This document shows, one piece after another, positions 1 through 64,000 of a DNA stretch of 64,000 nucleotides (position 1 is its first letter; each line of letters begins with the position of its first letter). This DNA comes from Chloroflexota bacterium (GTDB lineage: Bacteria; Chloroflexota; Limnocylindria; P2-11E). The position numbers were made by a program, and so were the translations under genes. The stretch covers positions 1 through 64,000 of the forward strand of contig JACQAT010000007.1 in NCBI GenBank assembly GCA_016194865.1. Direction: 5' to 3'. The notes beneath the pieces are model-generated. The model was given only the letters and a program-made list of their open reading frames with translations. It made no database searches and was not told the DNA's origin.

Positions 1-172
1 GACCGGCGCGGCCACCCTCCCCGCCGGGACCGAGATGGTCATGCCCGGGGACAACGTCAACCTCGAGGTCACGCTGATCACCCCGATCGCGCTCGAGGAG
101 GGCCTGCGCTTCGCCATCCGTGAGGGCGGCCGCACCGTGGGTGCCGGCGTCGTCACGAAGATCCTGGAATAA
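1..172 (+). CDS. tuf: Elongation factor Tu, C-terminal fragment (truncated by window start)
   Basis: Translation ...[45 protein letters not shown] is the EF-Tu C-terminus; TAA at 170-172. Confidence 0.96.
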
Positions 173-228
173 GAATGACGACTCATTCCATTCGTCATCA
201 TTCATACGTGAACCTCGTGACGGAGGCT
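170..228 (+). promoter_or_regulatory. Structured leader of rpsJ (copy 1 of duplicated element)
   Basis: GAATGACGA...TCGTCATcATTC inverted repeat plus GAACCTC/GAGGCTC hairpin that includes the GGAGG ribosome-binding site. Confidence 0.5.
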
Positions 229-234
229 CTGTAG
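175..234 (+). CDS. Putative 19-aa leader/relay peptide [19 protein letters not shown] upstream of rpsJ
   Basis: ATG 2 nt after tuf TAA, TAG 4 nt before rpsJ ATG; near-identical copy at 2462-2521. Confidence 0.5.
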
Positions 235-238
235 CTCC

Positions 239-547
239 ATGGCAAAGCAGCGCATCCGGATCCGTCTCAAGGCGTACGACCACAAGCTGATCGATCAGTC
301 CGCCGCGCAGATCGTCGAGACCGCGCAGCGGACAGGGTCGACGGTGACGGGTCCGGTACCGCTGCCCACGCGCATCGAGAAGTTCACCGTCATCCGCAGC
401 CCGTTCATCTACAAGGACTCACGCGAGCAGTTCGAGATCCGTACCCACAAGCGCCTGATCGACATCAACGATCCGTCGCAGAAGACCGTGGACGCGCTCA
501 TGCGTCTCAACCTTCCGGCGGGCGTCGATATCGAGATCAAGCTCTAG
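239..547 (+). CDS. rpsJ: 30S ribosomal protein S10
   Basis: [22 protein letters not shown]... S10 family, operon position. Confidence 0.98.
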
Positions 548-568
548 CGGGTCGAAAGAACGAGAGAG

Positions 569-1252
569 ATGGCAGACGAGAACGTCGAAGAGACCCAGGC
601 CGAAGAGAAGAAGAGCGCGAACGCGGCGCCCGCGCTGACCAAGCCGGTCATGCTCGGACGGAAGCTCGGCATGCTCCAGCTCTTCAAAGAGGACGGCTCG
701 TCCGTCGCCGCGACGGTCATCGCCGCCGAGGCGAACGTGATCACGCAGGTGCGCACGAAGGCCCGCGATGGCTACACGGCCATCCAGGTCGGCTTCGGCA
801 GCACCGACGCGAAGCGGCTTTCGAAGGCCGAGCTCGGGCACCTGGGGGCGAACGCGCCGGTCAGCAACCTGCGCGAGATCCGCCTCGACGACGTCGACGG
901 CTTCGCGTCGGGCCAGGAGATCTCGGTCGAACGGTTCGCGCCGGGTGACAAGGTCCACGTGAGCGGCATCTCGAAGGGCAAGGGCTTCCAGGGTCCGATC
1001 CGCCTGCACCACTTCTCCCGCGGTCCGAAGTCGCACGGCTCGGACCACCTGCGGCGTCAGGGTTCGGTCGGCTCCGGCACCACGCCCGGCCGCCTGTGGA
1101 AGGGCCTGCGCATGGCCGCCCACCAGGGCGTCGACAAGGTCACGGTCCGCAACCTCAAGATCCTGCGCGCCGACAGCGCTCGTTCGCTCCTCGTGATCGA
1201 GGGCGCGGTGCCGGGCGGCAAGAACGGGATCGTCATGGTGAGGAAGGCCTGA
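569..1252 (+). CDS. rplC: 50S ribosomal protein L3
   Basis: GRKLGM...[27 protein letters not shown] signature; short acidic N-terminal extension. Confidence 0.97.
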
Positions 1253-2169
1253 TGGCGGAGAAGAAGGACACGAAGAAGGCGACCACCGGGGGGCTTCGCC
1301 CCCCGAGGGCCCCCCAGGTCGCGAAGAACAAGGCGGCCGCGAAGAAGGCCGCCCCCGCCGCCAAGCCCGTTGCCAAGAAGGTGACGCCCGCGAAGCCGGC
1401 AGCTCCGGTCAGGCGCGCGGTCGCGCGCCCGGTCACGCGCACCGAGGTGAAGCGCACCGAGGTCGTGCGCAAGCCGGCCGAGCCGCTGGAGAAGCGCGAG
1501 AAGCGCGCGGTCCAGGCGCTGCCGACCGCGCCGAGCGGCCACGCGCCGCTCATCGCCGCGGACGGCTCGTCGAACGGCACGTTCGCGCTACCCGAAGCAT
1601 TCGCGACCGTGCGCAGCGGCGCCGGCGTGCTGTTCCAGGCGTTCACCGCCGAGCGCGCGAACGCGCGCCAGGCGAACGCCGCCACCCGGAACCGCACGCG
1701 CGTCAAGGGCGGCGGCGCGAAGCCATGGCGTCAGAAGGGCACCGGCCGCGCGCGGCAGGGCTCGACCCGCTCGCCGCACTGGCGTCACGGCGCGGTCGTG
1801 TTCGGCCCGAACGGTCGCAAGTTCAAGCAGCGGATCCCCGACAAGATGCGGAAGCTCGCATTCTCGGAAGCGTTCGCGACGCGTGCCGCCGAGGGGCGGG
1901 TCCTCGTCTTCGAGAGCCTGCCGACGGCGGACAAGGGTCGCCTGCGCACGCGCACCGTGGTCGACTGGCTCGCTCGGGTCGGCGACACCGGCAGCGCGCT
2001 CTTCGTGACCTCGAACATGTCCGAGGGCACCGGTCGCGCGCTGGCCAATCTCCAGCACGTCGGCCTCGCCACACCGGGCGCGCTCAAGCTCTCGGAGATC
2101 CTCGCGTTCGACACGCTGCTCGTCGACCGTCCGGCGCTCGACGCGCTCGCGCAGCGAGCGACGGCATGA
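1252..2169 (+). CDS. rplD: 50S ribosomal protein L4 with Ala/Lys-rich N-terminal extension
   Basis: TGATG overlap with rpl[40 protein letters not shown] is the L4 core. Confidence 0.96.
1281..1316 (+). repeat. In-frame palindromic element (GGGGGGC-TTC-GCCCCCC) inside rplD 5' extension
   Basis: gaccaccggggggcttcgccccccgagggcccccca, nearly identical to the element in rpsQ (5436-5470); encodes [11 protein letters not shown]. Confidence 0.75.
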
Positions 2170-2459
2170 GCAGAGGGACGCTCGTGCTGCTCCGCCCGGT
2201 GATCACCGAGAAGTCGATGACCGGCACGAACATCGGCAAGTACACGTTCGCGGTCATGAAGGACGCGACGAAGCAGGAGATCGCGGAAGCGGTCGCCGAG
2301 GCCTTCGGCGTGGACGTCGTGGACGTCAACACGAGCACGGTCCATGGCAAGACCCGTCGTCTCGGTAGGCGGATCGGCAAGACCCAGGACTGGAAGAAGG
2401 CGGTCGTCACGATCGCCCAGGGCCAGCGCATCGATCGCTACTTCGCGGAGGGTGTCTAA
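2166..2459 (+). CDS. rplW: 50S ribosomal protein L23
   Basis: ATGA overlap; LLRPVITEKSM...HGKTRRLGRRIGKTQDWKKAVVTI. Confidence 0.97.
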   Translation: MSRGTLVLLRPVITEKSMTGTNIGKYTFAVMKDATKQEIAEAVAEAFGVDVVDVNTSTVHGKTRRLGRRIGKTQDWKKAVVTIAQGQRIDRYFAEGV

Positions 2460-2513
2460 GAATGACGACTCATTTCATTCGTCATCATTCATACGTGAAC
2501 CTCCAGCGGGAGG
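2457..2513 (+). promoter_or_regulatory. Structured leader of rplB (copy 2 of duplicated element)
   Basis: 47-nt match with one mismatch to 170-216; GAACCTCC-AGCG-GGAGGTTC hairpin contains the SD. Confidence 0.5.
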
Positions 2514-2521
2514 TTCTGTAG
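2462..2521 (+). CDS. Putative 19-aa leader/relay peptide [19 protein letters not shown] upstream of rplB
   Basis: ATG 2 nt after rplW TAA, TAG 3 nt before rplB ATG; homologue of 175-234. Confidence 0.5.
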   Translation: MTTHFIRHHSYVNLQREVL

Positions 2522-2524
2522 GAA

Positions 2525-3361
2525 ATGCCTCTGAAGAAATACAAGGCCATCACGCCGGTCCGGCGGTTCCGCCAGTCGGCGGACTACTCGGACCTGACGA
2601 AGGGCAAGAAGCGCGAGAAGGCGCTCACCGAGACCAAGCAGCGCAGCGGCGGTCGCAACGCGGTGGGCCATGTGACGACGCGCCACCGCGGCGGCGGCGA
2701 GGCTCGTCGCTACCGCATCGTCGACTTCAAGCGGAACAAGGACGGCATCCCGGCGAAGGTGACCGCGTTCGAGTACGACCCGAACCGTAGCGCGCGACTC
2801 GCGCTCGTCGTCTACAAGGACGGCGAGAAGCGCTACATCATCGCGCCGGCCGAGCTGAAGATCGGTGACACGATCCTGTCCGGCCCGGACGCCGAGGCGC
2901 GCGTGGGCAACTGCATGAGCCTCGAGAACATCCCGACCGGCACGCAGATCCACGGCATCGAGCTCCAGCCCGGGCGTGGCGCGCAGATCGTGCGCTCCGC
3001 CGGTGGCGTCGCCCAGCTGGTCGCGAAGGAAGGCGAGTACGCGCAGATCCGTCTGCCCTCGGGTCAGATCCGCATCGTGCACGTGCGCTGCCGCGCGACC
3101 GTCGGCCAGATCGGCAACCTCGACCACGAGAACCGCAAGGTCGGCGGCGCGGGCCACAAGCGCCGCATGGGCTGGCGGCCGACCGTCCGTGGCGTCGTGA
3201 TGTCGCCGCGCGATCACCCGCACGGCGGCGGCGAGGCGAAGTCCCCGGTGGGAGGCATGGCGCAGACCCCGTGGGGCAAGCCCGCGATGGGTCTCAAGAC
3301 CCGCAAGAACCCGAAGACCGACCGCTTCGTCATCAAGCCGGCCAAGAAGAAGAGGGGTTAG
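2525..3361 (+). CDS. rplB: 50S ribosomal protein L2
   Basis: [14 protein letters not shown]... [21 protein letters not shown]. Confidence 0.98.
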
Positions 3362-3370
3362 GGCCAGGGA

Positions 3371-3670
3371 ATGAGCAGATCCGTAAAGAAGGGCCCCTTC
3401 GTGCAGGCCGCGCTGAAAGAGAAGATCGACATCCTCAACTCGAAGAACGAGAAGAAGGTCGTCAAGACCTGGTCGCGACCCTCGGTCGTGCTGCCGCTCA
3501 TGGTCGGCCACACGATCGCGGTCCACGACGGTCGGCGCCACGTGCCGGTGTTCATCACCGAGAACATGGTCGGCCACCGTCTCGGCGAGTTCGCGCCCAC
3601 GCGCCAGTTCAAGGGACACGGTCATGGTGTGGCCGCCGAGAAGGCTGCCACCCCGAAGCCGGGGGCATAG
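3371..3670 (+). CDS. rpsS: 30S ribosomal protein S19
   Basis: [15 protein letters not shown]...[23 protein letters not shown]. Confidence 0.98.
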
Positions 3671-3671
3671 C

Positions 3672-4007
3672 GTGGAGGTCAAGGCCACGGCGAAGTTCCA
3701 GCGCATCTCGCCCCGCAAGGCGCGGCTCGTGACCGACCTGATCACGGGGAAGACCGTGGAGCAGGCGATCGCGCTGCTCGAGCACCTGCAGAAGGGCTCG
3801 GCGCAGACGATCGGCCGCGTCGTGCGCTCCGCCGCGGCGAACGCGGAGAACAACCTCAACATGACGATGGAGAACCTCTACATCAAGCGCGCGACGGCCG
3901 ACGAGGGCCCGCGCATGAAGCGCGTGTGGATGCGCAGCCACGGCAACCGGAACATCAAGCTCCACCGCACGAGCCACATCACGGTCGTCGTGGACGAGAA
4001 GGAGTGA
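3672..4007 (+). CDS. rplV: 50S ribosomal protein L22
   Basis: GTG start; VKATAKFQRISPRKARLVTDLI...; operon position. Confidence 0.96.
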   Translation: MEVKATAKFQRISPRKARLVTDLITGKTVEQAIALLEHLQKGSAQTIGRVVRSAAANAENNLNMTMENLYIKRATADEGPRMKRVWMRSHGNRNIKLHRTSHITVVVDEKE

Positions 4008-4012
4008 CGGAG

Positions 4013-4051
4013 ATGTCACTGAGCCGAATGGCGAAGGGACGAGTGGATTAG
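4013..4051 (+). CDS. Putative 12-aa relay micro-ORF MSLSRMAKGRVD
   Basis: Fills the rplV-rpsC gap; TAG abuts rpsC ATG (TAGATG) and is in frame with it. Confidence 0.35.
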   Translation: MSLSRMAKGRVD

Positions 4052-4804
4052 ATGGGTCAGAAGGTCCATCCGAGCGGCTTCCGTCTCGGCTTCACGAAGA
4101 CGTGGAACGCGAAGTGGTACGCGGGATCGAAGAACTATCGCGAGCTCCTCAAGGAGGACCTCACGATCCGCAAGACCATCCGTGGCCGCCTGCGTGACGC
4201 GGCGATCGCGCGCATCGACATCGAGCGCTCGACGAACCAGGTCACCGTGACGATCCAGACGGCCAAGCCGGGCGTCGTGATCGGCAAGGGTGGTGCGAAG
4301 GTCGAGGAGCTCCGCCAGGTGCTCGGCAAGGCGACCGCGAAGGTCGTGAAGGTGAACATCTTCGAGATCCGCTACCCGGAGCTCGACGCGATGCTGATCG
4401 CCGAGAACGTCGCGCAGCAGCTCGAGCGGCGCGTGTCGTTCCGCAAGGTGCTCAAGCAGACGGTCTCGCGCTCGATGAAGGCCGGCGCCAAGGGCGTGCG
4501 CGTCGCGGTCGCTGGCCGTCTCGGCGGCGCCGAGATGTCGCGTCGCGAGTGGGAGCGCGAGGGTCGCGTGCCGCTGCACACGCTGCGCGCGGACATCGAG
4601 TTCGGCCGCGCGATCGCGAAGACGACGTTCGGCACGATCGGCGTGAAGGCCTGGGTCTACCGCGGCGACATCGAGCCCGCACCGCGTCAGGTCGCGCAGA
4701 ACGCGCCTGCCGCCGCCGCTCGTCCCGCATCGGTCGGCCCCGCCGGTCCCGTGGGTGCGCCCCCGGCCCCGGTCGCTCCGATCGCGCCGGCAGGGGCCGT
4801 GTAG
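4052..4804 (+). CDS. rpsC: 30S ribosomal protein S3 with Pro/Ala-rich C-terminal tail
   Basis: MGQKVHPSGFRLG...GRLGGAEMSRREWEREGRVPLHTLRADI. Confidence 0.98.
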   Translation: MGQKVHPSGFRLGFTKTWNAKWYAGSKNYRELLKEDLTIRKTIRGRLRDAAIARIDIERSTNQVTVTIQTAKPGVVIGKGGAKVEELRQVLGKATAKVVKVNIFEIRYPELDAMLIAENVAQQLERRVSFRKVLKQTVSRSMKAGAKGVRVAVAGRLGGAEMSRREWEREGRVPLHTLRADIEFGRAIAKTTFGTIGVKAWVYRGDIEPAPRQVAQNAPAAAARPASVGPAGPVGAPPAPVAPIAPAGAV

Positions 4805-5254
4805 ATGCTGCAGCCGAAGCGCCTGAAGCACCGCAAGTTCCAGCGTGGCCGCATGACCGGCGCCGCGTCGGGTGGCGCCTTCATGGCCTTCGGCGACTAC
4901 GGGCTGCAGGCGCAGGAGCCGTGCTGGATGACCGCGCGCCAGATCGAGGCCGCGCGACGCGCGATCGTCCACCACCTCAAGCGCGGTGGAAAGGTCTGGA
5001 TCCGGGTCTTCCCGGACAAGCCCGTCACGAAGAAGCCCGCCGAAGTGCGGATGGGATCAGGTAAGGGCGCGCCCGACCACTGGGTCGCGGTCGTCCGTCC
5101 GGGCCGGATCCTCTTCGAGCTGGCCGGTGTCGATCACGCGCTCGCGAAGGAGGCCATGCGGCTCGCCTCCTACAAGCTGCCCATCAAGACGAAATTCCTC
5201 ACGCGGGAACAGGAGAGTGGAAGTGCAACTGAAGGACATGCGGCGGCTGTCTGA
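4805..5254 (+). CDS. rplP: 50S ribosomal protein L16
   Basis: [19 protein letters not shown]...L16 family. Confidence 0.98.
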
Positions 5255-5426
5255 CACGGAGCTCTCGGATGAGCTCAAGTCCGCCCGTGAAGAGCTGTTC
5301 AACATGCGGTTCCAGCTCGCCACGCGGCAGCTGAAGAACTACCGCGGGCTTCCGGCCGCGCGCCGGCGGATCGCGCGCGTCATCTCCGTCCTGCAGGAGC
5401 GGGAGGCGCAGCAGACGAATGCCTGA
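5217..5426 (+). CDS. rpmC: 50S ribosomal protein L29
   Basis: [51 protein letters not shown] 5217 or 5223, overlaps rplP end. Confidence 0.93.
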
Positions 5427-6075
5427 GAAGAAGACGACCACCGGGGGGCGCCGCCCCCCGAGGACCCCCTCAGCCGCGAAGACCATAGCCGCCAAGTCCA
5501 CGAGCGCGAAAGCGGCTGCGCCTCGTCAAAAGACGACGGTCGTGAAGGCGACCGCCGCCAAGACGGCCGCCCCGTCGCGCGCTCGCGCGGCCGCGCCCGT
5601 GGCCGCCAAGCCGGTGGTCGCCGCCAAGCGCGTCGTGCGCAAGCGCGTCAGCGTGCCGGCGCGCCCCGCGGGCACGACGGCTCCGAGCGCCCACCACACG
5701 CGGCGCCGCATCAAGGTCGGCATCGTCGTGTCCGCCAAGCAGGCCCACACCGCGATCGTCGAGATCGAGCGCATGCGCGAGCACCCGCTCTACAAGAAGG
5801 CCATCCGCATCCGGAAGAAGTTCGCCGCGCACGATGAGGCGGGCGACGTCCGAGCGGGGGACCTCGTGCGCATCCAGGAGAGCCGGCCCTTCAGCGCGAC
5901 GAAGCGCTGGCGGGTCATCGAGGTCCTGTCCCGCGCCGGTGAGGCGGGGGCCGCCGCGCCGCGCGTGACCGACATCGAGAAGGCGCTCGAGGAGTCCGAG
6001 GGCGTGACCGCGCTGCTGCGCGCGCCCGAGCGCGCCGCGGCGACCGAGACCGAGCCGGAGGGCGCCGCAGAGTGA
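5419..6075 (+). CDS. rpsQ: 30S ribosomal protein S17 with long Ala/Lys-rich N-terminal and C-terminal extensions
   Basis: Core [72 protein letters not shown]. Confidence 0.95.
5436..5470 (+). repeat. In-frame palindromic element (GGGGGGC-GCC-GCCCCCC) inside rpsQ 5' extension
   Basis: gaccaccggggggcgccgccccccgaggaccccct; matches the rplD element except loop and one base; encodes [11 protein letters not shown]. Confidence 0.75.
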
Positions 6076-6440
6076 TCCGCCCCTACACCCGCGTCCGCTG
6101 CGCCGACAACTCCGGAGCACGAGAGCTCTCGGTGATCCGCGTGCTGGGCAGCTCGTCCGGCACGACGGCTGAGATCGGGGACGTGTTCATCGCGACCGTC
6201 AAGAACGCGATCCCGAACGCGGGCGTGAAGAAGGGCGAGGTCGTGCGTGCGGTCGTCGTGCGGCAGACCAAGGAATACCGTCGCGCCGACGGCTCCTTCA
6301 TCCGCTTCGACGACAACGCGGCAGTGCTCCTCAACCCGCAGAACCAGCCGCGCGGCACCCGCATCTTCGGACCGGTGGCGCGCGAGCTCCGCGAGCGCAA
6401 CTTCATGAAGATCGTTTCGCTCGCACCGGAGGTCCTCTGA
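6072..6440 (+). CDS. rplN: 50S ribosomal protein L14
   Basis: [32 protein letters not shown]-type overlap with rpsQ. Confidence 0.98.
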
Positions 6441-6442
6441 CC

Positions 6443-6781
6443 ATGATCCTCACCCGCATCCGCAAGGGGGACGAGATCGTCGTCATCACCGGCAAGGACC
6501 GTGGCAAGCGCGGCACGGTGCAGGAAGTGCACCCGAAGCACCGCACGGTCGTCGTCGCCGGCGTGAACATCGTGAAGCGCCACACCAAGGCCAACCCGAC
6601 GAAGCAGGTCAAGGGCGGCATCGTCGAGCAGCCGGCCGCGCTCGCGATCGGCAAGGTCATGCTCGTGTGCCCTCACTGCGGCAAGCCGACGCGCGTCGGG
6701 CATCAGGTGGACGAGGACTCGACGAAGGAGCGCATCTGCAAGCGCTGCGGGGAGACGATCGTCGTCGGAGGCAAGAGCTGA
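6443..6781 (+). CDS. rplX: 50S ribosomal protein L24
   Basis: [42 protein letters not shown]. Confidence 0.97.
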
Positions 6782-7341
6782 TGGCCACGACGAGCGCGCT
6801 CAAAGAGCGTTACGAGACGGCCGTGCGCGACGAGCTCAAGAAGAGCTTCAGCTACGGCAACGTCATGCAGATCCCGCGCGTCGAGAAGATCGTCATCAAC
6901 ATCGGCATGGGCGAGTCGATCGGCAACGGCAAGGCCATGGACGCCGCCGCCGGTGACCTCGCGACGATCACCGGCCAGAAGCCGATCGTCACGAAGTCCA
7001 AGAAGGCCATCTCGAATTTCCGCCTGCGGGTGGGCATGCCGATCGGGCTGAAGGTGACCCTGCGCGGCGAGCGGATGTGGCACTTCCTCGAGAAGCTGCT
7101 GACGGTCGCGCTTCCGCGCATCCGTGACTTCCAGGGCGTGCCCGACCGCAGCTTCGACGGCCGTGGCAACTACTCGCTCGGCCTCAAGGAGCAGCTCGTG
7201 TTCCCTGAGATCGACTACGACAAGATCGATCGGCTTCGCGGCATGGAGATCACGATCTGCACCACGGCACGGACGGACGAGGAAGGGCGCGCTCTGCTGC
7301 GCCAGCTCGGGATGCCGTTCCGGACAGCGGAAGGGCGGTAG
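6781..7341 (+). CDS. rplE: 50S ribosomal protein L5
   Basis: [16 protein letters not shown]...[34 protein letters not shown]. Confidence 0.98.
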
Positions 7342-7344
7342 GCG

Positions 7345-7530
7345 ATGGCCAAGAAGAGCTTGATCCTCAAGGCGGCGGGTCCGCACAAGCACAAGGTGCA
7401 GGCCTACAGCCGCTGCCAGGTCTGCGGGCGACCGCGGGGCTACATGCGCAAGTTCGGCCTCTGCCGGATCTGCTTCCGCGAGCGCGCGCTCATGGGCGAG
7501 CTGCCCGGCGTGACGAAGTCGAGCTGGTGA
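7345..7530 (+). CDS. rpsN: 30S ribosomal protein S14, zinc-binding (type Z)
   Basis: [25 protein letters not shown] motif. Confidence 0.97.
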
Positions 7531-7541
7531 GGAGGGGCCCC

Positions 7542-7600
7542 ATGAACGAGCGGGATGCGCGAGGAATGGGGAGGCCGTGATGCAAAGGGGATCGCCATGA
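7542..7600 (+). CDS. Putative chain of two relay micro-ORFs (MNERDARGMGRP at 7542-7580, MQRGSP at 7580-7600)
   Basis: GGAGGGG SD before 7542; TGATG junction at 7578-7582; final TGA overlaps rpsH ATG (ATGA). Confidence 0.35.
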
Positions 7601-8082
7601 CGAACGAGACGACGCTGACCGCCGAGCCGACCGCGGCCGCCGCGCCCGTGGCGCCGCGCGTGCCAAAGGCACCGAAGGTGCGCAAGCCGCGCGGGATCGC
7701 GGTGAGCGACCCCGTCGCCGATCTTCTGACGCGCGTCCGCAACGCGGTGGGCGCGCGCCACGAGTCGACGAGCCTGCCGACGAGCCGCATCAACGTCGAG
7801 ATCGCGCGGATCCTCAAGACCGAGGGCTTCATCGGCGGCTACGACCAGGCGCCCGGCCTGCTCACGATCAAGCTGAAGTACATCTCCGGGAAGACCCCGG
7901 CTGTGTCGGGACTGCGGCGCATCAGCCGTCCGGGCCTGCGCGTCTACGCCCGCAAGACCGAGATGCCTCGCGTCCTCGGGGGTCTCGGCATCGCGATCGT
8001 GTCGACCTCGAGCGGCGTGATGACCGCACGCGATGCGGAAAAGCGAGGCCTCGGCGGAGAGGTCCTCGCGTATGTCTGGTAG
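7597..8082 (+). CDS. rpsH: 30S ribosomal protein S8 with N-terminal extension
   Basis: DPVADLLTRVRNAVGARHES...RISRPGLRVYARKTEMPRVLGGLGIAIVSTSSGVMTARDAEKRGLGGEVLAYVW. Confidence 0.96.
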   Translation: MTNETTLTAEPTAAAAPVAPRVPKAPKVRKPRGIAVSDPVADLLTRVRNAVGARHESTSLPTSRINVEIARILKTEGFIGGYDQAPGLLTIKLKYISGKTPAVSGLRRISRPGLRVYARKTEMPRVLGGLGIAIVSTSSGVMTARDAEKRGLGGEVLAYVW

Positions 8083-8092
8083 GTAGAAGGAC

Positions 8093-8644
8093 ATGAGTCG
8101 GATCGGCAAGATGCCGGTGCCCGTTCCCGCCGGCGTGGACATCAAGATCGATGGAAGTCACGTGAGCGTGAAGGGGCCCAAGGGCCAGCTCGAGCGCACC
8201 TTCCACCGTGCCGTCACGATCGAGCGCAGGGGCGGAACGGTCGTCGTGTCGCGCTCGAACGAGAGCCAGCAGTCGCGCGCGCTGCACGGCCTGTCGCGGA
8301 GCCTGCTCTCCAACATGGTCGTCGGCGTGACCACGGGCTACGTGAAGGACCTCGAGATCAGCGGCACCGGCTACCGCGCGGTGCTGCAGGGCAAGAAGCT
8401 GCAGCTCGCGCTCGGGTTCTCGCATCCGGTCGAGATCGAGCCGCCCGCCGGGATCGCGTTCACGCTCGAGACGCCACAGAAGGTGCGCATCGCGGGTGTG
8501 GACAAGGAGACCGTGGGCGAGGTCGCGGCGAAGATCCACGCGCTCCGCGTGCCAGACCCGTACAAGGCGAAGGGCGTCAAGTACGCCGGCGAGTACATCC
8601 GTCGCAAGGCGGGCAAGGCCGGCAAGGTCGGCGCGAAGGCCTAG
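8093..8644 (+). CDS. rplF: 50S ribosomal protein L6
   Basis: [15 protein letters not shown]...L6 family. Confidence 0.98.
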
Positions 8645-8655
8645 GAGGGAGAGCG

Positions 8656-9009
8656 ATGACGACGGCAGCACGCGGCGCGGCAAGAACGCGCCGCCACGCG
8701 CGCGTACGCGAGAAGATCAGCGGCACCGCGGAGCGTCCGCGCCTCGCCATCTTCCGCTCGATCACGCAGATCTACGCGCAGCTCATCGACGATCAGAGCG
8801 GTCGCACGCTTGCCGCCGCGTCGTCGCTCGACGCGAAGGGCGCGACCGGGACGAAGGCCGAGCGCGCGAAGGCCGCGGGGACCCTGCTGGCCGAGCGCGC
8901 CAAGGCGGCGAAGCTCGAGGGCGCGGTCTTCGACCGCGGTGGGTATCGGTATCACGGACGGGTGAAGGCGCTCGCGGACGCCGCGCGCGCGGGAGGACTG
9001 AAGTTCTGA
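8656..9009 (+). CDS. rplR: 50S ribosomal protein L18
   Basis: [31 protein letters not shown]...[26 protein letters not shown]. Confidence 0.97.
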
Positions 9010-9095
9010 TGAACAAACGAACGAAGAGCGGCTATGCCGCGACGAGTGAGTCGACGCGCCTGCGGCGTGTCTCCTTGCCGAAGGCAAGAGATTGA
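9009..9095 (+). CDS. Putative 28-aa relay micro-[31 protein letters not shown]
   Basis: TGATG overlap with rplR stop, TTGA overlap with rpsE start; aligns with the 10241-10426 units. Confidence 0.45.
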
Positions 9096-9098
9096 GCA
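9026..9098 (+). repeat. Diverged copy of the two-hairpin junction element
   Basis: GCGGC-TAT-GCCGC and CTTGCC-GAA-GGCAAG hairpins; compensatory differences from the 10236-10419 copies. Confidence 0.6.
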
Positions 9099-9625
9099 GG
9101 ATCGACGCGAACCGCCTCGAGCTGACCGAGCGCGTGGTGCAGATCAACCGTGTGTCGAAGGTCGTCAAGGGCGGTCGGCGGTTCAGCTTCTCCGCGATCG
9201 TCGTCGTTGGCGACGGTCGTGGCCACGTCGGCGCCGGTCTCGGCAAGGCCGACGAGGTCCCGGAGGCGATCAAGAAGGGCGTCGAGGACGCCAAGAAGCA
9301 CGTGAAGCTGATCCCCCTTGTCGATCGCACGATCCCGCACCCGGTCACCGCCGACTTCGGCGCGGCCAAGGTGCTCCTGCGTCCGGCGTCCAAAGGCACC
9401 GGCGTCATCGCCGGAGGCTCCGTGCGCGCGGTCGTCGAGTCCGCGGGCATCCACGACATCCTGTCGAAGTCGCTCGGCAGCTCGAACCCGGTCAACGTCG
9501 TCATGGCGACGATGAAGGCGCTCGAGATCCTTCGCTCGCGCGAGACGATCGCGGACATGCGCGGCGTGCGCATCGGGCCGCGCAAGAAGGCGCCCGCGAT
9601 CGAGGATCCGGGAGCGGTGGCATGA
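9092..9625 (+). CDS. rpsE: 30S ribosomal protein S5
   Basis: TTG start; [44 protein letters not shown]. Confidence 0.97.
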
Positions 9626-9801
9626 GCCTGCGCATCAAGCAGACGAAGAGCGCGATCGGGGAAAAGGATGGCGCCAAGCGCACCCTCACGGCCCTCGGTC
9701 TGCGCAAGCCCGGCGCCGAGGTGAGCCACGAGGATTCGCTGACCCTGCGCGGGATGCTCCGCCGGGTCGCGCATCTCGTGCACGTGGAGGAGTCGAAGTG
9801 A
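9622..9801 (+). CDS. rpmD: 50S ribosomal protein L30
   Basis: [58 protein letters not shown]. Confidence 0.95.
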
Positions 9802-10244
9802 GAACGCACGACCTTCGGCCGCCGAAGGGCTCGCGCCACGCCGTTCGCCGGCTCGGCCGCGGGACCGGGGCGGGCCAGGGAAAGACGGCGGGCCGCGGCA
9901 CCAAGGGGCAGAAGGCGCGCACCGGTCCCGGCATCCCGGGCTGGTTCGAAGGCGGCCAGACGCCCCTGCACATGCGCGTGCCGAAGCTGCGTGGCTTCAA
10001 GAACCGCGCGCGCGTCGCCTTCGTCGCCGTGAACGTGTCCCAGCTCGGGACCTACGCCGTCGACGGCAAGGTCTCGCCCGACACGCTCGCCGCCAAGGGC
10101 CTGCTCCGCTCGGACGCGAAGGTCAAGGTCCTCGGTGACGGCCAGCCCGCCGGCTCCTTCGAGGTCCACGCGCACGCGGTCTCGGCGACCGCCCGCGCCA
10201 AGATCGAAAAGGCCGGCGGATCGATCGTGCTCATCGTCAAATGA
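9798..10244 (+). CDS. rplO: 50S ribosomal protein L15
   Basis: LRPPKGSRHAVRRLGRGTGAGQGKTAGRGTKGQKARTG. Confidence 0.97.
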   Translation: MRTHDLRPPKGSRHAVRRLGRGTGAGQGKTAGRGTKGQKARTGPGIPGWFEGGQTPLHMRVPKLRGFKNRARVAFVAVNVSQLGTYAVDGKVSPDTLAAKGLLRSDAKVKVLGDGQPAGSFEVHAHAVSATARAKIEKAGGSIVLIVK

Positions 10245-10419
10245 GTGGAGTGAGGAGCGGCTTCGCCGCGACGAACGACTCGACCAGCCTTGAGCGCGGC
10301 ACACGGCGAAGCCGTGAGCTTGAGCACGGTCAAATGAGTGGAGTGAGGAGCGGCTTCGCCGCGACGAACGACTCGACCAGCCTTGAGCGCGGCACACGGC
10401 GAAGCCGTGAGCTTGAGCA
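10236..10419 (+). repeat. Two tandem copies of a 93-bp unit between rplO and secY
   Basis: Period 93 bp (10236-10328, 10329-10419), identical; each unit has GCGGC-TTC-GCCGC and CACGGC-GAA-GCCGTG hairpins. Confidence 0.95.
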
Positions 10420-10426
10420 AGAGTGA
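10241..10426 (+). CDS. Putative 61-aa relay ORF made of two 31-codon repeats (MSGVRSGFAATNDSTSLERGTRRSRELEHGQ...)
   Basis: ATGA overlap with rplO stop, GTGA overlap with secY start; repeat length is a codon multiple. Confidence 0.45.
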   Translation: MSGVRSGFAATNDSTSLERGTRRSRELEHGQMSGVRSGFAATNDSTSLERGTRRSRELEQE

Positions 10427-11706
10427 AAGCGCTCGAGACCTTCCGCGATTCCTTCAGGGCAAAGGATCTACGCGACAAGCTCCTGTTCACCCTCGGGATG
10501 CTCATCGTGTTCCGGTTCCTGGCGCACGTGCCGCTCCCGGGCGTCAACCAGGCGCAGCTGCAGAACGTCCTCAACTCCAACCAGCTGCTGAACCTGCTCG
10601 ACCTGTTCTCCGGCGGCGGGCTCGCGCGACTGTCGGTCGTCGCGCTCGGCGTGAACCCCTACATCAACGCGTCGATCATCATGACGCTCCTCAACCAGAC
10701 GATCCCCGCGCTCGAGCAGCTCTCCAAGGAGGGCGAGTACGGGCGCAACAAGATCAACCAGTACACCCGCATCCTGACCGTGCCGCTCGCGCTCCTGCAG
10801 GGCATCGGCGTCGCGGTGTTCATGCAGCGCTCGGGCGTGCTGCCCGAGTTCGGCCCCTCGAACCTCGGCATCACGCTCGCCATCCTGGCGACGCTCACCG
10901 CGGGCACGCTCATCCTCATGTGGCTCGGCGAGCTCATCACCGAGAAGGGCATCGGGAACGGCATCAGCGTGATCATCTTCGCGGGCATCGTCGGACGCCT
11001 GCCGCAGACGATCGTGCAGACCTTCGAGGTCCAGACGAACTACACGGCGCTCTTCGCCTACGCGCTCATCGGCGTGCTCGTGATCGCGGCGATCGTCTTC
11101 ATCCAGGAAGGGCAGCGCCGCATCCCGGTGCAGTACGCCAAGCGCGTCCGCGGCACGCGGATGTACTCGGGCGGCTCGACGCACATCCCGCTGCGCGTGA
11201 ACAGCGCGGGCGTGATCCCGATCATCTTCGCGATCTCGATCCTGCTGCTGCCAAGCCAGGTGGCGCAGTACTTCACGAACAGCGAGACCGAATGGCTGAA
11301 GAACGTCTCGACCGGCATCGTGAGCGCGTTCCAGAACACCGCGCTCTACAACAGCCTGTACTTCCTGCTCGTCGTCGTCTTCACGTTCTTCTATACGGCG
11401 TTCACGTTCGTCCCCAATGATGTCGCCGACAACATCAAGCGCTACGGCGGTTTCATCCCGGGCATCCGTCCGGGCCGGCCGACGGCCGAGTTCCTGGGAC
11501 GCGTCGTCACGCGGATCACCATCGCGGGCGCGCTCTTCCTCGGGATCGTCGCGGTCATGCCGACGCTCGTCGGTGACCTCACGGGCGTCCAGACGCTGCG
11601 ACTCGGCGGCACGAGCATCCTCATCGTCGTCGGCGTGGTCGTCGAGACGATGAAGCAGCTTGAGGCCCAGCTGCTCATGCGCAGCTACGAGGGCTTCATC
11701 CGTTGA
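10423..11706 (+). CDS. secY: Preprotein translocase subunit SecY
   Basis: TM-rich, GVNPYINASIIMTLL, GGSTHIPLRVNSAGVIPIIFA. Confidence 0.98.
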   Translation: MKALETFRDSFRAKDLRDKLLFTLGMLIVFRFLAHVPLPGVNQAQLQNVLNSNQLLNLLDLFSGGGLARLSVVALGVNPYINASIIMTLLNQTIPALEQLSKEGEYGRNKINQYTRILTVPLALLQGIGVAVFMQRSGVLPEFGPSNLGITLAILATLTAGTLILMWLGELITEKGIGNGISVIIFAGIVGRLPQTIVQTFEVQTNYTALFAYALIGVLVIAAIVFIQEGQRRIPVQYAKRVRGTRMYSGGSTHIPLRVNSAGVIPIIFAISILLLPSQVAQYFTNSETEWLKNVSTGIVSAFQNTALYNSLYFLLVVVFTFFYTAFTFVPNDVADNIKRYGGFIPGIRPGRPTAEFLGRVVTRITIAGALFLGIVAVMPTLVGDLTGVQTLRLGGTSILIVVGVVVETMKQLEAQLLMRSYEGFIR

Positions 11707-12365
11707 GCCATGGGCGTCCCGGCGATCTCATCCTCATGGGTCCGCCCGGTGTGGGGAAGGGGACCCAGGCCCGGCTCCTCGTGGACCGGAACGGCTGGGT
11801 ACAGCTCGCGACCGGTGACATCTTCCGAGATCACCTGCGCAGGAAGACGCCCCTCGGCGAGCTCGCGGCGAGCTATATGTACAAGGGCAGCTACGTGCCC
11901 GACGACGTCACGGTCGGCATGGTCCGCGAGCGCATCGCCGAGATCCCGCGCGAGACGCGCGTGATGTTCGACGGATTCCCGCGGACCGTCGCGCAGGCCG
12001 AGGCGCTCGACGAGATCCTCGCCAAGCAGGGGCGTGCCATCGGCCGGGTCATCCTGCTCGACGTGCCGCGCGACGAGCTGCTCGATCGGCTCGCGAGCCG
12101 CGCGACGTGCTCGATCTGCCAGGCGGTGTACTCGACCGGGCATCCCCCGAAAGCGCCGGGCATCTGTGACAGGTGTGGCGGCGCGGTCGTCGCGACCGCG
12201 CGCCCGGACGATTCACCCGATGTCGTGCGCAAGCGTCTCGAGGTCTACAGCGACCAGACCGAGCCGGTCGTCAGGTTCTACGACGCGCGCGGATTGGTCC
12301 GTCGCGTGGACGGGGTGGGCGATGTCGAGGACGTGATCAAGCGCCTGCTCGAGGCCGCCGCTTGA
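11703..12365 (+). CDS. adk: Adenylate kinase
   Basis: GPPGVGKGTQA P-loop, FDGFPRTVAQAEAL, zinc-lid CSICQAVYS...CDRCGG; TTG start. Confidence 0.97.
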   Translation: MSHGRPGDLILMGPPGVGKGTQARLLVDRNGWVQLATGDIFRDHLRRKTPLGELAASYMYKGSYVPDDVTVGMVRERIAEIPRETRVMFDGFPRTVAQAEALDEILAKQGRAIGRVILLDVPRDELLDRLASRATCSICQAVYSTGHPPKAPGICDRCGGAVVATARPDDSPDVVRKRLEVYSDQTEPVVRFYDARGLVRRVDGVGDVEDVIKRLLEAAA

Positions 12366-13135
12366 TCACGCTGAAGACCGCCGACCAGACGACAAAGATG
12401 CGTGCCGCGGGCCTGGTCGTGTCCGAGATGCTTGCCCGCACGCGCGAGGCCGTGCGACCCGGCATCACGACGCTCGACCTGGACCGGATCGCGGCCGAGG
12501 TCATCGCGCGCCACGGCGCGAAGAGCTCGTTCCTCGGCTACTACGGCTACCCCGCGACGATCTGCACCTCCGTGAACGAGGAGATCGTCCACGGGATCCC
12601 CAGCAAGCGGGTCCTCCGCGAGGGCGACATCATCGGCATCGACGCCGGGGCGATCGTGGACGAGTGGCACGCGGACGCGGCCATCACGGTCCCCGTGGGG
12701 AAGATCTCGGCGGAGGCGGCGAAGCTGATCGCCGTGACCGAGGAGGCGCTGCGGCGCGGCATCGCGGCGGCGCGCGTGGGTGGACGCTTGGGCGACATCG
12801 GCGCGGCCGTCCAGCGGTACGCGGAGGGCGAGGGCTTCTCGGTGGTCCGTAACTACGTCGGCCACGGTATCGGCCGCGCGATGCACGAGGAGCCGCAGGT
12901 CCCGAACTACGGCGCGCCGGAGCGGGGGATCCCCATCCGCGAGGGCCTCTGCATCGCGATCGAGCCCATGCTGAACGCGGGGCGTCCCGAGACCCGCACG
13001 CTGAAGGACGACTGGACCGTCGTGACCGCCGATACGTCACTTTCGGCGCATTTCGAGCACACCATCTGGTGCACCGACAAGGGGCCGGTCGTGCTCACGG
13101 CGCCGGCGAGCGGGCGAGTGTCGGTCGCCGCGTGA
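12362..13135 (+). CDS. map: Type I methionine aminopeptidase
   Basis: SVNEEIVHGIPSKRVLREGDIIGIDAG...YVGHGIGRAMHEEPQVPNYG. Confidence 0.97.
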   Translation: MITLKTADQTTKMRAAGLVVSEMLARTREAVRPGITTLDLDRIAAEVIARHGAKSSFLGYYGYPATICTSVNEEIVHGIPSKRVLREGDIIGIDAGAIVDEWHADAAITVPVGKISAEAAKLIAVTEEALRRGIAAARVGGRLGDIGAAVQRYAEGEGFSVVRNYVGHGIGRAMHEEPQVPNYGAPERGIPIREGLCIAIEPMLNAGRPETRTLKDDWTVVTADTSLSAHFEHTIWCTDKGPVVLTAPASGRVSVAA

Positions 13136-13143
13136 GACTTCGT

Positions 13144-13172
13144 CTTGCCTGGAACGGGCTATTTTGGTACAG
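13144..13172 (+). promoter_or_regulatory. Candidate sigma70-type promoter for infA-rpmJ-rpsM...
   Basis: TTGCCT-N17-TACAGT in the map-infA gap. Confidence 0.45.
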
Positions 13173-13186
13173 TTTCGGTTCCCGTG

Positions 13187-13222
13187 GCGCGTCGCCGCGG
13201 AGCTTTTTGTGTCCGGCGACGC
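13187..13222 (+). promoter_or_regulatory. Hairpin in infA 5' leader
   Basis: GCGTCGCCG...CGGCGACGC 9-bp stem with T-rich loop (coordinates approximate). Confidence 0.45.
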
Positions 13223-13252
13223 CCCGCCATGAGAGATCTGTGACTGGAGCGT

Positions 13253-13483
13253 ATGGCTACAAAACCGAATAAGGACGTCATCGAGGTCGAGGGCACCGTC
13301 TCGGAGGCCCTGCCGAACGCGATGTTCAAGGTCGAGCTCCAGAACGGGCACTCGGTCCTCGCGCACATCTCGGGGAAGATGCGGATGAATTTCATCCGGG
13401 TCGTCCCAGGCGACAAGGTCCTGGTCGAGCTGTCGCCATACGACCTGAAGCGCGGACGGATCACGCGACGCGTGCGGTACTAG
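13253..13483 (+). CDS. infA: Translation initiation factor IF-1
   Basis: [50 protein letters not shown]. Confidence 0.98.
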
Positions 13484-13499
13484 GAAAAGGAACGGCGAA

Positions 13500-13613
13500 T
13501 TGAAGGTACGGGCATCGGTAAAGAAGCGCTGCGACAAATGCAAGATCATCCGGCGTGAAGGCGCGATCCTCGTGATCTGCTCCGAGCCGAAGCACAAGCA
13601 GCGTCAGGGCTAG
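13500..13613 (+). CDS. rpmJ: 50S ribosomal protein L36
   Basis: TTG start; [37 protein letters not shown]; absent from the ORF track because of size. Confidence 0.96.
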
Positions 13614-13622
13614 GGGAGAGAG

Positions 13623-14006
13623 ATGGCACGGATCGCCGGCGTCGACATCCCGCGCGAGAAGCGCGTCGACGTGTCCCTTCGCTACATCTTCGGGCTCGGC
13701 CCGGCGACCGCGAAGCGGGTCCTGGCAGAGGCTCGCGTCGACGGTGGCATCCGCGTCCGTGACCTCACCGAGGCCCAGGTCGCGAAGATCCGCGAGATCA
13801 TCGACCGCTCGTTCACCGTCGAAGGTGACCTGCGGCGCGAGATCGCGCTGAACATCAAGCGCCTCCAGGAGATCAACAGCTATCGCGGCCTCCGTCACCG
13901 CAAGGGCCTGCCGGTCCGTGGCCAGCGCACGCGGACGAACGCTCGGACGCGCAAGGGCCCGCGCAAGACCGTCGCCGGCAAGAAGAAGGCGGTCTCGAAG
14001 ACGTAA
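13623..14006 (+). CDS. rpsM: 30S ribosomal protein S13
   Basis: [26 protein letters not shown]. Confidence 0.98.
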
Positions 14007-14509
14007 TGGCAGACGAGAAGACCGAGCAGAAGCCGGACCAGGCCGCCAAGGCCAAGCGAGAGAAGCCCGCGCGCGAGCCGCGCGGCGGCAGGAAGGCCGA
14101 CGGCAAGGGCGACGCTCCTGCGGAGGCACGCCCCGCGCCGCGCCGCAAGCGCGACCGTCGCGTCGTTCCACGCGGCGCCGCGCACATCAAGGCGTCGTTC
14201 AACAACACGATCGTGTCGCTCACCGATCCCGCGGGGAACGTCCTCGCGTGGTCGTCGGCCGGCGCCGCGGGGTGGAAGGGCTCACGCAAGAGCACGCCCT
14301 ACGCCGCGCAGGTGACGGCCGAGAAGGCCGCGCAGAAGGCGATGGAGTCCGGGCTCAAGACCATCGAGGTCTTCGTCCGCGGCCCCGGCGCCGGTCGCGA
14401 GGCGGCGATCCGCGCGCTCGAGGCGGCGGGCCTCGAGGTCACCGCGATCACCGACGTCACGCCGATCCCGCACAACGGCTGTCGCGCGCCCAAGCGGCGC
14501 CGCGTCTAG
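14006..14509 (+). CDS. rpsK: 30S ribosomal protein S11 with charged N-terminal extension
   Basis: [28 protein letters not shown]...[17 protein letters not shown]. Confidence 0.97.
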
Positions 14510-14523
14510 AGGAGGGCGCTCTT

Positions 14524-15147
14524 TTGGCTCGTTACACCGGTCCGGTCTGTCGGCTCTGCCGCCGTGAGGGGATGAAGCTCTTCCTCAAGGGCGAGAAGTG
14601 CGTGACCAAGTGCACGTTCGACAAGCGCAGCTCGCCGCCGGGCATGCACCAGCAGCGCCGGCGCAAGGTGTCCGACTTCGCGCTCCAGCTTCGTGAGAAG
14701 CAGAAGGCGCGTCGCATCTACGGGGTACTCGAGCGGCAGATGCGCATCACGTTCGACCGCGCGGCGGAGACATCCGGCGCGACGGGCGACCAGCTGATGG
14801 TCGAGCTGGAGTCACGCCTCGACAACGCGGTGTACCGCTCCGGCTTCGCCAAGTCGCGCTCCCAGGCGCGCCAGCTCGTGAGCCACGCGCACGTCACGGT
14901 CAACGGCCGTGTCACGAAGACGCCGAGCTTCTCGATCAGCGCCGGCGATCTCATCGCCATCGCCGAGAAGAGCCGCGCGTCCGCCTACTTCAAGGACATG
15001 CTCGCCTGGGCGAAGACCCAGGCGCGTCCCGCGTGGCTCGAGGTCGACCCCGACGCGTTCAGCGCGAAGGTCACCAGCCCGCCGCAGCGAGGGCAGATCG
15101 AAGCCCCGGTCGATACCCAGCTCATCGTTGAGCACTATTCCCGTTAG
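14524..15147 (+). CDS. rpsD: 30S ribosomal protein S4
   Basis: TTG start; ARYTGPVCRLCRREGMKLFLKGEKC...S4 RNA-binding domain. Confidence 0.97.
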   Translation: MARYTGPVCRLCRREGMKLFLKGEKCVTKCTFDKRSSPPGMHQQRRRKVSDFALQLREKQKARRIYGVLERQMRITFDRAAETSGATGDQLMVELESRLDNAVYRSGFAKSRSQARQLVSHAHVTVNGRVTKTPSFSISAGDLIAIAEKSRASAYFKDMLAWAKTQARPAWLEVDPDAFSAKVTSPPQRGQIEAPVDTQLIVEHYSR

Positions 15148-15182
15148 TCGCGCGGCCCTCTAGCGGTCAGGAAGGAAGAACG

Positions 15183-16244
15183 ATGTCCATCGTCGAACTG
15201 GAATACCCCAAGATCGAGCGCGTCGAAGGCGACGAGCGGTACGGCAAGTTCGTCTGCGAGCCGCTGTCCGCCGGATACGGCACCACGCTCGGTAACTCAC
15301 TGCGTCGCGTGCTCCTCAGCTCGCTCCAGGGCGCGGCCATCACGGCCGCCCGCGTGCGCGGCGTCGCACACGAGTTCTCGACCATCCCCGGGGTCAAGGA
15401 GGACGTCGTCGAGATGGTCCTCAACCTCAAGCAGGTACGGCTGCGCTCGTTCTCCGCGGAGCCGCTCACGCTGACCCTCGAGAAGGAGGGCCCCGGCACG
15501 GTCACGGCCGCCGACATCCAGACGACGAGCGACGTCGAGATCGTCAGCCCCGAGACGCACATCGCGACGCTCGAGCCGGAGGCGTCCCTCTGGATGGAGC
15601 TCACGGTCGAGAACGGCCGCGGCTTCACGTCCGGCGACCGCAAGGAAGGTTTGCCGATCGGTGTCATCCCGATTGACGCGCTGTTCAGCCCGGTCCGCAA
15701 GGTGAACTTCCACGTCGAGAACACCCGCGTCGGTCAGGTGACCAACTACGACCGCCTGATCCTCGAGGTCTGGACCGATGGCACGCTCGCCCCGGACGAG
15801 GCGATCGCGCAGGGCTCTGCCATCCTCGTGCAGCAGTTCTCCCTGTTCGGTGGCCTCACGCGCTCGCAGACGGCGCTCGTGCCGCCCGCCCGCGCGAACG
15901 GCGGCGCCGCGCTGCCCTCGGGCGTCGCGGATCTGCCGATCGAGGACCTCGACCTGCCGCAGCGCGCGTTCAACTCGCTCAAGCGTCACGGCATCACGAA
16001 GATCGGCCAGCTCCTGCAGACCCCCGACGAGGAGCTGCTCCGCATGCGCAACTTTGGCAAGAAGTCCCTCGACGAGATCAAGGAGCGCCTCGCGGCGCGC
16101 GGCCTCATCGAGGCGCCGGAGCCGAGCACGCTCAGCGCCGACGACGTCGAGCTCGATACCGAAGAGGACGATGTCGACGAGGGCAACCTTCCCGGTGACG
16201 AGGACGAGCAGGTCATCACGGGCAAGGGCAAGGTCGAGGAATAA
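15183..16244 (+). CDS. rpoA: DNA-directed RNA polymerase subunit alpha
   Basis: GYGTTLGNSLRRVLLSSLQGAAITA; alpha-CTD; acidic C-terminal tail. Confidence 0.98.
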   Translation: MSIVELEYPKIERVEGDERYGKFVCEPLSAGYGTTLGNSLRRVLLSSLQGAAITAARVRGVAHEFSTIPGVKEDVVEMVLNLKQVRLRSFSAEPLTLTLEKEGPGTVTAADIQTTSDVEIVSPETHIATLEPEASLWMELTVENGRGFTSGDRKEGLPIGVIPIDALFSPVRKVNFHVENTRVGQVTNYDRLILEVWTDGTLAPDEAIAQGSAILVQQFSLFGGLTRSQTALVPPARANGGAALPSGVADLPIEDLDLPQRAFNSLKRHGITKIGQLLQTPDEELLRMRNFGKKSLDEIKERLAARGLIEAPEPSTLSADDVELDTEEDDVDEGNLPGDEDEQVITGKGKVEE

Positions 16245-16787
16245 GTGCCGCACAAGGTCCATCAGCGGAAGTTCGGGCGTGAGTCCGGTCATCGCAGGGG
16301 GATGCTCCGGAACCTGACGCTGTCGGTCCTCCGCTACGAGCGCGTGAAGACGACCGAGGCGAAGGCCAAGGAGATCCGTGGTCACGTGGATCGCCTGATC
16401 GGCCTCGGCAAGGAGGGCACGCTCAGCGCGCGCCGCCGCGCGCGCGGGGTCCTGCCCGAGGCGGAGATCGTCGAGAAGCTCTTCACCGATCTCGCCCCTC
16501 GCTACACGACCCGTACGTCCGGCTACGTCCGCGTCACGCGTCTTGGCCGCCGCGTCGGCGACAACTCGCAGATGATGCTGCTCGAGCTGATGCCCGGCGA
16601 CGCCGATCAGGCCGCCACCGCGGCCGCCGCTGCCGCCGAGGAGAAGCCCAGGCGCCGCCGTCTCGCGCTCCCGCGCCGTGCCGCGAAGACGGCCGAGCCC
16701 GCGGTGTCGAAGGCGGCCACGACGGCGACCAAGAAAGCGGCCGCGCCTGGTAGGAAGACGACCGCGAAGAAGAAAGAGAAGGCCTAA
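16245..16787 (+). CDS. rplQ: 50S ribosomal protein L17 with Ala/Lys/Arg-rich C-terminal tail
   Basis: PHKVHQRKFGRESGHRRGMLRNLTLSVLRYERVKTTEAKAKE. Confidence 0.97.
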   Translation: MPHKVHQRKFGRESGHRRGMLRNLTLSVLRYERVKTTEAKAKEIRGHVDRLIGLGKEGTLSARRRARGVLPEAEIVEKLFTDLAPRYTTRTSGYVRVTRLGRRVGDNSQMMLLELMPGDADQAATAAAAAAEEKPRRRRLALPRRAAKTAEPAVSKAATTATKKAAAPGRKTTAKKKEKA

Positions 16788-16807
16788 CGCAGAGCTGGAA
16801 GGCGCGC

Positions 16808-17557
16808 GTGGCGTACGACGGGACCCGCTACGCGGGTTTCCAGGTGCAGCCGAACGCGCCGACCGTGCAGGGAGAGCTGGAGCGCGCGCTCACAGAGCTC
16901 TGCAACGAGCCGGTACGCATCACCGGCGCAGGTCGCACCGATGCGGGGGTCCACGCGACGGGACAGGTGATCAATTTCCGGACGGCGAGCGCGCTGGACG
17001 GGGAGCGGATCGGCAGGGGGGTCAACGCCCTCGTGCCCGCGGACATCGCGATCTCGGCGGTCGAGCCGGTCGGGGAGGACTTCCACGCTCGGTACTCGGC
17101 GACGGGACGCACATATGAATATCGGATCCGGAATGGTCCGGAGCGGCATCCGCTCGAGCGTCATCGAGAGCACTGGCTCCCGGTCCCGCTCGATCGGTCG
17201 GCCCTCGATCGCGCGACGAGGCTCCTCCATGGACGGCACGATTTCGCGGCGTTCGCGGCCGGCGAGGGTGGCGTGCGGGAGGTGCGGTCGGCGACCTGGT
17301 CCGCGCAGGAGGAGCTCCTGCGCTTCGAGATCACGGCCGACGCGTTCCTTCGCGGCATGGTCCGCGCGATCGTGGGCACGCTCCTCTGGGTCGGTCGGGG
17401 CAGGATCGGCGTCGAGGATTTCGGCGCGCTGATCGAGGCCCGCGACCGCTCGAAGGCCGGCCCGAGCGCCCCGGCGAACGGGCTCTGTCTGATCTCGGTC
17501 GAGTACGGCGGACGGCAACGGAACACAATGAGGCGAAACGAGGACGACGAAGAATGA
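16808..17557 (+). CDS. truA: tRNA pseudouridine(38-40) synthase TruA
   Basis: [27 protein letters not shown]...[18 protein letters not shown]. Confidence 0.97.
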
Positions 17558-17988
17558 AGACGCACAGCACGAAGTTGAGCGAGATCGAGCGGCATTGGCG
17601 CGTCGTCGACGCGAATGGCGCCACGCTCGGCCGTCTGTCCACGCAGGTCGCCGCCGTCCTCCGGGGCAAGCACAAGCCGACGTTCGAGCCGCACCTCGAC
17701 ACCGGGGATCCGGTCGTCATCGTGAACGCCGCGAAGGTGAGGGTCACCGGCAAGAAGCTCCACGACAAGGAGTACATCCGTCACTCCGGATATCCGGGTG
17801 GCTTCAGGTCCGAGACGCTCGAGCGCCTGCTCCAGCGCCGGCCCGAGGAGGTCATCAGACGCGCGGTGAAGGGGATGCTTCCGCAGAATCGGCTGGGCGA
17901 CAAGATGCTCCGCAAGCTCTACGTCTACGCGGGACCCGAGCACCCGCACGCGGCGCAGCAACCGACCAAGCTCGACAGGGAGGACTGA
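17554..17988 (+). CDS. rplM: 50S ribosomal protein L13
   Basis: [21 protein letters not shown]...[22 protein letters not shown]. Confidence 0.98.
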
Positions 17989-17990
17989 CG

Positions 17991-18395
17991 ATGGCCATGG
18001 CCAGATCGGCGCCGTATTTCGAGGGCACCGGGCGTCGCAAGACGAGCATCGCCAGGGTGCGGCTCGTGCCGGGCGACGGCAACGTCATCGTCAACGGGAA
18101 GGCCCTGGACGAGTACTTCGGCCGCGACGGCCTCGCGGAGGTCGCGAATCAGCCGTTCGTCGCGACGAGCACCGTCCGCCGCTTCAACGCGATGGTCAAG
18201 GTCGTCGGTGGGGGTCACAGCGGTCAGGCCGGCGCGATCTCGCACGGGATCGCCCGCGCGCTCCTTCAGGTCGATGCCGCCAATCGCGTCGCGCTCCGCG
18301 GCGCTGGCCTCCTGACCCGCGATCCGCGCGCCAAGGAGCGCAAGAAGCCGGGTCTGAAGCGCGCACGGAAGGCTCCGCAGTTCACGAAGCGCTAG
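17991..18395 (+). CDS. rpsI: 30S ribosomal protein S9
   Basis: [22 protein letters not shown]...[29 protein letters not shown]. Confidence 0.98.
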
Positions 18396-18427
18396 TCGTC
18401 GCCTAGCGTCTGGCGCACACTTGTGCG

Positions 18428-19306
18428 GTGCGAGCGACGCAGGACTTCAACTACAAGGTCGCTCTCGGCTCGGGGCTCCGTAGCCTTCAGGCAGGGCGCC
18501 TGCGTGAGGCCGAGGAGCAGTTCCGCTACCTGACGCAGAAGTTCCCATCCGCCGACGGCGGATACCGGGGACTCGCGAAGGTGCAGCTCGAGCTCGAGGA
18601 TCGTGCCGCCGCGCTCGCGACGCTTCGCGCCGGCGCGGCCGCCTGCGCGCGCGATGGCGAGCGTGCCCCGAGCATCGCGCTGCTGCGCGAGGCCGTCGGA
18701 CTCGATGGCAGGGACCTCACGTCGCACCGTCACCTTGCCGCGGCCCTGGCGCTGGATGGAAAGACGAACGAGGCCGTTCAGGAATACGCGCGCTACGCGC
18801 AGGCGCAGCTCGACGCGGGCGACACCGAGCGGGCGCGCATCGAGGTCACCTACGCGCTCGAGACATTGAGCGATCCGTCGGCGCTCGACGCGCTCGCGCA
18901 GCGGCTCGAGGTGGGCCGCACCGTCCCGGCGGCACGAACGACCGTGACGCCGAGCGTAGCGGCGGAGCCCGAGGCCGTCGTGCCCGAGCGGTCGAGCGCG
19001 GATCGCGAGGACCACGCGAGCGTGCTCCTCGCGAGCGGCGATCCCGGCGCCGCGCAGGCGGCCCTCGAAGCGGCCCGCGCGCACCTCGCCGAGGGCCGCA
19101 ATGACGCGGCATCGGATCTCCTCCTGCAGCTCGTCGCTGCCGGCACCGCGCCGCATGACGCGCAGCTCCTGCTCGTGGACGTCGCGAACGCGCTCGGACA
19201 ACGAGACGTCGCGAAAGCGAAGGTCGGTCTGCTCGCGGAGGCGCTGCGGCTCGAAGGCAGGCACGATCTCGCGAGCGAGATCGAGCGCCTGGCGGCGGTC
19301 GTCTGA
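18428..19306 (+). CDS. Tetratricopeptide-like repeat protein
   Basis: Helical repeat composition (LQAGRLREAEEQFRYLTQKFPSADGGYRGLAKVQLELED). Confidence 0.6.
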   Translation: MRATQDFNYKVALGSGLRSLQAGRLREAEEQFRYLTQKFPSADGGYRGLAKVQLELEDRAAALATLRAGAAACARDGERAPSIALLREAVGLDGRDLTSHRHLAAALALDGKTNEAVQEYARYAQAQLDAGDTERARIEVTYALETLSDPSALDALAQRLEVGRTVPAARTTVTPSVAAEPEAVVPERSSADREDHASVLLASGDPGAAQAALEAARAHLAEGRNDAASDLLLQLVAAGTAPHDAQLLLVDVANALGQRDVAKAKVGLLAEALRLEGRHDLASEIERLAAVV

Positions 19307-20136
19307 TGTCCGGCCTCGTGGACGCGATCGGCGAGTTCATCCGCAGCCAGAATTTCGGCTGGAACAACGTCCTCGACATCCTGATCGTCGCGGTGTTCGT
19401 CTACTACCTGCTCAAGCTGATCCGCGGCACCCGCGCGGTGCAGCTCCTCATCGGCGTGCTGGTCCTCGCGGCGATCTACGGCATCGCGGTCCGCCTCCAG
19501 CTGACCCTGACGGCGGGATTCCTGCAGGCGGTCTCCGTCGTGGCCGCGTTCGGGATCGTCGTGATCTTCCAGCCGGAGCTCCGGCGCGCGCTCGGCCAGC
19601 TCGGCAGGCTCGGCCCCCTGAACCGCCTCCTGACACCGACCAACGAGGTGGAGCAGGACAAGATCGTCGACGAGCTCGTGCGCGCCTCGATCATGATCAG
19701 CGCCGCCAAGCACGGGGCGCTGATCGCGGTCGAACGCGCCACCGGGCTCCAGGACTACAGCGAGACCGGTGTGCCGGTGAACGGGCGCCTGACCGCGGAG
19801 CTCCTCGCCTCGATCTTCATGGTCCGGTCGCCGCTGCATGACGGCGCCGTCATCGTCCGCGGGACGCAGATCGTCGCGGCCGCGTGCCTCCTGCCGCTCG
19901 AGGAGGTTCCCGAGCGCGCGGCGCACCGTTACGGGATGCGCCACCGCGCGGCACTGTCGATCTCCGCGCAGACGGATGCGATCGTCGTCGTCGTGTCGGA
20001 GGAGACCGCCGCGATCTCCATCGCCAGCAATGGCCGGATCATCAGCGGCCTCGACGAGGAGCGGCTTCGCAGGGTCCTCAGCTCGCTGTTGAGCAGCCGC
20101 GTCCAGCCGCTGCCCTTCCGCAGCAAGTCGGCGTAG
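19306..20136 (+). CDS. cdaA: Diadenylate cyclase CdaA/DacA
   Basis: N-terminal TM helices then DAC domain: VRSPLHDGAVIVRG, RHRAALSISAQTDAIVVVVSEETAAIS. Confidence 0.96.
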   Translation: MSGLVDAIGEFIRSQNFGWNNVLDILIVAVFVYYLLKLIRGTRAVQLLIGVLVLAAIYGIAVRLQLTLTAGFLQAVSVVAAFGIVVIFQPELRRALGQLGRLGPLNRLLTPTNEVEQDKIVDELVRASIMISAAKHGALIAVERATGLQDYSETGVPVNGRLTAELLASIFMVRSPLHDGAVIVRGTQIVAAACLLPLEEVPERAAHRYGMRHRAALSISAQTDAIVVVVSEETAAISIASNGRIISGLDEERLRRVLSSLLSSRVQPLPFRSKSA

Positions 20137-20140
20137 AACG

Positions 20141-21403
20141 GTGCGCGCCGGTGGCGCGATCCAGCTCCTCGCGCTGCGCGGTCGCGTCGACCTGCGGCGC
20201 GCCCTCACGAACGACCTCCCGCTCAAGGCCATCGCCGTCGTCCTGACCGCGATCGTGTGGGTCGTCGTAGCGGAGACGGCGCCGAAGGACGTCACGCAGC
20301 CCTTCGGCGGTCGCGTGCCGATCGAGCGGCCCGAGATCCCGGCCGGCTACGTGCAGCGCGGCACCCTCGGCGACGTCGCCGTGAAGATCCGTGGGCCGCT
20401 CGGCATCGTCAGCTCCATCGGCGTCCAGGACCTCCACGCCACGATCGACCCGACGACCATCGACCTGACGCGCGCGGGCACGCAGGAGGTCGCCGTCCGC
20501 GTCGTGTCCGGCGACGAACGCGTGAAGGTCGTCGAAGTCGCGCCGGCGGTCGTCGGCCTGCGGGTCGAGCGCGTCATCTCGCGCTCGCTCGCGGTGCAGG
20601 CGCGCTTCGCGAACGAGCCGCCGAGCGGCTTCCAGCCGGCGACACCGGTCTTCGCGCCGATCGAGGTGAAGGTGAGCGGGCCGGAGACCAGCGTCGCGGC
20701 GGTCACCGCCGTCTTCGCGACTGTGCGCTTCGGTGACGCGGGCGTGGACGTGCTGCAGAGCGCGCAGGCGCAGGCGGTCGACGCGAGCGGTGCCCCGGTC
20801 CCCGACGTGACCGTCGAGCCCGCGGCGGTCCAGGCGAACGTCCCCGTGCTCTCCACCGCGACGACGCGCACCGTGCCGGTGCTCTGGGCGCTGCGTGGCT
20901 CGGTCGCGCCGGGCTTCTGGGTCTCACGCGTCGACGCGAATCCGATCGCGGTGACCGTGCGCGGCCCGCGCTCGTCGATCGCCGCGCTCGAGCGGATCGA
21001 GACCACGCCCATCGACGTCACGGGCCTGGCCAGCGACCGGACCGTGCGCGTCGCGCTCACCCTGCCCGAGGGAGTGACGCTCGTGCAGGCCACCGATGCC
21101 TCGGTCACCGTGGTCGTCGTCCCCCTCACCGGCACCCGGCCGTTCCCGATCGTGGCGGTCCAGGTGCTCGGCGTCGGGCAGGGCCTCGCCGCGGACGCGG
21201 ATCCGAAGACCGTCGACGTGGTGGTCAGCGGCACGCTGGCGCAGCTCAACGCGCTGCGGCCCGAGGACATCACAGCGACGGCCGATGCCACTTCGAAAGG
21301 CGTCGGGAGCTACCCGACCGATGTCGTGGTGCGGGGGCCGCAGGGGCTCACCGTGAGCACCGTGCAGCCGAGCCGCGCGACCGTCACGATACGAGCGAAA
21401 TGA
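20141..21403 (+). CDS. cdaR: YbbR-domain protein CdaR
   Basis: Repeated YbbR-like domains, TM N-terminus, located between cdaA and glmM. Confidence 0.9.
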   Translation: MRAGGAIQLLALRGRVDLRRALTNDLPLKAIAVVLTAIVWVVVAETAPKDVTQPFGGRVPIERPEIPAGYVQRGTLGDVAVKIRGPLGIVSSIGVQDLHATIDPTTIDLTRAGTQEVAVRVVSGDERVKVVEVAPAVVGLRVERVISRSLAVQARFANEPPSGFQPATPVFAPIEVKVSGPETSVAAVTAVFATVRFGDAGVDVLQSAQAQAVDASGAPVPDVTVEPAAVQANVPVLSTATTRTVPVLWALRGSVAPGFWVSRVDANPIAVTVRGPRSSIAALERIETTPIDVTGLASDRTVRVALTLPEGVTLVQATDASVTVVVVPLTGTRPFPIVAVQVLGVGQGLAADADPKTVDVVVSGTLAQLNALRPEDITATADATSKGVGSYPTDVVVRGPQGLTVSTVQPSRATVTIRAK

Positions 21404-22728
21404 GCGCCCTCTTCGGCACCGACGGCGTCCGCGGCATCGCGAACCTCGAGCTCACGCCCGAGCTGGCGCTGCGGCTCGGCCGCGCGGCAGGGCAGGTGCT
21501 CGGCGGCGCGGGGCATCGCGTGGTCATCGGCCGCGACACGCGGCGCTCCGGCCGCATGCTCGAGAGCGCGCTCGCCGCTGGGCTCTGCTCCGTCGGGATG
21601 GAGGCGCGGCTCGTGGGTCACGTGCCCACGCCCGGTCTCGCGTACCTCGCGCGTACGGGCGATTTCATCGCCGGCGCGGTGATCAGCGCGTCCCACAACC
21701 CTGCGCCCGATAACGGTATCAAGTTCTTCGACGCGAACGGGCTCAAGCTGCCTGATGCCCTCGAGGCGGAGATCGAGCGCTCCATGGCGGGGGACGACGA
21801 CCTTCCGCGTCCGACCGAGGGCGGCATCGGCCTCATCGGCGATGCGCGCGGCCTGGTGAAGGAGTACGAGGATTTCCTGCTGAAGCTCGCGCCTCCTCTG
21901 GCGGGCGTGAAGGTCGTGCTCGACTGCGCGAACGGCTCGACGTATCGCACCGCGCCGGCGGTATTCGCGCACGCGGGCGCGAACGTCTACACGCTGTTCG
22001 ATACGCCCGACGGCGCGAACATCAACCAGGGCTCGGGCAGCACGAGCCCCCAGGCTCTGCAGCGCGCGGTCGTCGAGCGTGGCGCGGACATCGGGTTCGC
22101 GTTCGACGGCGACGGCGACCGCGTGATGGTCGTGGACAGCACCGGCGCCATCCACGACGGCGACACCGTGCTCGCGCTGGCCGCGCGGCACTTCGGGCGC
22201 GCCGGCCGCCTCAGGCCGCGTCTTGTCGTGGGGACGGTCATGTCCAACGGCGGGGTCGAGGCGACGCTCGCGCGCGAGGACATCGCGCTCGTGCGGACGC
22301 AGGTCGGCGACCGCTACGTGTGGGAGGAGCTCGTCCGTCGCGACGCGCAGTTCGGCGGCGAGCCGAGCGGGCACGTCATCTTCCGTGGGTACAGCACGAC
22401 CGGCGACGGGATCCTCACCGCGCTCGAGGTCCTGCACCTCGTGCGCGCGGAGGGGCTGCCGCTCACGCGCCTGGCCGCGGACATCGAGCACTGGCCGCAG
22501 ATCACGCGCAACGTGCGCGCGGCGAAGCGCAAGGACTGGGAGGCGAGCGGCCCGTTCAGCGGCGCCGTGCGGGCCGCCCTCGGCGCGCTCGGCACGACCG
22601 GGCGGCTCGTCGTGCGTCCGTCGGGCACCGAGCCCGTGCTGCGCATCACGGTCGAGGCGCGGGAGCAGGCCCTCGCGGAGCGCGTCGCCTCGCAGCTCGC
22701 GGACGCGGCCACGGAGCACCTCTCCTAA
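21400..22728 (+). CDS. glmM: Phosphoglucosamine mutase
   Basis: LFGTDGVRGIANLELTPELALRLGRA; SASHNPAPDNGIKFF; VRPSGTEPVLRITVE. Confidence 0.98.
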   Translation: MSALFGTDGVRGIANLELTPELALRLGRAAGQVLGGAGHRVVIGRDTRRSGRMLESALAAGLCSVGMEARLVGHVPTPGLAYLARTGDFIAGAVISASHNPAPDNGIKFFDANGLKLPDALEAEIERSMAGDDDLPRPTEGGIGLIGDARGLVKEYEDFLLKLAPPLAGVKVVLDCANGSTYRTAPAVFAHAGANVYTLFDTPDGANINQGSGSTSPQALQRAVVERGADIGFAFDGDGDRVMVVDSTGAIHDGDTVLALAARHFGRAGRLRPRLVVGTVMSNGGVEATLAREDIALVRTQVGDRYVWEELVRRDAQFGGEPSGHVIFRGYSTTGDGILTALEVLHLVRAEGLPLTRLAADIEHWPQITRNVRAAKRKDWEASGPFSGAVRAALGALGTTGRLVVRPSGTEPVLRITVEAREQALAERVASQLADAATEHLS

Positions 22729-24572
22729 TGTGCGGCATCGTCGGCTACGCCGGTCCGCAGCAGGCGCTGCCGCTGCTCATGGATGGACTGAAGCGCCTCG
22801 AGTACCGCGGGTACGACTCCGCGGGCGTCGCGATCCAGCACGACGGGGTGCTCGAGATCCGGCGCGCCGAGGGCAAGCTCGCCAATCTCGCCGCGGTCGT
22901 CGCGAAGTCGCCGGCCGCCGGGGCCACCGGGATCGGCCACACGCGCTGGGCGACGCACGGACGGCCGAACGAGCAGAACGCGCACCCGCACGTCGACTGC
23001 GGCGGCGTCACCGCCGTGATCCACAACGGGATCATCGAGAACTTCGAGGCGTTGAAGAAGCCGCTCGTGGACAAGGGCCACCGCTTCATGTCGGAGACCG
23101 ACACCGAGGTCGTCGTCCACCTGATCGAGGACGAGCTGAAGAGCGGGAAGTCACTCGAGGACGCCGCGCTCGCGGTCGTGCCGACGCTCGAGGGCGCGGC
23201 CGCGCTGGCCTTCGTGTCGGCGAAGGACCCGGGGAAGATCGTGGCGGCACGCATCAGCAACGCCGGTGGCGTGATCGTCGGCCATGGGGAGGGGGAGAAC
23301 TACCTCGCCTCGGACATCCCGGCGCTTCTGGAACACACCCGCACCGTGAGCTACGTGGAGCCCGGCGAGTTCGCCGTCATCACCGCGGGCGGCGTCCGCT
23401 TCCTCGATCGCGCGGGCACGCAGCTCGAGAAGGCGAAGACGACCATCACCTGGGACACCGTCTCGGCCGCGAAGTCCGGGTACAAGCACTTCATGCTGAA
23501 GGAGATCCACGAGCAGCCGCGGGTGATCTCCGACACGCTGCTCGGCAGGGTCGATCGAGCCTCGGGGCGTGTCGTGTTCGACGCCGACCTGAAGCTCACG
23601 GACGACGCGGTCCGCGCGCTGGATCGCATCACGCTGCTCGGCTGCGGGACGGCGGGCTACGCGGCGCTGGTGGGGAAGTACCTCATCGAGCGTCTCGCGC
23701 GCATCCCCTGCGACGTCGAGATCCCCAGCGAGTACCGCTACCGCGACCCCGTGGTCACGAAGGGGCAGCTCGTCATCTCGCTCACGCAGTCGGGCGAGAC
23801 GGTCGACACCCTCGCGGCCATGGAAGAGGGCAAGAAGCGCGGCGCGCGGCTGCTCACGTTCGTGAACGTCATGGGCAGCCAGGCCTCGCGGATGGCGGAC
23901 GACGTCATCTACCTGCACGCGGGCCCGGAGATCAGCGTGGCGTCGACGAAGGCGTACTCGACGATGCTCGTCGACCTGTACCTCTTCGCGATCTTCCTCG
24001 GCCAGCGTCGTGGGACGCTCGATCCCACGGCAGGCGGGAAGCTCCTCGCGGAGGTGTTCCACCTGCCGACCCTCGTCGACGCGGTGCTGCGCGAGGAGCC
24101 GAAGATCAAGGCGCTCGCGTACCGGCACCACCAGGCGAAGGACTTCCTCTATCTCGGCCGCGGGGTGAACTACCCGACCGCGCTCGAGGGCGCGCACAAG
24201 CTGAAGGAGCTCTCCTACAGCCACGCCGAGGGTACGGCCGCGGGCGAGATGAAGCACGGGATCAACGCGCTCATCGACGAATCGCTTCCCGTCGTGGCCA
24301 TCGTGCTGCAGGACTCGACGTACAAGAAGATGCTGTCGAACATCCAGGAGGTCCGTGCCCGCGCCGGCGCGGTGATCGCCGTCGCCAACGACGACGACGA
24401 GGAGATCGCGCAGAACGCGAGCGAAGTGATCCGCGTCCCGAAGACGAACGAGCTGCTCTCGCCGGCGCTCGCGGTCGTGCCGCTTCACCTGTTCGCGTAC
24501 CACGTCGCTGACCGCCGCGGCAACGACGTCGATCAGCCGCGCAACCTCGCCAAGGCGGTCACCGTTGAATAA
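22728..24572 (+). CDS. glmS: Glutamine--fructose-6-phosphate aminotransferase
   Basis: MCGIVGYAG; TRWATHG; SIS domains; TAATG overlap with glmM. Confidence 0.98.
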   Translation: MCGIVGYAGPQQALPLLMDGLKRLEYRGYDSAGVAIQHDGVLEIRRAEGKLANLAAVVAKSPAAGATGIGHTRWATHGRPNEQNAHPHVDCGGVTAVIHNGIIENFEALKKPLVDKGHRFMSETDTEVVVHLIEDELKSGKSLEDAALAVVPTLEGAAALAFVSAKDPGKIVAARISNAGGVIVGHGEGENYLASDIPALLEHTRTVSYVEPGEFAVITAGGVRFLDRAGTQLEKAKTTITWDTVSAAKSGYKHFMLKEIHEQPRVISDTLLGRVDRASGRVVFDADLKLTDDAVRALDRITLLGCGTAGYAALVGKYLIERLARIPCDVEIPSEYRYRDPVVTKGQLVISLTQSGETVDTLAAMEEGKKRGARLLTFVNVMGSQASRMADDVIYLHAGPEISVASTKAYSTMLVDLYLFAIFLGQRRGTLDPTAGGKLLAEVFHLPTLVDAVLREEPKIKALAYRHHQAKDFLYLGRGVNYPTALEGAHKLKELSYSHAEGTAAGEMKHGINALIDESLPVVAIVLQDSTYKKMLSNIQEVRARAGAVIAVANDDDEEIAQNASEVIRVPKTNELLSPALAVVPLHLFAYHVADRRGNDVDQPRNLAKAVTVE

Positions 24573-25068
24573 GGACGCACGTCCCGACGGCGGAGCCCGA
24601 GGTGTGGAGGGCAGGCCCGACACACCGAGGGCGAGCACGGCGGCCGAACGAGGGCTCCGCCCGAGCGAGGTCGGACAAGGTGGGCTGAGCCCGAGCGAGG
24701 TCGGCATAGACATCATCGAGACGGCACGGATAGGCGCGGTCCTCACAAGGCACGACGAGCGGTTCCTGGGCCGCGTCTACACCGAGTGGGAGCGGCGCTA
24801 CTGCCGCAGGAACGTGCTGCACCTCTCGGGTCGCTGGGCCGCCAAAGAAGCGGTGTCGAAGGTGCTCGGCCTCGGCGTCCGCGGCGTGGGCTGGCGCGAG
24901 ATCGAGATCAAGCGGACCCCGGCGGGGCAGCCGATCGTCGTGCTGCACGGGCGCGCGGAGGCGCGCCGCACGGCGCTCGGCCTCAGCGCGCCGCTGTCGG
25001 TGAGCATCTCCCACATCCGCGACCTCGCGGTCGCGGTCGCGGTGGGGCTTCGCGCGGAGCGCGCCTGA
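24565..25068 (+). CDS. acpS: Holo-ACP synthase with atypical low-complexity N-terminal extension
   Basis: VGIDIIETARIG...GRWAAKEAVSKVLGLGVRGVGWREIEI; start uncertain (TTG 24565). Confidence 0.85.
   Translation: MNKDARPDGGARGVEGRPDTPRASTAAERGLRPSEVGQGGLSPSEVGIDIIETARIGAVLTRHDERFLGRVYTEWERRYCRRNVLHLSGRWAAKEAVSKVLGLGVRGVGWREIEIKRTPAGQPIVVLHGRAEARRTALGLSAPLSVSISHIRDLAVAVAVGLRAERA
24652..24704 (+). repeat. Two 23-bp hairpin repeats (30-bp period) inside acpS 5' end
   Basis: gggctccgcccgagcgaggtcgg (24652-24674) and gggctgagcccgagcgaggtcgg (24682-24704). Confidence 0.9.
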
Positions 25069-25958
25069 GCGTCAGCCGCCCGATCGCGCTCGATGCGCGC
25101 GCGGTCCAGGCGATGCTCCGCCCTCTGCCGGCGGATGCCGGCAAGGAGAAGCGTGGCCGCGTCGTGGTCGTGGGCGGCTCGCTGCAATATCCCGGTGCGC
25201 TGCTGCTCGCGTCGCGCGCCGCGCTGCGCTGCGGCGCGGGCGTCGTGACGGTCGCCTCGGCCCGCGCCGTGATCGAGGTCATCGCGGGACGCGATCCGAA
25301 CGTGACGTTCTTGGCCCTCGCGGAGTCCCAGCCCGGCACGGTGGCCGTGGGCGCGGCGGCGCAGCTGTCGTCGCTGCTGCGGGAGAAGGTCCGCGCGATG
25401 CTGCTCGGCCCCGGGCTGGCGCACGCGACCGGCACCGATGACTTCGTCGCGGCGGTCCTGCGCAACGCGCGTGGCGTCGCGACCGCCATCGACGCCGACG
25501 GCCTCAACGCCCTGGCGCGGACGACGGGCTGGACGGACCTGCTGCCGGCGAAGTGCGTCCTCACCCCGCACGACGGCGAGGCCGCTCGGCTCGCCGGCGC
25601 CGTGGTCCCGGCGGGCGACGACCGCATCGCCTTCGCGGAGGAGCATGCCGCGGAGTGGGGCGCCGTCGTCGCGCTGAAGGGCGCGGTCACGGTCGTCAGC
25701 GACGGCCGCAAGACGTACGTGCACGATGCGCCGAACCCCGCGCTGGGCGTGGGTGGCTCGGGCGACGCGCTCGGCGGCGCCGTCGCCGCCTTCCTCGCGC
25801 GCGGGCTCGCGCCACTCGCGGCCGCCTGCGTCGCGGTGTGGGTCCACGGCCGCGCGGGCGCGCTCCTCGCCGCCGAGATCGGCGAGAACGGCGTCCTCGC
25901 CAGCGAGATCGTCGACGCGCTGCCGCGCGGTCTGCGCGAGATCGCGGAGCCACGCTGA
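25065..25958 (+). CDS. nnrD: ADP-dependent NAD(P)H-hydrate dehydratase (CTG start inferred)
   Basis: GRVVVVGGSLQYPGALLLASRAALRCGAGVVTV; ALGVGGSGDALGG; no ATG/GTG/TTG near the conserved N-terminus. Confidence 0.88.
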   Translation: MSVSRPIALDARAVQAMLRPLPADAGKEKRGRVVVVGGSLQYPGALLLASRAALRCGAGVVTVASARAVIEVIAGRDPNVTFLALAESQPGTVAVGAAAQLSSLLREKVRAMLLGPGLAHATGTDDFVAAVLRNARGVATAIDADGLNALARTTGWTDLLPAKCVLTPHDGEAARLAGAVVPAGDDRIAFAEEHAAEWGAVVALKGAVTVVSDGRKTYVHDAPNPALGVGGSGDALGGAVAAFLARGLAPLAAACVAVWVHGRAGALLAAEIGENGVLASEIVDALPRGLREIAEPR

Positions 25959-26875
25959 TGCGCAGCACCGTCGCGGATATCGAGCTCGACGCGGTCTCGG
26001 ACAACGTCCGCTCGCTGGCGCTCGCCTCACGCGCATCGGTGATCGCCGTCGTGAAGGCGGACGGCTACGGCCACGGCGCCGAGGCGGTCGGCCGCGCGGC
26101 GCTCGACGCCGGCGCGGTCATGCTCGCGGTGTTCACCGTCGAGGAGGGGATCGTGCTCCGGCGCGCCGAGCCCGAGGCGAGCATCCTCGTGCTGGGCGGA
26201 GCCACGGACGACGCCGACCTGACGGCGGCCCTGACCGCGCGCCTCTCGCTCGTCGAGTGGGACGAGCGGCGCGCCGGGCGGATCGCTAGCGCCGCGCGGG
26301 CCCAGCGGACCACGGCGACGCTCCACTTCAAGGTCGACACCGGGCTCACTCGCCTCGGCGCGCGCCTGGAGGACGCGGCGCGCGCCGGCCTTCAGGCCGC
26401 CGCGCATCTGGCCGACAGGGTGCCGCTGCGGCCCGCCCTGACCTGGCGCAGCGTGGTGCGGCGCGTCGCCGACGTGCCGGTCGGGGCCGGCGTCTCGTAC
26501 GGGCACGTGTTCCGCGCGTCGCGCGAGTCGCGCATCGCGACGGTGCCGGTGGGGTACGGCGACGGTCTGCTGCGCAGCGGGTCGGGGCGTCTCTGGGTCC
26601 TCGTCGGCGGCCAGCCGGCGCCGGTCGCCGGACGCATCGCGATGGACCTCGTCATGCTCGACGTCACCGGCCGGGAGACGAAGGAGGGCGACGAGGTCGT
26701 GATCATCGGCGAGCAGCGCGGCGCCCGGCAGACGGCGGAGGACGTCGCCGAGGCGTGCGGCACGGTCTCCTACGAGATCGTCGGAGCCATCCGGCCGCGT
26801 GTGCCCAAGCGCTACCTGCGCGACGGCCGCCTCGTCGCGACGAAGACGCTCGCCGAGGGTTTCCGCTGGTGTTGA
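25958..26875 (+). CDS. alr: Alanine racemase, apparently with in-frame internal deletion
   Basis: VVKADGYGHG PLP-lysine motif, VDTGLTRLG, VSYGH; central ~70-80 residues missing. Confidence 0.85.
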   Translation: MRSTVADIELDAVSDNVRSLALASRASVIAVVKADGYGHGAEAVGRAALDAGAVMLAVFTVEEGIVLRRAEPEASILVLGGATDDADLTAALTARLSLVEWDERRAGRIASAARAQRTTATLHFKVDTGLTRLGARLEDAARAGLQAAAHLADRVPLRPALTWRSVVRRVADVPVGAGVSYGHVFRASRESRIATVPVGYGDGLLRSGSGRLWVLVGGQPAPVAGRIAMDLVMLDVTGRETKEGDEVVIIGEQRGARQTAEDVAEACGTVSYEIVGAIRPRVPKRYLRDGRLVATKTLAEGFRWC

Positions 26876-28800
26876 GGACGCTCGCGCGCGCCGCGGTGCT
26901 GATCGTCTTTCTCGGCGCGTGCGTGCCCGACGGACCACAGAGCGCGACCGCGACGCCGGTCGCGAGCGCCGCCCTGGTCAGTCCGACGCCCGCACCGACG
27001 CGCCACGCCGACGACATGACGGCCGCGCTGCTGCGCAATCCGCTCCCGAACGCGGATCTCTTCGACCTCACTCGGCGCCTGCGCGGCCGCGACGGCACGC
27101 CGGCAACGCTGTTCGAGCCGAGCCGGACGACGCCGCCGGACGAGCGCGTCGGCTCGATCCGCGACTTCTGGATCTACGACTTCGATGGCAAGACGAACCG
27201 CAAGGTCAGCGCGACGCTCAAGGTGATGACCGAGCACGCCAAATGGTGGGTCGCGAGCGACGTCACGACCGATCCGGCGCTGCTGCAGACGACCGCCGAC
27301 CAGTTCGAGAAGATCTACCCGGTCGATCGGCGCATCTACGGCTCCGAATGGACGCCCGGCATCGACGGCGATCCGCGCGTCGCGATCATCCTCGCCCGCA
27401 TCCCGGGCCGGGCCGCGGGCTACTTCAGCTCCGCCGACGAGCTGCCACTGTGGGTGAACGAGTTCTCCGCCGAGAAGGAGATGATCTACATCAACTCGCT
27501 GACCGGCCGCCTCGCGACGCCGGGGCTCTACTCGGTGCTGGCGCACGAGCTCTGCCACATGATCCAGTTCAACCGGCGCGTGCGCTCGGTCGTGTGGTTC
27601 AACGAGGGGCATTCACAGCTCTGCGAGCGCGCGAACGGCTTCACCCAGGGGTTCGAGCAGGTCTTCCTGCGCCAGCCCGACACGCAGCTCAACGACTGGC
27701 CGGAGCTCGACGAGCAATCGGCCCTCCACTACGGCGTGGCCTTCCTGTTCCTCGAGTTCCTCCGGCAGCACGCCGGCGGCGAGGACCTCATCAACGCGTT
27801 CCTCTCGAAGGGGATCGACACGCCGGCGGACCTCGACACGGTGCTCCGCGCGCGTGGCCAGCCTGGCCTCGAGCAGCTCTTCGGCGACTTCGTGGCCGCG
27901 AACGCGCTCATCGGCCACGGCGCGGAGGATCGCTACGCGTACATTGGGAGCGTGAAGCCGACGACCGCGGCCGGGCCCACGACACAGGATCGGCTCGCGG
28001 CCGGCGCGACGCTGCGTGGCTCGGTGCATCAATACGCCGCGCGTTATGTGGAGCTGCCGCGCTCGGCGTTCCACCTTGCCTTCGACGGCGCGCGCGGCAC
28101 CCGCGTCATCCCGACGGACGCGCATTCCGGCAGGGCGTTCTGGTGGTCCGATCGCGCGGATGGACTTGACAGCACGCTCACGCGCGACGTCGACCTGCGC
28201 ACCGCGCGGTCGGCGACGTTGACGTTCTGGACCTGGTTCGAGCTCGAGAAGGATTTCGACTACGGCTACGTCGCGGTCTCGGATGACGGCGGCTCGCACT
28301 GGAAGACGCTCGCGACGCCCGCGACCACCCGCACCGACCCCAACGGGAACAATCTCGGCGACGGCTACACGAACCTCTCGGGCGGCGCGACCGCGAGCTG
28401 GATCCAGCAGAAGGTCGACCTCAGCGCGTATGCGGGAAAGCAGGTCAGGCTGCGCTTCGAGGTGGTGACGGACGGCGCGCTGAACCTCAACGGCATGGCG
28501 ATCGACGACCTCGAGATCCCCGAGGTCGGGTACCGCGACGACGCCGAGCAGGATGGGGACTGGCAGGCGAACGGCTTCATCCGATCCACCAACGTGGTGC
28601 GCCAGCGCTACATCGTGCAGGTGCTGCGCTTCACGAGCGGCAGGCCGACCGTCGAGCGCGTGATCGTCGAGGACGGCGCGCTCGAGCTCGACATCGATGC
28701 CTCAGGCGACCGGCTCGCGCCGGTCCTCGCGGTGACCGGGCTCGCGCCGCGCACGAGCGAGGTCGCGTCGTTCTCCGTGACGTTGAGCGCGAAACGATGA
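26869..28800 (+). CDS. Secreted lipoprotein metallopeptidase-like protein with C-terminal immune-inhibitor-A/MAM-like domain
   Basis: Lipobox LGAC; HELCH...WFNEGHSQLCE zinc motif; jelly-roll-like FWTWFELEKDFDYGYVAVSDDGGSHWKTL. Confidence 0.7.
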   Translation: MLRTLARAAVLIVFLGACVPDGPQSATATPVASAALVSPTPAPTRHADDMTAALLRNPLPNADLFDLTRRLRGRDGTPATLFEPSRTTPPDERVGSIRDFWIYDFDGKTNRKVSATLKVMTEHAKWWVASDVTTDPALLQTTADQFEKIYPVDRRIYGSEWTPGIDGDPRVAIILARIPGRAAGYFSSADELPLWVNEFSAEKEMIYINSLTGRLATPGLYSVLAHELCHMIQFNRRVRSVVWFNEGHSQLCERANGFTQGFEQVFLRQPDTQLNDWPELDEQSALHYGVAFLFLEFLRQHAGGEDLINAFLSKGIDTPADLDTVLRARGQPGLEQLFGDFVAANALIGHGAEDRYAYIGSVKPTTAAGPTTQDRLAAGATLRGSVHQYAARYVELPRSAFHLAFDGARGTRVIPTDAHSGRAFWWSDRADGLDSTLTRDVDLRTARSATLTFWTWFELEKDFDYGYVAVSDDGGSHWKTLATPATTRTDPNGNNLGDGYTNLSGGATASWIQQKVDLSAYAGKQVRLRFEVVTDGALNLNGMAIDDLEIPEVGYRDDAEQDGDWQANGFIRSTNVVRQRYIVQVLRFTSGRPTVERVIVEDGALELDIDASGDRLAPVLAVTGLAPRTSEVASFSVTLSAKR

Positions 28801-29690
28801 GCGCGGTCGGCGACGTCCGCACCGCGGTCATCCCCGCCGGCGGCCTCGGCACGCGCTTCCTCCCATTCACCCGCACCCTGCCGAAGGAGCTGCTGCCGCT
28901 CGTGGACACCCCCGTCATCGATCTCGTCGTGAGCGAGTGCGCGGCGGCGGGGATCGAGCGGGTGATCATCGTCGGTGCGCCCGGCAAGGAGGCCCTGCTC
29001 TCGTATTTCCGGCCCAGCGAGCGGGTGCGCGCGCGCCTGGACCTCGAGGGGAGGACGGCCGAGCTGGCCGCGGCCCTGCGGCCGGAGGGGCTCGCCGAGG
29101 TGCTCTGGGTCGTGCAGGAGGAGGCGCGGGGCAACGGGCACGCCGTCCTGGTGGCGAAGGAGGCCGTCGAGAACGTCCCCTTCGCGATGATCTGGGGCGA
29201 CGACGTGCTCGTCGGTCCTGAGCCGGGCGCCAGCCAGCTCGCTCGCGTCCGCGCGGAACGCGGTGGGAGCGTCGCCGGCGCGATGCTCGTCGAGCCGGGC
29301 GAGGTCGGCCGCTACGGGATCCTGGGCGGCACCGCGGTGGACGCACGGACCATCAAGGTCGAGCGGATCGTCGAAAAGCCCGATCCGGCGACCGCGCCCG
29401 GGCGTCTGGCGTCGATCCACGGCTACGTGCTCGACCCCGCCATCTTCCCCGCGCTCGAGGAATGCCCTCCGGGCCGGGGAGGGGAGCTGTGGCTCACCGA
29501 CGCCGTCTCGCTGCTCGCCCGCTCGGCTCCGGTCTGGGGTCTCCAGCTCGAGGGGACCCGCTACGACGCCGGCGCGCGGGAGGGCTACGTCGCGGCGTTC
29601 GTCGACAGCGCCCTGGAGCGCCCCGACACGGGCCCGGCGCTGCGCGCGCACCTCAGGGCGCTGGGGTGGCGCGAGCCGGGCGGACGCTAG
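28797..29690 (+). CDS. galU: UTP--glucose-1-phosphate uridylyltransferase
   Basis: AVIPAGGLGTRFLPFTRTLPKELLPLVDTPVIDLVVSE. Confidence 0.95.
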   Translation: MSAVGDVRTAVIPAGGLGTRFLPFTRTLPKELLPLVDTPVIDLVVSECAAAGIERVIIVGAPGKEALLSYFRPSERVRARLDLEGRTAELAAALRPEGLAEVLWVVQEEARGNGHAVLVAKEAVENVPFAMIWGDDVLVGPEPGASQLARVRAERGGSVAGAMLVEPGEVGRYGILGGTAVDARTIKVERIVEKPDPATAPGRLASIHGYVLDPAIFPALEECPPGRGGELWLTDAVSLLARSAPVWGLQLEGTRYDAGAREGYVAAFVDSALERPDTGPALRAHLRALGWREPGGR

Positions 29691-29764
29691 CAGCCCATCG
29701 CCGCTGCGCCAGGCGGTCCACGGGGTGCTCAGACGGCCTCGCGGAGCTCCTGAGGCCCGTCAGG

Positions 29765-29852
29765 TAGAATTCTCGCGTTCCCCTTTCGTACAACCGTGGC
29801 ATCGCCATACCCCGGACGGGGGACGCCGAGATGGGGAAACGGGTCGGGAGGT
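29765..29852 (+). promoter_or_regulatory. Candidate promoter (TAGAAT -10) and structured leader of the Rpf-like gene
   Basis: Closing stem TTCCCC/GGGGAA (29778-29783/29833-29838) enclosing GTGGC-ATC-GCCAT and CCCC-GGAC-GGGG hairpins; SD GGGAGGT 29846-29852. Confidence 0.4.
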
Positions 29853-29857
29853 AGCGG

Positions 29858-30916
29858 ATCACGGAGCCTCGAACGGTCGCGCGCGTACTTCACTACAGCG
29901 CGCTCGTCCTGATCACCCTGGTCGCGTCCGCCGCCGCATGGGGCTTCGCGACCCCGGTCGACGCGCGCGCCGCCGCCGCCTCGCGCACGGCCCCGCGCGA
30001 GGCGCCGCTCGCCCGGGCGCGGGTCGTCCAGGACGCCCCGCAGGGGAGCGTGAACATCGAGATCGACGGCATCCGGACAAGAACGGCGGTCGTCCCAGGG
30101 CAGACCGTCGCCGACATCCTCGGTGCAGTGGGCCTGCACCTCGAGCCCTCGGACCTGGTCTCGCTCCCCCTGGATGCCCAGGTGGTGCCCGGTCAGTACA
30201 TCGTGGTCGATCGGGGCCTCCCGTTCACGCTGATCGACGGCGGCACGACGCGAGCGGTCCGCAGCCGGGGCCGGACCGCCGGCGAGCTGGTCGCGAGCCT
30301 CGGGCTCGTGCTCGGCCCACTCGACCGGGTCGAGCCGGCCCTTGACACCGCCGTGAGCTCCGACGCCACCGTACGGATCCGGCGCGTCGCCGACCGGCAG
30401 GAGACCGCGTTCAGCGCGGTCCCACATGCGGTCCGTTACCTCGAGGACCCTTCGCTCCTGCAGGGGATCGAGCTCGTCGAAACGCCCGGTGCGAAAGGGG
30501 AGGTCCAGCGGACCTACGCCGTGCGTTACATCGACGGCGTCGAGGCGGCTCGCGAGCTGGTCGCGGAGTCGTGGACGCAGGCGCCGGTGGCCGAGATCCG
30601 GATCGCCGGTACGCGTGCCCGGCCCGCCCCCGCCGCCCCCGCCGAGATCGAGACCATCATCCGCGCGGCCGCCACGACCTGGGGCGCCGACCCCGACCAG
30701 CTCCTGCGGATCGCCTGGTGCGAGAGCCGCTTCAACCCGGGCGCGTACAACGCGTCGGGCGCATCCGGCCTGTTCCAGTTCATGCCCGCGACCTTCGCGC
30801 GTCACGCGCCGCGGGCGGGCTTCAGTGCCGCGAGCATCTGGGATCCCGAGGCGAGCGCCAACACCGCGGCGATGCTGTTCGCCTCCGGTCAATCGAGGCT
30901 CTGGGCCTGCAGATAA
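29858..30916 (+). CDS. Rpf-like protein: signal peptide, DUF348 repeats, G5 domain, lysozyme-like (SLT) domain; ATC start inferred
   Basis: Signal peptide VARVLHYSALVLITLVASAAAWGFATPVDARA lies upstream of the first canonical start (30050); RIAWCESRFNPGAYNASGASGLFQFMPATF. Confidence 0.8.
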   Translation: MTEPRTVARVLHYSALVLITLVASAAAWGFATPVDARAAAASRTAPREAPLARARVVQDAPQGSVNIEIDGIRTRTAVVPGQTVADILGAVGLHLEPSDLVSLPLDAQVVPGQYIVVDRGLPFTLIDGGTTRAVRSRGRTAGELVASLGLVLGPLDRVEPALDTAVSSDATVRIRRVADRQETAFSAVPHAVRYLEDPSLLQGIELVETPGAKGEVQRTYAVRYIDGVEAARELVAESWTQAPVAEIRIAGTRARPAPAAPAEIETIIRAAATTWGADPDQLLRIAWCESRFNPGAYNASGASGLFQFMPATFARHAPRAGFSAASIWDPEASANTAAMLFASGQSRLWACR

Positions 30917-30941
30917 GGGGAGCCACGCTAGCGTTCCGGCG

Positions 30942-31793
30942 ATGAGCCTCTCCGATCCACGCGAGCTCGGCGCCGCCCTCTCGCGGCACGGGGTCCGCGC
31001 GCGCAGGTCGCTCGGGCAGCGCTTCCTCGTGGACAAGAGCGCGCTGAGCGCGATCGTCGAGGCGGCCGAGCTCTCGCCGAGCGATCACGTGCTCGAGATC
31101 GGGCCCGGTCCCGGCGTCCTGACCCGCGAGCTCAGCGAGCGCGCAGCGTCGGTGACCGCGGTCGAGGTGGACGAGCGCATGGTCGCGGTGCTACGCGACA
31201 CGCTCGGTGCCGCGACCAACGTCACGGTGGTGCGCGCGGACGCGCTCTCGATCGACCTCCACGGCGTGGCAGCGCATCCGCTGACGCGGATCGTCGCGAA
31301 CCTGCCGTATCAGATCACCTCACCGCTCTTGATCAGCTTCCTGTCCGATGACCGCCGGCCGCCGCTGATCGTCGTGCTCGTCCAGGAGGAGGTCGCGAAG
31401 CGCATCGTCGCTGGCGCGCGGAGCGGCGGCGAGCGGGGCTATCTCTCCATCTTCGTGCAGAGCTACGCGACCCCGCGGATCGTCCGACGCGTCCCCGCCC
31501 GCGCGTTCCGGCCGGCCCCGCGCGTGAATTCGGCGATCGTCGCGCTGCGCACGCATCCGGTGCCCGCGTTCGCCCCGCTCGCGGGCGGGCCGTTCCTGCG
31601 GCTCGTCAGCGACGCGTTCCGCCATCGTCGCAAGCAGCTGCGCTCCGCGCTCGGTCACGAGGCCGGGATCGAACGCGAGCGCGCCGAGGACGCGCTCCGC
31701 GCCGCGGGCATCGCGCCGACGCGGCGGCCCGAGGAGCTCGCCCTGCCCGAATGGGTCGCGCTCGCCCACGCGCTCGGCATCCCGTCGACGTGA
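30942..31793 (+). CDS. rsmA: 16S rRNA dimethyladenosine transferase
   Basis: RARRSLGQRFLVDKSALSAIV...VLEIGPGPGVLTRELSERA...NLPYQITSPLL. Confidence 0.97.
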   Translation: MSLSDPRELGAALSRHGVRARRSLGQRFLVDKSALSAIVEAAELSPSDHVLEIGPGPGVLTRELSERAASVTAVEVDERMVAVLRDTLGAATNVTVVRADALSIDLHGVAAHPLTRIVANLPYQITSPLLISFLSDDRRPPLIVVLVQEEVAKRIVAGARSGGERGYLSIFVQSYATPRIVRRVPARAFRPAPRVNSAIVALRTHPVPAFAPLAGGPFLRLVSDAFRHRRKQLRSALGHEAGIERERAEDALRAAGIAPTRRPEELALPEWVALAHALGIPST

Positions 31794-32641
31794 GCCGCTC
31801 GGTCAGGCTGCTCGCGCGCGCGAAGCTCAACCTGACGCTCGAGGTCCTGGGGAAGCGAAGCGACGGCTATCACGAGCTGCGCAGCGTGTTCGCGCTCATC
31901 GACGATCTCGCCGACGACGTGCGGGTCGCCGGCTCGCGCGAGCTTCGCGTCGTCATCCATCCGGATGTGGGTGCGGTCCCGGGCGACGACCTCTGCTCGC
32001 GCGCGGTACGCATCCTCGCGGCACTGCATGGCCGTGAGCCGCGCGCGAGCGTCCGCGTACGCAAGCGCATCCCCGTCGCCGCGGGCCTCGGCGGCGGTTC
32101 GAGCGACGCCGCCGCGGCGGTGCGCGGCCTCAGCGAGCTCTGGGGCGTCGGCGTCAGCGAGGCTGTCGCGGAGGGGCTCGGCTCGGACGTGCCGTTCTTC
32201 GCGAGCGGGCATTCGCTCGCGTCGATCGAGGGCAGGGGAGAGCTCGTGCGTGCGCTTCCGCCGCGGGAGCTGTGGGTCGCGCTCGTCCGGCCGAAGGTGC
32301 GCCTCGCGACGAAGGAAGTCTTTGGGGCGCTCAGCCCAGAGGAGTGGAGCGATGGCAGCGCATCGGCGCGCGTCGCGAGCGCGCTCGCGGACGATGCCGA
32401 TCCCGACGCGCTGCGCGGTCTCCTGCGCAACGATCTGCTGGCCGCCGCGTCGCGCGTGTGCCCCCAGATCACGTCGGACATCACGGCGGCGCGGGCGGCA
32501 GGGATCGCGCTGTCGCTCTCCGGAAGCGGGCCGTCGCTGTTCGCGCTCGCCGACGATCGCGCGCACGCGATCCGGCTCGCGCGCCGGCTGAGGCGCGCGA
32601 GCCTGGCCGCGAGGCCGCACCGTATCGGGATCGTCACATGA
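31790..32641 (+). CDS. ispE: 4-diphosphocytidyl-2-C-methyl-D-erythritol kinase
   Basis: ARAKLNLTLEVLGKRSDGYHELRSVF; PVAAGLGGGSSDAAAAVRGL; GTGA overlap. Confidence 0.96.
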   Translation: MSRSVRLLARAKLNLTLEVLGKRSDGYHELRSVFALIDDLADDVRVAGSRELRVVIHPDVGAVPGDDLCSRAVRILAALHGREPRASVRVRKRIPVAAGLGGGSSDAAAAVRGLSELWGVGVSEAVAEGLGSDVPFFASGHSLASIEGRGELVRALPPRELWVALVRPKVRLATKEVFGALSPEEWSDGSASARVASALADDADPDALRGLLRNDLLAAASRVCPQITSDITAARAAGIALSLSGSGPSLFALADDRAHAIRLARRLRRASLAARPHRIGIVT

Positions 32642-32677
32642 GCAACGGGCGAGCGAGCGCTGCGTTCTTACGCTTGA

Positions 32678-33028
32678 GTGATGGACCCCAAGGGAGACAT
32701 GACCGTCCGGCAGGCCGGTCAAAAGGGCGGCAAGAAGACCGCGAACAAGCACGGCCCGGAGTTCTACCGGACCATCGGCAAGCGCGGTGGGCAGGCTCGG
32801 AAGGGCCAGCTCGGGCCGGGCGGCTACTCCGATCTCGGCCGCAAGGGCGGCGAGGCGCGAAAGAGCCAGCTCGGACCCTTGGGCTACGCCGATCTCGGCC
32901 GCAAGGGCGGCGAGGCGCGGAAGAGCCAGCTGGGAAGCGCGGGGTACGCGCTGCTCGGACGCAAGGGCGGCCGCCGCGTCGCGGAGCTGATCCGGCGCGG
33001 CAAGGGACGCGAGCCCGGAGCCGCGTAG
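32678..33028 (+). CDS. KGG-repeat small basic protein
   Basis: Tandem ~23-aa units [20 protein letters not shown]; start could be 32678, 32681 or 32699. Confidence 0.75.
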
Positions 33029-33052
33029 CCCGGCGGATAGGCTACGTCCTAT

Positions 33053-33123
33053 TGGGGCGTGGCCAAGCGGTAAGGCAGCGGACTTTGGATCCGCTATCCC
33101 AGGTTCGAATCCTGGCGCCCCAA
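33053..33123 (+). tRNA. tRNA-Gln (TTG)
   Basis: Acceptor TGGGGCG/CGCCCCA; anticodon loop CTTTGGA; T-arm CAGGTTCGAATCCTG; no encoded CCA. Confidence 0.95.
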
Positions 33124-33128
33124 CCGTG

Positions 33129-33284
33129 ATGGCGACACCGGTCACCGTTGGCCTGCTGCACCCCGGCGAGATGGGCTCGGCCATCGGCAATGCCGCGCGC
33201 CTCGTGGACGGCATCATCATCGGCGGTCCTCCATGGAAGCCGGGCGAGGCGCGCGAGCTCACGGCGGCGGGGAAGTCGCGATGA
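33129..33284 (+). pseudogene. Remnant (51 aa) of NAD-binding 6PGDH-like/DUF1932 oxidoreductase
   Basis: MATPVTVGLLHPGEMGSAIGNA joined to LVDGIIIGGPPWKPGEARELTAAGK with the central part missing. Confidence 0.65.
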
Positions 33285-34642
33285 GCGGGAGCGGCGCGAC
33301 GGTCGCACTCGTGCTCGCCGCGGGCCTCGGGACCCGCATGCGTTCGAAGACCCCGAAGGTGCTGCACCCGATCGCGGGCAAGCCGCTCCTCGCGCACGTG
33401 CTCGACACCTGCGCGGCGGTCGGCGCGCGGGCGGTGCTCGTGCTCTCGAAGGAGAGCGAGCCCGACCGCGCGCTCGCCAACGGCGCGACGGTCGTGCTGC
33501 AGGAGCCTCCGCGCGGCACCGGCGACGCCGTCCAGGTCGCGCTGCGCGCCGTGACCGAGCAGGCCGGTACCGCGTTCGTCCTGTACGGTGACACCGCGCT
33601 GGTGCGGCCGGAGACGCTCACGCGCATGAGGGCGCTGCTCACCGAGCGGGGCGCGGTGATGGCGCTCATGACGGCGGACGGCGGCAGCGACAACGCCTAC
33701 GGCCGTGTGGTGCGCGGCCCGCAGGGGGACGTCGAGCGCATCGTCGAAGCGCGCTTCGCGTCGGCCGACGAGCTGCGCATCCCCGAAGCGAATCTCGGCG
33801 CGTACGCGATCGACCTCGCGTGGCTGCGGTCGGCGGCCGCAGAGCTCACGATGAACGAGACGGGCGAGGTGTTCCTCACGGATCTCGTCGCCATCGCCAG
33901 ACGCCGCGGCGACACCGTGGCTGCCCACAGGCTGGGCGACGCGGACGAGGGCCACGGCGTGAACACGCGCGTCGAGCTCGCCCACGCCGACGCGGTGCTC
34001 AAGCGGCGGATCCGCGAGCGTCACATGCTGAACGGCGTCACGTTCGTCGATCCCGAGTCATCGAGCGTCGATGCGGGCGTCGAGATCGGACCGGACGCGC
34101 TCATCCTGCGCGGCTCGATCCTCGAGGGGACGACCGTCGTCGGATCGGGCACGCGGATCGGGCCGTATTCGATCGTCCGCGACACGAAGATCGGCGCGGG
34201 CTGCGTCGTCGAGGCGTCGGTCCTCGAGGGCGCGACGCTCGAAGACGAGGTCCGCATCGGCCCGTTCTCGCACCTGCGTCCTGGCGCCTACCTCGAGCGC
34301 GGCGTGGAGCTCGGCAACTTCGGCGAGGTGAAGAACGCGCGGCTGCGCACCAAGACGAAGATGCACCACTTCAGCTACGTGGGCGACGCGGACATCGGCG
34401 AGCGCGTGAACATCGGCGCGGGCACGATCACCCTCAATTACGACGGCGTCGCGAAGCACCGGACCACCGTCGGTAACGACGCGTTCATCGGCTCCGATAC
34501 CCTTCTGCGTGCCCCCGTCACGATCGGCGAAGGCGCGGCCACCGGCGCGGGAGCGGTCGTCACGAAGGATGTCCCGCCGGGCATGCTCGCGGTCGGGATG
34601 CCCGCCCGCTCCATCAAGAAGCGCACGCCGCCGAAGAAGTAG
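33281..34642 (+). CDS. glmU: Bifunctional GlcNAc-1-P uridylyltransferase / GlcN-1-P acetyltransferase
   Basis: LAAGLGTRMRSKTPKVLHPIAGKPLL; left-handed beta-helix GAGTITLNYDGVAKHRTTVGNDAFIGSDT. Confidence 0.98.
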   Translation: MSGSGATVALVLAAGLGTRMRSKTPKVLHPIAGKPLLAHVLDTCAAVGARAVLVLSKESEPDRALANGATVVLQEPPRGTGDAVQVALRAVTEQAGTAFVLYGDTALVRPETLTRMRALLTERGAVMALMTADGGSDNAYGRVVRGPQGDVERIVEARFASADELRIPEANLGAYAIDLAWLRSAAAELTMNETGEVFLTDLVAIARRRGDTVAAHRLGDADEGHGVNTRVELAHADAVLKRRIRERHMLNGVTFVDPESSSVDAGVEIGPDALILRGSILEGTTVVGSGTRIGPYSIVRDTKIGAGCVVEASVLEGATLEDEVRIGPFSHLRPGAYLERGVELGNFGEVKNARLRTKTKMHHFSYVGDADIGERVNIGAGTITLNYDGVAKHRTTVGNDAFIGSDTLLRAPVTIGEGAATGAGAVVTKDVPPGMLAVGMPARSIKKRTPPKK

Positions 34643-34648
34643 CGAGGA

Positions 34649-35962
34649 ATGGATCCCATCGTCTGGCAGCTGCTGCTGCTCGAGCTCGTGCTCGTCGGCG
34701 CTCTCGCCCTGCTCTCGGCGAGCGAGGCCGCCATCCACGCGATCCGCCGCCCGCACCTCATCGAGGAGCTGGCGGGCCGTGGCCGGCGCGGACAGCGCGC
34801 GGGCGGCCTCGGAGAGCGCTCGGTCCACCACCTCGCGGCGATCCAGGTCACGGAGTTCCTGGTCATCTTCGCGTTCTCAGGCATCGCGGCCGCGTTCATC
34901 GCGCCGCGCCTGTCGCAGCTGCTGGGGCTGTTCGGCATCACGCAGGCGCTCAGCGACGTGTCGGCGGTCGTCATCACCGTCGCGACGCTGTCCCTGCTCG
35001 CCGTGCTCTTCGGCATCTTCGTGCCGCGCGCGATCGGCGCGCACTATCCGCAGCCGCTGCTCCTCGTCCTCGTCTGGCCGATCGAGCTCATCACCTGGCT
35101 GACCCGGCCGCTCGTGGCGGTCCTGTTCGTGTGCACCCGCGCGATCACGCGGCCGTTCGGCGCGAACGCGGCCGCGGGGACGCTCGTCAGCGAGGAGGAG
35201 ATCAACGCGCTGGTGCAGACGGGGGAGGAGCAGGGCGTCGTGCGCCAGAGCGAGCGCGACATGATCCGCTCGGTGTTCGCCCTCGGCGACAAGCACGTGC
35301 ACGAGGTGATGGTGCCGCGCACCGACATCTCCGCGATCGACGTGAACACACCGATCAACGAGGTCTTCGATCTCATCGTGCACGACGGTCATTCGCGCAT
35401 CCCCGTCTATGAGGGGTCGCCGGACCAGATCGTCGGCGTGCTCTACGTGCGGGACCTGTTCAAGCACTTCGCGCACGGCGACAAGACGCTGTCGATCCGC
35501 AGCCTCCTGCGGCCCGCGCAGTTCGTCCCCGAGTCGAAGAAGGTGGACGAGCTGCTCCGCGAGATGCAGCAGCAGAAGGTCCACATCGCGATCGTCGTCG
35601 ACGAGTACGGCGGCACGGCCGGCCTCGTGACCATCGAGGACCTGGTCGAGGAGATCGTCGGCGAGATCCGGGACGAGTACGACGTCGAGCAGGAGCTGGT
35701 CATGCCGGTCTCGGACCACGAGGCGGTCATGGACGGACGGGTGCCGTTCGACGAGGTGCGCGAGACGTTCGGGCTGGACGTCGAGACGCCCGACGACTTC
35801 TCGACGCTCGGCGGCTTCGTCGTCCACGAGCTCGGTCGCTTCCCGAAGGTCGGCGAGGTCGTCGAGCTCCAGGGCGTCCGCTTCGTCGTCGAGGCCGTCG
35901 AGGGCCGCCGCATCAAGCGCATCCGCGTCGTGCGCGACGAGCCCGCGGCGCAGCCGGTTTGA
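34649..35962 (+). CDS. CNNM/CorC-type transporter-associated protein (DUF21 + CBS pair + CorC domain)
   Basis: VMVPRTDISAIDVNTPINEVFDLIVHDGHSRIPVYEG; VDEYGGTAGLVTIEDLVEEIVGEI. Confidence 0.95.
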   Translation: MDPIVWQLLLLELVLVGALALLSASEAAIHAIRRPHLIEELAGRGRRGQRAGGLGERSVHHLAAIQVTEFLVIFAFSGIAAAFIAPRLSQLLGLFGITQALSDVSAVVITVATLSLLAVLFGIFVPRAIGAHYPQPLLLVLVWPIELITWLTRPLVAVLFVCTRAITRPFGANAAAGTLVSEEEINALVQTGEEQGVVRQSERDMIRSVFALGDKHVHEVMVPRTDISAIDVNTPINEVFDLIVHDGHSRIPVYEGSPDQIVGVLYVRDLFKHFAHGDKTLSIRSLLRPAQFVPESKKVDELLREMQQQKVHIAIVVDEYGGTAGLVTIEDLVEEIVGEIRDEYDVEQELVMPVSDHEAVMDGRVPFDEVRETFGLDVETPDDFSTLGGFVVHELGRFPKVGEVVELQGVRFVVEAVEGRRIKRIRVVRDEPAAQPV

Positions 35963-36372
35963 GCGAGCTCGGTCCAGCGGACGAGCAGCTGGTGAAGGTC
36001 GCCGCGCTCGCTCGCGCGCGCGCCTACGCGCCGTATTCAAAATACAGGGTCGGTGCCGCGATCCGGACGAAGCGCAACAAGATCCACAGCGGCGCCAACG
36101 TCGAGAACGCGTCGTACGGGATGACCGTGTGCGCGGAGCGCTGCGCGGTGTTCGCCGCGGTCGCCGCCGGCGACGTGAAGGACTACGACACGATCGCGAT
36201 CGTCATCGACGACACGCGCCTGCCCTCGCCCTGCGGGGCGTGCCGCCAGGTGCTCCACGAGTTCGCGCCGGGCGTGCGGGTCGTGCTCGCCACGACCGGT
36301 GGGCTGCGGAAGACGACGACGCTCGCGGAGCTGCTGCCCGACGCCTTCGGGCCGGAGTCCCTGCGGGGCTAG
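35959..36372 (+). CDS. cdd: Cytidine deaminase
   Basis: YAPYSKYRVGAAI...NVENASYGMTVCAERCAVFAAV...PCGACRQVLHEF. Confidence 0.96.
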   Translation: MSELGPADEQLVKVAALARARAYAPYSKYRVGAAIRTKRNKIHSGANVENASYGMTVCAERCAVFAAVAAGDVKDYDTIAIVIDDTRLPSPCGACRQVLHEFAPGVRVVLATTGGLRKTTTLAELLPDAFGPESLRG

Positions 36373-36851
36373 TCCTTCGTCTGCGCGTCGGTGAGCGCGC
36401 GGTAGAAGCGCGATGCCCCGGTCATCTCGAGCTCGCGCAGCCCCTCGGAGATCCGCTCCTCGCTGTGGACGCCGGCGGTCTCGAGGTGCAGCGTCCCGTA
36501 ATCGCGGATCAGCGACAGCGGGAATGGCCGGCTGAGGCTCGCGTCCTGGATGCGGTCGAGCAGCACCGCGGCCTGGTTGCGGTTCAGGACGCCCCAGCGC
36601 GCGATGACGCGGCGGTCGGTGAGAACGAACCACTTGGCGCGCCAGGGGATCCAGCGCACGAAGAGCCAGAGCGCGAGCAGGATCGCGACGACGCCGAGCA
36701 CCCCCGCGACGGTCGTCTGCTGCTGGCTCGCTTCGTACAGCGCGCCGCCGACGAGCACGACGAGCAGCAGCACCAGCGGCTCCCAGAGGAAGAGCGGACG
36801 TGTCGCGACGAGGACCTTCTCGCCGGGCTCGAGGATGAGATCGCCTGGCAC
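36369..36851 (-). CDS. PH-domain (YdbS-like) membrane protein
   Basis: VPGDLILEPGEKVLVATRPLFLWEPLVLLL...WFVLTDRRVIARWGVLNRNQAAVLLDRIQDASL. Confidence 0.85.
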   Translation of the reverse strand: MPGDLILEPGEKVLVATRPLFLWEPLVLLLVVLVGGALYEASQQQTTVAGVLGVVAILLALWLFVRWIPWRAKWFVLTDRRVIARWGVLNRNQAAVLLDRIQDASLSRPFPLSLIRDYGTLHLETAGVHSEERISEGLRELEMTGASRFYRALTDAQTKD

Positions 36852-36868
36852 GCGCGGATAGTAGGGTC

Positions 36869-37933
36869 CTAGGCGGCTGCGACCTCGGGAGCGCCCGTCG
36901 TGACCTCGACGAGGCGCTCGAGCAGCGCCAGCGCCTCGCTCGCGTGTGACATCGCGCCGATCCCGCGCAGCACGTGAAGCGCGCGGCTGCGGTGGCTGTC
37001 GATCTCGCGCTCGATGAGCGCCCGGATGCCGAGGCCATCGAGGATCTCGCGAATCGCGTCGACGTCCTCGGGGGGCAGTGGCGCCGGGTGATCGAAGTGC
37101 GCCGCGAGCGACGCGCGGATGCGCGGCGACGCGCGCTCGAACGCGAGCACGACCGGCAGCGTCTTCTTGCGCTTCACGAGATCGTTCATCTCGAGCTTGC
37201 CGGTGCGCTCCGTGGTCGCCCAGATGCCCAGGAGATCGTCGTGCGCCTGGAACGCCTGGCCGAAGTCGTCGCCGAAGCGCGCCAACGCGGCGCGCACCTC
37301 GCGGTCGTCCGTCGCCAGCACCGCGGCGCCCTCGGCGGCCGCGGCGATGAGGGCGCCGGTCTTCCGCAAGACCATCATCCGATAACGCTCGGTGGTCACA
37401 TCGGTGCGCGACTCGTAGCTGATGTCGAGGAACTGGCCCTCGCACACGCGCACGCAGGCCTCGTCCAGCAGCTTCGCGAAGTCGAGGATCCGATCGGCGG
37501 GGAAGTCGCGGTCGCGCAGGCGCTGGACCGCGAGGCGCGACATCGCGTACATGCCGTCCCCCGCGTTGATCGCCTGCGGCACGCCCCACACCGACCACAC
37601 GGTGGGGCGATGGCGGCGCGTGGGATCCTGGTCCTCGATGTCGTCGTGGATCAGCGTGAAGTTGTGCAGAAGCTCCAGCGACGCCGCCGCGGGGAGCGCG
37701 GCGGTGGGATCACCGGCCAGCGCCTCATAGACCAGGGAGCAGAGCAGCGGACGGAGCCGTTTTCCGCTGCCCGGGCGATCCGAATCCAGCCCGAGGTGGT
37801 ACAGCATCATCCCGTAAAAGGGCTGGAGGGCCGGCTCGGCCTGCGTGAGGAGCGATCGGATCTCCTGCTCGATGATCGCGATGCGCGTGTCGAATGCCTG
37901 CGCGCTCACCGAAGACCGATGATAGGTGGTCAC
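36869..37933 (-). CDS. Polyprenyl synthetase family protein
   Basis: GKRLRPLLCSLVYEAL; LIHDDIEDQDPTRRHRPTVW; FGDDFGQAFQAHDDLLG. Confidence 0.95.
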   Translation of the reverse strand: MTTYHRSSVSAQAFDTRIAIIEQEIRSLLTQAEPALQPFYGMMLYHLGLDSDRPGSGKRLRPLLCSLVYEALAGDPTAALPAAASLELLHNFTLIHDDIEDQDPTRRHRPTVWSVWGVPQAINAGDGMYAMSRLAVQRLRDRDFPADRILDFAKLLDEACVRVCEGQFLDISYESRTDVTTERYRMMVLRKTGALIAAAAEGAAVLATDDREVRAALARFGDDFGQAFQAHDDLLGIWATTERTGKLEMNDLVKRKKTLPVVLAFERASPRIRASLAAHFDHPAPLPPEDVDAIREILDGLGIRALIEREIDSHRSRALHVLRGIGAMSHASEALALLERLVEVTTGAPEVAAA

Positions 37934-37999
37934 TGCACCGCCGAGCGGTGCCGTGACCGTCCTGCTCCTTCGCCTGCGGCTACGTAGTAGGTCGAGTCA

Positions 38000-38800
38000 T
38001 TGGAGATAGCATTCACTCGGATGGCATCACGCACATACCGTGCCGAGGGGATCGTGCTCAAGACGATCGACTTCGGCGAAGCGGATCGCGTCCTCACCCT
38101 GCTGACGCGCCACTTCGGGAAGGTGCGTGTCGTCGCGAAGGGCATCCGCCGCCCGACGAGCCGTCTCGCCGGCTACGTGGAGCCGCTCTCGCACGCCACG
38201 TTCCAGCTCGCGCGCGGTCGTGAGCTCGACGTCCTGACGGGCGCCGAATCCCGTTCCACCCTCCGCGCCGTCCGCGACGACCTCGTGCGGATCGGCGCGA
38301 GCTGGTACATCGCGGAGCTGGCCGACCGCTTCACCGCCGATCGGTCCCCCTCGGCGCCCGTGTTCGACCTCGTGGAGACCGCGCTCCGGCACCTCGAGGC
38401 GGGCTACGCGCCGGGCATCGTCTGCCGCTGGTTCGACCTCCACCTGCTCGACCGCTCCGGCTTCCGGCCGGAGCTCGCCGTCTGCGTCCAGTGCCGCGGC
38501 CCGATCGCCGAGACCGTCAACCTGTGGAGTCCAGACGGCGGTGGCGTGATCTGCTCGGGATGCGTCGCGAGCCTCGACCACATCGGCGTCCCGCTCTCGG
38601 TGCGCGCGCTCAAGTCGCTGCGCTACCTCATCGCCAGCGATTTCGGCAGCGCCGCGAAGCTGCGCGTCGACGCGCCGCTCGCCGACGAGCTCGCCTGTCT
38701 CCTGCGCGGCTTCCTGCAGCACGTGCTCGACCGCGAGGTCCAGGCGTCACGCCTCCTCGACGAGATCGCCCAGCTGCCCGCGTACCCCGTCCCCGCCTGA
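38000..38800 (+). CDS. recO: DNA repair protein RecO
   Basis: [45 protein letters not shown]...CSGC zinc motif. Confidence 0.94.
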
Positions 38801-38811
38801 ACGGATCTGTC

Positions 38812-40125
38812 GTGATCGCCGACCTCAACGACAAGATCGTCTCGCTGTCCAAACGGCGCGGCTTCGTCTTCCCCTCGAGCGAGATCTACGGTGGCGCGGG
38901 CTCCACCTGGGACTTCGGCCCTCTTGGAGTCGAACTGAAGAACAATGTCAAACGCGCCTGGTGGCGCGCGATGGTCCAGCTGCGCGAGGACGTCGTCGGC
39001 ATCGACGCGGCCATCCTCATGCACCCGCGCGTGTGGGAAGCGTCGGGGCACGTCGAGAACTTCACCGATCCCCTTGTCGAATGCGCGAATTGCAAGAAGC
39101 GCTACCGGCTGGACGAGCTGAGCGAGGGCGCGGGCGGACCGTGCCCGAATTGCGGGCTGAAGAAGCTCGGCGAGCCGCGGAGGTTCAACCTCATGTTCAA
39201 GACGTTCGTGGGGCCGGTGGAGGATTCGGCGTCGATCGCCTGGCTGCGGCCGGAGACCGCGCAGGGCATCTTCGTGAACTTCGAGAACGTGCAGCAGTCG
39301 ATGCGCAGGCGCCTGCCCTTCGGCATCGCGCAGATCGGCAAGTCGTTCCGCAACGAGATCACGCCGGGCAACTTCATCTTCCGTTCCCGCGAGTTCGAGC
39401 AGATGGAGATGCAGTACTTCTGCCGGCCCGCTGAGGCTCCGCGCCTCTACGACGAGTGGATGGCGACGAGGCGCGAGTGGTTCCGACGGCTCGCGGGTCA
39501 CGACGAGCTCTTCCGCTTCCGCGAGCACGGGGACGACGAGCGCGCCCACTACGCCGCGCGCGCCTTCGACATCGAGTTCCAGTTCCCGTTCGGCTGGAAG
39601 GAGCTCGAGGGCATCCACAACCGCACCGACTTCGACCTCCGGCGGCACAGCGAGTTCTCGGGGAAGGACCTCCGCTACTTCGACGACGCGACCAACGAGC
39701 GGTTCATCCCATACGTCGTGGAGACGGCGGTCGGCGCCGATCGCGCGACCTTCGCCTTCATGTGCGCGGCGTACGACGAGGAGCCCGACAAGGAGGGCAT
39801 CCGCACCGTCCTGCGCCTCCACCGCGACCTCGCGCCGTACAAGGTCGCGGTGCTGCCGCTCTCGAAGAAGCCCGAGCTCTCCGAGCTCGCGCGGCGCGTC
39901 TGGGCCGACCTGCGCCCCGAATTCATGACGACGTACGACGAGACGCAGGCCATCGGGCGCCGCTACCGCCGCCAGGACGAGATCGGCACGCCGCTCTGCG
40001 TGACGGTCGACTTCGATTCGTTGACCGATCAGCAGGTGACGATCCGCGACCGAGACGACATGAGCCAGGTGCGTGTCGGGATCCCCGAGCTGCTCCCGGC
40101 GCTGCGGGAGAAGCTCCGCGCCTGA
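38812..40125 (+). CDS. glyQS: Glycyl-tRNA synthetase (alpha2 type)
   Basis: [38 protein letters not shown]. Confidence 0.97.
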
Positions 40126-40888
40126 CCTCGACGCCATCGCGGACCTCGCGCTCATCGTCCTCCTGTTCAGCGCCGGCGCGCGGACCCCTCTGCTCGCGCT
40201 CCTCTCCCTGAGGCGCCCGCGCAACCTGGTCGCGGTCGTCCTGCCGTATCTCGCGCTGCTCGGCCTCGCGCTGGTCCTGTCGTCATATGCGGATGAACGG
40301 ACCCGCCTCGGGATCCTCGCGCTCGCCGCGAGCCCCGCGGAGCTCGCGGCCCCCGCGTTCGCGGGCGCGCTGGGCGGGCGTATGGAGACGGCCGGCGCGC
40401 TGCTCGCGGGCACGCTGGTCGCCTCACTGATCTCGCTCTTTGCGGTCGGAGGTGGCGGCGCCGCGTTCGCCGGCTATGGGTCGATCCAGAGCGCGGCGAT
40501 CGCGTTCCTCGTCGCCGCGACGATCGCGGGCGCGGCCCCCATGCTCCGCGACCGGATCCTCCCGCTGCTCCATCGCGCGTCGGACGCCGCGCTGCTCGCG
40601 CTCATCGTGGTCGCGATCGTCGGGGCGCTCGGTGCGCTCACGCTGTCGAGCGTCGCCGCGGCCCTCGCCGTGCTCGTCGTCGGCCTCGGGACGGCGTGGC
40701 TCGCCGCCGCGCTCTACCGCCGGGACGTCGTCGCAACCCTCGCGGGCGCCGGAACGCGTGATTTCGCGGTCGCCATCGCGATCGCGGGAGCCGCCTCGTC
40801 GGCCGTGCCGCTCGTGTACGGCGGGCTGCTCGCGGCGACCGCCGCCATCGCCATCGTCGTCCGCCGGCGGCGCCGCCAGCCTGGGTAA
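40073..40888 (+). CDS. Multi-pass membrane protein (start uncertain, probably nearer 40126)
   Basis: Hydrophobic helices; overlap with glyQS suggests a different start. Confidence 0.6.
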
Positions 40889-40938
40889 ACCTCCCCAGCG
40901 CGCTTGAAGACGCGGGCCGTGCACGGCAGCGTCACCCC

Positions 40939-41574
40939 GTGAGCCTCGCCCTCGTCGCGGTCCTGGTGAGCGGCGCCTTCAGCGGCGTGGTGGCCCGCCA
41001 ATACGCGCGGCGGCACCACCCCTATCAGATCGTCTGGGCGATCGGGCTCGCGATGTTCGCGATCGCCGCGTTCGCCGGGCTGCTGGCGCGAGCGGGCGGC
41101 GCGACGGAGACCGAGTACCGCGTCTTCTACCTCTTCGGCGCGATCCTCAATGTCGCCTGGCTGGCGCTGGGGACGATCTATCTCGTCGCGCCCCGCGCCG
41201 CGCGCGCGAGCCTGGCGGCGGTCATCGTGCTCAGCGCGGTCTCCGCGATCGCGGTCTTCAGCGCGCCCGTGGACCTGAGGGCCGCGACGGATACGGGCAA
41301 GGGCTTCGCGGAGGCGCCGTTCCCGCGGATCCTGGCGGCGGTCGGCAGCGGGGTGGGGTCGATCGTGCTGATCGGCGGAGCGCTGTGGTCCGCGTGGGTC
41401 TTCTTCCGCAAGCGCGACAACCCCCGCCGCGCGCTCGCGAACGTGATCATCGCGGTCGGCGTGATCATCGTCGCCGCCGGCGGGACCGCGGCGTTCACCG
41501 GCGCGTCGGGGATCCTCGAGCTGACGAACCTGATCGGGATCGCGGTGATGTTCGCGGGGTTCCTGCTGGTCTAG
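40939..41574 (+). CDS. Predicted membrane protein
   Basis: ~6 hydrophobic segments; GTG start. Confidence 0.75.
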   Translation: MSLALVAVLVSGAFSGVVARQYARRHHPYQIVWAIGLAMFAIAAFAGLLARAGGATETEYRVFYLFGAILNVAWLALGTIYLVAPRAARASLAAVIVLSAVSAIAVFSAPVDLRAATDTGKGFAEAPFPRILAAVGSGVGSIVLIGGALWSAWVFFRKRDNPRRALANVIIAVGVIIVAAGGTAAFTGASGILELTNLIGIAVMFAGFLLV

Positions 41575-41617
41575 CGTCCGGGGCGCCAACGAGCACCGTC
41601 GGTCGCGAACGCTCACG

Positions 41618-42781
41618 ATGCGTCGGATGAGCGACGAGCGGAGCCGTCCGGATGCGGTGGCACCGACCTCACGCGAGGTGCTGGCCTACTTCTTCCGCCT
41701 GGGCTTCGTGAATATCGGCGGACCGGTCGCGCAGCTCACGATGATGCACGATCACTTCGTCGATCGGGCTCACTGGCTCTCGCGCGAGCGGTTCGTCCGG
41801 ATCATGGGGGTCTGTCACCTCTTGCCGGGGCCGGAGGCGCTCCAGCTCGCGATCTACGTCGGCTACCTCACCCGCGGCGTCGCGGGCGGTCTCTTCGCCG
41901 GCGTCATGTTCATCGCGCCAGGTGCGGTGCTGATCACGGCCCTTGCCGCGCTCTACGCGGCGTACGGCTCGGTGCCGCTGGTCACCGACGCGCTCTACGT
42001 CCTCAAGCCCGCGGTCCTCGGCATCATCGCCGCAGGGCTGCTTCGGATCGGGCGCAGCGCGCTCACGTCGCGTCCGCTCGTCGGGATCGCGGTCGCGGCG
42101 GCGGTCGTCATGGGCGTCGCCGGCGCGGACGTGATCATCGTGATGCTCGGCGCCGGCGCCGTATCTGCGCTGGCACAGCGACGGTGGTCATCGCGCCCGC
42201 CGCTGGGGCTCCTCGCGCTCCCCGCCCTGCCCCTTGCGCTCTCGCTTCCGGGCTGGCTCGATTTCGCGTGGGTATTCCTGCGGACGGGTCTCTTCAGCTT
42301 CGGAGGCGCCTACGGCTCGATCGCGCTGCTCACGCACGGCGCGGTCATCGAGCACGGTTGGCTCACCTCCGGTGCGCTCCTCGACGGCGTCGCGGTCTCG
42401 ATCGCCACGCCAGGCCCGTTCATGCTCTTCGCGACCTGGGCCGGATACCTGATCGCCGGCGTGCCAGGTGCCATCGTCGCGACGGTGTTGGTCTTCCTGC
42501 CTTCTTTCGTCTTCATCCTCGTCGGAGCACGACAGCTCGAAGCCGTGCGCGAACGCCCGTCGGTGCGTCACTTCCTCAGCGGTGTCTCGGCAGCGGTCGT
42601 CGCGGTCATCCTGCTCGTCACCTTGGATCTCGCACCAGCCGCGCTCCCGGATGTCGTGGCCGCTGCGATCGCGCTCGTGACCTTCGCCGCGATCGTCTTC
42701 GTCAAGCGTGATGTCGGGCTTGTCTCGCTCGGCGCGATGGTCAGCGGCGTCGCCTACGCGCTCTGGCGGCTGCTGGCCTAG
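41618..42781 (+). CDS. chrA: Chromate transporter (two-domain)
   Basis: FFRLGFVNIGGPVAQLTMMHDHFV...LLPGPEALQLAIYVGYLTRG; second half FLRTGLFSFGGAYGSIALLTHGAVIEHGWL. Confidence 0.92.
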   Translation: MRRMSDERSRPDAVAPTSREVLAYFFRLGFVNIGGPVAQLTMMHDHFVDRAHWLSRERFVRIMGVCHLLPGPEALQLAIYVGYLTRGVAGGLFAGVMFIAPGAVLITALAALYAAYGSVPLVTDALYVLKPAVLGIIAAGLLRIGRSALTSRPLVGIAVAAAVVMGVAGADVIIVMLGAGAVSALAQRRWSSRPPLGLLALPALPLALSLPGWLDFAWVFLRTGLFSFGGAYGSIALLTHGAVIEHGWLTSGALLDGVAVSIATPGPFMLFATWAGYLIAGVPGAIVATVLVFLPSFVFILVGARQLEAVRERPSVRHFLSGVSAAVVAVILLVTLDLAPAALPDVVAAAIALVTFAAIVFVKRDVGLVSLGAMVSGVAYALWRLLA

Positions 42782-43239
42782 TCCCTCGGCGCTTCGTCGT
42801 CGGTCAGGCGGCCGGCGAAGCGGCGCGCCAACTCGGTGGCGCCGGCGGTCAGCGCGGACAGTCCCATACCCCAGGCCGCATCCTTCAGCCCACGATCGGC
42901 GCTGGGCTGGCTGAGCTCGTCGCGAAGGCGCTCGCGAAGACGCTTGCGCGCGCGGCCCCTCAGCTCGCTCGCGCGTCCGCCGAGCTTCAGCAGCAGCTTG
43001 TCGATCTCGGTCCGCGGGCGCTTCGCGCGCTCCGCGCGGATCCGCGTCACCGCGGCGACGGCCCCGAGGAGGGCGGTCGAGCCGATCGCGCCGAAGACGG
43101 CGACCGGGTTCCGCTGCGCGAGCGTGCGCGGGTCGATGTCGGCCTTCACGCGCTCGATGAGATGCGTGAGGTCGGCGTCGATCTCCCCGCGGAGCCGCGC
43201 TAGCTCGCGCTCCGTCCGAGCAGACGGGACTTCACCCAT
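42778..43239 (-). CDS. DUF3618-like protein
   Basis: RTERELARLRGEIDADLTHLIERVKADIDPRTLAQRNPVAVFG. Confidence 0.75.
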   Translation of the reverse strand: MGEVPSARTERELARLRGEIDADLTHLIERVKADIDPRTLAQRNPVAVFGAIGSTALLGAVAAVTRIRAERAKRPRTEIDKLLLKLGGRASELRGRARKRLRERLRDELSQPSADRGLKDAAWGMGLSALTAGATELARRFAGRLTDDEAPRD

Positions 43240-43619
43240 CGCACCGTCTCCTTCACCGACTCGATCGAGCGCGTCGGGCCGCGCAGCTCGAGCCGCTTGT
43301 ATCCCGTGTACGCGGCCAGTGCCGCGCCGCCCGCGCAGAGCAGCAGGACGACGAGGGCGGCCAGCCAGAGGGGCAGGACGATCGCGATCAGCGCCACGAG
43401 CAGCACGACGAGCGCGATCAGGACCATGAAGGCGAGGCCCGCCGCGATCGCGAACCACTTCACGGCGCGCAGATTCGCCTGGATGATCTCGGCGATCTCC
43501 TGGCGCGGCAGCTCGAGCTGCTTTCGGACGTAGGCGCGCGCGTTGTCGCGCAGCCGGCCGATGAGCGTGCGATATCCGGGCTCTCTATACACGGGCCGCG
43601 ACTGTACCGCCTGCTCCAT
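43200..43619 (-). CDS. Phage-holin-superfamily-like membrane protein (holin family III type)
   Basis: LELPRQEIAEIIQANLRAVKWFAIAAGLAFMVLIALVVLLVALIAIVLP. Confidence 0.75.
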   Translation of the reverse strand: MEQAVQSRPVYREPGYRTLIGRLRDNARAYVRKQLELPRQEIAEIIQANLRAVKWFAIAAGLAFMVLIALVVLLVALIAIVLPLWLAALVVLLLCAGGAALAAYTGYKRLELRGPTRSIESVKETVRWVKSRLLGRSAS

Positions 43620-43694
43620 CCCCCGTCCTGGCGAAGCACGAAACCTGCCACAATCGCGTCGTTCCCCGCGCGTTCAGCCTTGTGGGAGGTCGTC

Positions 43695-46451
43695 ATGCCG
43701 GCACGCCGCTCGACCAAGCCAGCGACCCGTTCACGCAGCGCGAAGACGACGAAATGGGTCTATCGCTTCGTCGGCGGCAAGGCCGAGGGCAACGCGAAGA
43801 TGCGCACGCTGCTCGGTGGCAAGGGCGCGGGCCTCGCGGAGATGACCAACGCGGGGCTCCCCGTGCCTCCCGGCTTCACGATCACCACGGCGGCATGCAA
43901 CGCGTACTTTGCCGCGAAGAAGAAGCTCCCCGCGGGCCTCTGGGAGCAGGTCGAAGCCGCGCTCGCGACGGTCGAGCGCGACACGGGCAAGCGGCTCGGC
44001 GACACGAAGAACCCGCTCCTCGTCTCCGTCCGTTCCGGCGCCGCCATGTCGATGCCCGGGATGATGGACACGGTCCTCAACCTGGGCCTGAACGACGAGA
44101 CGCGGGCCGGCCTCGCCGCGCTCACGAAGAACGACCGCTTCGCCTGGGACGCGTACCGTCGCTTCATCTCGATGTTCGGCCGCATCGTGCTCGACATCGA
44201 CGCCGAGAAGTTCGAGCACGCGCTGGCGGCGCGGAAGGCGCGCGCAGCGGTGCAGAGCGACGCCGACCTGCCGGCGAAGGCGCTCGAGGAGCTCGTGCGC
44301 GAGTACAAGGACATCGTCCAGAAGGCGACCGGCAAGGCGTTCCCGACCGACCCGCGCGCCCAGCTGCGGCTCGCGGTCGAGGCGGTGTTCGAATCGTGGT
44401 TCGGCAAGCGGGCCGTCGACTACCGCAACACCTTCAAGATCCCGCACGACCTCGGCACCGCGGTGAGCGTCGTGTCCATGGTCTTCGGCAGCATGGGCGA
44501 CGACTCGGGCACCGGGGTCGCCTTCACGCGCGATCCGAACACCGGCGAGAGGGTGCTCTACGGGGAGTACCTCACGAACGCGCAGGGCGAGGACGTCGTC
44601 GCGGGCATCAGGACGCCGTCGAAGATCTCGCAGCTCAAGCAGGACATGCCCAAGGCGTACGCGGAGTTCGAGAGGATCGCCAAGCGCCTCGAGGCGCACT
44701 ACCGCGACGCGCAGGACCTCGAGTTCACCATCGAGCGCGGGAAGCTCTACATGCTGCAGACGCGCTCGGCGAAGCGGACCGCGAAGGCCGCGGTGAAGAT
44801 CGCGACCGACATGGTGCGCGAGCGGCTCATCACGAAGGACGAGGCGATCGTGCGCGTGGACCCGCTCCAGGTCGAGCAGCTCCTGCTGCCGCGCTTCGAC
44901 GAGAAGGAGGTCCAGAAGGCGCGCGCCGCGGGCCGCTATCTCGCGAAGGGCCTCAACGCGTCACCTGGAGCGGCGACCGGCCGCGCCGTGTTCGATGCCG
45001 ATCGTGCCGTCGTCCTGAAGGGGCAGAAGCAGCTGGTCGTGCTCGTGCGGCCCGAGACGAGCCCCGACGATTTCCACGGGATGGTCGCGGCGACCGGCAT
45101 CCTCACCGCGCGGGGCGGCTCGACGAGCCACGCCGCCGTGGTCGCTCGTGGCCTCGGCCTGCCCTGCGTCGCGGGCTGCGCCGCGCTCTCGATCGACCTC
45201 GCGAAGCGCGAGATGCTCGTCGGCGACCGCGTCATCAAGGAAGGTGACGCGATCTCGATCGACGGCACCACCGGCGAGGTCTACGCGGGCGCGCTGCCGA
45301 CCGTCCTTCCCGACTACGAGAAGGAGAAGGAGCTCATCGAGATCCTCTCCTGGGCGGATACGAAGCGGAGGCTCGGGGTGTGGGTGAACGCGGATACGCC
45401 GGAGGAGTGCGTGCAGGCGCGGAAGTTTGGCGCCGAGGGTGTGGGTCTCGCGCGGACCGAGCACATGTTCCGGCAGGCCGAGCGCCTCCCGTTCGTGCAG
45501 GACATGATCATGGCCGACACGACGGCGGGCCGCCGCGCCGCGCTCGACAAGCTCTTGCCGTTCCAGCAGGGCGACTTCCGCGAGATGTACAAGGCGATGG
45601 ACGGGCTGCCGGTCGTGATCCGCTTGATCGATCCACCACTGCACGAATTCCTTCGTGAATTCGCCGATGTCGACATCGAGATCGCCGTGGCGGAAGCGCT
45701 CGAGAAGCAGGGGAATTCATCAACGGGCGGCCCCGAGCTCGAGGCGAAGCGCAGGATCTACAAGAGGCTCGAGCAGCTGCACGAGGACAACCCGATGCTC
45801 GGCCTGCGCGGCTGCCGGCTGCTGCTCGTGTACCCCGAGATCCTCGAGATGCAGATCCGCGCGATCCTCGGCGCCGCGGCCGACGTGTCCCCGCAGGGCG
45901 TCAAGGCGAAGCCCGAGATCATGATGCCGCTCGTCGGCACGATGGGGGAGCTGGATCGCCTCCACGACCAGGTCATGTCCGTCGCCGACGCGGTGCAGAA
46001 GGAGCGCGGCACGAAGATCCCGTTCAAGTTCGGCACCATGATCGAGATCCCGCGTGCCTGCATCATCGCCGACCAGATCGCGACGAAGACCGAGTTCTTC
46101 AGCTTCGGCACGAACGACCTCACCCAGACCGTCCTCGGCATCTCGCGCGACGACGCGCAGAAGAGCTTCCTCACGCGGTACGTCGAGGAGAAGATCATCC
46201 CGGCCGACCCGTTCCAGGTCATCGACCGCGACGGCGTCGGCGCGATGATGCGCATGGGCGTCGAGCGCGGTCGCAAGACGAAGCCCGACCTCAAGATCGG
46301 CATCTGCGGCGAGCACGCCGGCGAGCCGAGCTCGGTCGCGCTGTGCCACGAGCTAGGCCTCACCTATGTCTCGCCGTCGACCTATCGCGTGCCGGTGGCG
46401 CGGCTCGCGGCGGCGCAGGCCGCGCTGAACGCGGGAGCGCGCGACCGCTAG
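43695..46451 (+). CDS. ppdK: Pyruvate, phosphate dikinase
   Basis: LLGGKGAGLAEMTNAGLPVPPGFTITT; TARGGSTSHAAVVARGLGLPCVAGC. Confidence 0.98.
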   Translation: MPARRSTKPATRSRSAKTTKWVYRFVGGKAEGNAKMRTLLGGKGAGLAEMTNAGLPVPPGFTITTAACNAYFAAKKKLPAGLWEQVEAALATVERDTGKRLGDTKNPLLVSVRSGAAMSMPGMMDTVLNLGLNDETRAGLAALTKNDRFAWDAYRRFISMFGRIVLDIDAEKFEHALAARKARAAVQSDADLPAKALEELVREYKDIVQKATGKAFPTDPRAQLRLAVEAVFESWFGKRAVDYRNTFKIPHDLGTAVSVVSMVFGSMGDDSGTGVAFTRDPNTGERVLYGEYLTNAQGEDVVAGIRTPSKISQLKQDMPKAYAEFERIAKRLEAHYRDAQDLEFTIERGKLYMLQTRSAKRTAKAAVKIATDMVRERLITKDEAIVRVDPLQVEQLLLPRFDEKEVQKARAAGRYLAKGLNASPGAATGRAVFDADRAVVLKGQKQLVVLVRPETSPDDFHGMVAATGILTARGGSTSHAAVVARGLGLPCVAGCAALSIDLAKREMLVGDRVIKEGDAISIDGTTGEVYAGALPTVLPDYEKEKELIEILSWADTKRRLGVWVNADTPEECVQARKFGAEGVGLARTEHMFRQAERLPFVQDMIMADTTAGRRAALDKLLPFQQGDFREMYKAMDGLPVVIRLIDPPLHEFLREFADVDIEIAVAEALEKQGNSSTGGPELEAKRRIYKRLEQLHEDNPMLGLRGCRLLLVYPEILEMQIRAILGAAADVSPQGVKAKPEIMMPLVGTMGELDRLHDQVMSVADAVQKERGTKIPFKFGTMIEIPRACIIADQIATKTEFFSFGTNDLTQTVLGISRDDAQKSFLTRYVEEKIIPADPFQVIDRDGVGAMMRMGVERGRKTKPDLKIGICGEHAGEPSSVALCHELGLTYVSPSTYRVPVARLAAAQAALNAGARDR

Positions 46452-46476
46452 GGGCTCAGCCCGCGAGCTGCGTTCG

Positions 46477-46755
46477 TTAGGGCTCGATGCACGGCTCGCC
46501 CGCGGATCCGCAGACGGCCACGTCGTGGGTCTCCGGCGAAGAAACGGGCAACCGCGCTGCGACGCCGTATCCGTCGTCGGCCGTCAGATACTGATCTGCC
46601 GAGGGACCGTTCGAGGTCGTGGTCGCGTCGGCGTGCTGGACTCTGGCCCCGTTCGCCACGCCTTTTGGCGTTCCACAAGCGGTGGAGAAGAGCGCCATCC
46701 CAAGCACCGCGATGACGGTCAGCCGCGTCGTCCGAGTGCGGAAGCGATCGTTCAC
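46477..46755 (-). CDS. Small lipoprotein (GTG start)
   Basis: LTVIAVLGMALFSTACGTPKG lipobox. Confidence 0.6.
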   Translation of the reverse strand: MNDRFRTRTTRLTVIAVLGMALFSTACGTPKGVANGARVQHADATTTSNGPSADQYLTADDGYGVAARLPVSSPETHDVAVCGSAGEPCIEP

Positions 46756-46831
46756 GTGACCCTCCTTCTGCGCTGAGGCGACCGTACCGAGGAGGGCGCG
46801 CTCTGACAGCGGGGGAACTACCTGCTCGCGA

Positions 46832-49819
46832 CTACCTGTCTTCCGGGTGCTGCGACCCCGGCATCGTCTCGACGACCCATGCCGCGACCTGCGCTCGGGA
46901 GCGGAAGCCAAGCTTGTTCCGTACCCGCTCGACATGACCTTCGGCCGTCCGCTCGCTGATGAGGAGCTGCTCCGCGATCTCCCGATTCGAGCGGCCACGC
47001 GCCACGAGGATCGCGACCTCGCGCTCGCGGCTCGTGAGCTGCCCACCGGCGGCCGGTCCTGGCGAAGGCGGCCGCTCCTCCGCGGGGAAGGGCAGGCCCC
47101 GCTCGCGGGCCCAGTCGCGAAGCTGGGCGAGGAGCCACGTCGCCTTGGCCCGTCGGAGGTAGGGGACGTCGATCGCGATCTCAGCGGCCGCGGCGTCGCG
47201 GTCGCCCCGTCCGCCGCGCTGTTGGAGCAGCTCCGCGCGGCGTTGGTGGACGAAGACGCCTGGCACGAAGATCCACGGCTGCAGGATCGGCGCGGCAAGA
47301 TGCTCGCTGCATTCGCCGGCCGAGGCGATCGCCAGATCGAGGTCGCCGTCGCGTGCCGCCCGTTCCGCGCGCGCCATCGCGCGCCGGGCGCGGACATGTG
47401 AGATCCGTCCATTGCCCGTCTCAGCGCTGGAGAACGTGATCCAACGGGCCAGCGAGTCGCCGTCCTCGAGGCGTCGAGCCGCAATCAGCGCGCAGATCGC
47501 CGTGTGGCTACGACCACTTAGCGGTGACCCGTCCTCCAATACACCCGCCAGCTTCTCCGCGTGGTCAAGAGCGCTACGCGAGTCTCCCGCGAGGAGGGCG
47601 AACCGGCACGCTGTCACGACGGCGGCGTCCCTCCACTGCAGCATCGGGGCGGCAGCGTCGAACTTCTTCAGCGGCTCGGCCATCAGCGGCAGGCCGCGCT
47701 CCGGACCGTCGCGAGCTGTGACGATCAGAGCAAGGAGCGCTTTTGGATTGGCCGCCCATATCGTGTCATGCGGGATCTCGGCGACCAAGCGGATCGCGGC
47801 GTCCCAGTCGCCCGTGCTGGTCGCGAGCGCGCTCTCGAGGCCGATGAGCTGGGCGGGTCGGTAGCCGTGGCGGCGCGCGTGTGCGATGCGCTCTTCTCGC
47901 AGCGCGCTCGCCTCCGTGGGGGATGAGCCCGCCATCTCCATCGTCGCGGCGAGCTGGACGTAGGCAGCCTGCGCGTCGCTGACGAGTCCGTGCGCGAGCG
48001 CCATCTCGACCCCGGCGCGTCCACAGTCCACGGCGTCCTCGCGACCGCCCGCGGCCTTCGCGGCGCCCAGCCACTCGAGCGCGCTGACCTGGGCTCGCCA
48101 GTTGTCCGTCCGGCGCGCCATAGCGAGCGCCGCTTCGGCCAGCGCGAGCGACTCCCGAGGATCATCCCGATCAGCTGCCCTTCCCGCCAGAGACGCGTAG
48201 AGGCTCGCGAGCGATGCGCTATCGCCGAGCGGCTCCAGCAGCGACCTCGCGCGCTCGATGAGCTCGATCTGTGTGGTGGTGTTGCCGAGGGTCCAGTGGT
48301 ATTGCGCGGCGGCAATCAGCGCCTCCGCGGTCCGTTCAGGGTCGCCAGCGGATCCAGCGAGACGGATCGCTTCGCCGGCCGCGACCACCGCGCGTGGCAC
48401 GTCATTCGACATGAATGCGGCGTGCGCGAGCTGCAGCTGGGCGTCGGTGGAGGGAGGCGCGCTCGGCCTCGCGAGCTCGACGACACGTTCGAAGTGACGG
48501 AGAGCGCCGACGAACGCGAACGCCCGAAGGGCCTCGCGCCCCGCGACATCGTGGTGGTGCGCGGCGCGACTCGTGTCACCCGCGTGGTCGAAGTGATATG
48601 CGAGGTCCTCGTGGCGCCCGGGCGCATCACCGCGAGCTTCGAGAGCGACCGCGACGCGACCGTGCAACGCGCGGCGTTCGCGTTCGAGCATCTGGGCGAG
48701 CACCGCATCGCGCGTCAACGCGTGCGCGAAGGCGAAGCGGTGGTCGCCATCGGGACCCGCCTCGTCGAGGATGAGCTGCGCGGCGGTCAGGGCGCGAAGG
48801 GCCGAGATCAATGTGGGTTCATCGAGCCCTGACACCGACTGCAGAAGGTCGAAGTCGAAACGCTGACCGATCACGGCGGCGACATCGAGCGCACGTCGCT
48901 CGTCGGCGAAGAGGGTATTCGCGCGTCGCTGCAAGGCGAGACGGACCGACGCTGGGATCGCGAGGTCGTTGCTCGATCGCACGGTGTGCCAGGTCCGATC
49001 CTCGTACACCAGATCGCCGCCCTCGGCCAGCGCCCTGAGCACCTCCTCGATGAAGAATGGATTTCCCTCGCATCGCTGATGGACGGCTTCGACCAGGTCG
49101 GCCGGCGCACGATCGAGTCCAAGCGCTCCCTTGATCAACGAAGCGGTCTGCCCGAGATCCAGGCGGCGAAGGTGCATGCGGTGCGCCAGATGGCCACGGT
49201 CCATCTCAGCGAGCGCGCTCTCGACCCGGGCCGCGTCCGGAAGTGCCTCGCCGCGGTACGTGCCGAGGAGCAGGATGCGGTCCTCGCGAAGTCGGCTCGC
49301 GAGGAGTGGCACGAGCTCGAGCGTTGCTTCGTCCGCCCATTGAAGGTCCTCGATTGCCAGGACGAGTGGCGTTCGACGAGCGAGGTCATGGAAGAGCGAC
49401 GCGAAGGACTCGTGGATGCGATATCGCTCGCTCGGTTGTGTCGGGTCCGCCTCAAACTCTGCCCTGCCGAGCTCAGGCAAGAGCCGCATGAGCACGGGCG
49501 CGACGGCGCGGACGGAACGCTCGAGCGCCCCGCTCGGGAGAACTCGGTGTGCCGATCGGAGCATCTGCACCAATGGTCCGAACGGCCGGAGAGCCTCGAC
49601 CTCGACACACTCGCCGATGAGGACACGGTTGTCGGACTCGCGGGCGCGGTCCAGGAGTCGGCGGAGGAGCGCGGTCTTGCCGAGGCCCGCCTCACCCTCC
49701 AGCAGCACCGTGCGCCCACGATCGGCGATGACGCTGTCGAGGTGGGCGATCAGCGCTGCGAGTTCGGGCTCGCGTCCGATCAGCTCGGGACAGCGGACCG
49801 GGGGATCACCGAGCGCCAC
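46832..49819 (-). CDS. LuxR-family transcriptional regulator with AAA/NACHT-like ATPase and TPR region
   Basis: [15 protein letters not shown]...[18 protein letters not shown]-terminal [54 protein letters not shown]. Confidence 0.95.
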
Positions 49820-49849
49820 GTCGGAAGTGTGTCACGGAGGCGACCGGTG

Positions 49850-50626
49850 TCAGGTGGCCCGGCCGAGCTCCTTCCGCCAGAAGTCGAGCGTGCGCTTCCA
49901 CGAGGTGCATGCCTGCTCGTGGCCGGGCGACCCTTCCGTGTCGAGGAATGCCTTGAGGAAGCCGTGCGCGAAGCCCTCGTACTCGTGGAACGCGTGCGGG
50001 ACCTTCGCGGCGGTGAGCTTCGCGTCGAGCTCGCGCACGTTCTCGATGCCGACGCCGGTGTCCTCCGTGCCCCAGTGCCCCAGGAGCGGGCCGTGCATGC
50101 GCTCGGCGATCTCGAGCGGCGCGGGTGGCGCCTTGGGGTTCTCCGGACGGCCCTTCGGGAACCCGTAATAGGACACCGTCGCGATGTCGGTGCGCGTCGC
50201 GGTCAGGTCGAGCGCCAGGGTGCCACCCATGCAGAAGCCGATGACGCCGAGGCGCGCGCCCTTGACCTCGGGGCGCGCGCGCAGCTGGTCCAGCGCGCCC
50301 TCGAGGTCGCGCAGCGTTCGGTTCTGGTCGAGCTTCGGCTGGCGCGCCATCGCGGCCTCACGATCGCCGGCCGGCACCGGGCCCTCACGGAAGAAGTACT
50401 CGACGTCCAGCGCGACATATCCCGCCTGGGCGATGCGCCGAGCGAGATGCTCGTAGAAGTCGCTCCGGCCGAAGACGTCGTTGACGATCAGCACCGCGGG
50501 CGCCGGGGTCCCTTGCGGGAACGCGAGCAGGCCGAGCATGTCCCCGCCGTCGGACGCCTTGATCGTGATCTCCTGCGCTCGCACGTCGGGCAGCGGGGTA
50601 CCGGCGGGGACCTCTGGGTGGCACAT
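49850..50626 (-). CDS. Dienelactone hydrolase family protein
   Basis: AVLIVNDVFGRSDFYEHLARRIAQAGYVALDVEYFFREG; GFCMGGTLALDL. Confidence 0.92.
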   Translation of the reverse strand: MCHPEVPAGTPLPDVRAQEITIKASDGGDMLGLLAFPQGTPAPAVLIVNDVFGRSDFYEHLARRIAQAGYVALDVEYFFREGPVPAGDREAAMARQPKLDQNRTLRDLEGALDQLRARPEVKGARLGVIGFCMGGTLALDLTATRTDIATVSYYGFPKGRPENPKAPPAPLEIAERMHGPLLGHWGTEDTGVGIENVRELDAKLTAAKVPHAFHEYEGFAHGFLKAFLDTEGSPGHEQACTSWKRTLDFWRKELGRAT

Positions 50627-50664
50627 GGGGCCCTCCTTCGTGTGTGGGGCGATAACCTTAGCGC

Positions 50665-51753
50665 GTGGCGACCGACGTCGAGCCGTCCGCCAAGCTCTCG
50701 CGCACGCGAAGCGTCGCTGCGCTGCGGGTGCGCGAGCGTCTCGAGGAGCTGGAGCGGACGACCCTCGCGCCGAACGCGACGCGCACGGCCGATGCCAGGC
50801 GCGATCGGCCCGAAGCGCCCACGCCCACGCGCACCGCCTTCCAGCTCGACCGCGATCGCATCATGCACAGCAAGGCCTTCCGCCGCACGAAGCACAAGAC
50901 GCAGGTGTTCCTCGCGCCGATCGGCGACCACTACCGAACCCGCCTGACGCACATCCTCGAGGTCAGCCAGATCGGCCGCTCCATGGCGGTCGGCCTCCGC
51001 CTCAACGAGGACCTCGTCGAGGCGATGGCGCTCGGCCACGACATCGGGCACACGCCATTCGGCCACACGGGCGAGGAGCTGCTCGGCAAGTTCTTGCCTG
51101 AAGGCTTTCGACACAACGAACAGAGCGTCCGTATCGTCGAGAAGCTCGAGAAGAACGGCCAGGGCCTCAACATCACGAAGGAGGTCCGCGACGGCATCCT
51201 CAAGCACAGCTCGCCGACGGAGGGTGGGGTGGAGACCGCCGCGTGGGGCGTGCCCGAGACGCCGGAGGGCTGGGTGGTCCGCTACGCCGACAAGATCGCG
51301 TACCTCCACCACGATGCGGACGACGCGATTCGCGCGGGCATCATCGAGGAGAGCGATCTGCCGAACAGCGTGCGCATGGGCCTTGGCGCCACGCGCGGCG
51401 AGCGGCTCGACACGATGATCTACGACGTCATCTGCAACTCGTACGGCAAGGACGAGGTCGCGATGAGCGGCGAGGTGCTCGAGGCCACGAACGAGCTGCG
51501 GAAGTGGATGTTCGAGAACGTGTACCTGTCCGGCGCCGCCAAGACCGAGGACGAGAAGGCGCAGGGCATGCTGTGGGACCTGCTGACGTACTTCGAGAAG
51601 TACCCGGAGCGGATGCCGAGCGAGCACCAGCGCATCGCCGAGCGCGAGGGCATCAAGCGCGCGGTCGCCGATTACGTGGCCGGCATGACCGACGTCTACG
51701 CGCTGGACATGTTCGAGAGCGTGTTCATCCCGCAGGGGTGGGGGCACCGCTAA
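50665..51753 (+). CDS. dgt: dGTPase-like deoxynucleotide triphosphohydrolase
   Basis: FRRTKHKTQVF...RTRLTHILEVSQIGRSMA...GHDIGHTPFGHTGE. Confidence 0.95.
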   Translation: MATDVEPSAKLSRTRSVAALRVRERLEELERTTLAPNATRTADARRDRPEAPTPTRTAFQLDRDRIMHSKAFRRTKHKTQVFLAPIGDHYRTRLTHILEVSQIGRSMAVGLRLNEDLVEAMALGHDIGHTPFGHTGEELLGKFLPEGFRHNEQSVRIVEKLEKNGQGLNITKEVRDGILKHSSPTEGGVETAAWGVPETPEGWVVRYADKIAYLHHDADDAIRAGIIEESDLPNSVRMGLGATRGERLDTMIYDVICNSYGKDEVAMSGEVLEATNELRKWMFENVYLSGAAKTEDEKAQGMLWDLLTYFEKYPERMPSEHQRIAEREGIKRAVADYVAGMTDVYALDMFESVFIPQGWGHR

Positions 51754-53568
51754 ACGCCGGGCGACTTCGACCTCGTCAAGGAACGCATCGACATCGTCCA
51801 GCTCGTCGGAGAGCGGGTGCAGCTGCGCAAGGCGGGGCGCGCGTACAAAGGGCTGTGCCCGTTCCATAACGAGAAGACACCGTCGTTCACGGTCGATCCG
51901 GACCGCCGCACCTACAAGTGCTTTGGCTGCGGGGAATTTGGGGATTGCTTCACATGGATCGAGAAGATGGACGGCCTCGAACCCGTCGACGCGCTCACGC
52001 AGCTCGCGGAGCGGGCAGGGGTGGAGCTGACGCGGCGCGCGCCCGAGGCGCGCGACTTCGAGAAGAAGCTGCTCGCCGCCCACGAGAGCGCGCACTTCTA
52101 TTTCCGCCAGGCGTACCGCGGCACCGAGCCGGGCCACGAGGCCGCGAAGTACGTCGCGGCGCGCGGCATCACCGCGGAGACCGTCGAGCGGTTCGGGATC
52201 GGCTACGCGCCGGACCTCATGGACGGGCTGCTGTCGTATCTGCGGAAGAAGGGGTACAGCGACGACGAGGCGGTGACGACCGGGCTCATCTCGCGGAACG
52301 AGCGCGGGCTCTTCGACCGCTTCCGCCATCGCGTGATGATCCCGATCAAGGACGGGCGCGGGCGGATCATCGCGTTCGCCGGCCGGGCGCTCCGCGCGGA
52401 TCAGGCCGCGAAGTACCTCAACTCACCCCAGACCCCGCTCTTCACGAAGGGCGCCACGTTGTTCGCGCTCGACCTCGCCCGCGCCGCGATCCGCAAGGCG
52501 AACGAGGCGGTCATCGTCGAGGGGCAGTTCGACGCGATCGCCTGCCACCAGTCGGGGTTCGACACGACCGTCGCGTCGATGGGCACGGCGCTGACGACCG
52601 AGCAGTATGGGATCCTCGACAAGATGAAGATCGAGCGTGCTGTCGTCGCGTTCGATGCGGATGCGGCGGGTGGTACGGCGGCGGAAAAACGTGGGCGTGA
52701 GCTGCTTCAGGTCATGCGCGCGTACAACCGCGCCGGAGGCCGAATCTCCTTGAGCATGAGCCTCCCGATCCATGTCGCGACGCTCCCGGCGGGCGCGAAG
52801 GATCCCGACGAGCTCGCCCGCACAGAGCCTGCGCGGCTGCGAGAGACGCTCGAGGGGGCGACGCCCGTTCTCGAGTTCGTGATCGACGCGGTCGCCAAGC
52901 GGCACGCGCTGCAGACCCCGGACGGCCGGCGGCGCTTCCTCGCGGAGACCGTGCCGCTGCTGGCGGACGAGCCTGACGCCATGACCCGCGAGCTGTACCT
53001 CGGCACGCTCTCGCGCCTGACCGGCGTGCCACAGGAGCAGCTCCGGACGGAGGCCGCCCAGCCGAGACCCGCGTCGGCCGGGAGGAGCGCTCCGGGCGCC
53101 CCGGCGGCCCCGGAAACGCCGAAAAGGAAACAAACCGCCAGTACGGAGCGTTATCTCATGGCAGAATTAGCGCTGTTCCCAGAGGAGGCCGCGCGCATCG
53201 ATCTCGCGCCAGAGGACCTGTCAGACCCCGATCACAGAGCCATCTTCGAGCACCTCTCTGCCGGGCGTCCGGCCGCTGACCTTCCAGCTCACTTGGCCGC
53301 CACCTTGGCGGCACTAGGCGCTGATGCGCCCGAGCACGAGGCGGCGACGGACACGGGTCACGCGATCGAGATCGTCGCGCTGCGCCTGCGGGAACAGAAC
53401 CTGCGGCGCCGACTGGGTGAAAAGCGGGCCGAGCTGGCACGCGCGTCCGACGACGAGGCAGGCAGGCTCAGCGACGAGATCGCGCACCTTGCGGACGAGC
53501 TGGATCGGACGATGAAGGCGCGCGATCGCGACACGGTCCTACGGCCAGGCGACATGGAGACGGAATAG
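51754..53568 (+). CDS. dnaG: DNA primase (non-canonical start inferred; first canonical start GTG 51817)
   Basis: FDLVKERIDIVQLVGERVQLRKAGRAYKGLCPFHNEKTPSFTV; Toprim EGQFDAIACHQSGFDTTVASMGTALT. Confidence 0.94.
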   Translation, partial: TPGDFDLVKERIDIVQLVGERVQLRKAGRAYKGLCPFHNEKTPSFTVDPDRRTYKCFGCGEFGDCFTWIEKMDGLEPVDALTQLAERAGVELTRRAPEARDFEKKLLAAHESAHFYFRQAYRGTEPGHEAAKYVAARGITAETVERFGIGYAPDLMDGLLSYLRKKGYSDDEAVTTGLISRNERGLFDRFRHRVMIPIKDGRGRIIAFAGRALRADQAAKYLNSPQTPLFTKGATLFALDLARAAIRKANEAVIVEGQFDAIACHQSGFDTTVASMGTALTTEQYGILDKMKIERAVVAFDADAAGGTAAEKRGRELLQVMRAYNRAGGRISLSMSLPIHVATLPAGAKDPDELARTEPARLRETLEGATPVLEFVIDAVAKRHALQTPDGRRRFLAETVPLLADEPDAMTRELYLGTLSRLTGVPQEQLRTEAAQPRPASAGRSAPGAPAAPETPKRKQTASTERYLMAELALFPEEAARIDLAPEDLSDPDHRAIFEHLSAGRPAADLPAHLAATLAALGADAPEHEAATDTGHAIEIVALRLREQNLRRRLGEKRAELARASDDEAGRLSDEIAHLADELDRTMKARDRDTVLRPGDMETE

Positions 53569-55242
<1,674 letters not shown>

Positions 55243-55244
55243 AT

Positions 55245-55277
55245 CGAAAGGAGGGAGCCGCCTGCTCCCTCCTTTCG
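55245..55277. terminator. Bidirectional terminator between convergent rpoD and nitroreductase genes
   Basis: CGAAAGGAGGGAG-CCGCCTG-CTCCCTCCTTTCG, perfect 13-bp stem. Confidence 0.8.
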
Positions 55278-55280
55278 TTC

Positions 55281-55844
55281 TCAGCTCCTCGCCTTACCCC
55301 AGCGCTCGTGGCTCACGATCTCTGACAGCGGCTTGCGTCCTTTGGGTCGTGTGATCGGTCGCGGATCGTCGATCGAGGTCGGGCGCCCGACGAGGACGAC
55401 GAGCTGCGCGGTGCGCTCCGCAGGGATGCCGAGGATGCGCTTCGCCTCCGCCTCGAGCGGCGGTTCCCCGTACCACGCGACGCCGGCGCCGAGCCCGAGC
55501 ATGTGCGCCGCGATCAGGAGCCGCTCCGAGACGCGGCCCGCGTCGTAGCTCTCGCTGCGTGAGCTGACGCCGTCCGTCACGATCGCGATCCCGAGCGGCG
55601 CCTTCGCCACCCAGTTGATCGCCTCACGCAGCCGGCTGATCCGGCGCAGCTGCTCGGGATCCGTGATGACGATGAAGTGCCACGGCTGCGTGTTCTTCGA
55701 GCTTCCCGTCCAGCGCGCGACCTCCAGCAGCTGCTCGAGGACGTCGTCCGGCACGGGCTCCGGCCCGAATTGGCGGATCTGCCGCACCTTGCGCAGCATC
55801 TTGGTCACGAAGGTGGAGCATACGTGCGCCCGGCGTGGCACCAT
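55281..55844 (-). CDS. Nitroreductase family protein
   Basis: VRQFGPEPVPDDVLEQLLEVARWTGSSKNTQPWHFIVITD. Confidence 0.92.
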   Translation of the reverse strand: MVPRRAHVCSTFVTKMLRKVRQIRQFGPEPVPDDVLEQLLEVARWTGSSKNTQPWHFIVITDPEQLRRISRLREAINWVAKAPLGIAIVTDGVSSRSESYDAGRVSERLLIAAHMLGLGAGVAWYGEPPLEAEAKRILGIPAERTAQLVVLVGRPTSIDDPRPITRPKGRKPLSEIVSHERWGKARS

Positions 55845-55854
55845 CGACGGTCTG

Positions 55855-56061
55855 ATGCCTGGCGACGTGGATCAGGGCGAGCTGGAGCGGCTGGGGAGCG
55901 CGCTGCGGCTCGCCGAGTCGGCGCTCGAGGAAGCGCTCGAGGCCGCCGAGAACCTCGGCAGCTTCGATCACCGCTTCGATGTCCCACGCGCGCTGGGCGG
56001 CGCGCAGCGACTGGTCGGGAACGCCCTCGAGGCCGTCGACAGCGCGCGAGGTCAGCGCTAG
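55855..56061 (+). CDS. Small hypothetical protein
   Basis: MPGDVDQGELERLGSALRLAESALEEALEAAENLG...; plausible but short. Confidence 0.4.
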   Translation: MPGDVDQGELERLGSALRLAESALEEALEAAENLGSFDHRFDVPRALGGAQRLVGNALEAVDSARGQR

Positions 56062-56501
56062 CCCAGCACCTCGAGCGTCACGGCGACGTTGTTCGCGATC
56101 GCCTTCGAGATCGGGCAGTTCGCCTTCGCGTCCTCGGCAAGCTCCTTGATCTTCGCGGCGTCGATCCCGGGTGCGTCGGCCTTCACGCGGAGCGCGCTCT
56201 CGAGCACGCCGTTGCCCCCGCTCGGTGCCGAGCCGAACGTGACACGCGCCGTGATCTCGAGCGACCTGACGGTCGCCCCGGCCTTCGCAAGGCGCGCGGC
56301 GAACGCCATCGAGAAGCAGCTCGCGTGCGCGGCGGCGAGCAGCTCCTCGGGGCTCGTGAGGCCTTCGCTGCCCGTGCCCTCGGTCCGCTCCTTCCAGCTC
56401 GAGCCCGCGCTCTTCAGCACGCCACTTTTTGTTGTGACATTGCCTTTGCCGGTCGCGAGATCGCCTTCCCACCGCGCGGTCGCCTCATGGCTCGTCGGCA
56501 T
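56058..56501 (-). CDS. OsmC/Ohr family protein
   Basis: ARWEGDLATGKGNVTTKSGVLKSAG...SPEELLAAAHASCFSMAFA. Confidence 0.92.
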   Translation of the reverse strand: MPTSHEATARWEGDLATGKGNVTTKSGVLKSAGSSWKERTEGTGSEGLTSPEELLAAAHASCFSMAFAARLAKAGATVRSLEITARVTFGSAPSGGNGVLESALRVKADAPGIDAAKIKELAEDAKANCPISKAIANNVAVTLEVLG

Positions 56502-56547
56502 CGTGACCTCCCCTATGTGTTGGTCACGAGCCTACCCGCATCCGCGG

Positions 56548-57801
56548 CTAGTCCGCCGCGGCGAGCTCCTCCACCGGGACCGCGCGGCCGTCGGAACGGA
56601 AGTCACGCAGCCGTTGGACGCGCGTCAGGAGCGTGACGACGACGGCCGCGACCATGCCGCCACCGAGCGCCGCCGCGAAGGTCGGGCCCAGGAGGCTGAC
56701 CGCGGCACCCGTCTCCACGTGCGAGAACTGCGTGAGGCCGCGCGTGACGATCGTGAGCAGCGACATCACGCGTCCCCGGTATGCGTCGGCCGTGGCGAGC
56801 TGCGCGATCGTCCCGCGCATCGCGCCCCACAGGGCGTCCGCGTAGCCAAGGACGAAGAGGATCGCGAGCGTGAGCGGAAGGGAGCGCGACCACGCGAACG
56901 CGACGATCGCGCCGGCGTAGAGGGTGCCCGCGCCGATCATGACGCGGCCCTTCTGTCTGATGTTGCCGACGGCGATCAGCGTGCTCGCGCCGAGGATCGC
57001 GCCGAATCCGACGCTGCTGAGCATGAAGCCGAGGCCGGTCGCGCCGACGTCGAGCACATCACGCGCGAAGATCGTGTACAGCGCCTGATTCGCGCCGAAG
57101 ATCGAGAGGCAGGCCTCCGTCATGAGGATGAGCGGAAGGATCGCGTGGTGTCGCGCGTAGCGCAGCCCGCTCAGCGCGTCGGCACGCAGCGAGCTCGGCG
57201 CGCGGGCCTGCGTCGGCGGCAGGCGCATCAGGAGGAGCCCGAAGATGATCGCGAAGTAGCTCGCCGCGTTCACGAAGAAGGGGACGCCGATCCCGTAGAG
57301 GGCGATGAGGACGCCGGAGATCGCGGGGCCGATGAAGGTCGAGAGGCGAAAGATCATCGAGCTGAGCGCGACCGCGTGCTGCATCTGGTGACGCGGGACG
57401 AGGGTGGGGAACATCGCGGTCCGCGCGGGCACGTCGAACGCCATGACCGTCGCGGTCGTGAGGCTGATCAGGTAGATGTGCCAGAACTGGACCGCTCCCG
57501 TGACGACGAGCGTGCCCAGGACGAGGGACGCCACCACCATCAGGCTCTGCGTGACGAGCAGGAGCCTGCGGCGCGGCACGCGGTCCGCGACCGCGCCCCC
57601 GACGACCGCGAGCAGGACGATCGGCAGCCCGCGCGCGAGGCCGCCGAGCCCGAGGAGGAGCGGCGAGTCGGTGAGCTGATAGAGGAGCCAGCTCGTCGCG
57701 GTGAGCTCGACCCAGGTCCCGACGTTGGACGTCGTCTGGCCGACCCAGTAGAGCGCGAAGTTCCGCGAGCGGAACGGCGCGAGACCGGCGGGGAGCTTTA
57801 T
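56548..57801 (-). CDS. MFS transporter (ATA start inferred)
   Basis: APFRSRNFALYWVGQTTSNVGTWVELTATSWLLYQLTDSPLLLGLGGLARGLP; ATAA overlap with upstream stop. Confidence 0.88.
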   Translation of the reverse strand: MKLPAGLAPFRSRNFALYWVGQTTSNVGTWVELTATSWLLYQLTDSPLLLGLGGLARGLPIVLLAVVGGAVADRVPRRRLLLVTQSLMVVASLVLGTLVVTGAVQFWHIYLISLTTATVMAFDVPARTAMFPTLVPRHQMQHAVALSSMIFRLSTFIGPAISGVLIALYGIGVPFFVNAASYFAIIFGLLLMRLPPTQARAPSSLRADALSGLRYARHHAILPLILMTEACLSIFGANQALYTIFARDVLDVGATGLGFMLSSVGFGAILGASTLIAVGNIRQKGRVMIGAGTLYAGAIVAFAWSRSLPLTLAILFVLGYADALWGAMRGTIAQLATADAYRGRVMSLLTIVTRGLTQFSHVETGAAVSLLGPTFAAALGGGMVAAVVVTLLTRVQRLRDFRSDGRAVPVEELAAAD

Positions 57802-58256
57802 CGCGTCGTCCCCGTCAGGCGCCAGGCGACCTCGTCCGGCAGCTCGTCGCGGAGGATGGGCTCGAGCGTCCTCACGTAGGCGACGATCCGCTTCCCGAGC
57901 CTCTGCTGCAGCGCGGCATCCAGGGCCTTCGCCTCGAACGGCTCCCAGAGCCGAGCCCAGCCCTTGTCCCATTCCTCGAGTCGCACGACACCGCCGAGCT
58001 TGCCCCGCAGCGCGCGCTCGTGCGTGCGGAACGCGCCGAGCAGCCGCGCGTTCGTCAGGCCATCGGCCTCGAAGTGCAGGCCGATCTCGACGACGCCGAG
58101 CTTCGTCCGAGGCTGGCACTCGTAATGGAGATCCTTGTTGCCGAACCACCACTTGACCATCCAGCCACGTACCTCGACGTGCGCGGCGCCAAGGGTCGTG
58201 GGCAGTGTGTCGCTGACGTCCCTCGCGACCGCTCGGACGAACGCGCTCGTCTCCAT
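57798..58256 (-). CDS. Hypothetical protein
   Basis: METSAFVRAVARDVSDTLPTTLGAAHVEVRGWMVKWWFGNKDLHYECQ; codon bias consistent. Confidence 0.65.
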   Translation of the reverse strand: METSAFVRAVARDVSDTLPTTLGAAHVEVRGWMVKWWFGNKDLHYECQPRTKLGVVEIGLHFEADGLTNARLLGAFRTHERALRGKLGGVVRLEEWDKGWARLWEPFEAKALDAALQQRLGKRIVAYVRTLEPILRDELPDEVAWRLTGTTR

Positions 58257-58468
58257 CAGCTGGTGTGGATGCGCACGTAGAGGTCGACGGTGCCGGCGAG
58301 GATCGGCGCGCAGATGCCGAAGATGCGCCAGCCGAGCCTCGAATGGAGGAACGATGCCGCGGTCTCGTCAAGGCCGAAGTCGGTGTGCCAGATCGCGTGA
58401 TACGCGCTCCTGGCAGTTGTCTCGTTCGCACGGCCGTTCGCTGGTGGAATCACGCTCCGCGGCACCAT
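58256..58468 (-). CDS. Small hypothetical protein
   Basis: 70 aa, overlaps next gene start. Confidence 0.35.
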   Translation of the reverse strand: MVPRSVIPPANGRANETTARSAYHAIWHTDFGLDETAASFLHSRLGWRIFGICAPILAGTVDLYVRIHTS

Positions 58469-58485
58469 ACAATCGAGGCCGCCAC

Positions 58486-58759
58486 TCCGGTGTGGCCGAG
58501 CGGTAAGGCAGCGGACTGTCGAACGGCAGCCTCATGGGGAAACCCGTGAGTGAGGACTGGGTGAATTGCGGGAAACCTACGGCCCGAAGGGGCTAAGGCA
58601 ATCCGCAGCCAAGCCCGAGGCACGCCTCGGGAAGGTTCAGAGACTAAGCGCCCGGCACCTACAGCCGCGAGGCCATGGTGAAGAGATAGTCCACGTCCGA
58701 GGGAAACCTCGGGGAACGGGTAATCCGTGGATCGGAGGTTCGAATCCTCCCACCGGAGC
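58486..58759 (+). tRNA. tRNA-Asn (GTT), split gene interrupted by group I intron (exons 58486-58519 and 58722-58759)
   Basis: Spliced exons form TCCGGTG...GCGGA-CTGTTAA-TCCGT...GGAGG TTCGAAT CCTCC CACCGGA G. Confidence 0.92.
58520..58721 (+). ncRNA. Group I self-splicing intron (202 nt) in tRNA-Asn anticodon loop
   Basis: P1 with U.G splice site (CUGU/GGCAG); P2 CUCAUGGG-GAAA-CCCGUGAG; P/Q AAUUGCGGGAAA/AAUCCGCAGCC; R GUUCAGAGACUA; S AAGAGAUAGUCC; P9 hairpin; terminal G. Confidence 0.93.
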
Positions 58760-58806
58760 AGACGCGCGAGCGCGCGTCCCTCTCTTGACGCGGGATGTGT
58801 CGAGAT

Positions 58807-58826
58807 GTTAGAACTAACGTTCTAAC
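58807..58826. promoter_or_regulatory. Perfect palindrome GTTAGAAC-TAAC-GTTCTAAC, candidate SOS/LexA-like operator
   Basis: GAAC-N4-GTTC core abutting the GTG start of the HNH gene. Confidence 0.45.
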
Positions 58827-59723
58827 GTGCAGGTCTGCGAAGAGTGCGGCGTCGAGTTCCCTTACATCGTCACCATCAATGGCGCCCGACTGAACGTCCG
58901 CGGTCGAAAGCGTTGCCTCTCGTGTCGCCCGCACCGTCCGCTCGCGAAGCCGCGCCGACGCGTGCAGCGCGCGATCCTGACCAAGCTCTGCGCCGTCTGC
59001 GGTATGCCCTTCTTGGCGCGACAGGTCGATGGGAAGCTGCGAATGCTCTACAGGCGGCGCTTCTGCTTCGACTGTTCGCCTTTCGGCTTGCACAACACAT
59101 CCAAGTCCCCGCTGGGCATCCCAGACCCTGCGGAGCTCCGGGAGCGCCGGCGCAGACGGAAGAACGCGGCGACCTACCGTTCTCTGAAGGTGCGACGGAA
59201 ACGCCGCAAGGCGGACCTGATCCAGACGCGCGGCGGCTGCTGCGAAGAGTGTGGCTACGACGCGAGCCCGGCTGCCCTGGAATTCCACCACCGGGATCCC
59301 GCCACGAAGGAATTCGCTCTCGGCAACTTCCAAGGAACCTGGGATCGGCTGCTGCGCGAAGCCGAGAAGTGCGACCTTCTGTGCGCGAATTGCCACCGCA
59401 CTCGGCATGCGACGCTTGACGCAGGTCGTGGCGATCATCCGGTCGTCGCGCATCGGCGCCGACGAAAGCTCCGCGCGATCGAATACATGGGCGGGACGTG
59501 CCACGGCTGCGGACGCGCCGGCCTTCCGGCCATCTTCGAATTCCATCACCGGGACGCGGCGCAGAAAGACTTCGGGATCTCAGAGACCGGCATCCCGCAC
59601 AAGTGGGAGACTGTCGTCGCCGAGCTCGCCAAGTGCGTGATGCTCTGCGCGAACTGCCACCGCGAGGTCCATGCCGGCGCACGGCGGATCGGTGAGGACG
59701 AACTCCGGTATCGCGCCGCCTGA
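58827..59723 (+). CDS. Double HNH-type endonuclease-like protein with extra zinc-finger pairs
   Basis: Two modules CxxCG...LEFHHRDPATKEF...CANCHRTRH and CxxCG...FEFHHRDAAQKDF...CANCHREVH, plus N-terminal CxxC pairs. Confidence 0.85.
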   Translation: MQVCEECGVEFPYIVTINGARLNVRGRKRCLSCRPHRPLAKPRRRVQRAILTKLCAVCGMPFLARQVDGKLRMLYRRRFCFDCSPFGLHNTSKSPLGIPDPAELRERRRRRKNAATYRSLKVRRKRRKADLIQTRGGCCEECGYDASPAALEFHHRDPATKEFALGNFQGTWDRLLREAEKCDLLCANCHRTRHATLDAGRGDHPVVAHRRRRKLRAIEYMGGTCHGCGRAGLPAIFEFHHRDAAQKDFGISETGIPHKWETVVAELAKCVMLCANCHREVHAGARRIGEDELRYRAA

Positions 59724-59737
59724 CGCATGATGCGCCC

Positions 59738-60346
59738 GTGGATACGTTCACGCGCCGCGAGATCGTGCTCCTCGACCGGCTGCGGACGCCCGAGAAGGTG
59801 CAGGCCTATCTCGACGGTCTCGCGTACAACCTCGAGCCCGATGGCGACACCGTCCGTTCGCCGCGACGGGTCATGCGTGACCGCACCGCGCACTGCGCGG
59901 AGGGCGCGATCTTCGCCGCCGCGGCATTTCGTCACCACGGACGGCCTCCGCTCGTCATCGACCTCGAGGCCGTCCGCGATGACGACCACGTGATCGCGCC
60001 ATACAAAGAAGCCGGGCTGTGGGGCGCCGTGGCGACATCCAAGTTCGCGGGCCTGCGGTACCGCGCACCGGTGTATCGCACGGTGCGCGAGCTCGTGATG
60101 AGCTACTTCGAGGACTACTACAACTGGGACGGCGAGCGGACGCTGCGCGCGTACTCGCGCCCCCTCTCGCTCGCGCGCTTCGACGGGATCGGGTGGACCA
60201 CCGCCGAGGACGAGCTCTGGCCGGTGGTGGAATTCCTCGCACGCGCGCGACACACGACGCTCGTTCCGAGCTCGGTCGCGCGCCGTCTCGCACGACTGGA
60301 TCGGCGCTCGTACGACAGTGGCCTCGTAGGCGCGCCACCGCACTGA
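59738..60346 (+). CDS. Conserved hypothetical (transglutaminase-like candidate)
   Basis: RDRTAHCAEGAIFAAAAFRHHGRPPLVIDLEAVRDDDHVIAPYK Cys/His/Asp arrangement. Confidence 0.6.
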   Translation: MDTFTRREIVLLDRLRTPEKVQAYLDGLAYNLEPDGDTVRSPRRVMRDRTAHCAEGAIFAAAAFRHHGRPPLVIDLEAVRDDDHVIAPYKEAGLWGAVATSKFAGLRYRAPVYRTVRELVMSYFEDYYNWDGERTLRAYSRPLSLARFDGIGWTTAEDELWPVVEFLARARHTTLVPSSVARRLARLDRRSYDSGLVGAPPH

Positions 60347-60390
60347 CCGTGTGGTACGTTCCCACCCGTCCACACGCGGAGGAGGGGTCC

Positions 60391-60951
60391 GTGCTGCGTA
60401 CCGTCACCGTGGTCGAGGAGCGGCCCTGGCTGCTCCTCGCGATCGTGTTCGCCGCCACCCTGATCTTCGGCTTCGCCATCCAGGCGGGCGGCAGCGCGTA
60501 CCTGCGCTGGACCGCGGACCCCATCGTTCTCAAGTACCGGACGACGCTCTCGTACACCTCGGCGCTCGTCGGCGATGCGCTGCTGCTGCCGCTGGTGAAC
60601 GTCTTCATCACGAGCCAGCTCGCCGTCTGGCGCCGCAGGCCGAGGATCGGCGAGATCGTGCTCGCCATGCTCGCCGCGGGAACGCTGACGGCGGCGGTGC
60701 ACCTCTATCAGGCCGCCAACGCGCTCCTCAACTGGACGATGACCGCTCCCTACAGCTGGACCCCGCTCGGCTACGTGCACGCGGGGTTCATGTTCTGCGA
60801 GCTGTCGCTGGTGCTCTTCTTCTGGGGCCAGGTCGCGCGTGTCGCCGCGGAGCAGCCGCGCGCGATCTTCTCGCACCGGATCCTGATGGTCGTGCTCTGC
60901 AGCCTGTTCTTCCTCCGCCTGCTGCTCGGCGACTACGGATATTTCGCCTAG
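60391..60951 (+). CDS. Predicted membrane protein
   Basis: SD ggagggg before GTG 60391; multiple TM helices. Confidence 0.7.
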   Translation: MLRTVTVVEERPWLLLAIVFAATLIFGFAIQAGGSAYLRWTADPIVLKYRTTLSYTSALVGDALLLPLVNVFITSQLAVWRRRPRIGEIVLAMLAAGTLTAAVHLYQAANALLNWTMTAPYSWTPLGYVHAGFMFCELSLVLFFWGQVARVAAEQPRAIFSHRILMVVLCSLFFLRLLLGDYGYFA

Positions 60952-61759
60952 CAGCCGCGCCGTCACGCGCGACGGCGTCGCGCTGCGCTTCTGGGAATGG
61001 CCCGGCGCCGAGCCGTCGACGCTGCTCCTGCATGGCGTCGCCAACTACGGACGCTATTGGGACGACGCCGCCACCGAGATCGACGGGCGCCTGCGGCTCA
61101 TCGCGCCCGACGCGCGCGGGCACGGCGACAGCGACCGTCATGGGATCGGCTACGAGCGGGACGAGTTCCTGAAGGACGTCATCGCGATCCTCGACGACAC
61201 CGGGATCGCGCACGCGCTCGTCGTGGGGCATTCGATGGGCGGCGGGCACGCGATCGGGCTCGCGGCGCGTCATCCCGAGCGCGTGCGCGGCCTCGTCCTG
61301 GTCGACCACAGCCCGCAGCCGATGCCGGAGGGCGCGACGCGCGCGCGCCGCCTGACCAGCACGCGCGACGACCGGTTCGACGATCGTGCGGCCGCGCTGG
61401 CCTACCTCAAGCGCACCTCACCGGGATACAGCGACCACGTCTACGAGGGCCGCCTCGAGCACGCGTTCCGCGCGACCGACGGCGGCGGCCTGGTCTGGCG
61501 CTCCGATCGCGATGCGCTCGCGCGGATCTTCCAGCACGGCCTGCCGGCGGCCGAGCGCTGGGCGGAGCTGGAGCGCGTGCGCTGCCCGACGCTCGTGGTG
61601 CGCGGCACGCGCTCGCAGGTCCTCGATGAGCGCACGGCGCGGCGGATGGTCGACGCGACGCACGGCAGGCTCCTCGAGCTCGACGCCGGTCACAACATCG
61701 CGCTCGATCGTCCTCACGAGCTCGCGAGCGCGATCGTGGAGCTCGCCGGCTCGCTCTAG
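60941..61759 (+). CDS. Alpha/beta hydrolase (ATT start inferred)
   Basis: VTRDGVALRFWEWPGAEPSTLLLHGVANYGRYWDD...APDARGHGDS...VVGHSMGGGHAIGLAARHPERV; first canonical start is internal GTG 61223. Confidence 0.85.
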   Translation: MSPSSRAVTRDGVALRFWEWPGAEPSTLLLHGVANYGRYWDDAATEIDGRLRLIAPDARGHGDSDRHGIGYERDEFLKDVIAILDDTGIAHALVVGHSMGGGHAIGLAARHPERVRGLVLVDHSPQPMPEGATRARRLTSTRDDRFDDRAAALAYLKRTSPGYSDHVYEGRLEHAFRATDGGGLVWRSDRDALARIFQHGLPAAERWAELERVRCPTLVVRGTRSQVLDERTARRMVDATHGRLLELDAGHNIALDRPHELASAIVELAGSL

Positions 61760-63169
61760 CCCTGCTCCCAGATCTTTCCCGGGTTGAGCAGGCCCTTCGG
61801 ATCGAGCGCGTCCTTGACCCGCTTCATCACGTCGAGCGCCGCGCCGTGCTCGGCCCGCATGTACGGCGCGCGCACCGCGCCGGTGCCGTGCTCGCCGGTC
61901 ACGGTGCCACCGACCTCGAGCGCGAGCTGGTGCAGGCGGTGCGCGAGGAGGTCGGAGCGCTTGATCTCATCGGGATCGCTCGGGTCGATGAGGATCGCGG
62001 AGTGCACGTTCCCGTCGCCGAAGTGGCCGTAGAAGATGACCGCGATCTCGCACTCCCTGCCGATCTCGCGCGCGCCGGATGGTGCGCGGGATCTCGGAGA
62101 GCGGGACCGCGAGATCCTCGCCGGCGAAGATGCGGTGCTTGTTCGGGTGCGCGAGCGCCGCGGCCGCCGCGAGACCGCTCCGCGCCGACCACAGCCGCTG
62201 GATCGCGGCCTCGTCCTCGGCGAGCGAGGTCACGGTCGCGCGCTGCTTCGCGATCGCCTCGACCATCCGCGCCGCGGACGCGACGTAGCCCGGCGTGCCC
62301 TCGACCTCGATGAACAGGACGGCCTCGCCGTCGGGTAGCCCGAGGTCGGGCCGGTAGAGGCGGATCGCCTCGACGGCGCTGCGGTCGAGCAGCTCGGCGG
62401 TCGAGGGAAGGATGCCCTCCTTGAAGAGGTCGTCGAGCGACCCGACGGTGTCCTCGAGCGCGTTGTAGCCCGCGAGCACCACAGCCCGCGCGGATGGCCG
62501 CGGCTGGACGCGCAGCCGCAGGCGCGTCGCGATGCCGAGCGTGCCCTCCGAGCCCACGAACAGCTTCGTAAGGTCGATGCCGCTGGAGCTCTTCAGCGCC
62601 TTCGAATGCAGGCCGCCGGTCTGGATCACGGAGCCATCCGCGAGCACGAGCTCGACCCCGAGCACGTACGCCGATGTCGTGCCCCAGCGCACCGCGTGCG
62701 GCCCGCTCGCGTTGTTCGCGACCATACCGCCGAGCGTGCAGGCGCGGCCGCTACCGGGGTCGGGCGGGAAGAAGAGCCCATGCGGAAGCAGCGCGGCCTG
62801 GAGATCGGCGAAGACGAGGCCCGGCTCCACGACCGCCTGGAGATTCGGCCGGTCGATCTCCACGATCGCCCGCATCCGCGCGAACGAGATGACGATCCCG
62901 CCGCGCGCCGCGACCGCGCCGCCGGTCTGGCCGGTCCCGCCGCCGCGCGGGACGACCGGCGTGTTCGTCTCGTCGGCGATGCGCACGACCGCGGCGACCT
63001 CGGCGGTGCTCACGGGTACCACGACGACGTCGGGCACGCGGTTCATGCGCAGCGACCAGAACGAGGCGTCGTACGCGTAGGGGAGCAGCGTCGCGGGATC
63101 ATCGATCACCCGATCGGCGGCGACGACCTCGCGAAGGCGTGATGCGAGGCGCGGAGCGACGGTCTGCAT
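61756..63169 (-). pseudogene. FAD-linked oxidase, GlcD/D-lactate dehydrogenase-like, with apparent frameshift
   Basis: PRGGGTGQTGGAVAARGG...; frame changes in a GC-dinucleotide run near 62067-62076; C-terminal half is in the 61756-62007 frame. Confidence 0.8.
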
Positions 63170-63201
63170 GGGACAATCATGGCATCAGCGCCAGCATCCA
63201 C

Positions 63202-64000
63202 GTGAGGGACGAGGACCTCGCGACCTGCGTGTCGTGCGGCCTCTGCCTCAACGATTGCCCGACCTACCGGGTCCTCGGCAACGAGGCCGATTCCCCGCGC
63301 GGCCGCATCCAGCTCATCCGTGAGCTGGTGCGCACGAACGACGCGCCCGGCGCGTCGGTGGTCGCGCACCTCGAGGCCTGCCTCGTCTGCCGCGCCTGCG
63401 AGACCGCATGTCCCTCCGGCGTGCCGTTCGGAAGGATCATGGAGGGCGCGCGCGAGGTGCTGCGCGAGCGCGTCCCCGGCTCGCGCCGCGCCCGGCTGTT
63501 GCGACGGCTCGGTCTCGGCACGGTCGCGCGTCCCACGCGGCTCCGCCTCGCGACGTCGCTCGCGTCGTTCTACACGCGCACCGGCCTTCAGCGCGTCGTG
63601 CGCGCGACCAGGTTCTTGCCCGCGCGCCTTCGCGGCATGGAGCGGCTGTTGAGCGCGCCCGAGGGCGCGCCCTTCGATCCCCATGAACTAGCGGCGCGGC
63701 CGGCCGCGGACATCGCGTTATTAGCCGGCTGCGTGATTCGCATAGCGTTCGGCGAGACCGAGCGTTCGACGGTGCGGCTCCTCGAGAGCGACGACCGCAC
63801 GGTCACCTCCCCGCGCGCGCAGCGGTGCTGCGGCGCGCTGCACGCGCACTCCGGCGACGGCGACGGCGCGCGGGCGCTGGCGCGCGAGAACATCGCCGCC
63901 TTCGAGGGCAGCAGCGCGCCGATCGTGGTCAACGCGGCGGGCTGCTGCGCGCACCTCAAGGCCTACGGCGCGGTGTTGGCCGGGGATCCGCAATGGAGCG
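63202..64000 (+). CDS. Fe-S protein, GlcF-like (truncated by window end)
   Basis: CVSCGLCLNDCPTYRVLGNEADSPRGRIQLIRELV; CLVCRACETACPSGVPFG; GCCGALHAHSGD; GCCAHLK. Confidence 0.9.
   Translation, partial: MRDEDLATCVSCGLCLNDCPTYRVLGNEADSPRGRIQLIRELVRTNDAPGASVVAHLEACLVCRACETACPSGVPFGRIMEGAREVLRERVPGSRRARLLRRLGLGTVARPTRLRLATSLASFYTRTGLQRVVRATRFLPARLRGMERLLSAPEGAPFDPHELAARPAADIALLAGCVIRIAFGETERSTVRLLESDDRTVTSPRAQRCCGALHAHSGDGDGARALARENIAAFEGSSAPIVVNAAGCCAHLKAYGAVLAGDPQWS

Follow-up and report, generated by a model that had tools for sequence, protein, structure and literature searches.

The alr Locus and Its Neighborhood

The window, which is the whole 64,000-nt stretch of Chloroflexota DNA analyzed here, carries an alanine racemase gene (alr) with an internal deletion. 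The gene order around it, cdaA-ybbR-glmM-glmS-acpS-nnrD-alr, is intact, and the ATG of alr overlaps the nnrD stop codon (TGATG) (Table 1). In a family member from Lake Baikal, the MAG "Chloroflexi bacterium Baikal-deep-G120" (L033), the order glmM, glmS, nnrD, alr, galU is kept. Other window genes were checked against family profiles and displayed no obvious internal gap. Just 3' of alr, positions 26872–28800 encode a metalloprotease-like protein with a weak HExxH family match and an InhA-like MAM domain; this gene also lies beside alr in relatives.

Table 1. Features of the alr region (window coordinates).
Feature	Position	Strand	Description	Basis
glmS	22728..24572	+	Full-length intact neighbor	NCBIfam TIGR01135, 1–607 of 607
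nnrD-type NAD(P)H-hydrate dehydratase	25063..25958	+	Intact neighbor	NCBIfam TIGR00196
alr	25958..26875	+	Internally deleted alanine racemase gene; 305 aa and stop codon	Translation and Pfam
Retained N-terminal barrel part	25958..26386	+	PLP lysine K33 (VVKADGYGHG), K125, R132	Alignments
Hairpin	26356..26387	+	Perfect inverted repeat, 11-bp arms, 10-nt loop, ending exactly at the junction	Repeat search
Deletion junction	26384..26389	+	78 codons (234 bp) absent	Alignments and split match
Retained C-terminal domain	26387..26872	+	Catalytic Tyr181 (GVSYG), Met229-Asp230	Pfam and alignment

Extent of the Deletion and Its Junction

The alr product is 61% identical to that of the nearest relative. 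Its Ala_racemase_N domain (PF01168) spans only profile positions 1–143 of 220, leaving the N-terminal barrel incomplete, and its Ala_racemase_C domain (PF00842) is complete (1–127 of 127, E 9.4e-41). Comparison with 16 full-length alr genes from the same family and order as the window organism places an in-frame gap of 78 codons at about 26386/26387, after codon 143 and before codon 144. The gap amounts to 78 residues relative to 15 of these homologs and 77 relative to the remaining one. An earlier note, made from the sequence of this locus, had claimed an in-frame internal deletion of ~70–80 residues, which the 16 relatives confirm; the residues it gave across the junction also agree with the translation of 25958–26872, which reads ...VDTGLTRLGARLEDAARAGLQAAAHLADRVPLRPALTWRSVV... 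With the intact alr of genome G001 as query, residues 1–140 match 25958–26380 and residues 220–378 match 26384–26863, with no window DNA between the two. Solved alanine racemases likewise match the window protein in two pieces, with about 85–90 residues of their chains between them. The missing segment is present in every full-length alr of the family genomes searched, which rules out the gap as a shared family trait. A displaced copy was not found in the assembly, where the segment as query matched the alr locus itself only, and weakly (E 0.02).

Codon 143, the last before the junction, encodes Ala in the window and Tyr in all 16 relatives, and codon 144 encodes Gly. The Ala in place of Tyr assigns codon 143 to the left flank, so that the right flank begins with codon 144 (26387), to within one or two bases. 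A hairpin at the junction had also been noted previously. The GGCC-TTCA-GGCC element named for it is a trivial 4-bp palindrome, too weak a hairpin to be relevant; the structure found here is instead the longer stem listed in Table 1, whose arms consist entirely of G+C. It is one of eight such hairpins in the window, and 0.7% of randomly chosen positions have a stem of at least 11 bp nearby. The only direct repeats at the junction are short chance matches, and a long repeat that a k-mer assembler could collapse is absent. Reads bearing the deletion must therefore exist, which counts against an origin at the assembly level.

Predicted Loss of Activity

The lost piece corresponds to the second half of the barrel and includes much of the PLP site. 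In solved alanine racemases, Ser204 and Ile222 contact the PLP phosphate and Arg219 the pyridine ring, with His166/168 as the partner of Arg219 (PMC3245724, PMC4517790). According to the alignments, the equivalents of Ser204, Arg219, Ile222 and the His166/168 region all lie inside the missing stretch. The absence of the phosphate-binding site is thus upheld, although the family serine sits in the motif "HAAASAG" and not in the Asn-Ser named in the earlier note. Similarly, the segment described there as RPGIALYG, "RPGLALYGL" in this family, is gone through its Tyr, while the final "GL" is retained. Owing to the loss of the second barrel half and much of the PLP site, the 305-aa product should be inactive, as had been predicted before.

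It is extremely improbable that the gene encodes a shortened functional racemase or a neofunctionalized protein built on a barrel of half the usual size. In favor of such a protein, no stop codon interrupts the frame, most of those active-site residues that fall outside the deletion survive, and the AlphaFold2 model of the short form is confident (pLDDT 84.7) and matches alanine racemases with a TM-score of about 0.78 by query length. However, this overall likeness is expected, since the underlying alignment consists of intact homologs, with which AlphaFold2 can model broken proteins confidently. The model lacks the barrel strands found at 151–159, 191–195, and 211–214 of the intact control, and it superposes only loosely on solved structures (rmsd 4.3–8.4 over gapped alignments). 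Furthermore, the PLP-site residues named above are all lost, and the short form is shared by no relative.

Traces of decay were sought in the remainder of the gene. Here, 70 of the 72 family-invariant residues are kept (70 of 71 away from the junction); the two that differ include the residue at the junction. First-, second- and third-position GC content barely differs between the two halves of alr, and the branch of the window gene (0.57) is not exceptional compared to its sister (0.42) and another member (0.72). A decaying pseudogene is therefore unsupported: either alr has not had time to degenerate or the organism carries it intact.

D-Alanine Supply in the Assembly

The assembly comprises 1.38 Mb in 22 contigs and, at 66% complete, leaves out one third of the genome. 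The earlier prediction of inactivity had been made subject to the lack of another alr; a search of this 66%-complete assembly found no second copy. A weak PF01168 match on contig 9 was rejected as a candidate, as its sequence identifies it as a diaminopimelate decarboxylase. Near-complete relatives contain exactly one alr each, so the gene is not redundant in the family. D-Alanine is presumably still needed, given that the assembly encodes an intact D-Ala-D-Ala ligase (Ddl) and several Mur ligases. A second weak Ddl piece lies outside the reading frame of the ligase, and the idea of a broken ligase was rejected.

These observations bear on a genuine, recent and fixed deletion, by which the organism would be left without the one alanine racemase known from it, obtaining D-alanine from neighbors or from another enzyme (an alr encoded in the third of the genome that the assembly lacks, or a side activity of GlyA). 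We regard this as unlikely, if still worth serious consideration. In its favor, the sequence does contain a clean deletion, and alr lesions in three family genomes (see below) could mean repeated loss. Searches of the 66%-complete assembly turned up neither a second alr nor a class IV aminotransferase. A full-length GlyA is encoded there, an enzyme that one report (PMC3935232) proposes as a source of D-alanine in Chlamydia pneumoniae. Conversely, GlyA is near-universal and its presence thus unspecific, one third of the genome is absent from the assembly, the rest of alr is undecayed, and glmS of sister draft genomes bears similar lesions. Two further bypasses were considered and set aside: a D-amino-acid aminotransferase, for which no class IV enzyme was found in this incomplete genome, and a side activity of cystathionine lyase, for which only weak, partial matches were obtained.

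Comparable Gaps in Sister Draft Genomes

The alr neighborhoods of related draft genomes were scanned for clean gaps backed by several reference genomes. The scan is blind near gene ends, so that its lesion counts are lower bounds, and the lesions of G013 and G023 were added by manual checks outside the scan. In alr of G043 (L175, G043:C234, near 13685; also L146), an in-frame gap of 90 bp takes out the PLP lysine motif KADAYGHG. In G023 (L011 near 920; L171, G023:C103), the gap of about 94 bp covers the stop codon of nnrD as well as the start codon of alr. Three lesions affect glmS: 104 bp are gone in G013 (L132 near 230, G013:C278) and 43 bp in G042 (L174 near 3445, G042:C343), both with loss of frame, and 93 bp in G043 (L175 near 11013). 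The frame is preserved in the window alr deletion and in both G043 deletions. By contrast with these gaps, glmM shows no such deletion and is full length in 41 of 41 genomes. No sequence signature common to the lesion junctions was found. In particular, a comparable hairpin is absent from the other six junctions examined, which rules out a common hairpin signature, as the window alr junction is the only one to carry it.

Compared to six reference genomes, ybbR of G024 (L172 near 15149–15224, G024:C64) lacks 87 bp in frame, perhaps as natural variation. The match to galU on the same contig falls into two pieces that overlap, suggestive of a frameshift.

Without a supply of amino sugar, cells need the enzyme encoded by glmS. 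Draft sequences with a gapped glmS are for this reason implausible as fixed genotypes.

Origin of the Deletion

The window deletion is probably an assembly-level or minority allele, and the gene as assembled is most likely not the working gene of the organism. What favors this reading is the recurrence of similar clean deletions in alr and the essential glmS of other draft genomes of the family. A deleted template may have been taken as the consensus during genome assembly, whether it came from a minority deletion allele or arose when a polymerase jumped, or a chimera formed, across the GC-rich hairpin; preservation of the reading frame would then be a matter of luck (1 in 3). A template jump would fit the 11-bp hairpin that abuts the junction, and we infer a technical cause or a minority allele. 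The simplest common reading of all lesions is that these draft assemblies carry occasional clean deletions that stem from chimeric templates or minority alleles. Several observations speak against an assembly-level origin: the sparing of glmM in the 41 genomes means that the lesions are unevenly spread, the other six junctions lack a comparable hairpin, the frame is kept in three of the deletions, and the other window genes that were checked are free of obvious gaps. A search of the literature for this kind of assembly fault, or for natural internal deletions in alr, yielded nothing useful.

The uneven spread also touches on a polymorphic population, in which deletion and intact alleles would coexist under selection, for instance through frequency-dependent sharing of D-alanine. 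It accords with the finding of independent deletions, in alr and in glmS, in several genomes of a single family and with the fact that D-alanine and glucosamine are scavengeable wall precursors, whereas the product of the consistently intact glmM is not. However, the numbers are small (three alr, three glmS), the ends and sizes of the deletions vary with no shared signature, and no recombination site was seen; such a balance appears improbable. Very improbable, likewise, is the broader proposition that the family repeatedly loses enzymes for scavengeable wall precursors (alr, glmS) by clean deletion, leaving populations dependent on neighbors with the wall pathway otherwise kept.

Taken as an assembly-level or minority allele, the deletion carries a caution, as clean internal deletions of essential genes in draft metagenome-type assemblies can mimic biological gene loss, and auxotrophy called from them would be wrong. 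If real, the losses would point to a shared supply of D-alanine and amino sugars in a little-studied bacterial family. With regard to the earlier note, its deletion and predicted inactivity stand, and the explanation preferred here is the assembly-level defect that it had itself named as the scenario refuting its interpretation.

Comparison With Known Systems

Like the alr and glmS gaps of the sister genomes, the window lesion is one precise gap in a conserved single-copy wall gene. It differs from them in being longer (234 bp compared to 43–104 bp) and in abutting an 11-bp hairpin. Compared to Alr (EC 5.1.1.1; PF01168 plus PF00842), a fold type III PLP enzyme, the window protein lacks 78 barrel residues, including those binding the PLP phosphate and the pyridine nitrogen. 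Both have in common the N-terminal lysine motif, the carbamylated-lysine position, an Arg136 equivalent, and the C-terminal domain with the catalytic Tyr and the Met-Asp pair. As in its relatives, alr in the window is a single-copy gene adjoining nnrD.
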